Shown here: piece by piece, positions 1 to 64,000 of the stretch | How positions within the stretch are numbered: the stretch's first letter is position 1 | Layout: the number at the start of each line of letters is the position of its first letter | NCBI GenBank assembly: GCA_963969365.1 | Contig: OZ017760.1 | Span: forward strand, 1,178,001 to 1,242,000 | Reading direction: 5' to 3' | From: Asterochloris sp. CNOR1 | Taxonomy: Eukaryota; Chlorophyta; Trebouxiophyceae; Trebouxiales; Trebouxiaceae | Length of the DNA stretch: 64,000 bases | Notes under the pieces: generated by a model | The model's database searches: none | The model's input: only the letters and a program-made list of their open reading frames with translations | Told to the model about the DNA's origin: nothing | Translations under genes and position numbers: made by a program

Positions 1-244
1 AGGTGAGCGCCCTGTTGTTGGCCACTGCAATGTAAGATAGCAGCCTGTGCCCAAGCTGCAGATGCTGGGTTCATAAAGACTTTGGATTGGTGGTCTGGAC
101 AGATGATTGACATGCATGCAGCATGTCAGCAATTGAAATCAGCATTTCGCTGCTGTCATTGCATTTTTATGGGAACCTTTGTGATGTCATGAATTGTAAA
201 GGTACCCTTTTGCTCTTGAATCACATCAAGAAAATGGGCGCCTG
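1..244. other. Downstream flank of the SNF2-like gene
   Basis: No gene is recognised here. It lies downstream of the minus-strand helicase gene and should hold its 3' UTR. TGTAA occurs on the plus strand near 31 and near 197, the orientation expected for a plus-strand gene ending left of the window; no minus-strand TGTAA is visible. Confidence 0.4.
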
Positions 245-3200
245 TCAAGTTGACAGATTGGCACCTGTCTGTGCATTCTCAGCCATCGGGAGATCATGAT
301 ACTCTGACAGCTGTGCAACTGCAACCCTATGCAGAGTTGTGAACATGCGATTTCTGATGTTGCGCCGCTGTGCTTCACCTGTGGCTGAGACAGTACCCTG
401 ACTGGCGCCTGCAGCAGTACCGCTGCTTGACACATGCCTTTCACCAGCCACAGGCTGGACACCCTCTACAGCTGTGGCGGCGTCTCCAGTGCGCACAGGC
501 ACTGCCAATGTTGCGGATTCTGACCTGCCAGCACCAAATCTGGGAGCACCAGCTGCCTGTTTCCTGCTGACAGGGGCACCAGCCAGAGGGGCAGGCTCTG
601 AGCTGTCTGACTCGCTCAGAGCAGCGGCAGCTGCAGCTGCTGCTGACCCGTCCCCACCATCTGTTGCTGCCCTGAGATAGAGCATCTCCTGCTCAGCAGT
701 TCCCTGCAGCAGAGGGTGGACGTCTGAGCGACATGGGGCCCTGCTCAGCGGCCTATGCTTGTGCCAGCTGGCATCAGAGTCATTGACCAGATGCTGCTGC
801 TGACCATGCAAAACGTCTTTACACAACAGCATGCCACATGCAGCCACGAGTGCCAAAACCAGCAGTCAGCAGCCAATCTGCTTGAGAGCTGCGTCACCTT
901 CATGGCCAGAGTCTCTACGTACACCGTGTGCTGTGCCCCCATCCGGTGGGCACGAGAAATGACCTGGGTCTCCAAGCTGGCATCAGCCAGGGGCTCCATC
1001 AGGAACACATATCCCACAAAGCTCAAATCCAGGCCAACGGAGCCACTCTCATCCATCAGAAGGATGCCGCACTCAGGATCATTCTGCAGGGCAGGGCCAT
1101 GCACCATCAAGCTGGCTGGGGCGTGAAAGCTTGGGTGTGAGCGAAGGAGTTTAGTTTCCTTCAAGCAGATGCCATGCCAAAAGAACTTGCAGGGGCAACA
1201 ATGATGCAGCGTCAAGCATGCTGCTTTTGTGAAGCACAGGTGGAGGCCAGCCAAGATGCTGCACTCAGGTCATTCCGTGTGAGCAGAACGATTGTGCTGT
1301 GGATGCTGCCGAGACTGTGCAGGCTATGTCTTTCTACAGGGACAAGAAGGGTGCAGGCTGTGGAGATATGTTTGTAGGTGGGACTCTACAGGCTTTGTCA
1401 TTCCGCAGACGTGCATGTGATGCAGTGTCAAGGGTCCTGCTGCATGCAAATGTTATTCTGTGTGTGCTGCCAGAACTCCTCAATTGGCTGATGGCCTCAA
1501 TGCCACCTGAGATGCTGTGCCAACATAGCAGCAAATGCTTGATGTCAGCGCAGGGCAGAGCAGACCAGGTGGAGCGGGCTCAAGACTGCCTCTGGTCAAG
1601 GCACCTGGGAAGCTGACAACAGCAGTCACGTCACACTGCGTCATACCTGCCGCATGCCAGCTCTTGTGGCAGTGCAGGCCACACATGCTGTGACAGCGGC
1701 AGGCTTGTTCGGCCGTTTCAAGCTTCCAAAAAACTTGCTCTCTTGACAATGCAGGCCACTCACCCTACACCCGGTATGCTGCACAGCGGCAGCCCTGTCT
1801 GCTACGATTTGCGGCGTGCTTGCTCCTCTCGTGGCAGTGCAAACTGAACGAGGCCTACCTGAAATGCTGCGACAGCGGCAGCCTTGTCAGGCTGCTTCAT
1901 GTCGCGCTTCAGCACCTGCAGCTCCGCGCTGTGCAGGCGCAGGTGGGCGTTGATCAGCTGAAGGTGGATCCAGAATTGAGAGAACACAATGGCCTTGGCT
2001 AATGGCTTGGTGCTCCAAACATTCTGCATGGCACAATGAGAGGTTGTAAGGACACAATGGCCACGTCTTCCAATGCCAGCTATGCCTTTGGGAGGCGAGA
2101 ACATGGTCAGCTTGCCAGGGGGCTGGTATTCCGGTTAGCTAGAGCTTTGCATGGGCGCAATGACGGTGTGATCTACAAAGGAGGCAAGGTGTTGCTACAC
2201 CTGCAAGGCAGACTGTGGCCAGCACAAGCTTTTTGCAGGACAAAACACATCCAGCAGCTCCCAGTATACCTCAACAAAAGCAACAGGACAGGCAGCTCCA
2301 GATGAGGTCTTTCGGCTGGACAACCGCGCATTGTTGCGTGGCGTCAGCATATACTTCAGGCGGGTTTGGCGGCCCAGGGACTGTTGGTGATATTTCATTG
2401 GATCTGTGATGCATGCCAGGACTGCATACCACAGGATGACCCATCAGGCGGCAGCGCAGCGCCTTTAGGCTGGGGAAGTTTACCTGGCGTGAACTTGGAT
2501 CCCTGGCCGCTCCAATTTCATACAGCCTCTTGAGAAGATGCACGCACTTCGTGGACCGTGTGGTCTCCCAATTGGGGCTCCAGGCACCGCCGGACAGCCC
2601 AGGAGCGCCCTGCAGGAATGCACATGTCAGTAACTGCACCACACCCCAACAGGACACCCTGCAGGAAGGTGCAAATTTGTCATGATATACTACAAATTCT
2701 GTTGCACCTGTTATGCCATGCCTGACTCACTGAGCTGCAGTGCTAAGCTTAGATTGAGCATCAGAGGATGGCATCCTCCTGCTGTGCAGCAGCCGTGCCC
2801 TGTCGCATGTAATCAACAGCTGCAGACTGATGTTTGCCTTGCGCTGAAGGCAGCCAAATGGCTCAACAGAGATGCAAAACAGAGAGGCAAAAGCGTAGCC
2901 CTCCAGAGGCACTCCTGAGTGGCCTCCATGTAGGTCGAGCATCCCAGGACAGAAGTTCTGAAGTGCTGGTTGGGAGGGAGCCTGCACCATGTATGGGCCA
3001 GGACGCGAACTGAGGGCACCCTCTCTGGTAGCAGTGGAGAGAGGGAGACGTACTGCCTGGGGAGCAATGCTTGGCTCTCCAGCCTGCTGCAGGTCACCTT
3101 CTGAGTGTAGGAGGGCTGCCACTCAATGACCTCAAAGGGCACAGGCCACTTGGGGTTGGGGTTGGTCTCCCGCCGCACAGGGTCGTCAACTGCTTGCTGC

Positions 3201-6200
3201 TCATATGCCGTGTGGCAAACAGGGCAGGCAGCCCTGCATGTCAGCACCAGGCTGTCAGACCTGTCTGCAGCATGCTGAGCTGCATGTTTCCATGCATGCT
3301 TTGTACAGCAGGCCAGCAGCCAGCCCTGCAGGCTTCTGCCCAAACACAGTTCGTAAATAGGTTGGGGCACACCCATGTGCAAAGAAGAGGGCATACACTT
3401 TGCAATGTGCGCAGCAGCAGACAGCTCAAGCTGACGTGCCAATCAGCTGCAGGCAATCCACCGTCTTCGTGCCCAGCTTTGCTCAAAAGGGGCACGCAGA
3501 TTCAAGGAAGATCAGTGCTTGAACACGAATTAGATGGGCGTGACGCGTTGCTTGTGCCTGGGGGCATCACATACCCGGTATGGGCTGGAGCTCTTTGGCA
3601 CCCCCATGCTCAGCAGCTGTCACTGCCAAGCAGTCCATGTCATGAGCCACCCTTCTGCATCATGACGAGGTGGGCAGGCCATGACCAGCAGCAGGCACAT
3701 TGAAACTGTGCAGCCCTTGCGTAGCATGCACAAAGGATATGGACTTGTCCCTCACTCCCCACTTTGCTTGCTGGCAGTCCTGCTGTCCATGCACCACAGG
3801 TCAGCGCAGCGCATGACCAGCAGTGTGCACCTTGACGCCCCCGCCCCCCAGCAGTCTATGCACAGCATGCAGAGGGGACAGATGGTCCTTTGCCAAGGCT
3901 TCACCTGTCAGCTGCGCCGCAGTCCATGCACAGCAGGTGGGCACAGGGCGTGACCAGCAGGAGGCGAGCATCTGCCCTGCAGCGCATGCAGCGTCCACCT
4001 CCTCGCAGAGCGTCCTCCACAAAGCTCATTGGGTGGGCCCCAGGCACCCAGGGGGCCTGGCGAGCCTGCACTCACCAGCACAGCAGTGAGGCCGCCAGGC
4101 AAGGTGGCTGCGCGCAGGCAGGCCTTACGCACGCTCTGGGGGCCGCAGGCACCCAGGGGGGCTACTGCGGCTGCACACACAGACAGCAGGAGCTAGCAAC
4201 GGTGCAGGTGCAGTCTACGCATGCACACTGCAAGATTGGAGCAGTGTCACAGCATCAAGGGATGGCCCAGCTGACATCCACAGCTGGGGCCCTCACTGCA
4301 GCTGGGCCATCCCCTGGCCATTTCAAGGCCACAAGCAATCTGCTTGGGAGCCTCACAGCCCTCATGCTGTCAACAGTGTAAGCGGTCCACCATGGCATGG
4401 GGTGGCCAGGCAGCTCACCATGGGCATAGGGTGGCCCAGACGCTTACTGAGCAGCTCTAGAGTCTCCAGCAGGTCCACCTCCCTCACAGCCAACTCGCAG
4501 GTGCCAGCCACACAGCATGACATCCTGCAGTGGCAATGGCAGCTTCATGTGTTTGAAGGCACTGCAGGCGCTGTCACCACCAACTTGCAGTTGTCAGCAT
4601 CAGAAAGCAACAGTGCCCCCAGCATCACACATGCACTGAAGGCAAAGCTGCAAACGCACTGAACATCCTGCTGCAGCTGCCGCCATGTCTGCATGCAGGT
4701 CCAGCACAACAAAGCTTGGGGCGCCATGCAGCACGGAACCTTGCAAAAGGGCAGCAGACCTGCCACAATACAGAAGCACCGTGGCTCCACTACCCCTGAT
4801 CCCATGAGGCAGCATGTCACTGTCCAGTTCTGCTTTACACATGGCCCCTGATTCAGACCTTGCCGTCCATGGGGCTCGACATGCAGCCAGATGCAATGCA
4901 GGTACCCTGCAGTGCATCCTCTGCTGCACTCCACTGCACAGATGCCTATTGAGTTACCAGATGTTGCACAGGCTGAAGTAAGATGCAGGTACATTGCTCT
5001 GCGCCGCAGCAGCCGACATGTCCGGACCGTTCAGCCAGTGACTTAGGGCCCTATGGCCATGCCCTCACCTGACATTGCGCAGCATCTCCTTGGCCCACTT
5101 GGTGTTGCGCTGGCTGAGCAGGCTCTCGCGGTGGTCCTCGTCATGCCAGTCGGCCAGCAGCAGATTGAGGCGCACCACCTCCACCAGCGCATTATAGCTC
5201 TCAGCGTGCTCCCGGGAAAAGTCAAGCAGGGTCACCTGCAGGGGCACACAACCTTTTGAGGACCAAGTCTCTCCTTCAGCAGGCAGCGTCTGGTGCTCTG
5301 GGATGTAGACTAGAAGATGGCCGAGAACTGAAGGAAGGCAACTTCAGCATCAAGGAGCTGCACTACAGCTCTTAGCATGCTCAGGGAAGAGATTGAGCTG
5401 GGTCACCTGCAGGGGGGCAAGAGGCCTGTTTGAGGGCATGAGGGCTTTCCATTCAGCTGTAGCAAGCAGCACCTGGGGGCAGCTTAAGGGATCAGTAACC
5501 GCAGTGATCTGCAGGAAGCAGATCGAGCTGAAGGATATGTGGCGTCAAGGAGCTGCCCCGCTGCTCCCCACGTGCTCAGGAGACTGGTCCAGCAGTGGAA
5601 GGTGTCGGCTGGCTTGATGTGCAAGTGCTGGATCATTTGCTTTGTGCAAATGCCAGTGAGGGACAAGGCCAGCATGAGATACCCTTGACACACCTGCAAA
5701 AGCATTTGGCTGGTGAGCGGGCAGAAGGCCATTCTGACTGTTTGCTGAAGGCCAGTCCGTGCATCATCCCCTCACCAGAGACAAGGATATTTACATTGCA
5801 CGCTCTGCATGTGCAGCAGACTCAGCCCCAAGCTGAAAAGAGACCTGCTGTGTCTGTTTGTCCAACCACCGCAGCTGACCTTGGCGTGGCAGGGCGGGAT
5901 GGTGATCAGGTCTGACTTGGCGGCCCGGATCATGACCTGCCGCAGAAGATGCATCAGGCGCCACCTGCCTGCACCCTGACGGGCTTCAAAGGGTTTCTGG
6001 ATAGCCTCCTGCAGCGGGGCACCTTTGCCATGAGCGGGCTGGCGGAGCAGTGGCATGCATATTGTCAAGAGTGACACTGATTTCTACACAGGTCTGATGC
6101 CTGGGACTTGGCGCTGTGATCACAGGGTTCAAGATGAATGCTGCTGCAGCCTGGGATACTTGAAGAGGGCTGCAGGGCCATGAGGCAAGGCAATCGAGAA

Positions 6201-9200
6201 TGGGCGGCTAACGCAATTCAGGCAAGCCGTGCGCAGCCTTCAAGCTATGTGAAGAGTTAAGCCTCACAAGTGGAGTGTGAGCAAGTGGACTGCTCAGCCA
6301 CACATGCCTTTGTAAGGAAGTAAGTTGTCCATGCAGAGATGGCATGCATCGAGGCTGCCCACCTCCCAGATGCGGCGCTGCACTCCATAAGGCTCATGGT
6401 GCAGGAAGCTGAGCAGGGGCTGCAGGTGGGACACGTGGGAGCTGTTGGTGGCAGGTGTGGGGGTGCCTGCACAAATGCAAGGCAAGTGTCAAACAGCTGC
6501 AGGCACTGCATCAGGTAGGTGATTGAGACAAGAGTGGGGGCTGGCAGGTAAGAGGCGGAACTGCCTGCACACAAAACAGGTACACAGATGTATGTGTATT
6601 GACAAGTCTCCACACGCCGTCCAGACAGGTCGAGCAACCCGAAAAGCATGCAAAAGCTGCAGGCCAGGGCAGCCCATGGTCAGGTTAGCACCCATGCTTG
6701 ATGTCACCCTGGCTTGCTGGCAGCATCTGCAGGGACCAGGGTGCCGTGAGACCCCAAGGAGTGCCAGGCTTGTGCCCTGAGGTGCCCTGATGCAAATGCT
6801 CAGCCAAGCGCTCAGCCTGCCTTGCCGAGCGCTGAGCCTATAAGGCAGGGTGTAGGGCAGTGATGGACGCCAGCAAAACACTGAGTCAAGAGCACAGGGT
6901 GCATGGATCCAGCAGGGTCCAGCCTTCGGCGTACCAGTCATGATCCACCGGCACTCCGCCCTCAGCGCACAGGCCATCTGCAGCTTGTTAGTGACTGCCA
7001 GCGATGCACCCAGCATGTGGCCCTCATCCAATATGATGCGCTGCCAGTGCACCTGCAGTAACATAGCTGCTCTTCAGCACCTGCATGTGTGTTGGCGGCG
7101 CTGCACAGGACCAGTCAGTGCACAGAAAGGTGCTTACTCTGAGAAGCTGAGACCCATCAGCTCTTGTTTGCTTCCTGGTAAGATACAGATTGTTGCTGCA
7201 TCCTACTACATGATGGCTATGTGAGCCTCACGCTGTAAAGGACTCAACCGTTAGTAAACAAACCCTATGTCTAGAGCAACCAACTCAGAGCTGCGTCACA
7301 AAAACCCACCTTCAGCAGGGGGCTGTCCTTGCGCCGGGCCCAGCTAGCACTCAGCTGCGTGAATGTGGTGATGACTACATGATAACCCCAGGCCAGCTCA
7401 TGAGCTGCAGCCGTCTTCTGCTGCTTGGCCTTTTTGCCCTGCAGAGGCACCTACATGAATACTCGTGCTTGCATCAGCCCCTTACAGCTGCTTGAGGCCA
7501 CTGCAGCCAAGCAGATCGACCTGCAAGACCAGTAGCCAATCTGACCCAGCAGCGGCCCAGAACATGCAGCAAACAAGCACCCTGGGTACCTGCCAGACGC
7601 TGATGGTGAGCAGCATTAGAACAGAGCTAGAGACGAAGGTTGCTGCAGAGGCACAGCATGAGGAACCTACTGCTGTCCATGCACCATCGCTCAAGGACAA
7701 AGTGGGATGTGCACCTGCCGTCAGGCACACATCTTGCAGGCTTTGCTCGGCTATACACAAGGGCTGGAATTCACTGCCAGCAACACCCAGATGGACACCA
7801 GGGCACAAAACTGACCTTGGCTTGGCTGACAGCTGCAGCCTCACTTTCATTGTCAGCCTCTCCATCCACGGCTGTCTCCAGCTCGCCGCTGGTGTCTGCC
7901 CCGAAAGTGGTGAGCGTGCAGCCGCCGGCGTTGTTGCCTTGCAGCACTGCCACATGCAGGCTGCCCGGCTGCAGGTGCTGCCTGATCTGGCACAGCCAGT
8001 GGGGCACCAGCTCCCTGGGGAGCACCACCAGTGTGGCACGTGACATGTAGATGCGCCTGCCCTCATCAACAGGTCCTGCAGACAGTGGTGGCTGCTCGCT
8101 CGCTGTCGCTTTGTGCCTGTTAGTCATGAGAGATTAACGTGCTATAGCCTGACCCTCGCTACGAGGACGTGCAGGCAAAGATGAACTTCTGGTCTGCTTC
8201 CTCCTGACCTTGTTGCTCATCTGCTGCTGAACTTGTGCTCAGGTGTCAACAGAGCTGAAAGAGAGCCGGCATGCTGCAAGCTGTCCTTGTGAACAGGGCC
8301 TGCTGGCAACATCAGCTGCTGCTCTGCTTCTTGCGCTCAACGGAGCTTCCATGCACAACACATAGGCAGTGGCTCAATGAGACTGCCATCCCTGCTGCAG
8401 TAGACCCACGGAAGCATGCTGCAATCCCAAACAGGTGAGGTCCATCATTTCAGCCCGCTCACAGCAACAAAGCCTCTATTTAAGACCACCAAGGACACGG
8501 GCATGACTATGGACACAGGCACGGCTGCCGCTGAAGGGCATGAATTTGATGCTGAAGAAGAGCAGCCTGTGCGCTCATCCAGCCACCATTCACCGTCCTT
8601 GGTAGGTTGTTGAGGACAAGCTGAGGCGCTGGTGCGTACAGGGGACCCATTCACAAGGTTACCTGACTGCAGTGCCATCTCCAGAGCCAGCAGGTCCATG
8701 CGCAGGCGCCCCACCCACCAGGCCTGCTGCCAGGAGCCATGTCCTATGCCCTTGGCAGCAGCAGCAGCTGCCTCTGCAGCCTTGTTCCTGCGCCCCCCGC
8801 TCTGGGGGGGCAGCCCAGCAAACGCCCCATCCAGTGCGCTGGCCCCCTTGCCGCTGCCCTTCCTGGGGACCCACTCCAGGAACAGCTTGGCCAGGAAGGA
8901 CTGCCAAACCTCAGGCGGGCGGCGATGGTCCTTGGGCACTCTGATGCCAGCCAGGAAGGTCTGCAGCATGAGCACACTTGACATGAAATTAAGGCAAGGC
9001 CAGGGGTGCGTCAATGCCCGCAGCATGAGTGACATCAAAGGGGAGCTGAAAGCAGACAAAATTGCGGCAATGGGTGCTGTGACAACTGGCCCGCCCAACA
9101 CTGGCATGCCCTGCTCAGACTTCGCTCACATCGCAATTCTGCTTGGACAGCCACCAGGCCACAGAGGCCCAGTCTGTGACCAGTGTGGGGCAGTCCCTCA

Positions 9201-12200
9201 GCAAGGTCTGGTAGTGAACCACATTCTCAGGCTGGCCCAGTGGCTCTCCAACCTTCACAAAGCCCGGGCACTCTGCAGCAGGTTGGCGGGCACATGAGTC
9301 GTGTGGGAGCAGCAACGAGGGCGGTTTGGTCAGCATACAACAGACATCGCCAGCCTTGTACTCCCTTCCAGCTTGAAGGCAGTTTGTGGGACACAGATGA
9401 GCCGCCTTCATTGCTCTGCTTGCTGTTGATGTGAGGCGACATTAACAAGGGCGGCACCTGAGAAGTCCCTGGCGAACCCGAGATCCTCAGGCAGCTTGCA
9501 GGAGCGCTGCGTCGGCTCCGGGTGCATCGTGCAGACCCACGTGGCATCTTTCACTACCTGCAGACAGCAGGAACTTTGAACACCAGCCACTGTGATCAGC
9601 CGGCGGGTGCTTCTTTGCCCGTCAGCTTGGCCCCTGAGTTATGGCCACTGCTGCGGGATCTTGGCGGGATGTCTGGCTGGCCAGAGGAAGGCGTGGGCAG
9701 CAGCAACTGAGCTGATGTGGTGCAAATGCCACCTTGAGGCAGCTCATGAGCCCACCTCATGCCCCTTGGGCACGTGCCTCCACTTCTTGCACAGATCACA
9801 CTCCACGTAGATGTCACCCATGTTGTCTGGGTGGTTCAAGGTCTCCTGCGAAGCTGGCGCCCATGCTGAGAGGGGAAGCGGGGGCACAGCCGAGGCCACA
9901 GGTGGCTGCTGCCCCTGCCCATGCTGAGCCTGCCCAGTGTGCAGGCTTCCCAGGCCCTGCTGCTTCTGCTGAAGAGGCGCAGGCCCTCGAGGTGCCCCCA
10001 GCGCTGGGCCAGCTTGCAGCTGGGCGACTTCTGGCAGCTGTGCAGCACCAGCCTGGGGTGCACTGAGGACCCTGTCACCCAACCTGGTATGCCAGCTGCG
10101 TGGTATATGAGGTGGCAGTGCTGCCGCTGCATGAGCCTTGCTGGAGCCTGGCACGTCAATGCCTGTCAGGGCGCCTCTAAGCAGGGAGGCAGGCGCTGAC
10201 CCATCCCCCTTAGATGCTTGCTGACCGGCAAGGGCAGGCTCCTGATGATCACCCTGCTGTGGCTTAGAGCCTGCCTGGCTCTGCTGTGCGGCACGCTGCA
10301 GCCCTGGCTGTACCTCAGCAGAGCCTGGTCTGCCTGTCAAGCCAACTTGCTCCTGCTTGGCAGTGCACCCAGACCGTTTGGCAGCCTGCCTCTTCTTGAG
10401 TGCAGCCAGCTGAGCCAGGGACATGCTGTCCTCAGCAGCGCCCCTGGCTCTTGCTTGCTGGGCCAACACTGCCAGCGGCATCTCCAGCTCTGCAGCTGAG
10501 TCGTCCAAGTCTAGCAAGGGGTCCAGCCCATGGGTCCCTGGCAGACAAATATCCTCTGATGCAGCACCGAAACCTGCCTGGCTGTACGTTGTTCTGCAAA
10601 ATTGCCCAGCAGGTTGCTGTCCTGTTGCAGCAGCAGAGGCTCTGCGCGGCCTTCTGGCTGCTGCTGCTGTGCCAGTGCTGGACCTCCCAGCCCCTGCAGA
10701 CAGGACAGTCTTGATGCAAAGAGGCTGAAAGCAGGAGATTGTGTAGGCACCTGCCTAAAACATGCAGGTTGGCCACAGCAAAGCATGGATATAGGCATGG
10801 GATCCCGAGCTCGTGCTGATCAGTCACAGAGAGGGGCCCTGGGGGCAGACTCCTCAGCTTCAGCCCCCTTATGAGACCAGCAGCTGGTCCTTCACATTGC
10901 AGATGTCTGCTCTGCACTCACTGTTGGTAGCCTGCGCCACTGGCCGAAGCATGATGCCAGTTGCCTTTGTGATGTCAAACTCTGAGTCTGTGCCGGCATC
11001 GGAGCTGTCACCCTCATGTGCCGGGCGCTTGCGCTTCTTGCCAGAACCGCGTAGCTTTGAGCGCTGCAGCCAGGCTGCTGCGGCCGCATGCTTGACGCCC
11101 CTTGCAGGCACAGCACGCGCTGGACCTGGACGCCCTGGCGCAGCTGCTGCATACCTTGCCTGCGGTACCTGCATTGATTGTTTATCTCTGATGCTCTGAG
11201 CACTGCCAATCCAGCAGCACGTGCACGACCTCCGCGGCCTTGTGAATGCCCGCATTGCACTCGAAGTGGAGGCCAGCAGCCATGTCCACCACAAAGGCAG
11301 AGTGCAGCGGAGGCACACATGCGTAAAGCACCTGCTGGGCCATACCTGCTGCCCTGATGCGCTGTTCTGACACAGCACGCTGCCCAGCACAGCAGCACCC
11401 AAGTCCTGCTGTGGCTGGTCATTGCCCAGAGATGGCTGAGATGGTACAGCAGCAGCTGGGACACCCTGTTGCCCTAGAGGCTGGCCCTGCTGAGGGCCAG
11501 CCGCCAACACAGCAGCAGGGCCCACGCCCTTCTGCTGGCTTCTGGAGGGTCTGCGAGGCGGCTCAAACTCAGGCGGCAGTGCTGCCTTGCGGCGCGACAT
11601 TTTCCTTCCTGGCCCTGATGGCGCAGTCATGGGGGCATCGCTGGACTCTGCAGGCAGCATGAACATGAGGCCTTGTCAACAGTGGTTGTCTTGAACAGGT
11701 GGCAGACGCTTTGCCCATGTTGAAGCACAGGTTGTCGGATGCAGCAATCAACAGGCAGCTGGGAAGAGGACGGGAAAGCTGAAGCTGGCCCAAAGATCAT
11801 CACTGCCCCAGGCAGGCAAGAATGGTCACACAGAGGAGAGACAAGGGAGCAGTATGCTGCCGACAAGACAGCTGAATGGCAGCATTGACACCCTTTGCGG
11901 GAAGCCTGCACTTGCAAAGGCCCGTCTTGAAGCACAGGAACACAAAAGGTCGGCCTGTTGTGTGAACTTGGCCTCCGCCTGCCCCGCTGCCTCAGCCATC
12001 TCCTCAAAAACAAGTATGGTGGCCTTCCAACTACACTAGCAATGCCAATCTGGAAAGCATGGCCTACACATCCATGCCATCAAGACCAACATGTTGTCCA
12101 TGGGGACTCTCCGGGCAGGTTGGCTGCAATTGGCATCAAGCTAAGCCAGCAATGTGTCATGCACTGCAGTGCAGACATCTTGCTGCTTCAGGCTCCGCCT

Positions 12201-15027
12201 ATGTCTTCAATCAGGGGGCGCACACCAGTCTTACGCCTGCTTAATGCTTCTCAGCACAGCCAGGCAAACACAAGCTTTGTATGATCTGCCCACTTACCTG
12301 TCATGCATGTGCCCTGGAAGGTGACCCATTGCATGCCCGAGAGGGACTGATGCAGGCTGCAGACTCAGCTCTGGACAGTGCCCAGCAGCATTCCTTTGTC
12401 TGTTGGGACTTGATCGTGCAGGTGCATACCTGAGTAATAAGCAGCCTGCCTGCCGCAGCTGTCCTTGACCCAGGTCAGCTCCACAGGCTTGCCCTCAGCC
12501 GTCAGCGGCGCTGCTGGCATGCGGCCAAGGGTCCTCACAATCAGCACCAGGCCAGTAATTGTCTTGCCCAGGCCCTGCAATGGAGATCCATGACATCTTG
12601 CAGAAAGATGCTGCGTGCAGCCCTATGCCAGGACAGCCATCTGGAAGCATGCAGAGCATGGGCACGACGCGCAGGCACACAGGTGGCATGTTGATGCGGC
12701 TGTGGGTCAGGCTTGCTGCATTTCCAGGTGGGGGCCTGCCAGCACTGCCAGTCTTAGTATCGTACAATATTTTCAGGATTGACATAAAGCTTACTGGCTC
12801 ATCGCAGAACAGCCCGCCTGGGCATCTGCGCTGCATGGGAGGCTCCTGCAGCGTCAGATCGCCAGTGTGGGTGGCCACCCAGAGGCTGAGCCCGTCCTGC
12901 GTCTGCAGGTAGCGCCAGTTTGCGTCCGGGACCTGCTCAGATGCGCGCTCCTGACGCTGCATCCACTGCACCGCCCTGCGCTGCAGCAGGCAGAGCAGAG
13001 GGTCATATATCTTGATCGGGGTGGTCATGCTGCTTTGGAGGCATGGGGTGCTTCACCAAATGGCTATGCAGGTGGCCAGACCAAGCGCCCTGAATTCCTC
13101 TGCAACTGCAACAAAATGAAACATTAGCGCAGGAGTCACAAATGCACAACTGCTACTGCAGCACATCCAGCAAGCAGTTTAGGGAACCTGACGGCTTTTG
13201 GCCATAATCAAGATGCAGTGCAAGCTTTTGATGGACCCTCTGGACATGCACAGCTGCGCCTGAAAAAGACTTGGTAGAGACACAGCTGGGCCTCATGCAG
13301 AGCCCGACGTTCTAAACAAGCAGCTGGTGCTGTTCCTTGGACTTGAGCAGCCTGTGTGCTCAGGAAAGACTCATCAAACAGCTAGTTTACCCAATTCTCC
13401 CGACACATGTTGCCAGCGACAGCTCTTAAAGCATGCCAGCAGACAGGCAAGGCTCAGAAAAGCAGCACCAACCTGGTGCGGGAAGAGCTGCAGCTTCAGG
13501 GCTGGCACAGCCTCCTGAGCAATGGCGTGCAGCAGCTTGCAAGTGGAGCCTGCTGCACACAACCCTCTGGGGGTCAACAGGGACAGGAGCTTGACGAGAA
13601 TCTCTCTGGGCAGGCTGCCAATGCCAGACCTGCACAGCCAGATGGGAGCCCGTGACTGCTGCATGGCAAGGCTGGTCCAGACCACAAGGCTGCTGGCCAA
13701 GGTCTTGCAGCACTGCATCTGTCTTCCTGTTCAAGACTGCAGCTTGGCTGAGGCGAGGACAGCAGGCCAGTGACTGAGCAAAGATATATTTGCTCAGTCA
13801 CTGCGCTGTGTTCAACCCACTTCCTCATCACCGCCACTACAGGCTGCCTCACCTGTTGACAGTGGCCTCTGTCTCAGCAGGAGAGGTGTCCTGCTGAGCA
13901 CCCTTCGTGTACGTAGGCAGCTCCAACAGGCAGCTGGCAAGGCTGCAGGCAAGGGGTAAGTTTTGAACAAGGACTGCAGCAGCTGGATAGAGATGCGGCG
14001 TGCATCCTGGAACCTGAGGGTGCAGATAGTTTTGTGCCGCTTGGGTCCAGCAGTTTGAAGCCGCTTCACCAGCAGATTGTTGCTGGCACACTCAGCTGGC
14101 ACAAGAAGGCTTGGGAAGGGTGCTGGTTTCTAGACTTGATCACAAATGTGTGCAGGTGAGCATGGCAGAGCCGGGACCCGCTTTGTACAGTGTAAGCAGC
14201 GGCGCAGGGAGGAAGGAGCGTCTGACCTGAAACGCTCTGCAGCTGTGCAGTCCAGCTGCACATGTTCCCTGGGCAGCCGCTCTGCATCAGGCCTGAAGGG
14301 CTGCAGGAGCATCTCGTCTACGCTGTGCAGCACCTGAAAGACCAGCGCTGCAGAGGCACTGCGCTTCCACTCCTGCAGGCCTTGCAGCAGCCTACAAGCA
14401 GAGGTGGCGGGCAGGTGTGAGACTGCTGCAGGTGCTTGACAGATGGTTGTGCGCCCGGGAAGCAGCCATTCTGCACTTGAAACCTTGCACAGCTCCTAGC
14501 TGACACAGTTGATGGCCGGGGGGTCATCTACACCTGAGGGGAACATATAGATCCAGCTTGAGCTGCAAGACACCATCTGCCTCTGCCACAACGCTGCCTA
14601 CTGCTGCTCCATTCGCCCTCTTCACCTGCAAAGGCAGCCAGATGTGCCCAGAGCTGCATGTGAAAAGTTGACCTGCTCAAGGCGACAACCCACCAGCAGC
14701 CTGCTGCAGGCGACCTGCCAGCACTCACCAGCCTAAGCACATCTGGCAGTATGTGGGGGCTCGAGGCCTCCTGCAGGACAGTTGACCTGCAGGGAAAGCA
14801 GAAATGCTGTTGCCCTGCTCCTCCAAGAGATCTAAAAAATGCTGCGCGATATAGGCCAGCAGGCAGCAGCCTCACCCATCTGAGGACTTGAGCGAAATTT
14901 GCTGAGCCTTATGACTCAGCCAGAAGCGGTGCTCCCTGATGTCTGGCAGACCTGCTGCAGGCGTGCTGCATGAGGCCAGCAACAGCAAGAACCCAATCTG
15001 CTGGTCCTGTGTTGGCTTGTCGTCCAT
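245..15027 (-). CDS. F-box / SNF2 helicase-like protein with CW and RING-type zinc fingers (At3g54460-like)
   Basis: Nuclear SNF2-family ATPase fused to an F-box, CW finger and RING-like finger, probably a chromatin remodeller or E3-type factor (family inference). Exon blocks, 5' to 3' on the minus strand: 15027-14876, 14786-14729, 14625-14534, 14391-about 14200, about 14122-13930, F-box about 13628-13473 (starts LPREILVKLLSLL), 12980-12795, 12574-12430 (GLGKT Walker A), about 11656-11370, about 11140-10870, about 10517-9770 and 9570-9440 (CW finger split by an intron: ECDLCKKWRHVP, then DATWVCTMHPEP), about 9280-9130, 8990-8650, 8075-7816, 7441-7313, 7053-6950 (ILDEGH motif II), 6470-6370, 6060-5880, 5235-5068, about 4510-4440, about 4066-3905 (RING-like CMRC, PCAHLLCMDC), 3233-3098, 2609-2484, 2023-1859 (AIVFSQF), 1083-898 (QVISRAHRMGAQ motif VI), 703-245. 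Order matches plant At3g54460. Some N-terminal and linker exons are unresolved. The ATG at 15027 is the best start seen. Confidence 0.9.
1064..1413 (-). repeat. Exon-edge echo, 5' edge of the motif VI exon
   Basis: The exon beginning at 1083 (minus) and its acceptor read on the plus strand GATGCCGCACTCAGGATCAT. A diverged copy lies in the upstream intron at 1254-1276 (GATGCTGCACTCAGGTCATT), and a fainter one at 1391-1413 keeps GTCATTCCGCAG. Confidence 0.6.
1681..1901 (-). repeat. Exon-edge echo, three copies of a helicase exon 3' edge
   Basis: The 3' edge of the exon 2023-1859 contains GACAGCGGCAGCCTTGTC (plus-strand reading, 1871 on). The following intron holds copies at 1771-1806 (CACAGCGGCAGCCCTGTC) and 1681-1715 (GACAGCGGCAGGCTTGTT), about 90 bp apart. 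Confidence 0.75.
3605..4160 (-). repeat. Exon-edge echoes around the RING exon
   Basis: The end of the RING exon (plus strand about 3905-3960) carries CAGTCCATGCACAGCAGGTG, then a GTGACCAGCAG segment. Copies in the next intron lie at about 3775-3825 and 3628-3700, both ending CATGACCAGCAG. The exon's 5' edge (GGCACCCAGGGGGCCTGGCG, about 4040) has a copy near 4147. Confidence 0.65.
4259..4313. repeat. Perfect 15-bp inverted repeat in an intron
   Basis: GGGATGGCCCAGCTG at 4259-4273 is exactly complementary to CAGCTGGGCCATCCC at 4299-4313, with a 25-base loop. It lies in an intron of the SNF2-like gene between its RING-region exons. It could be a foldback, a small MITE remnant or chance. Confidence 0.6.
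5198..5420 (-). repeat. Exon-edge echo, 5' edge of a linker exon
   Basis: The exon start plus acceptor at 5198-5247 (AGCAGGGTCACCTGCAGGGG on the plus strand) is repeated in the preceding intron at 5369-5420 (GAGCTGGGTCACCTGCAGGG, preceded by CTTAGCATGCTCAGGGAA, which matches CTCAGCGTGCTCCCGGGAA). Confidence 0.65.
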
Positions 15028-15329
15028 GACAGGCCCTATTTTCGTGCTGTGCAAGGCTTCACTCCATGCTACATGCCTGCCACCGCTTTGTCAGCCTGCT
15101 CCCTTTCACTGCGACATGCTATGCTGCACATGCTCCCAGGACATCGAGCCATTGCATGGGGCACATGCATCACCGCCTATGCAGTAAGAAAGCGAGGAGA
15201 AGCCATTTTAGTTTTAGTGTATCAACTGCGCTCGGACGCACTGAGCAGACCTGAGACCTGTATTAAGCCCCGTTGTCCCTGGAGATATAGGCAGGGTCCA
15301 AAAGAGCAAGGTGTCTGCCCCATCAGTGC
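15028..15329. promoter_or_regulatory. Divergent promoter region, SNF2-like gene and PP2C
   Basis: About 300 bp separate the two start codons, which point away from each other, so both promoters should lie here. A GAGATATAGG element near 15282 could be TATA-like for the plus-strand gene. Otherwise I see no defined motif. Confidence 0.45.
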
Positions 15330-18300
15330 ATGGCACAATGCCTGCCCAGCTCCCCCCCAGCTGACTGCAGTGAAGTCTTTACAGCAGGCCAAAGGTGAGG
15401 CAGCAGGCCCACAAGCCCAGGCTCACACCATCTGCAGTTGCTGCCAGGTGCCTCTGATTCAGGCAGTTGCCTCATTCTACAGGGCAGCAGGCATCAAACG
15501 CCCCCTGCTCCTGAACGAGGAGGAGCCTACAGCTAGCAAGAAGCCAGCTTGCGCACGAGCATCACCTCCCGGCCCACATCGTGCTGGGGCAGGCTATATG
15601 GCAGCTGCAGCAGCCCCTGCAGCCACCCCTGACCGGAGCCTGTCCCGCAGTTTGAGCTTTGGTGAGCTGCAGCTCGAATTGCTGCTTCCTGCGCGTAGTT
15701 GCTGTCTCGCTTCCTCTCGTTCACGGGAGCCTCTCCCTGCAGACGTCGGCACCCTCAGGGCAGCTGCCTCGGCTGCGGTGGCCGAGTGCACAGGGGGAAA
15801 GGGGTTGGGGGTGCACAGCACCCAGCGAGACCCCCATCCAGCCCTGGAGCGCCCCAGTGATGGCAGCGTGCAGAGCAAGCTTTCCAGCTTGACCTCTGGC
15901 GGTGACATTGCCACCACAGAGGGTGTCACGCAGGGCACAGGCAGCCTCAGCCTGGTAGATGACGAGCACTCTGGCAAGTCCAGCGACAGCCAGCTGCACC
16001 TCACCAAGGCACAGCTGCATGAGGCACTCAACGCCTGCCCCCCACACGGGGCGAAAGCGATCTGCGGCAGGCGACCTCGCATGGAGGATGCATACACAGC
16101 AGTCCCCTTCCTGCTGGAGGTGCCTGTTCCCGCAGACACCCAGCCACTGGGGGAGCTGATCCCCTCTCGCATCGCCACGCACATCCGCAGTGCAGGCAAC
16201 AGCCCTACGGTGTCAGAGCATGATGAGGAGCAGCACCAGCAGGAGCCTGGGGCAGCGCATGGGCACAGGCATGGCCAGGCTGGTCAGCCTGCCTCTCCGG
16301 GTGGGCAGCAGCAGGCCCCTGCGGCCGCCTGCAAGGAAGGGCCCAGCAATTCGGTCATGGAGACGCTGCACTTCTTCGGCGTGTTTGACGGGCATGGGGG
16401 AGCAGAGGCTGCGCTGCACTGCGCGCAGACGCTGCACCAGCGCATTGCAGAGGCCCTGTCGGCAGTCAGCTCGCCGTCAGCCCAGAGCAAGATAGCCGAG
16501 TCCTTTGCGGCCAGCCAGGTGGAGGCACAGCTGAGTGCTGGCATGCGGCAGTCCAGCGGCATCTGCAAGTGCCCGGGGGAGAAGTGTACATGTGGGCTGA
16601 GGCATCCCAAGTCAGGTGGGCCATGCAGGAACACAGGTAGCCTTAGACCAGCCCAAAATATCAGCTGCGATCTTTGCCTGTTTTGTCAATGTGTCATGCC
16701 CGGTTTGCTTGGGTGCATGCTCAAGGCCCTGTGCGCTGAGTGGGCTTGCAAAGCACCAGCAGCAGGTGCTGTGTGGGGGTGGGCCCACCTAGTCAGGGTT
16801 GCATCATGCCGCTGATTCACCCTAAAAAATCTTGACCCTCGACACATGGGTGCCATGTAAGCATGCGCACAAGCAGCGGTGGGTCTTGTGCTTGCTACAG
16901 CTGACCTCACGACCATTGCCCAGCATGACATGTTCATGCATGCCATGTAGGGCCACCCTCTGGGTCTGTGTCTCACCAAGTCAGTGGGACGTTCCCTAAG
17001 GACGTGAAGATGCAGAGCCTGGTCCAGCCAGAAGACCCTGCAGGTGGGTGGCAGGGACTTGATGTTGCGCAGACTGCTAGCGTGCAGCCAGGCCTGGCAG
17101 GACATGGTGCAAACTGCTGTCTGGTGTCCAGGCTGAGGCCGTTCAATGGCAGCTGTGCTGCTTTGCCGGTGTGGGACATAAGGTCAGGCACGCTCTGCAG
17201 TCATCCTCTGCAGAGTCTTGATGTGCCAGCCTGTGGTGCCCTGCATGTGTGCAGATTGGAGTCCATGCATTGTGGAGCACCCCTTTTGAACAGCCCATCA
17301 GGTTGCCCTGCTGATGCTGCAGGGGACGACTCCGATGGCAGTGAAGGGTTCCTGGAGACGTTGCAGCGGGAAGTGACACAGGAGCGTGTACCAGCAGGTG
17401 GCAACGCAGAGGAACATAAAACAGAGAAAGAGGACTTAACCTGCAGGTGAGGCCTCGCGGGTGCTGGCATGAGTGCAGCCCTGCCTTGCTGCAGCATCCA
17501 GTGGCATAGCGCTGCTGCATGAGCAGCTCCGCTAGTCTTGTCAGTGCAAGCAGAGCACATGAAAGCAAGCTCTTCAGCAATGTCAGCAACAGACCGTGCC
17601 ACTGTCTTGGATAGTGCCTGCTCTGCCTACTGGCAGCACTGTTGAGTGTACAGGCTGTCACGGGTTTGTTGTGTCCTGTTTTGCAGCTCCTTGAAGATAG
17701 AGTCTGCTCTCACTAATGCCTTCACCAAGGCTGACGAGGAGTTTGGCAAGGCAGACAATGCTGCCCTGGTGGGGACCACCGCTGTGGTGGCTCTGGTGGG
17801 CAGCAGGCAGCTATTTGTGGCCAACTGCGGTAAGCCAGCTGCTGACTGAGCCTTGCTGCACGCCTCTAATGCATATGTCATTTGGCAGCCATCCTTGCTG
17901 CTCTGCAGCAGAAACTGTCAAAGCTTGGTTGCTGAGCAGTCGTGATCGTGAGCTGCAGCTCACAGCTGCACCGCTATCTTTGCTACAGACAATGTTGCTG
18001 CTGAGCAGCTGCAGACATGAGCTACGCTTACAGTTGCACTGCTCTGTGCTGCGACAGCTGATGTTGTCATAGCGGTGGATGCTAAGCCACCACTTGGCTG
18101 CAGGTGACTCCCGAGCTGTGCTGTGCCGCAACGGGACTGCTATCCCGCTGACAGATGACCACAAAGCTGCTCGGGAAGATGAGACGGTGCGCACAGCAGC
18201 CTCTGTCAGCAGCAGCCCTCCTTTTGTCTCATTGTGTTCCTGCATAGCAGAGCTTCAGCAGGCTTCTTGGAGTGCTTCGCCAAGCATTTGAGGCTGTGCA

Positions 18301-20904
18301 ATTTTGCTCAGGGCAGCTGACCATCACGATAAGTTATTGTTTCCTGCCTGCTTGCAGGCCCGTGTGGAGGCTGCTGGCGGACAAATTCTGTTTTGGAATG
18401 GCGTGCGCGTGATGGGAGTGCTCGCAGTGTCTCGTGCCATCGGCGATCACTGCCTGCGGCCGTTTGTGATCGCGCAGCCTGAGGTGGGCCTGCCTAGCTT
18501 CCAGCCTGCTCTGCATTGTTTCACCGTTCTGGGATGTGCAGAGGGCCTGTGGCAGGGGAGCCTGCCCCGGTGGCATTGCTGGGCCTCTTCTTGCATCAGC
18601 AAGCTGCAAAGCATGCTCCATGGAACCAGCAGCAGTTGCCAGGGAGGGAAGTCAAGAGCTTGGTGTTGATCAGAGCACTGCTGTGGCTGTTGCACAGCAT
18701 CTGGGTGCTTGTCTGCAGTCCCATTGGTGCATGGTCTGGCTGACCCTGTGTGGTCTAAAAAGACATCCACTTGGAGTTACTATGCTGTGCCTGGGCCAGG
18801 GACATCACACGCTGCTGTGGCCTGCACAGCACACTTCAAAAGCTTTGTTCCTGCTGTAGCTGCATTTGTCTGTGAGGTAACAGTGCAGCCTGTTTCCCTG
18901 CTGCGGTACACCACTTCAAGCAGGCTCTTGTGGCTAAGCTGCCGTGAAGTTTTCCAAATCAGCAGCTTCGTGCCCACGATGTCCCCAGCTTGAAGTCTAG
19001 CTGTGCCGTTTGTCCTGGTGCAGATGTCCATCTACCACTAGCTGACTCACAAGGTGCTGACACCAGCTCAAAGTGCGCCAGCTGCTCAAGAGTTGAGCCT
19101 AAGTCTGCTGTGCCCATGTGCTGCACATCACTGCCACAACTGGAGGATGAGCTGCCGTTGCTGTCCAGCAACATGTCCTTGGCCTGTCGATCTTGATTAT
19201 GTGTCCCTGTGCTGCAGATCACTGTTCACAGGAGGCAAGCTGCAGATGGGCTCCTGCTGTCTCGGCCTGTGCCCAATTGCGAGCCGTTTAATCTTTTCTG
19301 TTTGCTGATCATGCAATCGAGCTTGCCGCCGAAGGATGAGCTGCTGCTGCGACCAAGCCTGTGACCTCAACAAATGCTGCAGAGACACCCCATGTCACTG
19401 CAGATCACCATTTTGAGCAGGCGACAAGAGGACGAGCTGTTGCTGCTGGCCAGCGATGGGCTGTGGGATGTGCTGACCAACCAGGAGGCCTGCAGCCTGG
19501 CCAAGCGCTGCCTGCGGCGGGCACGCCAGCGCGGGGCCACACGCCACTCTGCCGCACGGATAGCAGCCACAGTGTTGACCCGCGCAGCTGTGGACCGTGG
19601 GTCGCGCGACAATGTGACGGTGGTTGTGGTGGACCTATCGAGTGGTGAGCTGGCCATGCGGCCTGGTCCAGCACTGCATCTGGGAGGACCCATGCCGTCA
19701 CTTTGATTTGGAGGGTGTCAGCATCACACCAGTTTTGGGGCCAGACAAGGCACACCTCATGCACAGGTGCTTGCAGAGGACGCCTGGGGCACCCCGCTTG
19801 TCACTGGAAGAGCTTCAAATGGCTATGTTGGGGTCAGCACAGTCACAAGAACGCAATACTCAGGTGGACATGGCTGCTGTCGTGCTGAGGTGCAGCACAG
19901 GGGGATCCTTCCATCAGCCCAGGTGCAGGACAAGCTTCTTCCTGTTGTGGAGCTGGCTGCTGGTGAGCTGGCTGTGCAGCATAACAAGGCTGGCTGGAGC
20001 CGCACCAGCAGGCTGCATCAGAGCAAGTGGCGCTCTCCACGGCAGCACAGACTTTTTCTGGCCAAGAGGCTGCCTCTGCTGACGGCTGGCGCAGGATCAG
20101 CAATCACTGTTCTGGCAGTGCACGGGCACTGCTTCAAGGCATGCGATGGTTACAAGGTTGCTGGATGCGCAGGTTGCTTTGGAGCACCGCGATTGCCAGA
20201 GGCTGTTCATTGTCAGATAACCAGGGCTGCATGCCATGCATGCCATTGTGGCTGCCATGGTGCTTCTGGGGTGCCTGCCCTGCTTGCCCGGGACAATGGA
20301 TGCGGATGCTAGCAGCAGCTAGGATGCATAAGCACGGCGGGGTCATCTGTATTATCATATGTGGCTTGCTTAGCCCTGTGAAGGCCTTCATGCTCAGCAT
20401 CTGCTGCAGGCTTCTGCTGCTGCAGTTACATTATACTGTGGGGTTCATGGCTTAAGAGAGGGGCAAGTGCCAGCTGTGCTCTTGTGACAGCTGGCAGATC
20501 CCCTGTATGATCATCCTCGGTGGATAGCGTGACAAATGGCAGCCTGACTCAGAAGTCGTGGGCGGTTGGCTGTTCATGCATAACACCTGTATTGGGCCAG
20601 CAGCTGCGCAGGATAGTGGTGATCGGATGCTTCCATTTCCTCTGATCAGCCTGTTGTGCTCCTCTTCCCACTTCTGTTGCGTACGCAACAAACAGCCTGG
20701 CCAAGCATCCTGCTGCAGTGCTGCTTGTCCCTACACCTCCTGCTCATGCCCTCCCCATCCGTTGCAGGCTCTGATGCTGACAGCTTGGCGCGCACGCCCA
20801 GCAGTTTGGGGGATGCCACCCTGGACGGCCTGGGCAGTGAGGGCACCAACGGCAGCGAAGCCACCCCCCGCGTCAGTGATGGTGGCGAGGGCGCAGCTTC
20901 CTAG
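15330..20904 (+). CDS. PP2C-type Ser/Thr protein phosphatase, group A (ABI1/HAB1)-like
   Basis: Metal-dependent protein phosphatase. Exons: 15330-15394, 15483-16615, 17323-17446, 17687-17829, 18104-18186, 18358-18483, 19404-19644, 20768-20904; phase is consistent and gives 683 aa. A long low-complexity N-terminus (about residues 1-210) precedes the catalytic domain. Metal and active-site motifs: RRPRMED (M222), [10 protein letters not shown] (D324), LASDGLWD (D576), RGSRDN (D627). The segment around [10 protein letters not shown] and the block [20 protein letters not shown] (W529) resemble group A PP2Cs, whose Trp at this place is the ABA-receptor 'lock'. Exon 5 has a weak donor (GTGCGC), supported by homology across the junction. 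The last exon adds a Ser/Thr/Gly-rich tail. Start chosen because ATG 15330 joins exon 2 in frame; an ATG at 15598 is an alternative. Group placement is by eye. Confidence 0.93.
19615..19985 (+). repeat. Exon-edge echo, PP2C exon 7 3' edge
   Basis: The exon 7 end and donor (AGTGGTGAGCTGGCCATGCG at 19641) is echoed in the intron at about 19962 (GCTGGTGAGCTGGCTGTGCA), each preceded by a GTTGTGG segment (about 19623 and 19945). Confidence 0.5.
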
Positions 20905-21413
20905 TCACGCTGCCTGGGCTGCCCCAGACCCATGACGTGGCCTGTGACAGGGCCGCTGAATTGGAGGGCGCCGCATCGCAGCAGTAGTGTTGCAGCACAG
21001 CGCAGCCCAACAAATAGACACATTTTGGCAACAATTGTGCCTTCTATCTGGCCCTAGTCCAGCAGTGCCATGAGAGCAGCACCTGCTGATCTGAACGAGC
21101 ATGAACCACATTCAATCATCACAAGGGCCCTTGCCCACCCCTTTGTGTGCCCCGCTGGCAAGGTTTTCCACAGCCCTGCCCAGTGCAGGCCTCAAGGTGT
21201 GTGACAGCATCGCTCCTGGTAGCTCTCTTGTCTCCCAGCTCTGTGACCTTCCTTGCTTTGAGATGGTCATTGAACTCTGGAGCCCTCACCCCCTGCATCC
21301 TGTCTGTGCCACACGTCAAGCCCTGTGTTCATGTGGGGTTTTCAGAGCACAGCCTTCCTTCCTCGTACACCACGGGAAGCGGCCAGAGGTTGTGGCTGGC
21401 TGGACAAGTGCCC

Positions 21414-21418
21414 TGTAA
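21414..21418 (+). terminator. TGTAA poly(A) signal, PP2C gene
   Basis: TGTAA, the usual chlorophyte polyadenylation signal, about 510 nt after the PP2C stop codon. Confidence 0.45.
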
Positions 21419-21438
21419 TATAGTCAGTCCAGGTCTGA

Positions 21439-21443
21439 TTACA
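21439..21443 (-). terminator. TGTAA poly(A) signal, MaoC gene
   Basis: TTACA on the plus strand reads TGTAA on the minus strand, about 150 nt after the MaoC stop codon and 20 bp from the opposing PP2C signal. Confidence 0.5.
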
Positions 21444-21593
21444 CTAAGGTGGGAGGGTTCATCACACGGCGGAACGGAGAAAAGAGGTTGATAAGCGAGG
21501 GGAGACCCTTAGCAGAAAAAATGGGACAATGTTCATGCCTGTACTTGTGTAGTCAGCGCAGTGTAGTACAGGCAACCACTTTCTGCTGACACT

Positions 21594-23113
21594 TCATGAG
21601 AATCCTAGGGACATCCGGAGTGGGTGCCAGCTGAAAGGTGTGGCTGGTGGACCCGGTTGCTGCTGCTCTGCAGGCTGCGGCGAAGTGCTCTGCAGCCAAT
21701 TTGTGAAGGTGGCGGGTGTGCTGGGCTGCCCCGGCTGCACGCCAGCAGGTCCAGACTGCGGCTGCTGATGTTGCAACTGTTTGTCCATCTTGGCAGGGCT
21801 CGGCGGGGAGAGGCGAGCCAGGCCAGGCACCTGCTCCACACAGGGGCTTCTGGTCTCCTGATCTTTGATGAGTGCCACAGCCGTTCCATCTACCACCACC
21901 TTACTGTCAGACAGGCGGTAGCAAGCTGTGGCAAAGGTCACTTTGGAGCCACTGATCTTCTTCACCACCACCTCTGCCAGCAGAGGTTCCTTTAACTGCA
22001 CAGCATGAGCGAGGTTTTAGAGTCATGGAGTCAAGTGAAGCAGGAGGTACTGCCATTGCAGGCTGCTAGTGCTCGTCTGCCTGCAGCATGCACAGGGGAA
22101 CAGACTGGGTGTCCGTTGGAAATTCATGTGAGCTGCGACGTTGCTTTGAACTTGACCGCCACTCCCGCCAGAAGGGGATCTATTAACCAGAAGATAAGCA
22201 ACAGAGTACAGGTTCGACATAGGTGGAGGGGGGGCAAGCGCTGCCAGTGCTCTTCAGCATGTTTGGCATGAACTAGCTCTGCTTGCCAACCACTTAGCAA
22301 AACCAGTCAGAGCTGCCTGTGGCAGACAGAGCACTGCAGCCCAGGCAGGGCCAGCTGCCACTGGCAAACAGTCACAAACTTCAATGCAGACGGCCGCCAG
22401 CAGTAGTGCCAGAGGTGAAAAGAAGTGTGGCAGCACAGATCATGACAACGCCAACCATCAAGCAGGTACACACGGCTGAAGTGGCAAGCACCAGCTCGAA
22501 AAAGCATCACCACAGCAGAGCAGCAAAGTTGAGACATTCACAGGGAGCCCAGGACAGCTCTGACAATCACAGCTAGGGCAGGCAGTAAAGCTGGGACCCA
22601 CATAGAAGCAGCAGACCACTGGAAAAAGATCTTTGCTCACGTGGGCAGCAAAGCGGAATTTGAGGTCCTGGGAGAGGTAGACTGCGCCTGGAAAGCTAGC
22701 GCCGATGACGGCCGGGAACACCGATGCTGTCAGAAGGCCAGGCACAATGCAGCCAGTCAGGCCTGCAGCACAGCTTGTCCTTGTCACGTTTTGCAAGTTG
22801 CAGAAACGCTACCACACATCAGGGCTGTCCAGATGAGGCAGCCTGCTGCACACAGACCCTTCAGAACCAGCAGGTCTGAGCTGCCTTGAGGCCACTCCGT
22901 ACATGATGCTGCTCAGCCTCTGTCCTTGCAAAATGAGGGCATGCCTGAAAGCGATCTCTTGACCTCACCGGCGGCCTTTGCAACTTTGGAATCCGTGTGA
23001 ATGGGGTTGGTGTCGCCCGTGAGCTGTGCCCAGAAAGTGACATCCTTCAGTGTATACCCTGGATGCTTGCAGCTGAAGCGCCTCCTGCAGGGGAGCAACA
23101 GCTGTCTGGCCAT
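21594..23113 (-). CDS. MaoC-like (R)-hydratase / 3-hydroxyacyl-thioester dehydratase
   Basis: Hot-dog-fold hydratase. In the family these enzymes interconvert trans-2-enoyl and (R)-3-hydroxyacyl thioesters in mitochondrial fatty-acid synthesis or peroxisomal metabolism. Exons on the minus strand: 23113-22969, 22762-22641, 21995-21594, in phase, 222 aa. The catalytic motif LTGDTNPIHTD gives the expected Asp34 and His39. It is followed by GCIVPGLLTASVFP and a core strand segment in exon 3 (EPLLAEVVVKKISG). The first residues (ARQLLLPCRRRFS) are basic and could be a short mitochondrial presequence, but this is weak. The C-terminus has an unusual tail of about 80 residues rich in Pro, Gln and Ser after the hot-dog domain; its function is unknown. 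It is convergent with PP2C and divergent from CLASP. The exact substrate cannot be told from sequence. Confidence 0.85.
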
Positions 23114-24340
23114 GTTGTTGTCACATCCCTGAGGCTGTTATGCACCACAGCAGGCTGGGCAATGAGTCAAGGCGAGAGGTTTTACAGTGCATCTCATGTG
23201 GGTAGCAACAGACCATCTGAATATGCCCACCCTGGCTGCAGGCTTGATGTTGAGCCTGAAGAGCTGGTGTTGCTTGCGATGCTCGTGCCCCCTGACGAGC
23301 TCATAGGCTCTGCTACCCAGGCGCTGAGAACGCCTTCAGAGCACAAACTGGTGGCAGGGATCGCTTGGAGGCGGCCCCACACGGTGCTAAATTGCTGTGG
23401 CAACCGTGCCCGATAGGCCAGCATCCATGCCCGGCCTCTGGCGCTTGCAGCACTTAGGCTGCAAAACAGCTACCAGGTGACGTTGCTCAGTAACGGCATC
23501 TTGTCTTGCAGACAGGTGTGCTTACTAGTTGCAAGAAAGCAAATGATTTCATGCAGGGCTTGAACCATTAGTGAGTTGCTGGAAGGCATCTGCAGCATCG
23601 CCTTTGTGACCACTGCCAGCTTTGAGTGACTGGAGCGTGTCAGGTCACCTGAGTTGTGGCAGCACAATAAGCTGCTCCTGGGTCGGCTGCCAGCTAAGCA
23701 TGTCACAAAATACCCAGTGTGTTGTGGAAGGTACCACTTGGACATCGCACGCAGAGCAGTCCCATTCTAGACAGGTCTTCATCTTTTGCAAAGCTGCGTC
23801 ATCATGAGCCCATGCGGCGGCTGCTGCATCTGCTTTGTCATCACACATGAGGAATTGGCGGGATGCTCACTCCCACCTGGCTGCTGCACAACTCAATGAC
23901 TGGTCCGAAGGCAGGCAGACAACATTGGGCCTTGGTGGCTTGCTGACATGGCATTGTGCTCCCAGCTGGCGACAGCACAACTGACATGTATACAGAACAG
24001 CCCACAGCTCAAGGTTGCTACGCGAATCCTCAGCAGCTGTGACAAACCTGTCCGAGAGTCCCTGCTGGCCTGAAGGGCCCAACATGCTGCGAATGATCAA
24101 TAATTTGTATTCCTGTTTTTATTGGCCAGTGCTTTGACCGCACCGTCTACTCGAACGCATGCGTTTTGGCACCAAACCTTTGAGCCAGATGACCAGCTTG
24201 CCTCACGGATCCAGACAGAACCATTCTCTCCAGTCATCTGTGCACCTATGGTGGTCTCCATGGACAGGGATCTGATTGCCGGCGCTTCTCCACAGCACAT
24301 TGAGGAGGGCCTAGAGGGCAGGTCTGGAGCATTGGTCTTG
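23114..24340. promoter_or_regulatory. Divergent upstream region, MaoC and CLASP genes
   Basis: About 1.2 kb between divergent starts. It should contain both promoters and 5' UTRs. The last 220 bp (24122-24340) are open on both strands, but neither translation is recognised; on the plus strand they could be a CLASP 5' extension. Confidence 0.45.
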
Positions 24341-27300
24341 ATGTCCATGCAGGCAGGACATGGCCTGGCCAGCCTGCTGCAGCAGCTGGACGAAGGCAAT
24401 TCCGGACAAAGGCTGCGGGCACTGGGGAAACTGCAGGTAAGGTCATGTCTGCTGCGAGCCTATGCACTAGTGTTTACCTTATTCCTTGTCACTGTCTCAG
24501 AGCCTCCTGGGCAGGAGGTCCCCATGATACACAGGCTGCTGCTGCTGGTGCTTGGCACACACCAAGCGCTGGCAGTAACAGCTGACATGCATGCTCCAGC
24601 AGCAGTCTCACATTCTCCTGGCAGCCTCAGTGTCCAGCAACCAGCTGCAGCTTATCATGTGTTGCAGGGATCCTTGTTGTCACAAGCATGGGGCCGCTTC
24701 ATCATTCTTCGTGTCCTGCGCAGCAGCTGGCTTTCTTCATAAGGACCTCACAAGGCGTTTATTGCCTCGCTCGTCTGCCAAGGATTCCCTTCTGCCTCGC
24801 ATGGCACCTGTAGCCACACACTCTGCCCAAGTCATGAAAGTGGCGCAGTCACAGCATGCCAGTGCTGCTGGGGGTGCCATGCCTCAAAGGTGCTGCTGCC
24901 CCTGCAGGGTCAGCTGGAGTCTGGACAGGTCATGCCCCAGGACATGGAGGCGGTGGCTGCAGCAGTGTCAGGGGTGCTTCGGGACGCAAACCTTCAGGTG
25001 AGCAAGCAGGAGGACCATGCAGCTGGGAGGAGTTGCAGGCTGCTGTGAGTTGCAGTCACCCACTTTAGGCCGTATGGGTGGCCTGAACATATCAAAGCTG
25101 CAGCCAGACAGAAGGCTCCATGCTGCAGGTCAGCTTGGCGGCCATCCACACACTTAGCTCATTGCTGAGCTGGGCGGGACCTGCCCTCGGGTGCTGCTGC
25201 CAGCGCTTCCTGCCTCCTCTGGTGAGTAGCTGCTGCCTTTCATTCTCTGCTGAGCTTGTGCTGGCTTCATTGTGTCTGTGCTTTGGGCCTTGGACTGGCG
25301 TCCCGGCCTCTGTGCTAGGTGTCTTGATGACCGTCTCCTGGGATGTGCCAGCCCTGCCTGACTGTGCCAGACGCTTTGGGCACTGAGCGTATGTCTGAGA
25401 CCATGTGGTGCTCCCTCACAGCCTGCAGTCAGCGGAAGCATGGCAGCTGTGCCCAGGTGCAGTGCGCCAACCACACTGAGGTACTCTATTGGTTGCAGAT
25501 TGAGCGCGCTGGGGACACCAGGCACAGCCTGCGCGAAGAGGCAGCTGCAGTGCTGGCAGCTGTGCTGCAGGCAAGTGTGCACCTCCAGACTGCTCAGAGC
25601 TGTGCGTTTACTCTGATGGTGCGGCAAAACCTTTCAACAAAGCTTTCACCGTCCACTGATTGCTGCTGCTCATGACTTCATGGTTTGGCAGTAGGTGTTT
25701 GTGCTACATTTCTTGGTGAGAATCATTAGATGCCCAGCAGCAACAGGCAGCGTGGCCTGTGCCTCATCACATGGCGCGTCGTGCAATCCTCCCCTGCTGA
25801 AGCTGGTGGCGCTGCCCAGAAGGCAGGACAGCCAGCGCCATTGCTGACCAGTCTATGCAGGCTGCTCATGTTGACATGCTGCCCACGCTGCAGGTGGTGG
25901 GGCTGACGGTAGCACTGCCCAGAATGGAGGGCAGCTGGCGCCACCCCAGCGCACGCACGCGCGCTGCCTGCGCCCATGGGGTAACGCAGGCCTTGGCCGC
26001 AGCGCCAGCAGCAGGCAGTGCGAATGCAGCGGCCTGGCAGAAGGACCTGCTAGAGCCGCTGAGTGGGCTGCTGGACGACTCCAGCAGGTGAGGTGTACTG
26101 CATTGGGGGTGTTCCTGCTTGTGCTGCTTGTGACAGCAATACTTTGGCTGGTGAGCTGCTGGAGCTGCTGAGGGGCCTGCTCAACGGTGCCAGCAGGTGG
26201 CGAAACATGTGTCTGAGCCGCAGTGGTAGGGCGGGTGCCTGACAGTTGCTTGCCTCTTGCTGCCCAGATCTTGGGGTGTGCCCCTTCAGGGGCACATTCT
26301 CAAGCCATCAGCTGGCTGCAGAACTGAGCTGCTGGGTGGGCTAATGGACCACCACGCAGGTGGGCCTGGGCAGTGTCCAGGGTAAGGGCTGTGGATCCTT
26401 GGGGTGCTTCAAGGACTGCAGCAGACTGAGCGGGCTGCTGTAGGCTTTCAGCTGGGAGGACCTCGCCCTGGGACTATGTGCCTTTGAGGCGGGTGGTACA
26501 GGTGACAGGGTGCTCTCAGCATGGAGACCTGCATGAGGCCGCTGGCAGCCTGCTGGACAGCTCCAGCAGGCAGGCGTGGAGGGCAGGCGATGTTACAACT
26601 GCGGTCTACGGGGTGAATGCGCAGCTCAAGGACTGTATCAGGGTGGACAGGTGCATGACAGCCTGCTGAGACAGGACTCGCAATGTTACGGCACAGGAAG
26701 AGCGCCGCAGCTCAGGCAGCGCCGGCGGACCAGCACCTCCGGCATCATGCCGCCAGCAGGCTCCCTCAGCAACATCCCAGCAGGAGACTTGGCACTTCAA
26801 GCGGCCTGGGGTGGTATGCGGCCTGGGGTGGTATGATGTGAAGACCAGAGCTGCGCCAAAGGGAGGGCCTGTCCTTGCTTTGAGGCTGCTGCTAGGTTGC
26901 TGATGTGCACCTGATCTGCTGCGCCCGTGCATGGCTGCAGCAACGCCGTGGGCTGCTGTGAGGGCTGCATGCTGCAGCAGCACCCATTCTAGGCCTGAGG
27001 GTCACATCGTTGCAGCAACTATAAACTTTTCCAACGCCTTCTCTAGCCAGTGATGTATACCTGGCTCATGCTGTGCTGCAGCGGCCTGAGGGACGCAGCG
27101 CTGGAGTGTCTGGAGGAGGTGCACCGCCACCTGGGCGAGGCCCTTATTCCTGCCCTGCAAGCGCTGGACGACCCTCCCCGCAACCTGGCCCTGCTGCAAG
27201 CCAGGCTGCAAGACGCCAGGGGCGCATCCCTGCATGAGCCCAACCTCCCGGCAGCCAGCTCCCTCAGCGCTGCCCTACAGCAGGAGCATGCCATGCTGCT

Positions 27301-30300
27301 GCTGAGCCAGGGGAGTGCGCCTGACACCACTGGCAGCGCTTACATCGCTGATGCACTATCAGACAGATCTGCAGAGGTGGGCTGTGTACGTGGTGGGTCT
27401 TCTCACATGCCGTTCAACCTCACCATACATCTTTGAGCTGCATGCTGTTCATCCAGACAACTCCGGGGAGCCGCGATGTGTGCATCAAAACATGTCAGCA
27501 CTACCGCAGCTTGTGCAAACGCATGCTCACTGGGGATTTGAGGTGCACCCTTGCTGCGTGCTGCACTCCTGCTGTACCTGGAAAGCTGTTCTTCGGTTTG
27601 AGAACTTTGCAGGCGGCATTGCAGCTGCAAAATGAGCAGCTGGGCGCTGTCGTACAGCTGGCAGGAGGTTCTTTGGTGCTCTGGTGGTCTGAGGCATTTG
27701 CTCTGCATCCTGCCCTGTAGACTCACCACGCTTGCTGTGCAGCGCCCTGAAGTCCCTCGCGGCTGATTTGATGCAGCATCTTTGTTGTGTCCTGCCCTGC
27801 AGACCTCACTCAGCTCGCCATGCAGCACTCTGGACTCCCCCCCCCGGCCGAGCAGCAGGCCGGCCTCCAAGGCGGGGAGCCTGCACTGTGGGGGTGGCCT
27901 GAGCTGTGACCTGGCAGGCAAAAGCGACGTGGCCGCCTCTGCCAGCGGCAGGGGACTCATTGCTGCAGCCCAGCCTGCCCGGACAGGCGCTCGCAAGGGT
28001 GGTTTCCGGGTGGGTGGGCCCAGCATGCTTTCTTGCCATGTTCTGCTGTCAGGCAGGGTGAAGCAAGCCCTGCATCATGCGCCTAGGCCTGGGTCTGGGA
28101 CCCAAGCTGCCGAAAGCTGGCAGCCAGCCCCGAGCTTGGGATAACATAAGCAATTCAGCAATGAATTCCAAGCAGCCAATTGGCCGCGTTGGTTGCTGCA
28201 AAGCTTGCCAGGTAAGGCGCTTGAAAGAGGGCCTTGTGGGCATGTGGCCTTGTTTGGCAAACCTCGTGCTGCCTGTTGCTAGCAGGTAGACTCATGTCTG
28301 CTGTGGCAATGAGCTACAGCGCACATGCCAGTGGGGGCTGGCAAGCAGCCAGCATGCGTCTCTATGCTCATCTGCAGGCACTGTGGCTGCAGGACACCCC
28401 ACCAGAGCTGGTCAACCTGCATGAGGCATTGCCCTGCATGTTGTAGCCACAATCCATGCTCCTGACCTTGCATTGTAAAGCCTTTTCGGCATGACTATGG
28501 GAGCTTGGTTTTGCCACCTTAGGCAGCATAACGGCATGCCTGCTGTGTCAGAGCGTGCTCTGTGCTGACCTCAAGGCTGCTGCCTGCAACATGGGAACCC
28601 TGCAGGGACTTCCTCATGCTTTGGCCACCTGTTGTCTTTGACACGCCTCGCCTGGCCAAATGCCAGCCATCAGTGGCCGCCCCAGTCTCGAGAGGCAGCC
28701 CTGCAATGTCACAGCCAGCCCTGGCTTGTCTGAGGGCTGCTGTCTGTATGATGCTCAAATCATCCTGCCAGCTGCAGGCAGCGTCTTTCGTTACTGGTCT
28801 CAACCCATGCCTGTTGTGACAGGACTCTGGTGGTGAGCCGCCGCCACCAGCAGCCACCCCAGTGGAGAGCGAGCGGGACCTGAGGCATCACCTGGAAGCC
28901 CTTGTGCCTCAGCTGGATGAGAAGCTGGACTGGACCAAACGGATTGAGGTGCGTCACATTTGAGGCTTTCCAATGGATAGCTGCCACCCCGGCAGCCTCA
29001 GCCACCATGCCACACCCCAAGTGTTTGTACATTGGGCCCACACTGGAGAGCTTGATGTAACAGGGCTTGGTTCCGGAGTTCATCTATCCTCCATCGGTCT
29101 TGGTCAATCCGTCTCTGTTGCTCTGTCAGGCCTTGGTTTGACATTGCAAACCAAGTGGTGGGTCGAGAAATGTCTGATATGGTGGGAGGCAGCCTGAGAA
29201 GGTATCTCTGCCAGCAGCCTATGCCCGCAGTGTGTGCTCTGCCACTGCTGTTGCAGGCTGCTGCATGCCGTGAAGCCCATGTCAAGACCAGAAGGCTCAA
29301 GATACCTCAGTGCACCAGCATGGTCGCTTCTGAGGGCCTCTAGCCAATACTTCGTCTGATAACAGCCAATGCCATGCTGTCCCTGGCTCTGCAGGCCCTG
29401 CTGCGGCTGGAGGGTCTCATTCTCGGCAATGGAGCCAGCATGGACTGCTTCCCAGACCTCATCAGGCTGCTAAAGGACCCCCTTGCTGTGCAAATCAATG
29501 ACAGGTGAGTACATCACTGCTTTCCCTTTCTGCACAGACCAGTGTGCTTTTAAGACTCCACTCTAGCTTGCTGCAAAGTTGATTACATATAACTTTGCTG
29601 TAATGCCCACCTGACGGAGACCAATGATGGCTCCTTTCTACATGTATTGCCTGCAAGGTGACTGCCTTGGACATGGCTGCGCTTGCTGGCCTGCTCCTGC
29701 AGGCGGTCAGCGGTGTCAAAGCAGGGCTGCCATGTGCTGGGGCTGCTGGCAGCTGTGCTGGGCAACCGTGCGGAGTTCCTGGCGTGTCATTTCCTCCCCA
29801 TGGTCCTCAAGATTGTGGCCATCACCGTGCAGGTTTTTCTCTTGACTCTGGGTGTTGAGTAATGCTGCACGCTGTTGGGTCTGAGTGTGGTGCACTGGCT
29901 TCAGAGGGAAAGGTTGGCCTGGGACTAAGTGCCCCATGTCTGCCACAAAGCCATGACACGCTTCCCAGCCTGATCGTTCCAGCATGTGCAGTTGCCTGAG
30001 CCTCAGCACCACAAGTCCCTCCATCATTTTTTGATGTTGGTCCTATGTACCTGCTGGCCTGCTGATAGCAGCTTGGCCTCTTCTCCTGGGCCCTGGCTGC
30101 CCGGCTAAGCAGCACAGAGTGGCCTTGGCCTACGAAGCTGTCTTTAAACGGCAGAATGGGGCTGGGACTCGGCCGCCCTTAGCCTGCTCATCAATTGGGC
30201 ACATCTGCCATTCAGGTGGTACATAGCTGCCCTCCTCTTCTGCAGTACAGCTGCCCATCAGTTGCCCAAATTCGGCACTCAAGCAGCTGAAATACATAGC

Positions 30301-33300
30301 CGCCCCTCACGGCTGGCACATGTGGAGGGGTGGAAGGCTGGCCTCCAGTTTCAGTGAAGTGACCCAGCATGGATGCGCTGCAGGTGATGGCTGATGCTGC
30401 AGACCTGTGCTGCCACACTCTGCTGCACCACTGCCACTCCCCTAAGCTGCTGCGCAGCCTGTGCGATGTCGTGCGCACCGACAAGAACTCCAAGATCCGC
30501 TTGTGTTGCGCCAAGTACCTGCTGCAGGCAAGCTTGTGGTGTGCTTGGGCTGTGTGGTGTCAATAGCAATGTTGTACAGTACCTATGGCGGCAAGTCACG
30601 CAGGAGTGTGGGATGCTATGGGCCTGCATGTTGTGTAGAGATCAGTTGAGCTGCAGCAAGTTCTGCCTGTTCTGCAGACTTGCATATGCAGGCTTGGGGA
30701 TGCCTCCAAATTTCCTGCAGGCAGGCATGCATGCAGCAGCGTTCACAGCAAGAGCACGCAGTATACACCGGTCTCTCATTGTACTGGGGGATGCTTGCCT
30801 GTTGGAAGTCTAGCTGAGGTTTCCATGCTGTTGTACACTTCCCATTCAGACGTTGCCAGCTTCTCAGCCGCTGCATCATCCCATGATGCTCTTCCATAGG
30901 ACTCCTTGCTGGGGCTGTTCAGCAACCGAGTCTGATGCATGCAAACACAGGAGCATGGAGTCATCACGTGGCCTATCAAGATGCAGCACGCAGAGGTTGT
31001 ATGAAAAGCTCTGCAGGTGCTGGAGGACTGGGAGCCTTCAGAGTACGACAGGCACGTTGACCTCATGGAGGCAGCCACTGTCAAGGCAGCTCAGGATTCC
31101 TGCTCGGAAGTGCGTGTGGTGGGGCGCTCAATGTTTGCTGCCTATGCCGCGACGCAGCCGACGCGCGCTCACGCTCTGCTGAAGAGGCAGAGCTCCAGCC
31201 TGCAGGGGATGCTGAATCAGGGAATGCTGCAGTATGTGCCACGTGAGTACACTTGTGCTGCGGTCCTGCATGCCAACACAGCTGACTGGATCACAGCAGC
31301 ATGCAAAATGCAGTTCTTCTCGATTTCTATTCTGCTGTATGCTGCAGCCTATGCTCCCTAAGCAAAGGCTGCTTTGCTGGCCCCAGTCTGGGCATGCTGA
31401 TCCAGTGCATATTGTGCTGTATGCTGCGTCAGTTTGTGGGCCCTCGAGTGGGGCTGGGTGCAAAGCATGAAACACAGGATGAGCCAGGGCATGCTGTACT
31501 ATGTCACGCGTGAAGGAAGGCTGCTTTCTTAGGATGTGCTCCTCTGCCACAGCCCATAGGAGAGCAGATCCAAGACCAAGACACGCTGTTACACAGGCCA
31601 CAACCCTGCCTGAGCAGGAAGGCAAAAATCACATGCGCTGGATGCTGGTGACTGCTTGGTAGCTGCCAGGCCTCAATGCATCCAGCATGCACCAGGTTGC
31701 TGCCATCAGAAGCAGGCAGCACTGCCCCGAGTGAGCCTGCAAATGCTTGGCTTGCTTGACACTGTGTGAATCACAGCAGGAAGAACCCAGCAGAGCTCAC
31801 CTGGCCCCTGCAGGTCACGGCAGCTGCATCCAGCACATCGGCAAAACCTCTGTACAACAGCTCACCCTCCCTGCGCATGCTGTGCCTGCAGGGCAGCTCA
31901 CTCAGGTGGCAGACCTGTCAGGTGTTTCGCTGCCTCCCCCGGCACACACACTCCCCCGAAAGTCTTCTAGCACGGGCCAGCTCAACGAATCACCCTCCCA
32001 GAGCAGTGCGCTGGCAGGTGAGACCTTGCTGTCTATAGCATGCGATGCTGGACACTGTTCTGACACGTGTGTGCAAATACACAAGTGACTGACTCCTGCT
32101 GGTCCAGGGCTCAACAGTGGTGTGCCAAGAGCCTGGACCCTGCCACTGCCTGCTCATGTTGGGAGTAAGAGTCACATGGTGGCAGGTGCTGCTGCCCACC
32201 TGCTTTGCCATATGCACAACAAGCAAAGCAGTGGTGCAAGCCGGTGCTCTGTTGAGTGCAGACCACCCTCGACCCGCGTCCCGCCCTGTGTCTCAGGCCA
32301 GCAGGCAGCAGCAGGCTGCTGCCGGCCGGCGCATGACCAGCCAGCCTGTGAGCAGGGGCGCTGCCCGCAGCAGCTATGCCCGCAGGTCTCTCAGTGGCAA
32401 TGCCCTGCGGGTGTCCCTTCAGGCAATGCAGGTGACTAAGTCCTGTCACCTGGTCCCATACAAGTGCCTTCGGCTCACCAGAAGTGTGACTATTACTGCA
32501 TCTGCTCACCTGGTTTCACGCAAGTAATGTGAGCTTTGCATGACGGCAAGCCAGAACGTCTGCCTTAGGCGATGCCATGGCTGATCTTCTCTTCAATGAG
32601 GGCTGGCTGCCTGTCTGCGTCCCTTGCCTGTGCAGGTGCAGTGCTGCGCTAAAGGCTTCTGTGCACGTTCCCAAGCAAAGCTGTCTGCCTGCAGCCAGCC
32701 TGTCATGTTTGCCTGCTGACACCAACCTGAGGGCTGCCTGCATTCTGTTTGTTAGGCAGAGGAGGCGGCCGAGGGGACGGAGCCGCCCAGCACGGCAGGC
32801 CCCTCACGCCGTGCCTCTCGCATACTGCCTCCTGCTCAGGGCAGCCTGGTGCAGAGTAATGGCACTAATGCTGGCCACGCCAGCATGCACCAAGCTGCCA
32901 GGGGCCTCCCGCCGCGGCATGGGCCATCTGCAGCCCAGTCGGGGTGGGCTGGTGCTGCAGCACAGGCTCTGATGGAGCCGGACGATCAGCAACAGACGCA
33001 CATCCGACAGCTTCAGCAGCAGCCGCAGCAGCAGGGCCGCTGGCAGTCGGTCAGGGGCCTACAGGAGCAGCCAGCGCTGCCAGCTGCTGAGCTGGATGGT
33101 GCAGCGGTGGTACAGCAGCCTAGGGTGGGGGACTGGGAGCCAGCAGAGCCTGCAGGGCTGGTGGAGCACGGGGCCGTCAGCAGGGTGCCCAGCATGGAGC
33201 AGCATGATGAGGAAGCTGGGCCCATGCGGGTGAGGGACTGTGTTGAGCAGTGCTTGCCTCCTCAGCAAGCGCTGCGAATAGGGCATCTTGGAGAGGCGGC

Positions 33301-36300
33301 AGGACCCCGCGGGTAGATCCTGCAATGCAGGTTGTTGTTGGCTTGACCAGGAAGGTACACCTTTTGAGGAGGCAGCAGGCTCCTCCGGATGCGCTGTTGC
33401 AAGCCCAATGGCTTCCTCTGCAGAGTGCTCAGATGGAGCAACATGAGGAGGCAGGAGTTGAGTTGTGGGTGGGTACCTGTGTGTGCTTGATGCATGCTTG
33501 CTTGCCCAACAGAGTGCCGGGGATAGCGCATCATGCAGAGGCAGTAGGACCTCCAAAGGCGCCTTTCTCTTTGCGCTTGGAAGATTTGCACATGATGAGA
33601 GGCAAGGCCTTACTGATGGCACAATGACTGCGCAGAGCACTCTTGCACAAACAGCTGACATGTGCTGGCATCCCATCTGTGCACCACACTGCTGACTTAC
33701 ATTTCGTTGGTGAGTTGAGGAGGTGTCACCAGCACATCCTGGCAGGGAGTGGCATCGACACCTGCTGCTGGGCCTGTGGGTGCACAGCAGGCGGGCTGAC
33801 TCTGGTGCAGACGTAGGCCTACATCAGCTGCTGTGCCTATGAATGTCCCCTGTCCGCTGTTGGCCAGATGCTGGCTGTGCTGAGCACTGTGGCCAAATCT
33901 TGAGGTCCTGGCTTACACAAGCTGCTGTGCCTGCAGGTGCACAGCTGGCAGGCAGAGGCTGATGAGGCAGACCGCTGGACGACGGCTGCAGAGATTCTCG
34001 CCAATGCGGCGGCCGCCAGGACTGACTGGCAGGTGAGAGCAGCAATCAGTGCAGCAGGTTTGCGCAACAGCTGTGCCTAGCTGCTGCCGCAACTTGTTCC
34101 AGGTCAGCCACACTGCAGCAGCTTGTGCACCCTCTCTTGTGCCTCCTTGTGCACCCGTTCAGACCCTGCTCTGTGTGGCTGCATACCCAGTGATGCAAAT
34201 CATCCCTGGCAGCTTTGACTTGCAGCTGCCTGTGCAGCAGCCCTTCCAGGCACTGCTGCATCATGCAGCCCGGCCACCACAGCTTTCCAGGGCTGGCTGG
34301 GAGGACACGTCCTCCAGCAGCCTGCTGACCAGGGTGACTCCCGCAATTGGCTGACACATGTCTATCCTGCCTGCCTTTAGGCCAAGGTGACAGCGCTGGG
34401 AGACCTGCACTCCCTGCTGCAACAGCAAACACACCAGGGCCTGGCAGACCTGGAGGCACACTGTGACAAGCTGATGCTGATGGTGCTGGAGCACACAGGC
34501 AAGCCACAATGCAAGGCTGTGTCATCATGCAGACATGGCTGCCATCTGTACAGGTCCAGCACTAGCTGGCTTGCAAGCAGCATTGCAGAGCAGACGTGCG
34601 CGTCAAGCTGCCAGCCCAAAGCTCTAGTCCTGTCTGCGTGCACTCAGCGAGACAGCACTGTAGTTGAGCTGGGCTTGGCCTGGGACATGCCCGGCAAAGC
34701 TCCCCCAGAGCCTCCAGTGCGCACCTGCTGACCAGGCCTGCGCCAGGTTGTTGTTTGTCATGCCTACACCGGCCTCAGCAAGCCTGTTGGTTGTCTTGCA
34801 AAGGCACCCTGCACACACTACAGCCACTGCTTGGTTTTGTCGTGCAGGGGATCCCCACCACAAAGTGGCGGCTGCTGCGATGGCTGCTCTGCAGGCATGG
34901 CTGCGGCAGCAGCCCGCCATGCTGGAGCCCTTTCTAGATAGACTGGTGCTCGCCCTGTGCATGCGACTGACTGATGCCAAGGAGGGGCTGCGCAGTGCAG
35001 CAGAGAGGTGGGCCATTGACGGGCTGAGAGCTAGCCAACAGGGAGTGGCCTGCGAGGGCAAATGGGCTGTTTGTGCAGTGGGGGAGAGTCAGCATGTGTA
35101 ACCCAGGAACCCCTCTCTGTCATCTGCCTCTGCCAGCTGTTTCGGCCATCTCGGCATGTGCAATTAAGTGACGCCAAGGAGAGCCTGTGCAGCATGGCCA
35201 GGGAGATCAAGCTGTGCAGGCCATGAGTGTGCAGTCCTGGCTCTGCTGAGGCACAGAATGGACATTGAGAGTTTGTAAGAGGGACCCAGCTGAAGTGATG
35301 TGCTATTGCATTTTCCCTGCATCTGTTGCAGATAAAGCGCTGTGTTAGCCATCCAGAAGCAATGGGCACAGCTTTGACAGCGCATCTGTCAAACATCTAT
35401 CTGTGTTATATTCCAAGCCAGGGCCTTGGGGACTTCTGTCTTGAGCTTTGCTGGTCTGCCACTTGCTGCTTGGAGCAGACCTGGCAGCATAAGCTCTGGC
35501 CCACTTGCAGCTGGCTTGCAGTCATCACAGGATGCAGGCCCTCCGGGTACGTACCCTGGTGCCTAGTTGCCTGCAGCTGCATGCAACATCTCCTGGAGCA
35601 ACAAAGCTGCAGCTGCCACCTGCACCTGCCTGGCAATTGACTCATGGAGGCACATCCATCGATGGTGGTCAATGGCTCAAGCGCTCACTCTGCTGCCATG
35701 TCCCTGCCTGCAGCTGCCTGCAGCAGGTTCTGAAACAGCATGAATTGGAGATTGCACTGCCCCACCTGCTGCGGGGGCTGGAGGCTATGAGGTCAGCTAA
35801 GGGGCGCTGCGCGGTGCTGCATCTGTTCGGCATGCACTGCGGGCAGCTGGTGACCACTGCAGCTGCGCTGCCTGCGCTTAGGTGAGGCCTCATCTATTGT
35901 TATGCTATGATTGGCTGGCTGTGCATTTGCAGAGGCTGATGTATGACATCTGGGCAGCTGGTGAGGTGCTTCCCTGCATATGCTGCGATGGTTTGAACAG
36001 ATGTCTTGTGCTTGGGGAGGTACTGCAGGCGGGGATTGTGCTGCCTGCACCTTGGCAGGTTCTACCTTTACATTGTCACAATGGCATGCAGCCAGTTGCT
36101 GGCCATGGCTGCAACGCTACCTATGCTCAGGCCCGTGAACGCTCTGCCTTTGTCAATGGCTATCGGCATCTTGACCAGCATCCCAAACTCAGCGCATGCC
36201 GTGCTGGCTCATGCAGGCAGTGGGTAGGCAGGGCAGCCACCCTGGCAGGGGACAGGGCTGCCGAGGTGCGGCGAGCCGCAACTGCTGCTCTTGAGGTGGT

Positions 36301-39300
36301 TTACCGTGCAATGGATGGGCCCACTCTGCTGGCCCACATTGCGGCCGCCAGCCCCACCGAGCAGGCAAGCCCAGCACTTCAATCTGTGTATGTGCTGCCT
36401 ATGCAGCAGGGAAACATCAATGTGCACCCGTGTCATGTGTGCTGAATGGGCCTACCCTGATAGCCCACCAAGTAGGCAGATGCCTATCCTTGGGGCAAGA
36501 TGTGTTGGGCTATGCTGCTGGACCACCTTGCTGGCACACACTGCAGCTGCCACCCTTCAGAGCAGGCATGCTTGGGCCGCTTGTAGGTCATCATCATGGA
36601 ACACCTCAGCAGTGCAGTGTAACTCATCACATGAGTCAGAGTCATAGCTTTGCCTGACCTCACACAAAAATGCAGGTTTATTCCCATCTGCAGATGACGC
36701 TGTGCTGGACCCTGCAGCCCGGGGACCCCCAGCCAGCAAGTTGTTTCTGGTGCCTAGTCTTGAGACTGTACTGCGCAGGCTCTGCTGCACGGCACACCCC
36801 AGGCATCTGGGCTTGGGTGCTGTTGCCCTGCAGATTCTGCTGACCCATCCTGCCAATCCTGACTCTAACAGACACTCTGTCCAAGCACCTGGCCACAGAG
36901 GGCTCTGCTGACCTGCATCACCAATCTGGAAGCCCAGACAGGTTTGCAGGAGCTGTCCCAACACTGATCACTGCTGTGCCTACAGATGACATTGCGGCGG
37001 GCTCTGCTACCCAGCATTCCTCATCTGGACTCCCAGATTGCTCAGTATGGGCGCATGAGGAGCCGTGGCAGCCCTGCAGTGCCTGGTCAGAGGCTCAGTG
37101 TCCAGGCCAGACTAGCTGATGTGACCAGCCCAGCTGGGCGTTCTGGGGCACAGGAGGCTGCTCCTGGCTGGCTGCCACGTGCTGAGGAGCTTGAAGAGGG
37201 ACATGCAGGTGAGGCCAGGGGTGGTGAAGGTGGCCTGCCTGTGAGAGCTGCCTGGCTGCCTCACTGCACACCCTGGCGGATAAGTGAAGCGGGCAGGGCG
37301 CGTAATCCGCTGCTGAGGTCAGCATCCTGGCTTGTCCGGGAGCGCTGGCTGGAATGCATCCTATGAGAGTGCTGACCACCTGCAAGACCTGAATCAAGTC
37401 CCAACACTTCTGCAGAGTCGCAGGACGAGAATGGACTAGCCGGTGTGGTCAGTGAGCAGGATGGGTGCTCTGAGAGCATCAGACCAGCAGCACCAATGCC
37501 TGAGGAGCAGCAATCCAGGCAGCCCCTGTCTCAGCTCAGCAGGCAGCCGACTGCCCTGCTGCATGCAGAGCAGCAGCCTGCAGTCATTGCCAAGAACGAA
37601 TGTGGTGCAGACAGCAGGCCTGCCAATGCGACCAGGCAGCAAGCAGGCAATGGTGAGAGAGCTGAGGGCGCTTTTTGATGCAGCCACATGGCCGCTGGTA
37701 GCAGCCTTCTGTGTGTGGTGGAGGCAAACCACAGCTGTGTGCTTTGCATGTCACTCAGGCCGCTACATGCTGTGGGCAGTTACCATTTTGGGCTACTTGC
37801 ATGCCCAAAGCCTGCCACAGGTGAAAGGTCCAGCTACATTTGCTGGCAATGAGCCTTATGACACAAGACTGCATGTGTGCCTATGGCTGCAGGGGCTAGC
37901 AGTGGTGCTGTAAGTGCGGCCATCTCAGATGCTGCAGCAGACCAAGATGTGGCAGTCATCCAGGCACACGTATCAGGGGCAGCAGAGAGCAGCCGCGCTG
38001 CTGCTGCTGCCCCTGCCGCACAGGCCCAGCCTGCCGGCCCTGCGACCGACAGCCATGAGGGGCCTTCAGCTGCTGCTGGAGTGGAAGGCAGCCCCAAGGC
38101 AGCTGCGCTTCTCCACAGCGCACAGCGTGCCATTGCAGGGCCTACACAGGCGGCCACAGCACTGGTGGGGAAGGCTGCAGCTGCCGGCCTGGGCTCTGTT
38201 GCAGCCTCTTCAGGTGGTGGCACCCTGCGGTCTGCAAGCCAGACTCGGCCTGTGGCCGCATCGCAGAGTCACGTTCTGACAGCTGCAGCAGGCCCAGCCA
38301 CCTGCATGGCCCCTCTTCCCAGCAGCCTGGCGCTGAGCCCTGCTTCCCTAGCTGTGCTGGGGCCGCTGCGGGGTGTGCAGCTGAGCCTGGAGGGTGCAGC
38401 CCCTGGCATGGCAGCTGAAGCACTGGAGGCGGCCCTGCAGAAAGCAGATGCTACTGTCTCTGGGGAGCTGGCCCCCCGAGTGATGGAGGAGCTGGTTGCC
38501 GCAGCCCAGGCAGTGCCTGAACCAGTGCTGGCAGCCAAAGCTCAGCAGGTGGGCCATGGCATGGGAGCATGTCCCCTCGACCGCTGCAATTTGCTGCTGC
38601 ACTTTCTTGGTGTCAGCGGCGCTGATGCGCCATGCATTTGCCTATGATCTGTCAGCCGTCAGCAGGATGGCAACCTGCAACGGGCAGTCACCGCATTTGC
38701 ATGCACTGCAGTTCACTGCATGCCTGAACGGCAGCTAATGCTCCTGGCAGAGAAAGTCAGCTGAATGGCTCAGCTGCCACCTAGGCCGCCCTGCAGGTCA
38801 GCACTAGGCTTGAGAGGCAGCGCAGCAGCTGCTCTCTAGGCCATGCAGCACCTGAGCACTGCTGCGCACCTTAGCATCCCTATCTGTCCGGTCGGTCAAG
38901 GATGTGCCCTGGCGGTCAAGGATGTGCTCTACAGGCGGCTTGAGAGGGATGCTTCAGGGGCCTGTATCCACGTTCAACTTGCAGGTTGAGACTGTGTTTG
39001 ACAGGCACCATGACAGCGGCAGCCTCCAGCGCTAAGAGGCCTGCATCCACGCTTGTGCTGCAGGTTGAGGCGAAACTCCACAAGCAGCTTGACAGCGGTA
39101 GCCTGCGGGCTCGGCATGCAGCCATGACGGCGCTGCATGACCTGGCCCCCAGGCTGGGGCCTGCCCTGCAGCGCAGCCTGCCGCGCCTGGTGGGGCGCCT
39201 GCTGGACTGCACCAGCGAGCCCAGCCGAGAGGTGGGCCACTTTCGTGTGCGTGTCTGGGCTGGGGACCTACATGCACACCTGCAGTGATGCACCAACGAG

Positions 39301-40698
39301 GTGAGCCAAGAGGTGAGCGGTACAGAGCACATGTCGGGGCTGGAACTGCTCTGGTGAGAGGCAGAGCTGAAACACGTTGCAGCTGAGTCTGCAGCTGACA
39401 CAATTCGCAGTGTTTGCAGATGTGCGCAGCAGCTCATGATGCACAGGGCACTGCTGCTGCGCCATGCATGTCTTCCTCCTTGCCCCCTTCCCTGTGTAGA
39501 CTGCCATACACCAGACATGGCTCATTGTCGTGCAAGTGTCTGCAGACCTGGCCAGTGCGAGCGCTGCTGCCTGCGCTGCTGTACAGCTGAGACGGCTCAC
39601 TGTGGTGCAGGTGTGTGCAGCTGCTGATGATGCTGTAGGAGCGCTGCTGCAGCAGGTGCCGGCGCCCTTTGCTCTGGAGCTACTCAGGCACAAGCTGCCC
39701 ATCCCTGGGGCTGCTAAGGTTGGCGTTCCAGAGGCCGCTGTGGTGCAGGTGATGCATGCACCACTCAGCTTCTGCCTCAGGCTCCTCCCTGGCCTTCAAA
39801 GTTGACTGACGAGGCCCCAAAGTTGACAAGTCACATTCTGGACGGCCTCGAGACCTGGTAAGCCTTGATGTTGTGTCAAAGCTTGATGAGGCCCGACGAC
39901 CTCAAGGCTTGATCATGCTTGTGGGCCTAACTCCGAGGTATGGTTGCCTTGAGATGCAATGCTTGGACACAAAACATCGCCATGGTAGCGTGCCCCTCTG
40001 GCATGAGTTGGATGGGCTCATGGCTTCCTTGACTACTCTGCCTGCCCTGTGAAGACTTCTGGCTGCACCTCTATGACAAGCTAAAGTGCAGCCTGAGCAC
40101 ATGTGGACGCTTGGGCTCAGTACTGCCTTGGCAGTCAATGCAATGACCTCCAGTGCTGCTCACGGCTGCAGGCTGCCACCAAGCACATCGGCCGCGTGAT
40201 CAGCCGCATGCCAAGGGCAGAGGTCATGCCACTGCTGCAGCCGCACCTGCTGCCGGGCTTGTTTGAGGCCTTCAAGCACGCCAGCGCTGATGTCCGCAAA
40301 GCCACCGTGTTTTGCCTGGTCGACCTGTGGCTGGTGAGCTGCCCTCACTGTGCACCTTGTACAGTGCAGCTCGTGCAACTATTTCCCTTGCATCATCTTT
40401 TCATGCACTACATGGTGTTATGCTCAACGTTTGTCACCCTGGTTCAACACATATGCACGCATCTTCGTGTTGACATACCCACTGCTGTGCTAGGCATGAC
40501 CCCAGCCAACGCATCTCTGCAGACAGGCTGGTGACTGCCTGCTGCGCCTTTAAAACGTGAAAACCCTCGCTGCAGGTCGTTGGGGAGGCACTCATGCCGC
40601 ACCTCGCACCTCTGAGTGTCTCTCAGATGAAGCTCATAACGATCTATGTAGATCGCCGGCAGCATCACATGCGAGCCAATGCTACAACAGCGCCATAG
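24341..40698 (+). CDS. CLASP: CLASP, microtubule-associated TOG-domain protein
   Basis: CLIP-associated protein that binds tubulin through TOG/HEAT arrays and stabilises microtubules at the cortex and in division (family knowledge). Resolved exons: 24341-24436, 24908-24997, 25129-25221, 25499-25570, 25894-26087, 27082-27376, 27803-28009, 28823-28948, 29395-29504, 29703-29832, 30384-30527, 31017-31242, 31814-32017, 32762-33229, 33937-34032, 34381-34498, 34848-35007, 35714-35881, 36217-36364, about 37893-38549, 39064-39231, about 39611-39748, 40172-40333, 40576-40698. TOG1 is exons 1-6 (GLRDAALECLEEVHRHLGEA); TOG2 is 28823-31242 (LDWTKRIEALLRLEGLILGN). A Ser/Arg/Gln-rich linker follows, then a third array. 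The C-terminal blocks LFEAFKHASADVRKATVFCL and SQMKLITIYVDRR match plant CLASP ends. Three to four introns use GC donors. Some linker exons (32018-32760, 36365-37890) are unresolved. ATG 24341 starts a typical CLASP N-terminus; ATG 24347 is possible. Confidence 0.92.
26038..26576 (+). repeat. Exon-edge echo, four to five copies after CLASP exon 5
   Basis: The exon 5 end and donor (26038-26092, with GTGGGCTGCTGGACGACTCC then AGCAGGTGAGG) recur in the intron at 26147-26200 (GGGGCCTGCTCAACGGTGCC then AGCAGGTGG), 26313-26370, weakly at 26410-26445, and at 26524-26576 (GGCAGCCTGCTGGACAGCTC then CAGCAGG). The spacing is roughly 100-170 bp. Confidence 0.75.
34960..35215 (+). repeat. Exon-edge echo, CLASP exon ending 35007
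   Basis: The exon end GATGCCAAGGAGGGGCTGCG is echoed at about 35170 as GACGCCAAGGAGAGCCTGTG. The copy has an in-frame TAA just before it, so it is not a usable exon. Confidence 0.7.
36305..36570 (+). repeat. Exon-edge echo, CLASP exon ending 36364
   Basis: The exon end GATGGGCCCACTCTGCTGGC (followed by CCACATTGCGG and GAGCAGGCAAGC) recurs at about 36443 (GAATGGGCCTACCCTGATAG) and about 36515-36570 (GCTGGACCACCTTGCTGGCA, then GAGCAGGCATGC). Confidence 0.75.
38955..39125 (+). repeat. Exon-edge echo, 5' edge of CLASP exon 39064
   Basis: The last 27 bp of the intron plus the exon start at 39064 are duplicated 79 bp upstream. GGCCTGCATCCACGCTTGTG with GCAGGTTGAG (real) pairs with GGCCTGTATCCACGTTCAAC with GCAGGTTGAG (copy at 38985). 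Both continue to GACAGCGG(T/C)AGCCT. A weaker third copy starts near 38790. Confidence 0.75.
39205..39320 (+). repeat. Exon-edge echo, CLASP exon ending 39231
   Basis: The exon end ACTGCACCAGCGAGCCCAGC with GAGAGGTGGG is followed at about 39288-39318 by ATGCACCAACGAGGTGAGCC with AAGAGGTGAGC. Confidence 0.6.
39519..39660 (+). repeat. Exon-edge echo, 5' edge of CLASP exon near 39611
   Basis: GGCTCACTGTGGTGCAGGTG (39594) is the intron end and exon start. A copy 75 bp upstream at 39519 reads GGCTCATTGTCGTGCAAGTG. Both continue to GAGCGCTGCTGC. Confidence 0.75.
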
Positions 40699-40847
40699 CT
40701 TGATTGCACGCAAACCCTTTGAGAACCATTACGTTCTGTGCTCTGTTGCCATCAAAGCAAAGAGCTGAACCTGGTAGTTGCTTCTGTTGCATGTTGTTGA
40801 ACAGTCAAGGAATCAGAAATCAGCCAGCAAGGCTGCATGAGGCATGC
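40699..40847 (+). promoter_or_regulatory. 149-bp spacer between CLASP and Nudix genes
   Basis: Very short head-to-tail spacer that must hold the CLASP 3' UTR and the Nudix promoter and 5' UTR, or share them with the flanking genes. I find no TGTAA poly(A) signal in it. Confidence 0.5.
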
Positions 40848-43800
40848 ATGCCGTTCAGCATCATAGGTAGATCTGCTGTTCGGGTGCTGAGCCCAGCACA
40901 TCGCTATTCCCTATTGACTTCCAGAGCTGCCTCCCTGACCTCAAGCATGGCCCCGTTGCTCAGTGCCAGCCCTGATAGGTTCGATGGCATCATCGTTGAT
41001 GAGACAAAGCTGCCAGATGATGTGGATGAGTTCAAAACCCGCCTCAGCAACTCCATCAAGGTGAGGAAAGTCATTACTGTTTGGGCAGTGAAGCTGTGGC
41101 TGGTTGCTCAGCTGCGCCACCTGTATGACCACGTGACCCCTGTGCAGGTGTGGCAGCAGCAGCAGAAGCACGGCGTCTGGATCAAAGTGCCAATGAAAAA
41201 GGTTGCTGTGTGCGCACCTGCCAGAATGCACACTCTGCTTAGTCTGCCTGTGTTCACCCCTGAGTTGCAGAGCAACACTTGCTCTTTGCAATTTGCTCTG
41301 AGCAGCTGGTGAATGTCAGTTGGGTCCTGCAGGCGGCCCTGATTTCAGCTGCTGTTGAGCAGGGCTTTGAGCCTCACCATGCAGAGCCGGCCTACTTCAT
41401 GCTGACCAGGTGAGGTACCAGCAGTGGCCACCAGGCCTGAATGCTGAAGCACCGGTACAGAGCATGCTGCAAAGTGATAAAGGCATCCCAGGCAGAGAGA
41501 AGCACGGCTGCGACACCCATATCCAAGCGCAGTGGTTGCACAGCAGAGGTTGTCTCATGTCCAGCGAGTCCCATTGCTCATGCAAGTGCCTGCTGCACAT
41601 GGCCTCAGCAGCTGCTCACGGCTGATACCTGGCTGCAGGTGGCTCCCGGAAACTGAGAGTACGCTACCGCCCAATGCCTCCCACCAGGTGAGCACATCAC
41701 GCATGCTGCACTGAGCTGACTAGAGCAGAAACTCACGCAGAACAGCAGAGCATTCAGCTCTGGTGCCAGCCTTGCTGGCTACAGCATGAATCTCTGATTG
41801 ACGGCATCGATGCAAACCTGGTGCTTGCACTAAGGCGCCTGCAGGAGGATTGACTATTTTATGGCACAAGTTCAACCCTGGTGCTTGTAGGTTGGTGTAG
41901 GGTCCTTTGTGGTCAATGGCAGGAACGAGGTGTTAGTGGTCCAGGTGAGCCAACGGCAGAGCAGTGATGAAGCAGTCCTGCGGCTCGTGACCCCCTTTGC
42001 TGCTGCGACATGACGCCACAGGGCTGCACGGATTGCTGCTCCAGTGATCTGGCTGGAAAGTCTGCACGCACTCCAGCCGGTTGGGGCCCCCTTGAGGCGG
42101 CAGCAACAGTAGTAGTATGGCTGCTGTGCAGGAGAAATACGGGACCTTGAGGGGAAAGGGCCTCTGGAAGTTACCCACGGGGCTGGTCCTGGCAGGCGAG
42201 TTGCGCTGTGCCTGGTCCCTGCGCGCCACCAAGCATGCTTGTGGCTGCTCACGTGAACGGGGCATAGCGGATTCGGGACATGTTGCACGCCTTGCAGGGC
42301 ATGCGTCGCGTGCAACCTTATCGCCAGGAGCATGGCTGCCCGCTGCATGTTCTAACATGCTGGTTTCTCAAGTCGAGGTGACTGCATAGTACTGCTCGCA
42401 AGATGCGCACTTCAACTGTTGCTAGGGCCTTCTGCCTGTCTGATGGAGCCTGTGTCATGCGCTGCATGCTGCACACTGCAGCTCATTTCGTATGCGACTC
42501 TGTGTGCAGGAGAGGACCTTCCAGAGGGGGCAGAGAGGGAGGCGTTTGAGGAGACAGGTAATGCTGATGCACTGTGTGGCATGGTGAAAATCTTCAGCAT
42601 GCACCTGACCTAACTGGCTTGCCTGTGAATGATGATGCTGTAGCTGCTCACCTGCTGGATGATTCCCACTTGATTGTTGCTGCTGTGTCTGCACGTCAGC
42701 TGACATGACCTGCCTTCTCCCGCAACTCCCTGTTGCCTCTCCTCATTGCCATGGACAGTGCAGATGTGCAGTCCCTAAACCTGCCGCTGGCTCAAAGGGG
42801 TCCATTCCACAGGCTTGCAGTGGCAGATGCAACAGTCAGTTCGATTACACGTGCCCCTGACTGCAGGTGTGCGAGCCAAGTTTCAAGCCGTGCTGGGCGT
42901 CCGGCAGATGCACCGCATGGCATTTGGGAAGTCAGACCTCTTCTTCATCTGTGGATTGAGGTGCGTGTGGTTGCCTAGCAACAAGACAACACCATCAAGC
43001 ATGGCTGGCGTCCAGTGCCATGCAGTGTATGCTTTGCGAGAGCAAGGCTCAAATTGACATGATCTCTTTTGAGCCCACATGACACGAGTGGGACCCCTTC
43101 ACCAGAGCAATCGTCGAACGGTATCAACACCTGCCTCTCTGTGCGGCTTGAAGCGCCCCTAACAGGGCCTGCTCTCTACATATAGCTTTACCTTGATGGA
43201 GTATCTCTACCCAGCAGTCTTCTCCCACCGGGGCATGGTCTCAGTCGACATGGCACCGTCCAGAGCAAGCCTCCAACCAGTAATGCCCTTGCCTATTGCA
43301 GGACGACCTCTGATGACCAGGAGCTTGTAGCGCAGCCCACTGAGGTGGAAGCAGTCAAGTGGATGCCTATGGACGACTATGTAAACTCCCCACTTGCAAA
43401 GTCCACTCCCCTGTATGGGCGCATGGTGGAGCAGTGCCGAGCCTGGGCCCATGGTGAGAAGCTCTTCCCGCATTGTCTCCCGCAAAGCTGCACAAGGCGC
43501 TCATCTGCATTGCTGCTGACGATGTCCACTTCTACGAATGGTGCTGCAACACTGAGCTTGTTGCTTGGTGCTCTGTGGTATGTATTGTGGGTAGAAAAAG
43601 TCACCGCCCTGCGTGGTGCATAATGGTGAAGTGCCACAGCCTGGCTCAGGGTGAGCTGCCCAGCTCATCACTGCTTAGATGAGCTGCTCATGTGCATCGT
43701 CATTGGCACAGCGTCCCCCCCTGCATGGCGCATGATGGTGCAGGGCTTAAGTCTGGACCAGTGGTGGGCTGCCTGTTGCAACTTGCTTGAGGGCCGTCAA

Positions 43801-44075
43801 CCATGACAGGCTTAGTTTTATTCAACGCCCAGCAGCATGCATCTGGGTGGCTTTTGGACGGGGTTGTGGTGCTCTGAGTTGCCCCTGTGTTGCCCTTTGC
43901 TTGCGAGCTGTGTGTGCCCTTGAGTGGCTGTGTACCACCTGCCATTGCAGGGCTGTACCCTGGCCTGAATGCTGAGACAATGATCAGTTCCCGTGAGGGA
44001 AGGTCTGACCTATTCATTTACGGCCACACTACGCTGCCTGACAGTCAAAATGCTCCAAAGCAGAGCCAGCTTTGA
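40848..44075 (+). CDS. Nudix hydrolase, plant NUDT2/6/7/8-type
   Basis: Hydrolyses nucleoside diphosphates linked to other moieties (ADP-ribose or NADH in plant relatives), a sanitation or signalling role inferred from the family. Exons: 40848-41060, 41148-41201, 41333-41409, 41639-41687, 41891-41944, 42132-42195, 42510-42557, 42867-42960, 43302-43453, 43951-44075; all junctions keep phase, giving 309 aa. Exons 1-4 encode the plant-type pre-Nudix domain (FDGIIVDETKLP, WIKVPM, FEPHHAEPAYFMLTRWLP). The Nudix box GX5EX7REUXEEXGU is perfect at residues 166-188 (REAFEETG). KSDLFFICGL and EAVKWMP follow, then the short C-terminal tail of the plant family. Exon 6 ends CAG|GCGAGT, a GC donor fixed by phase. 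The first 40 residues are Ser/Arg-rich and could be an organelle transit peptide. Confidence 0.93.
43405..43760 (+). repeat. Exon-edge echo, Nudix exon 9 3' edge, three copies
   Basis: The exon 9 end (43409-43464: CCCTGTATGGGCGCATGGTG, then CATGGTGAGAAGCT) recurs in the intron at 43611-43660 (CCCTGCGTGGTGCATAATGG, then CAGGGTGAGCTG) and at 43718-43757 (CCCTGCATGGCGCATGATGG). Copies 2 and 3 are about 110 bp apart. Confidence 0.8.
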
Positions 44076-45100
44076 CAGCCGTAACCCATACATGGTCATG
44101 TAGCCCAAACCATGCAGCAGCTGACTGAGTTCTCAAACCAGTGCAATCTGGACTCAGTGAACACGCACCATGAGAACTGATGACACCGCTTTCTAGTGAC
44201 ATGAGACAATTTATTCAAGGCAGCCCCATCATTTTTGAAGGGGCGGTCGATCCATGCCTTGCTCATCATTGTGCAGTGCTGACGGCAGGCAGAGCACATA
44301 GCCATTCTCTGCAGTTTCCCCATAGACCATCAGAAGCAAGGGCTTGCGATGCCCAACAATTGTTTTTAAGTATGAACATCAACAGTGACACCATTATGAA
44401 GGGTTGTCACAGGTAAGGCGGTTGCATGCGCCAACCTTGCCAAGTGTCTTGGTTTGCATGGCTGTGCAGTATGGATAGGGAGTCATTGGGTGTGCATGGC
44501 TGCATGCTCCTTGCACTGAGCAGCGTGCAAAACCTGTGCAAGACCGGACGCATTCTGGAAGGCTGTGTACTCTGCTCGGTGCCATGCGCCACCATGTTCT
44601 CTCATGATGCCCATGCTCACCTCCTGCTAGCAGCATATGGAGAGCTGTGCGCTCCAGAGCCCTTGCCAGCGCCGCAGAGAGGTGAAGGCAGCTGGAGCGC
44701 ATCAGCAAGCTGTTTCCAGGCAGCCTCTGGGCGGCACTGTTTGTAGAGCTCTTTGCTAAGCGTGAGTAGGTTATCCCGCTTGGTCAAATCTTTGGTCGTC
44801 TGTGTTGGCACAATCTTGCCACACCGGGCCAGCCCATCCTGCCAGAGCCCCAGGGATCTCACCCCGACATTTTCACCTCAGGAGCCAGGAAGCTCCCTGA
44901 TTGGAGCAGCTGGGCAAGACAATGCAGGCCCCTGCCCAGACAGGGACCTGCAAGCAGTCTGCTTTCGCCTCAGGGGAGCATAGACCCAGTAAATTATGTA
45001 GACAGAGGGGCTGCAAGCGGCGACTTGTGGTAGTCACACCTCAGGCAAGACATGCGTGACGCTGCAGCAGTCTTTTGAGCTGCAGGACCTGCCGCAGCCA
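44076..45100. other. Intergenic region, Nudix to HDS
   Basis: About 1 kb expected to hold the Nudix 3' UTR and the HDS promoter and 5' UTR. A minus-strand open frame near 44617-44862 and a plus-strand one near 44753-44983 look like chance; neither is recognised. Confidence 0.5.
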
Positions 45101-48100
45101 ATGCACAGCGTGCAGTGCAATGTCAAAGGCAGTGCACGGCGTAGGCCTGCCATATTGAGGATGCCGTTGGTAACAGCTTATGCGTTGTTGGGGTTGGAGG
45201 CTGACCGTCACTGCAGCGCAGTGACTATCCTGCCTGGACTTGCTGTCACAGCAGAGGCTCCAAGCCTGGCTCCTTACAATGCAACGTCGTCCTGCAGGCC
45301 GCGCTGCAGGCCACACAGCAGGCGACAGATGGCCCTCGCCGCAAGACAGACCCAAACAGCAGCGCTGAGAATGGCACAGGCGGCAGCCTGCTGCTGCCTA
45401 AGTACTGCGAAGCCGTCTATAAATCCCTCAGGCGGCCAACTCGCACCATCAATGTGAGCAGCATGTGGCCATACCATGGCCAAGGGCGGCTCTGTGGCAG
45501 CTGTCATGCAGCATCGTAGTCCTGCAACATGGTGGCTCCTGCTGCAGCTGGCCCGCGCTGCCCTCATGGCTCTGTGGCAGCTGGCATGCAGCAAGGCTGT
45601 TCTGCTGCTGTGGTTGCGGGGCATTGATCTGCTGCTCATGGGGCAAGTGTGGTCTGTGAGTTTCTGTGCGCAGAGGCCCCTGGTTCTTATCAGCTGCCCC
45701 CCTGCCTTCTGTGGCCCTCCAGCAGTTAGGCAGCGCACAGCAGGGCAGGCCACTTTTGAGAGAAGTCCCCAACTGACTCGTGCCTGCCTTTGCACAGTGC
45801 TTGCAGCCCAGCACCAGACGCTGAGCCGTCATGCCTGTTTCTCACTTGCCTGCATGCGCACACTAGCTGTGAGGCTGTGCTGGCACTGGCTGCTGACGGT
45901 GCCTCTCTGGCATGCAGATTGGCCCTGTGAAGGTGGGCAGCGACCACCCAGTGGCCCTGCAGACCATGACCACCACGGATACGCGCGACGTGCAGGCCAC
46001 CGTAGACCAGGTGTGCCCTCTAATTTTTGCACGACCTGCCTGCAGTTCAGCCGGGGTTAGCACGCTGGGGTTGGCACCTTCAGTGCAGGCCACTGTGGTG
46101 TGCGCGCCGTCTGCACCCTCAATTCTGTGCATTGGGGGCTTGCTACAATACGTAACACAAAGCCTGGAGGGCTGTTGTCACATCCTATGTGGCTCCCACA
46201 CCGTCCTTTTGCAACTCCAGTGGACTAGCACCGTTCAGTGCAGACTACAGGGGATCAGCTGCACCATTTGCATTCTGGGTTGCTTTGTGACTAGGAGCCC
46301 AACATTCGTCAGGTACCTATTGCAGAGCCGTGGCACAGGCATTGTGCTGTCTGCTGTGCCTGTTGGCCGTTGGAGTTTGAGTGGCCTGCCAGGGGCCAGG
46401 CACTCTTCATACGTCTGCAGGGTACGATGACTCAGATGCTGCCGCCAGACACAGCAGCCCGGCACATGTTGTAGGTGCCGTAGTGGCTGTGGGTACACCT
46501 CTAGTGAAGAGACAAACCTGCCTTGTTGCCTCGGGTCCCCATGTGTGGTTGACAACCGGCTGGCTGCCCCTGTAGGTAAAGAAGTGCGCGGATGCGGGGG
46601 CAGACATTGTACGCATCACGGTGCAGAGCAAACGTGAAGCCGAGGCCTGCTACAAGATCCGGGAGCAGCTATTCAAGGACAGGTGAGTACAACGCTGCAG
46701 CATTTGTTGGCTTGTGTGCGGCATGGGTTGAACTGGTGTCCAAACTGGAGCCGCTTCCGTGACCTGTGGTTGAGCTGTTTGGGAAGAGATCAGCAGCCAC
46801 TGCACCTTAGGCATGGTGGTCCTCACCCTGGTTAGTCAGGCTGTGTGCACAGCACTCAGCAGCAGTGGTACGCTGCCTTCGCATGTGCCTGCAACTGCCT
46901 GCTCTCCCCATCGCTGCTATCATCTCTGGTCCTGTGCTTGCAGCTGGCCAGAAGCCCTTCCTCAAAGCATGGGCTACTGCCTTTTGTGTAGGTATGACAC
47001 CCCCCTGGTGGCAGACATCCACTTCAGCCCGCTGGTGGCTAGCATGGTGGCCGACTGCTTCGAGAAAATCCGCGTCAATCCCGGTAACTTTGTGGACGGG
47101 CGCAAGAAGTTCGATGAGAAGGTGTACGATGACGACAGCCAGTTCCTCATGGAACAGGAGCAGATTCGCGAAGTGAGACTTGATTGGTTTGGCGTCGCTG
47201 AGCTGATACTGATGGTGGCGAGAGGCTGCAGGGCTGCAAGATGCTGCAGCAGCAGCTGCTAGGTGCAGCAGATTGGGAGGGTGCAGCTGAGGGGCTGGCA
47301 TGATACACTGGGGGCTGCCTTTTGTGTTTGTGGCTTTTCAGGGTAAGGGGGTTGAACGCATCATGGCAGCAAGGCAGTGTCTGATGAGTTGGAGCAGAGT
47401 CTGGGTGAATGCCGTCAAAGTCACCCCTGGTGGTGGCTGTGAGGGGATACAGGCCAGATCGCCTGTGGTGATGAGGACATGATGGTGATGAGGACATGCA
47501 CTCCTGGATGGTTGGGCAAGGAACAGTTCTGCAAGGTGGGGCAGCCAAGTTTCTGTTATGCATCCACATGCTGCTTGTGGGGCGCTGTGGTTGCTGACAA
47601 GTGCTACCACTGGTGAATCCTCAAAGTGTCTGCGACGCACAGTATATGCCTGTCAAGTGAGCCCCATCCTCAGTCCTCACCTCCGCAGCTGCAGGGGCTT
47701 GTGTCACCGCGTTTCGGCCTTCTCTGATGCTTAACTTTGCCTGTTCCACAGGCTTTCATGCCCCTGGTGGAGAAGTGCAAGCGCCTGGGCCGTGCTATCC
47801 GCATTGGCACCAACCACGGCAGCCTGTCAGCACGCATCCTGAGCTACTATGGCGACACCCCCCGGTATGCACCTGCATGTGTGCTGCGTCTTTCTTGGGC
47901 TTGTGGCGAGCAACAACGGCTCTTGACATGGGGAGCTTTGCCCTGCACGGCCCAGAGGCCTGAGTCTTCCGTGTCGCTGAACCCTCAGTGTCCTCAAGAG
48001 CCCGACAAAGCCAGGGGCTAACATTTCCCTCTGCTCCCACTGCATGGAGTGTGCTAAAGCTGCAGCACCATAGGGCGCCGTCTCCAGCACGCAGCCCACC

Positions 48101-51100
48101 ACCTGCCCCGCTCAGGAGGCACTTAGCACTCCAGGGCACCAGTGAATGAACTCTTGCAGTCCCGCCTGCTGGCATTAACCGCAGGCTACAATCTGCTCCC
48201 TGTCATCCCATGTGCATGACACCACAGTGGTCTGCTGCAAATCTATCTTGAGCCTGTTCTTTCTTTGTCTGCAGGGGCATGGTGGAGTCTGCCTTCGAGT
48301 TTGCCAACGTCTGTCGCGAGGCCGACTTCCACAACTTCCTGTTCTCCATGAAGGCCAGCAACCCGCTGGTCATGGTGCAGGCCTACAGGCTGCTGGCAGA
48401 GGAGATGTACCACAATGGATGGGACTACCCCATGCACCTGGGGGTCACAGAGGTGAGCTGTGCTGGAGTTGCAGCGCGGACCAGCTTGGGCAAACTTGTG
48501 GTGCGGGGTAGGGATGTGGCTTGGGTCAGAACCAACAACAGCGTTCATCAAGTGCCCCTCTGCCTGCTGACTGACTTAAGGGATGGCCGCGCTATGTCCT
48601 GCACTTGGGGGGTTCACAGAGGCGGGCTTTGGTGGTAACATAGAGTTCTGTGCAATTCAAAACCGCCGCAAGTCAAAGAGTTCCTACAGACCGGAAATCA
48701 GTGTGGTTCGTAGCGCAGGGCAGGGCTGCTTGGTTTCCAGGCTTCTCTCTGAAATAGGCAGGACAGGGTGAGACACAGGAGGTGCAACTACCCAATGGAG
48801 GGGTGGACATGATTGAGAACCTGTCTCTCCTTGCCACACAGAGCTGGCTCTAGACAACAGTCTGTCTGGCCAGCAGGCAGAGACTAAAGTGGATGGGGGC
48901 TCAGGCCCCACTGTGCATGTGACTGACAACCATGGGGAGGAAGGGAGCTGCGCCGTCCATGCTTCTTCCCGCAGCCTCTACCTCCTGTGCTGCAGGCCGT
49001 GCAGAACATCAGGGGATGTTGTGCAATGCCAAGCAGGGCCTGCAGCTTGGACAAAGCCATCTGCTGCGGACTGGTGTGGGTCAGAATCCTGTGCTGGAGG
49101 TCTGCAGGCTGTGCAGACCAGCAGCGGAGGGTTTTGGCAAAGCCAGATGGAGCCTTGTCCAGACAACTCATGCTGAGGCAACACCCCCGCTGCAGGCTGG
49201 AGAGGGGGAGGATGGCAGGCTGAAGAGCGCCATTGGCATTGGCTCCCTGTTGATGGACGGGCTGGGTGATACTATCAGAGTGTCACTGACAGAAGACCCC
49301 GAGTACGAGATTGAGCCCTGCCGGTGAGCTGCAGCACTCATGGTGCCAAGTGGGTGCTGGACAGTGTCAGCACTGCTGGTGCGAGGCAGTCCTGCCAATG
49401 AAGCTGGCTGCTGCCCACTGCGCCCTCGAGTGCGCCACGGCACCCACTCCGTGCTGGAAACCAGGCCGGGCTGGGGATGCAGCAGACTGTTTGTGTAGCC
49501 GCAGCAGCTGCTAACTGGTGTGTCTGTTGGCGTGACCTGCTGTTGGCCTGGCTGGGTGGTTGCAGGGCCAGGTGGGGATGGTGCAGGCAGTGCCTCCTTG
49601 CACTGGTGCGGCCAATGCAGTGCTAATGGTGTGCCCTTGGTGCTTGGACAACCCTGCTTGCTTCCTGGGCCCTGTGAAAGCTGCTGGCGCCTGCAACAGC
49701 ATCTGCCATGTGTAGTGGATGGAGCATGACAGCTGGATGCATGATGGGCGCAAGATGGGTCTGCCTGCCACAGGTACCTCACATGGATCTGCCCCTTGCA
49801 GGCAGCTGGCAAACCTGGGGAGCACAGCCCGCCAGCAGCAGTGGGGCATTCAGCCCTTCGACGAGCGGCATAGGGACAGCCACAGCTTTGCGCGCCGTAC
49901 TGGGCGGCTGCCAGAGCAGAGGGAGGAGGACTCAGTAGACTACAGGGGCCTGCTCCACAGGGATGGCACCGTGCTGTCGCTGGTGACCCTGGAGGTGAGG
50001 AAGTGTGCCCCTGAGGAGGATCCTTGCAGTTTTGAACATGGTTGTCGCTATGACAATGGATGCGAGGGGGAGTGCCAGATTGCAGCTGATTGTCTTGGGT
50101 CTGTCTTTCACCACAAGGACCCTTGCAACACGGGAGCTGCTGTGGTCAGATTGCAACCATGCTGCTGCCCGTGAACCTGGAGGTGATAGGCTGCTCGCTA
50201 AAGGGCATTCATAAGGAACTACGCAGGCCGCTTGAGATGAGGGGTGGCCCTTCTTGTCTGTGGTGCTGCAATGATCGGACCCTGTCACTGGGAATCGCTC
50301 TTGGAAGCTGTTAAGATCTCAGCTGCCGCCCTTGGAGTCGTTTGTTGGAGATCTGGGCATGTAGCCAGATGAGGGCATGTAGCCAGATGGGAGGTCAACG
50401 CAAGGTGCAGATATTGTCCTTTGCAGGGTCAAAGCTGCCGCTTCATGGAGATGGGTGCCCAGACAAGCAGGCAGCATGCTGATGCTGTTGAAGCCACTAC
50501 CTGCGGCATCAAAGCAGTGCCTGCAGTTCATCAGCAACTGCACATTCTGGAGTGCTTCTGGCACTTTGAGGCTAATTGCAAGCACAGAACAGCTGGAGAA
50601 GAGTGAACTGCATGTGCCACCATAGGCAACGCTTGCACCGCCAACTTCAAGGTCCTTCCTTGTCTGTGCAGGACCTCAAAACGCCGGAGCAGCTGTACCG
50701 CAAGCTTGGCTGCAAGCTGGCTGTGGGGATGCCCTTCAAGGACATTGCAACCTCAGACACCCTGTACCTGCCCAGGTTGCCGCCGGCAGACGACAAGGAG
50801 GCTCGCAGAGCGCTTATCCGCCTGCAGGTGGGCCGGCAGCACAACCCAAGTGCTTGTGAAGGACCAGCCAACGTGCTATGTGCTGTCTGGCTGACGTCTG
50901 GGCTGACCGGGGTGCCAGCAAGGGGGACATATCTGTGTTGTACCACTGCAGCACCGCCGCAGGTGGGCATGAATTTCCTGCCAGCTGGTGCGCTCACTCA
51001 TGTGACAGCCAGTGCCTGGGTTGGCCTCCATAACAATTTCCTTGCTGCAATACAGCATGGTAGACAGCCAGCAGGCTTGGCTACCTGCTTTTGTGGCTTG

Positions 51101-53906
51101 CAGGTGCTGCTCGGAACTTGGAGGGCTTGTTGATGCACTGTGATCGTGACAGCTTGCAGGCATGCCTTTCCTGGCCCGCACCTACCAAACCAGCTTGCAG
51201 GACACAACTGGCAGCCATCTGCTGCTCTCTTTAGCTTGTCTTGATGCCTCTGCACTGCTCTGTGCATGCCAGCATTGCCTGACAGATTGTGATTACCTGC
51301 CGTTTGCTCCACCCTGCAGGAAGTGGGGGTTCATGTCATTGCCCCGGCGGAGGAGTTGGCCCGGAACCCCTTCCCTCACGCAGTGGCTATGGTGCCGCTG
51401 CGGGACGCAGTCGCAGCAGGCAGCAATGGTGGCCTGCACCTCCCAGAGGGCGTAGGCCGCATGGTGGTGCTGATTGATGGCACAGAGTCAGACGAGGAGG
51501 TAGATGCTTTGAAGGTGAGCCTGGATGCATGCAAGCAGCCATAAGCTGCGCATGCCTTCTGCTGTTGCAAAAATTGATGCTGCATATGCATTATTTGAGT
51601 TGTTGTCACTGCTGGGTGAAAAGCAATGCTCACGTGCAAGCTGACCAAGATTACACTGCCTAACAGCATGTGCTGCTGTGCATTTTTTTACACCTTGTGC
51701 GAACTGACCATCAGCAGGGAGGCTGAGGCAGCCATACATGTGCTGTGCAGAGAACTGATGCCGTGTTTGCTCTTCTGAACATCAAGGAGGGCGTCAGTCG
51801 AGTCCACGCCAGCCGCCGCATTTTTGAGCTCTTGCAGCGGCAGAACAATGACATCGCAGTCATCCACCACCGCACGTAAGCATGTAACCCACTACCTGCT
51901 CAGGCTTGTATCCTGCAGCTGTCAAGACCAGTCAGCTGCCTGTGAGCTGCTGCCCAGCAGCATGACTACTGAGAGACGTGCCAGCTGCTGCCGTGCATGT
52001 GCCACATGTGGCTGAGGCGGAGAGGTGTTGCTCTGCCTCTGAGGTGCACCTGGCTGCCTAGGCTGGCATCCAAGCTTGAGCCCAGACACGGCAGCAGGAG
52101 GCCTCACAGCCACCCCTGCTGATGCCTCGTCCTCCTGACACTCGCAGAGACTCCAACAGTCATGACAGGCATCAGCAGGAGGCCAAGCATTCCGCAAAAC
52201 TGCCTTGTGCAGCACCTCAACCCAAACGCCTGAACTATTTGACCTCTGCATGACCCATGTGTGACTTTGTTTGACCCTCTGCTGCTCAAGCTTACAGGCG
52301 TCGGATGCGCATTGCTGACTGAGATGCCTGTGCAGGAGCTTCCCACCTCTCACTGGCCTCTCGCATCCCTTTGCAGGTACCCAGCAGATGCCAGCCTTGA
52401 CACCATCATCATGACAACTGGCACCGAGATGGGGGCCCTGCTGGTGGACGGCCTCGGGGACGGCGTCCTGGTCGAGTGTGCGGGGCAGGACCTGGGCACC
52501 CTGCGCAGCCTCAGCTTCAACCTGCTGCAGGGCAGCCGCATGCGCAACACCAAGACAGGTCAGCTGGACGACAGGCAGTGCATTCTGTGCTGCTTGAGGC
52601 TGCAGGCCCGCTGCATGCGCAACGCACCAAGACAGTCAGGAGACTGACGAGCTGCAGCTTGCTGCTTAGAAGGATGAGCTGCATGCGTCAAAGCAGCAGG
52701 GGCGCCTGGGGGCCTGGACTGTTCGTGATGCAAGAGCGTCGGGGGCTCTCTGCTGAGCAGAAGCGTGCAAGCTGAGCAATGTGCCGGCAGCTGCGGCCTG
52801 CACTGCTTCGTGCTGCCTGCACAGCTCACTAGCAAGCCCTCAGATGCCACTGCAGCAAACATGTCTTGCCCATGTTGCTGCGCTGTCAGGCTGGACTTGC
52901 AGCAGCCCTTCTGCCACTGCCCTGTAGATTATGTATCGTGTCCGTCCTGCGGGCGCACGCTTTTCGACCTCCAAGAGGTCACAGAGTCCATCAGGCAGCG
53001 TACTGGCCACCTTCCGGGTGAGATTTGCAGGCCTGCCAGGCTGCCGTCAGCCTTTGTGCTCCAAAGACAATGTGCTGGCTGTGTACCATACCATCTGAAA
53101 AGGCGGCCCAGTGAATGCTCCAATCTTTTTGGTTGTTGCATGCTTTACTTGCGCAGCACAGCCTTGCTTGCTGGCCTCCACCTTCCTGCACAGTCAGGTG
53201 TCATGCCGCCATCTGCTGTCGCTTTGCCCCCCTTGGAGAAAGTGCCATGCTGGCAATGGTTGCTGACCTGCTCAAAACAAAGACGTAGCGTGCTGGAAGT
53301 TTGAACATGGCCACGTCCCCCACAGGCTGCAAGCTAAATCAAAGCTGCCACTTCCACTACACACCCTAGATCCTGCTGCTGCCTTTGTGCAGGTGTATCC
53401 ATTGCCATTATGGGCTGCATTGTAAATGGGCCTGGCGAGATGGCTGATGCTGACTTTGGCTATGTTGGAGGGGCCCCCGGCAAGATTGACTTGTATGTTG
53501 GCAAGGAGGTTGTAAGGCGTGGCATCGCAATGGATGGAGCCACTGATGAGCTCATTGAGTTGATCAAGGTATGCTGTTGTGCAGGAGCACTGGCATGCTT
53601 GTTGTGACCTCAATTGGATGCTCAACACAGGCTTGTGCTGCAGTGCCTGTCTTTTTTATGTGCCTGCTCTTCTGTGGCCATAATTGGTAGCGGCACCCCA
53701 CCCTGCAGGCATCATTGCTCAAGTGACCATATGTGGATCTGTGTCCAGGCACTGCTGGCGGTGGTATGCGACTGTGCTGGTCATGGCATTGTTAGCTAAC
53801 CTTCTCCTGCATGCGGTGTGTGGTGCAGGAGCATGACAGATGGGTGGAGCCAGAGAGGGAGGAGGAGGAGCAGTCACAAGAGAGGCGTGAGCCAGTTGCA
53901 GTCTAG
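45101..53906 (+). CDS. HDS: 4-hydroxy-3-methylbut-2-enyl diphosphate synthase (HDS/IspG), plastid
   Basis: Iron-sulfur enzyme of the plastid MEP isoprenoid pathway; converts MEcPP to HMBPP. Sixteen exons: 45101-45169, 45298-45453, 45918-46010, 46576-46682, 46992-47172, 47752-47864, 48275-48452, 49196-49323, 49802-49994, 50672-50827, 51320-51514, 51751-51875, 52377-52558, 52928-53017, 53393-53568, 53829-53906. All phases agree, giving 739 aa, essentially the plant length (about 740). The N-terminus ([14 protein letters not shown]) looks like a chloroplast transit peptide. TIM barrel: [54 protein letters not shown]. The plant-specific insert follows from about residue 340. Cluster ligands: CPSCGR (Cys630, Cys633), GCIVNGPGE (Cys664, Glu671). 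Start chosen because ATG 45101 splices in frame and no earlier in-frame ATG exists. No key residue is missing. Confidence 0.97.
45985..46115 (+). repeat. Exon-edge echo, HDS exon 3 3' edge
   Basis: The exon 3 end GTGCAGGCCACCGTAGACCA with GGTGTGCC is echoed at about 46084 as GTGCAGGCCACTGTGGTGTG. Short and less certain than the others. Confidence 0.45.
48420..48636 (+). repeat. Exon-edge echo, HDS exon 7 3' edge
   Basis: The exon 7 end CACCTGGGGGTCACAGAGGT (about 48435) is echoed in the intron at about 48602 as CACTTGGGGGGTTCACAGAG. The copy replaces the GT donor with GC. Confidence 0.7.
49970..50190 (+). repeat. Exon-edge echo, HDS exon 9 3' edge
   Basis: The exon 9 end TGGTGACCCTGGAGGTGAGG (49981) is echoed at about 50170 as CCGTGAACCTGGAGGTGATA, each preceded by a GTGCTGTCGCT / ATGCTGCTGCC segment. 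Confidence 0.7.
52520..52700 (+). repeat. Exon-edge echo, HDS exon 13 3' edge
   Basis: The exon 13 end CGCATGCGCAACACCAAGAC with AGGT is echoed at about 52611-52637 as TGCATGCGCAACGCACCAAG with ACAGTCAGG. A weaker third copy lies near 52670-52700 (AGCTGCATGCGTCAAAGCAG). Confidence 0.75.
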
Positions 53907-56020
53907 TTTGACGTCACATCTTCCTGTCAGGCTCTGAATCGTGATGAATGGTCTGACTCAACTTTCCTTGATCCCTGTCTGAGGAGAGATATGCTCTGCA
54001 ACCACTTCACGTATTTCAGGCAGGCACACCGCTGCCCCACATCCAGACCACCCTTCTCTTCTGGCCCTTGTCGATTGGCAGCTTGCTGATCAACCTCAAG
54101 CAAGGGCCACATCAGAAGCATGCAGATCAATCCATTCTGCTGAAGCATCAGGTGGCCAAGCTCTGGGCTGCACACCAGTCGGCAGCAGGTGGGGTTGCAA
54201 TGAGGAATACATAAATCAGCAGCTGATCATGATGCTGGCCTTGTCTTGAGAGTGTGCTGACTCAGGGGAAGATTGCAGCATTGTTGACTTCTTGACTGCC
54301 ATTCATCATCAAAACACTAAGGCAGAGTTGGTGACCGGCATGCTGCCGCATGCCAGCCCCATGCCATTGTGCCGGTGTTGCATGCAGCCTTAGGCAAGGC
54401 AGACAAGTCAATGGGCACCCCTCACCACATGTTGATGCTTGCGGTATACAATTGGTGCCAGGTGTGATGACAGCCTCTGAACTGGTAGAGGAGCCAGACA
54501 TGCTCTGGCCTGCTGCACCTCAGGAGCACGCTGTAGCTTATAGAAGCTAGTCGTTGCCTCTGCAACGGCCTGATGAGCATTCTGTGATTTCAGGCAAAGG
54601 AGGCCTGGATGCCAAGCTTTGGCCCCGCAGCTCCAGGTTGCTCCTTGGACAAGGAGGTCTACTGTGCTGCCAGCACCTTTGCATGCTTCCCAGACTCTGT
54701 GCCTCAGTGTCATCTGTGCAAATCATATATGCAGGTGCAGGATCACATCTGGCATGCACTGGCACCACCAACAGCACGGACCAGGATTTGTGCGAATGCA
54801 GGCTTGACTTATGACTGTGTCAGAGTCTTGAATCATCCGGTTCAAAAAGCTTGTCGGGACATCGTCAGTCTGTTGCAACATGCAGAGCACCACTCCGGCG
54901 CCATCTGTCCTCAAAGAGTACAAGGCCACTCCCTGTTCATCACTATATTGAAACAGCCCTGCACTGCTGGCTAGGTTCACTCAGCACAGGGTGGGCTGCC
55001 AGAACAGTATGTGCACCACCTTCAGCAAAGGAGCTCCAGGCGCAGCAGTGGGTGCAGGCGTCTGCCTCTGCAAGATGTCAGCTCCTGTGATAACTCTTGC
55101 CATTGCTTGGCCCAATGCATGAAGGAGGCATGAAAGGCCACAAGCCTGTCTGCAATCACATGACACAACAAAGCATGCATAGGCCCCCCCAAGTCTGTGA
55201 TGGGACAATTTCCTCAGGTTGACTTAAACTTGGTAGCACACCATTCATTTTCGCTCAAGCATGATGCCTTGCAGGAAGTGGGCCAAAGCGTTGGACAGAC
55301 TAGCAGATGTGAGGCAGAATTCACTGGTGCAAGCTATGAAACCATCATACATTGTTCACTGAAACAAGGGGCTGGAGACCGAAGACTGTGCTATGCTGTT
55401 TATGCAGGCTTCAAAGTCATGTGCCAGACTGGTCTGAGCTTGCTGTGCATGGCTTAGCCATGCTTGATGGACCTGCATCTGTTTCAGGAGGCTCATTGCA
55501 TGTCCATTCGCTGTCTGAAAAAGATGGAGAAAACCCTCTGGCTGTCCAATGTCACCCTGCCCTTTGCTGGTCCCCGAAGTTATGTCTGACTTTGCTGAAC
55601 ATGAAGCATTGCTGATTGCTGAGAGGCTCATTCTCCGGGTAAGCGGGGCAGAGTTGGGCTGGCCAGCCAAGCTTGCCAGCTTCTTGTACTGCTTGGCTGC
55701 TGCTCTGATGTTTCCCGTTTCCCTGCAGCGCAAAGGCTGCTGGGTAGATCTGCAGTGCACCACTGCCTGCCCCGTGCTGGTAACAGGGAAGACCAGGACA
55801 GCCCACAGAAGATGACAGCAGTGACAACAGCTGACCAGCAGCATTGGGCCTGCAGATGGAGCATGGGCAGTGCTCACAGGTACATGCTGGTGCCTGCCAC
55901 CGCTGGCATGTATCTAGAGCGCGCCTGTGTGCTTGGAACCAGGCCAGCAGTTGGTGGCAGGACGGCGCCCACTGCTGCAGTACCCATCTGCTGGTGCCTG
56001 TCTCTTTGTGGTCCCAGCAC
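53907..56020. other. Convergent intergenic region with possible unrecognised exons
   Basis: About 2.1 kb between the HDS stop and the end of the minus-strand gene. It should include both 3' UTRs. Some plus-strand blocks look protein-like and are flanked by AG and GT: 54598-54735 (VPQCHLCKSYMQ), about 55490-55593 (RCLKKMEKTLWLSNVTLPF) and 55575-55638 (HEALLIAERLILR before GTAAGC). I could not join them in one frame or recognise a family. Confidence 0.3.
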
Positions 56021-59000
56021 TTACTTGTAAAGGCTCTGAATACTGATGCCGGCCTCGGCCAGCGCCTGCATCCCACCAGCGCTCACGCCGCTGGCTGCCA
56101 TCAGGGCTGCCTCCTCTGGCCTCAGTGCGGCCAGCCGCACCAGATTGGCCTGCCTCTCAGCCCCTGCAGCAGCCGTGTGCCAGCATCTGTCAGCAGCTGT
56201 CCTACCAGGCCCTGCAGGTATCAGCATCATCATACAGTGCAGCAGCTGTGCTGGCCTGCCTCCCAGCCCCTGCAGGGAGCTCAGTCAGCATAGCGTGGGA
56301 GCCTCAGTGAGGCCAGCCATGCTGCCCTGCCTCCTGGCACTTGCAGCAGCAGCACCTACAAGCAGCTGAGCTGGCCTCAGGATTGCCCGACAAACAGCGC
56401 CGGCAGACACTACCTGCCAGCGCTGCGGGTAGCCCCCTGTCGGCTACCTGTGTCAGCTTTAGTGACACCAGCTCACCCTTGCTGGCCAGAAAGTCAGGAT
56501 CAGCAGGGGTTCAGCACTCCTCAACAATGTTGCTGGCCTGAGCATGCCCAGCCGGACCTTGCTGGGATGCCTCCCACATCTGCTTGTGCAACCAGTCACC
56601 AAGACAGTGTGGTTCTCAACACTGCACACTGCCGCTGGCCTTCTCCGGCCAGCCTATCAAGGAGAGCTGGCCTGTCAGGTAAGGGCGTTGTGGTTGGTGA
56701 TTTTGCACTCAGCCAGAGCCCAGGCAGGCCCAGGCTCTCTCTCTCCTGCCACAAGAGCTCTTGTCGGGGGGGCCTGCCCCAGATAGCCACTCTGTCAGGT
56801 CAGAACATGCCCTCAGACAAATTCTGACAGAGGGCGGGAAGCCTGCAGGGCTGGTCCAGGCTGGAGAGAGAGGGCTGTGCAGCCTTCAAGCCCTCGGGAG
56901 CACCTGTCAGGCATGCACTTGTCGCGTGCAGCCTTGCAGTAGACATGCAGAGCATGGGCTGCACGTTGACCTCGACTCAGCCTCTGCAGTGCAGACTGCA
57001 AGGCACGGTGCCACACCGTTTTCACCTGACAGGGTATCTGCCTGCGGGACTGACAGGAAATGTGGCAGCTGCTGATTGACCCTGACACTCCAGTGCTTCT
57101 TGGCATATGCTCCTTGGCTGCCTACCAGCCTGTCAGGTCTGGTGACTTCATGCCCAAGCCCTCCCATCTGACACACTGAGCTGGCCTGGACAGGTTGCCG
57201 CCGGAAGACTGGGAGCTTTGGCGGCCAAAAGCGTGGGTGGTGCACAATGTTGATTTTGCCCTGAAGGGGCGTCTGTCTGCCTAGCCACAACACGGCAGCT
57301 CAGTGCTCTCACCTGCAAGGGGGGCCGTCCTTGTCAGGCTCCCCCGGCTGGACAGGGAGCTCTGCCGGCCGGACAGAGAGCTCTGCCGGCTGGTGAACGA
57401 GCCAGTTGTCTCGCCGCCCTCTTCACCAGCGCTGCCCCTGTGCTCAAGGCCCGACCAGATGCGAGACATGCTGGACTCCTGAGACTGCAGGCCTGTGCCA
57501 ACATCGTCCGACTTGGTGCTGTAGCTGTGCCCGGAGCTGCTGCGCCTGTAGTTGCTGCGCTGGCGCTTCATCACCATCTGCAGGCACATTACAGGCTGCA
57601 TCGCAACGCAGGTGAGGCCAAGCCATTTGGTGTGCCGGCGCTGCACCGCCCTTTCTCGGAAGCATCAACTCAATGCTAACTGCTGCGCCCTACATGACCG
57701 AGCTGGCAGTGCATTACCACTTTCAGGCCAGGCCAGCTCAAGGCCACCTGCAGGTCATGCAATCTAAGCAGGTCTATGAGTTAGTGCGCCAGTGAGCTGC
57801 CTGCAAAGCCTCAGATTCAGGCTTGCAAAGTCTCAAACCACACCATGTAGGCTGCCTGGCCAGGAGGTTTGGGGTGCACCCTGCTTCACTGCTCAGCACA
57901 AGCTGCGACTCATGAAAAGCCTGGCTTCCTGCAGGCGCCCACTGCAACAGACTGCCGGGCAGCTGGGCCCGTGCAGCCTGCTCTGCCCACACTGGACAGC
58001 CAGAGGTTGCACCACAGCTGAGCCTGGCCTTCACCATCAGAGCCACCATTCAGGGTTGGCTGGCTTCAACGGCTGGCTTGCTTTGTTGCCATACCTCAAC
58101 AGCCGACAGCAGCCTGTCATGCGCAGCCTGCTTCGGCTGGTGCCTCATGAGGGGCCCCAGATCAGATCCGCAAGCGACCAATCCCCGCGTTGGCATGTGT
58201 GCCACACCTCCACAGCTGTTTGCAACTGCTTCTGCGCAGCCTGCTGCTGCTGCGCCCTGATGCGCTGCCGCCCCTCGGCCGCCCCAAGGGTGCTGGTCAG
58301 GTCCTTCCAGGCGATGCGCGCCTTCTGCTTGCGCGCCGCCTCCAGCACTGTCTCCTGAGGGGTCTCCCCCGCCTCCCCAGCAGCCTCTGCAGCCACCACA
58401 CATGCACTGTCTGAAGTGGGCCGGGTGGCAGGATCCCCTGCACAGCCTGCTCTGACCTTGTGCCGCAGGCTCTGCAGCCGACCGACACAAACAGATTGCT
58501 GGACAGGCTCCAAGATGAAGCTGGCAGCACAACCTCCCTTAGTGCCCACAGCCGCGCACAACCACAGCACCTATACTCAAGTCTGGCCCAGATGCAGCTG
58601 TTGGCTGTCTGAGAAGTGCATCTGCCCACGTGCTGCTGTAGCCGCCCAGGACCCATGGCTGCCATTTGTGGGCAAGGGAGCTTCTCAAGGTTTGTGCTGT
58701 TGCGCAAGAGTCCCATCAGTACAGCATCATACCTAATGACTTGCGGGCCTGAACAACTCCCACAGCAACTTTCCATTTGGCTCGGACGCCGCTGGATGCC
58801 CCAGGCTCTTCCTTACGGCCTGCAAAGCAGTGCCAGCGTAACCTGGTTGCGCAGGGAATGCTTGTGGGCTGTGCGTTATTGGGCTGGCTCATGTCGTACG
58901 GCAGCTAAGTTGGCAGCTGCAGCTCGTCCAGCCCCTGTGCTGAGATCGAACGGTGCGCAAGCCTCAATGGAGCATCGAGGCACCTGCTGCGGACAGAGTC

Positions 59001-62000
59001 TGGGCAGGCGCAGAGTGGGCGCTGAGGTGGCAGCCGGTTGACAGCCGGCACTGGCCACAACCTGAGGGGCGGCAGCAGGCGGCAGGCTGGCCCCACCTGC
59101 CAACTCTGAGGCAGCCTTGCCACGAGCCCCCTTCATGGCTGAACGTCGTGGGCCTCCCGCAGACAGCAGTGGCCCCAGCTCCGCCACCCCTGCCACCTCA
59201 GGCAGTGGTCTGTTGACCTCTGGGCTCCCAACGCCCAGCTGGCTCAGGCTCTGCCTCCGTCCTAGGCCTGCCATCGGAAGCTGTGGCCCCTGTTCAGCAT
59301 GGTCCAGCTCAGCTGCCGGCCTGCCAGCTGCTTCTCCTGGAATCCCAACAGGCCCTAGGCCGCTGGTGCCTGGCTTGAAGCTGAGATTCCACTTCATCGT
59401 AGCCTGGCCAGGCAAGGATGATGGCAGAAGTGACCCTGACTGAGCGGCTCCTGAATCAGCACCTGGCCTGCCGCCTGCCTCTGGGCTGCCTTCAGCCAGG
59501 CTGAAGCTGAGGCTCTTCTTCAGGGGTGGTTGCCAGGGCCCTCCCGCTGATGCCTGCAGCCCTAAGTGAGGTATCTTCAGCTCTGGCAGCAGGCCATCAG
59601 CCCCTGGGCTGCCTCCTGCAGCCTCAAAGCTGAGGCCATGCTGCCTGCGCATCGCCTGTGGTGCACCTGCCTTCGTGGCAGCAGCACCATCGCTGCTTCC
59701 CGGCGCATGCCAGGCCACATCCTGGAAGGGGTTTGGCCCCAGGTGCACGCCTTTGGCAGCAGCAGCATTGCTGCTGCTTGCCACCAGCAGGGACGCAGCA
59801 GGCCGGAAGGAATTGGGACCCATGTTCAGCTCAGCATCTTGGGCATCCACCTCTGAGGGACTGTGTGAGCCGAGGGCTGTGTTGGGGTGGGGGCGTGGCG
59901 GGGTCTCAACCGTGCCCACCCTGCAGAAACATGGCAGATGCATGCGGCGGCAAGGCCTGCCGAGCTGTATAGTGGACAAGCACGCAGGGTCCAGGCCTAA
60001 CAAAACCGCTGCAGTCCGTGCTGCCAAAGCAGGCTCCCATGTTGGCCAGAGTGCACAAGGACCGACTGCAGGAGCTGGGGGTTCTGGGCAGGGCAGCACA
60101 CCAAGTCGGCGGCACATGCCCTGCAGTACCCCAGGCCTGCCTGGTGTTCCCATGCCACAGCATGAAGCCTCGCAGACAGAGCAAACAGCAGTACACCAGG
60201 CCTGCCTGGTGTTCCCCTGCCACAGCATCAAGCCTCGCAGACAGAGCAAACAGCCCCTTGGAGGCTGCTATGCCAGGCAGTCCCTGCGATGAGCAATGCG
60301 TGGGCCAATGCTGAAAGTACTGCCACTGCCTCAGGTCTGATACCCTGCTCAGAGCAGGTCCAGCACAACCAATGCTGCAGGCCTGCAATGCCAACTGACC
60401 TGTCCAGCACATTGCTCGACCCCTCCACTGCGGCAGCAGCCTCAGCTGCCAGCAGCTGCTGCTGCATGCTGAGTGCCTCGCCCAGCTGTCTCTCTGCAGC
60501 CACAGTCTCCAGCCTCCGCTTTAGCCTCTCCGCAGCCGTTCTGGGCAACTGCTGCCAGACCTGCTGGCTCCCGCCGCTGCCTGCCAGCTCCGCAGGACCA
60601 CCTGCCACAAGGTCAGAGGGCTGTGCCTGCCAGCCCCCTGCAGCCGCCGCCTCCCAAGCCTGCCAGGGGTTGGCATCTGGCTCGGCTTCCAGCAGCTGGC
60701 CGGCAGCAGGCGCTCCTGCTGCCTGAACCCACTGCTGCTGCTGGCTGCCGGTGGCGGGCTGGGCCCCCTGCCGTGGGGCAGCAGCGGCCGCCTGCTCACC
60801 ACTGACAGGGCCCTCTGCATCCGCAGGCAGCTCGTCCCAGGGCAACAGGTGGGCTGGCTCGTCTGGGCCCAGGAATGCCAGGTCCTGGGCCCACCCGCTG
60901 AACACACGGGACCCAGCCTCCCTCAGGTCGAAGCTGCCCCCTTGGAAGAGCGCAGCAGGCTGTGCAGTGCGCAGGGACGCGACCCTGCTGACGCTGCTGT
61001 GCACCCCAGCAGCGAGGTTGAAGCTGGTGCCTCCACGCCCCACAGAAGGCCGTGCGTCGCGGAAGGAGGTGCCAGTGCTGAAGCTGCCGCGGCGGCCAAT
61101 GGTGCCCCCCAGCCGGGACGGGTGATGGGCCGGCGCCTGCCCCTGCATGACAGATGTGTGACACTGTCAGCTTACACGTGGCACCGCTGGCTGAGCTTGC
61201 CATGTGGGCAAGCACCCAGAAGCCGCCCCCAGCCCAGCCGGACAGACGGCCTGCCCCTGTACAGTACATGCCATGGGTGAGAATGATTGCGACACTGTTT
61301 GTGAAGATTGCTTCTTGGGGTCGCCCAGACAGAGGACACTGTGCTGAGTCTGTGAGGCAATTGAAGCTCACCCAGCCCTGGCAGATGGCAAGCAGCGGCT
61401 GATGCAGGGCTTGGACAGGACCTGCAGGGCCAGGAGGGGGCTCGAGTTGCCCACCTGGATGACTCACGGATGCTGTCACAGCGCGTTGCATCCATCTGTC
61501 TGCGTGTGTGCAGCGCCTGCCAGCAAGGTCGCCCTTCACCAGGCCCCCAGGACAGCTACAGGGGTGTCTTGGAACAGCAGCTGCACAACTCTGCAAGAGA
61601 AACACATCGCAAACACCTGTTGCCTCTCAGACCCCTCTCGTCAGGGGGCATGGGCCCCACCGTCTGAAATGCACTGTCCTGGGGCAGCAGCCCACATGCT
61701 GTCCAGGCTCTCTGCCGACCGTGCCAGAGCCAGCCAGGGATGCTGCAGCTGACGCGGAGTCACGCTCAGCTGCATGTCCTCATACACCACTTGATGATGC
61801 CAGGCAGGAAAGGTACCTGCGGGGTGCCCTCCTGAGTCAGAATTTTGACCCAAACGTCGTCCAGGGACACAAGGTGGCCGCCTGCAGCTGGCTGTGCCCC
61901 AGCCTCCTCGGCCTCGGCCAGGGCTGCTCCCTGGCCCCGCCCAGCTGCAGCCCCGCGCTGGACCGCAGGAGACACCTGGCGCGACGGCTCCCGGCTCAAG

Positions 62001-64000
62001 CTGCTGAGCGCCAGCAGGTGGGGCTGCTCGATGGCAGAGCTGTAGCGGCTCAGGCTGCTCTGGTCCCGCAAAAGGGCCAGGGCATGGGCAGACCTGTACA
62101 AGCAATGGCACGCTTCTGCTGCTGAGCCATGCAGCCAGGGCAGCTTTGCTCCAGCGTGCCCACACACGCAGTCAAGCCGTACATGGCAGGCCTGCCTGTG
62201 AGACGTGAGTGAAGCCCACACGCTTCCTGGATGCCGATGTGGACCACCTTGCACACAGGCAGTCTTGCGGGGCTGCAGTGGCACAGGCCGCTCTGCACAC
62301 ACAGACAGCCAGCCAGGGGGCAGACCTAAGCGTTGCGGGCCACCCAGGGGGGTCGCCATGCAGCAAACCCCCCCTCCCCCTTGCTGGACAGGCTGCCAAC
62401 CACTCACCAACACAAACCTTGCATGCTTGTACCAAGACAGCACCTAAACTGTGGTCAGGCCTGTAAGGGACGTCGGCCCCACCACTGCAGCCAGTCCGTA
62501 TCCACAGACAGCGGCACGCCCAGCCTCACCTGTACAGCGTCTGTGCGGCATCAGAGTCCCAGCTGGCCTGCCCTGCCAGCTGGGAGCCTGGCGCCCCCTC
62601 TCCCCGCTGCAAGGTGTCCACCTGCTGGCTGCCTGTGGGGTGCAGCGACTTCATGGCAGGGCCGGCAGTAGCAGGTGACGACGAGCCATCCTCTGGGCTT
62701 GGCTGCTGGGCTACCATGCTGCTGGCTGGTGGCAGAGATCCAGGCGCCTGAGACGCACCCCTGAGCATGCTGCTTGCGGTGCTCAACGCGAGGCGCACGC
62801 TGCTGCCGACTGTGCGCATGAAGTCTGCCACTCCCCTGCAGATGAGGCTGTGCAGCTTCCAACGGCAGTGATGTGAAGATGACAGGCAGTGGAATTGCTG
62901 CTGTGCAACGGCGCAGTGGAGTGTCCGCATTGGCATCGGTCTCTCAGGCAGTGCAGTGGTGACGCTGCTGTGCAGAGTGAGTGGCCAGTTGCTTGTAGGC
63001 TCCATGGCAGCAGTACTAGAGCCAAGCTCCGCTTGTCCAGTCATTAGCAGAACAGCGTGGCATGCAAGGCAGCGTCTGAAGGCCAAGCAGCCCAGCAGAC
63101 AGATGCTGTGCAGCTGCAGACTCCAGCACAATGACGCAGCTTATGTGCTCAATCATCTCGCACCCATTCTGGAATGGATGATCCCCAGCATGAGCAGGGC
63201 TAGGGCGTGTTAGCCTCCTCTTAGCTGCCTCTGCCTGCGGTCCATCAGAGTGGGCCTGGGCCCCCAGCAGCTGCTGACTGGCCCCCCTCAACACCCCGCT
63301 GCCCCCCGGCGGCTGCCTGGCCAGGCTGAGAGGCTTGACCTGCATGTCCAGCATAGGGGCTGCCACATGACCTGATGCTGGGTGCTGGCCGCCCTCCACA
63401 CACTGCAGGGCCTGGGCCCCAGGCTGCCCATTCCCCTGCTGCGTGGCCATTGAGGGCAGGTCCACAGGTGCAGCCCAGTGCTGCCAGGCGTCCAGCAGGT
63501 AGTCTGCTGATGCAGACCCCTGCTGCTGCCCAGCCAGTGCCTGCTGGGCCGCGCCCAGCTCCCGCAGACGCTGGCTCAGGCGCCGACTGTAGCGCTGCAG
63601 GCGCGCCTGGCTGGCGGCTCGGAGCAACTCTCGCGCGGGCTGAGCACCTCCCGCAGGCTGGGCACCTGCCTCTGGCTCGGCCTCAGCCGCCAAAGGCACA
63701 GCTCCCGCCGCCTGCCACAGTGCCAGGCCACTCAGCCTGCTCTGCAGACGGGTCAGCGGCACCAGAGACATCGCCCCTACCAGCGGCGGCAGCTCAGCGC
63801 CGTCAGGGTCTCCCTGGGCAGTCTCCGTAGGGCTGCCCATGTCTGCATCCCAGAGCTGATCTTGGACAGGTGGCGCCTGCCCAGCATCATTGGCTGCGCC
63901 TGCCTCTGCTGGCAGCAGCTGCAGGTGCACCTCTGCAGACTCAGATTCCCAGGTAGGGTTGTCCAGCAGGTGGTGCCCTGGTTCCCCTGGCATGTGCCAC
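56021..64000 (-). CDS. Large unrecognised low-complexity protein (partial, 5' end off window)
   Basis: Function unknown. Minus-strand exon blocks with good splice sites: 63993 or earlier to about 63190 (open to the window edge; rich in Ala, Gln and Pro), about 62845-62531 (GVADFMRTVGSSVRLAL), about 62090-61806, about 61148-60402, about 59921-58940, about 58400-58205, 57578-57312, 56163-56021. The junction TLYR|SAHALALLRDQSSL (62531 to 62090) is in phase. Predicted features: a helical Gln/Ala segment (RQRIRAQQQQAAQKQL), a basic Ser-rich block with RQSSLSGRQSSLSSRGSL, and imperfect repeats in the 59.9-58.9 kb exon. The C-terminus ends AEAGISIQSLYK after a short helical segment. No catalytic motif is visible. 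It could be two genes rather than one; the region 61150-61800 is unresolved. Confidence 0.4.
56110..56355 (-). repeat. Exon-edge echo, 5' edge of the last exon of the minus-strand gene
   Basis: The last exon's start and acceptor (plus strand GGCCTGCCTCTCAGCCCCTG with CAGCAGC, about 56147) recur upstream in the intron at about 56253 (GGCCTGCCTCCCAGCCCCTG with CAGGGAG) and about 56325 (GCCCTGCCTCCTGGCACTTG with CAGCAGC). Confidence 0.75.
57020..57400 (-). repeat. Exon-edge echoes near the exon ending 57312
   Basis: The exon end (plus strand CTTGTCAGGCTCCCCCGGCT then GGACAGGGAGCTCTGCCGGC, itself followed by an internal coding repeat) is echoed at about 57185 (GGCCTGGACAGGTTGCCGCC). CTGTCAGG-type cores recur near 57130, 57025, 56905, 56791 and 56668. 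Confidence 0.45.
58085..58245 (-). repeat. Exon-edge echo, exon ending 58205
   Basis: Plus-strand reading of the exon end: CACACCTCCACAGCTGTTTG, then TGCGCAGCCTGCTGCTG. A copy in the next intron at 58090-58140 reads CATACCTCAACAGCCGACAG, then TGCGCAGCCTGCTTCGG. Confidence 0.75.
58960..59660 (-). repeat. Imperfect protein repeats in the unrecognised gene
   Basis: About four degenerate units of roughly 45-60 residues, each with a LSF or SLS core followed by GSPE or GSPG, a Pro/Gly stretch and an (S/A)MK or MKW element, for example KKSLSFSLAEGSPEAGG and RRQSLSQLGVGSPEVN. Probably disordered and possibly phosphorylated, which is inference. Confidence 0.5.
60123..60254. repeat. 65-bp tandem duplication
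   Basis: Two adjacent, nearly identical 65-bp copies (60123-60187 and 60188-60254), each with CCAGGCCTGCCTGGTGTTCC and ending CGCAGACAGAGCAAACAGC. They differ at only a few bases, so the duplication is recent compared with the exon-edge echoes. It lies in a probable intron of the minus-strand gene. Confidence 0.85.

Follow-up and report, generated by a model that had tools for sequence, protein, structure and literature searches.

The question raised by this locus is how an intron comes to hold several diverged copies of the edge of its own exon. The gene was identified as CLASP by aligning its hand-spliced exons with the structures 4g3a (CLIP-associating protein; E = 5.8e-9) and 6mq5 (E = 9.2e-9); the intronic copies had no part in these alignments, and exons 5 and 6 met in them without a gap at the join. 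The earlier note had described the end of exon 5 and its donor as recurring in the following intron, and four such copies were located in the window, that is, the whole stretch of 64,000 nucleotides analyzed (Table 1). Chance does not account for the copies starting at 26153 and 26526; that at 26326 is strong for its position, and that at 26411 is marginal when taken alone.

These assignments were based on two controls. When the intron was shuffled 1000 times with dinucleotides preserved, the best score of the exon-5 donor edge was 25 at the 95% point, 29 at the 99% point and 37 at most. Against both strands of 1-kb tiles of the sample (608 tiles minus the three at the CLASP locus), the top score elsewhere was 33, in one tile, and a score of 28 was reached in four tiles. 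The start of exon 5, for which the earlier note gave no copy, is also echoed, in the upstream intron 4, with a score of 37 compared with a maximum of 29 across 500 shuffles. A candidate echo of the start of exon 6 (26992-27015 against 27083-27106) was dropped, since its score of 23 was below the 99% point of 27 of 500 shuffles. The likeness between the live donor edge and the nearest copy is limited to a core of 47 alignable columns at lag 109, with 62 bases separating the two. The spacers between the CLASP copies were no more alike than random pieces when compared with one another, and the donor array was absent from the six arrays detected by Tandem Repeats Finder in the window. The gene-finder placed exons on or beside the donor-edge copies (26322-26359 and 26452-26650), which could mislead any automatic annotation of this genome.

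Table 1. Exon edges, their copies and tandem pairs in the window and in other loci of the sample (positions are those of the window)
Feature	Position	Strand	Basis and remarks
CLASP exon 5, from which both echoes derive	25894..26087	+	gene-finder; hand-spliced protein aligned to TOG structures 4g3a and 6mq5
CLASP intron 5, carries the donor-edge array	26088..27081	+	join of exons 5 and 6 gapless against 4g3a and 6mq5
CLASP exon 6	27082..27376	+	gene-finder; alignment to CLASP structures
Live exon-5 donor edge (exon tail and GTG), counterpart of the copies	26044..26090	+	local alignment
Donor-edge copy, CAGGTG kept	26153..26199	+	local alignment, score 44; 79% identical, lag 109
Donor-edge copy, GCAGGTG kept	26326..26362	+	local alignment, score 33
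Donor-edge copy, marginal alone	26411..26459	+	local alignment, score 28
Donor-edge copy without GT (GCAGGCAGG)	26526..26570	+	local alignment, score 41
Exon-5 start echo (of 25908-25943), in upstream intron 4	25805..25840	+	local alignment, score 37; 81%, lag 103
Donor-edge echo of exon ending 39231	39279..39318	+	score 31, weak
Donor-edge echo of exon ending 49994	50149..50186	+	score 33; lag about 188
Tandem duplication, intron-only by gene-finder labels, 65 bp x 2	60123..60254	+	67 columns at lag 65; 95-96%
L010 acceptor pair, abutting copies			121 aligned columns at lag 119 (56 intron, 65 exon)
L005 tandem pair			64 columns at lag 64
L011 tandem pair			100 columns at lag 100

The occurrence of such copies at other junctions was analyzed in a sample of 304 kb of the genome, the window included. 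Gene models were predicted with a small gene-finder trained on the sequence itself, five further loci being outside the training. The trained splice motifs were sharp (donors CAG/GTGAG, acceptors TGCAG/G). The acceptor motif was unusually strict in the trained model, the positions preceding AG being T in 94%, G in 96% and C in 98%. Six predicted proteins were scanned for families; three gave matches (Aa_trans, Plus-3 and WDR19) and the other three gave none. An Rpn11 protein was predicted in locus L011, where the top PDB match was 8amz, a plant proteasome; together with the earlier note, this makes a green alga the likely source of the sequence. An extra stretch of 13 residues and 27 extra residues at the N-terminal start of this Rpn11 model are probably gene-model errors. 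Exons that scored below 8, were shorter than 50 bases or lay within 60 bases of the end of a stretch were left out before counting, as were introns shorter than 120 bases, and the 263 donor and 265 acceptor junctions were reduced to 258 and 260 in the final test.

Each junction query consisted of 50 exon bases and 8 intron bases, and a score of at least 30 was counted as a match. Donor edges matched their own intron in 22 of 258 cases and acceptor edges in 25 of 260, compared with 0.20 and 0.15 expected from length-matched foreign introns. The earlier note had named a comparison of this kind as the one that could refute it, and the copies pass it; the outcome also agrees with the note in its account of recurrence at other loci and in its claim that each family is private to its junction. 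Reverse-complement matches in the own intron were absent from all 258 donors and 260 acceptors, and no match was found on the wrong side of the exon, either for donor edges in the upstream intron (0/238) or for acceptor edges in the downstream intron (0/236). When the exon bases 50-100 from the edge served as query, 1 of 146 and 1 of 152 matched. Stricter exons (score 15) gave 17/136 donors and 20/141 acceptors, the window alone 7/55 and 4/54, and the five loci outside the training 1/43 donors, which is low, and 3/43 acceptors. The exon-edge copies are therefore a real and general pattern of the sampled genome and no local oddity.

The distance between copies was analyzed by counting ungapped direct matches with at least 19 of 24 identical bases. 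In both the window and a 190-kb sample, direct local repeats were enriched at lags of 50-350, with a peak at 75-150. The count in the window had fallen to background (well below one per 25-base bin) by a lag of about 350, and in the 190-kb sample, where the background was roughly one per bin, a thinner excess extended as far as a lag of about 475. Inverted matches showed no excess comparable to that of the direct ones, with eight pairs at 50-100 bases versus about three per 50-base bin farther out.

Chance likeness in CTG/CAG-rich DNA, or similarity of sequences encoding HEAT protein repeats, could also produce apparent echoes. The composition is biased, part of the CLASP protein had a sub-threshold HEAT match (19.7 bits, with a cut-off of 23.5), and the scores of the exon-6 echo and of the 26411 copy lie in or close to the range of chance. 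However, the excess of own over length-matched foreign introns, the shuffle and tile controls and the dependence on lag all conflict with this reading. Chance similarity as the cause of the whole class is refuted by this evidence, and we consider the reading as a whole highly improbable. Introners or another transposed element would account for the location of the repeats inside introns. However, the orientation is direct and confined to a single side, foreign introns were matched at only 0.2 per 258, and the 56.4-Mb genome (21 contigs), searched with a 901-base CLASP query, listed the query itself as the sole match. Common words are skipped in this search, which would probably miss single copies of 45 bases at 79% identity; therefore, the privacy of the CLASP copies rests more on the foreign-intron controls. 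A transposed origin is accordingly the least credible of the explanations considered, and we give it almost no weight.

The clearest pairs in the sample are head-to-tail tandem duplications with a unit of about 64-120 bp, in which the aligned length is close to the lag. Among the ten near-complete pairs listed, the ends of four (L010, window 60123-60254, L005 and L011) overlapped by 0-2 bases, and the end overlap of the other six ranged from -18 to 9, L015 being set apart as a triple. In some older junction pairs the alignment still takes in most of the unit, as in L004 (107 columns, 10 bases between the copies) and at the window exon 39064 (71 columns, 9 bases between). In acceptor pairs the likeness continued into the intron, with a mean extension score of 14.5 compared with 2 in controls. 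Donor pairs had a mean of 7.4, which was carried by L015 and L005; these were the only ones of 20 donor pairs prominent beyond the junction in this extension test, and L004 was prominent too in a further alignment. Most of the older junction pairs, CLASP among them, retain the exon-edge core, and the whole unit is not visible. For the CLASP copies, we infer a tandem origin from the clearer cases elsewhere in the sample.

Arrays of other kinds were observed as well. At L018 (1787-2145) an acceptor-edge array with three intronic copies of the acceptor and exon start lies upstream of the exon at 2112; one copy is 91% identical, CTGCAG is kept in all three, and one copy was labelled as an exon by the gene-finder. 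L015 (545-744) contains three near-identical tandem units of 68 bp spanning a predicted donor in a doubtful gene model, and adjoins an opposite-strand reading frame that resembles a reverse transcriptase by eye. At L014 (6184-6987) units of about 400 bp, comprising intron and exon, are tandemly duplicated with 78-79% identity, representing a whole-exon duplication. Duplication of whole exons in tandem, followed by decay, is clearly documented in this one case. As a general cause, however, it predicts matches on the wrong side of the exon, and the matches were one-sided throughout; therefore, it is unlikely to apply generally, and we assign it very little probability.

We consider it probable that the copies result from frequent short head-to-tail tandem duplications within genes, mostly of about 60-320 bp, those spanning a junction surviving with the outermost site in use. 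A unit spanning a donor would give the order exon-tail/intron-head, exon-tail'/intron-head'. If the 5'-most donor stayed in use, the protein would be unchanged and the second copy would become intronic. The acceptor side would be the mirror image, with the 3'-most acceptor remaining in use, and in either case the intron would lengthen by one unit per event. The intronic copy would then decay neutrally. Because the exon partner would be kept by selection, exon-edge copies would stay recognizable for longer than intron-only copies. Repeated rounds beside an existing copy could produce an array such as that in CLASP intron 5. The choice of the spliced copy and the succession of rounds within an array are both presumed here, and the duplications themselves may arise by break repair, through fill-in of staggered breaks and end joining.

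An alternative is a process directed at junctions, perhaps connected with splicing or R-loops, that copies exon edges into introns. In favor of it, matches crowd into the 50-70 exon bases next to the junction, the ends of many donor copies lie no more than 8 bases from the splice site, and local copies were commoner in junction windows. At a score of 30, sliding windows with local copies amounted to 85 of 1035 at junctions, 304 of 6066 in introns and 66 of 2318 in exons; at a score of 40, they numbered 44 of the 1035 junction windows versus 106 of the 6066 intron windows. Windows labelled intergenic gave 0 of 473 at a score of 30, the gene-finder labelling too little intergenic sequence for a conclusion. 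The higher rate in junction windows than in intron interiors is put down to slower decay of exon copies.

Pairs of copies were also classified directly. After removal of pairs with strong short periodicity 204 were kept, and at a score of at least 34 these comprised 66 junction, 52 intron-only, 9 exon-exon and 4 unclassed pairs, counts in which arrays enter repeatedly and in which the intron-only class may include exons missed by the gene-finder. The ratio of junction to intron-only pairs was 1.27, versus 2.38 in a neutral simulation that assumed an exon rate of 0.35 of neutral and uniform ages, drew its unit sizes from the pairs lacking a strong exon, tolerated all single-junction events and set aside units spanning more than one junction. 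Since intron-only pairs are nearly as many and the neutral model predicts more junction pairs, targeting of junctions is not needed to explain the counts; on this model some junction events seem to be lost. Moreover, the clearest cases are plain tandem units running across the junction, and sharp donor ends are expected if two neutral branches decay past detection. A junction-directed process is thus unlikely in our view, though it ranks ahead of the other alternatives. The suggestion of the earlier note that introns here grow by duplicated junction segments holds in so far as local copies lengthen introns, with 10,037 of 191,043 predicted intron bases (5.25%) lying within a recognizable local copy, but the counts of pairs and their ratio do not call for a mechanism specific to junctions.

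The divergence of the copies was analyzed in 45 pooled junction pairs. Mismatches at codon positions 1, 2 and 3 amounted to 87/572, 78/565 and 120/567 (0.152, 0.138 and 0.212). The splice dinucleotide was kept in the copy in 11 of 20 cases for GT and 10 of 21 for AG, and among these the live site was the stronger one in 8/11 and 8/10. Neither coding nor splice-site constraint is clear in the decay of the copies, a pattern that fits one neutral copy against one constrained exon. The copies might instead be alternative or mutually exclusive exons, or selected splice decoys, and strong sites kept in some copies, the CTGCAG shared by the intronic copies of the L018 array and the labelling of some copies as exons by the gene-finder are consistent with this. 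However, the mismatches by codon position fit free decay, the live site is usually the stronger, and the alignment of CLASP to known structures does not include the copies. We therefore regard such a function as improbable, to about the same degree as junction targeting or slightly more so.

Returning to tandem duplication with use of the outermost site, the surviving pairs are restricted in their geometry. The intron part from the junction to the copy was at least 37 bases in 44 of 45 pairs, the exception being L015 with 8 bases. The lower limit from the live junction to the nearest copy edge was 37 for donors (L015 apart), and for acceptors it was 38, then 51 upward. The exon part exceeded 80 bases in 2 of 45 pairs. 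In simulated survivors the intron part was shorter than 37 bases in 30% and the exon part longer than 80 in 33%, compared with 1/45 and 2/45 observed. This shortfall of survivors therefore suggests a filter or a breakpoint bias beyond the plain model. An acceptor duplicate would have to carry its own branch point and tract, which does not account for the similar limit on the donor side. More tentatively, and with somewhat less than even confidence, we propose a junction ratchet. Duplication across a splice site would be tolerated only if the outermost site is used and about 37-50 or more intron bases are included, so that survivors could only lengthen the intron. Fed by an unusually high rate of tandem duplication, this might be a main builder of intron sequence in this lineage, and about one junction in ten would keep a datable fossil.

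Intron sequence is usually without trace of its origin, and here an exon-edge partner under selection keeps old duplications legible. Intron growth thereby becomes measurable inside a single genome, in its rate, its size and its rules of survival, and the scarcity of survivors with little intron in the unit would allow the intron length that a splice site needs to be estimated within that genome. At the level of titles and openings of abstracts, no account of junction copies decaying throughout a genome was found in the literature, a weak sign of novelty. The underlying type of mutation is common and already known, including a junction-spanning case in potato; what this genome offers is an unusually clear record of intron growth.

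Introners are repeats within algal introns. The copies described here share this intronic location, but they are local to each junction, and dispersed copies were not found by the genome search, which skips common words, or in foreign introns. Work on nick pairs in plants and on rice reportedly points to small tandem duplications arising from break repair. One study describes small tandem duplications from the repair of breaks with complementary overhangs as the commonest short (<100 bp) human insertions and sees some indication of this in plants too (PMC8355091). Those duplications and ours are alike in being direct, local and head to tail, but the units here are typically larger, with a 5-95% range of about 60-320.

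Intron gain by tandem duplication of an exon segment containing AGGT has been attributed to Rogers and to Hellsten in PMC4974935 and PMC2891723, the latter also describing intron gain through exon duplication in Drosophila. As this model is presented there, it shares with our cases a tandem duplication with splice sites within the unit; it differs in that here no new intron is formed and the unit straddles an existing junction. When the layout of this model was searched for in 575 introns at a score of at least 30, an exon tail resembled the 3' end of its own intron twice (0.1 expected) and an intron head resembled the head of the next exon five times (0.2 expected). Each of the seven matches listed at a score of at least 28 had an exon score of at most 4.9 on at least one side; therefore, they are likely to be echoes miscalled as exons.

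The closest case found is the potato RdRp gene (PMC4974935), in which a tandem duplication runs across an intron-exon junction and the first intron carries a separate internal tandem duplication of 83 bp. The junction-spanning duplication in potato was, by the same account, one event, by which the gene gained a new intron as well as additional exon sequence. Here, in contrast, the copy stays within the old intron, where it decays, and roughly one in ten sampled junctions shows the pattern.
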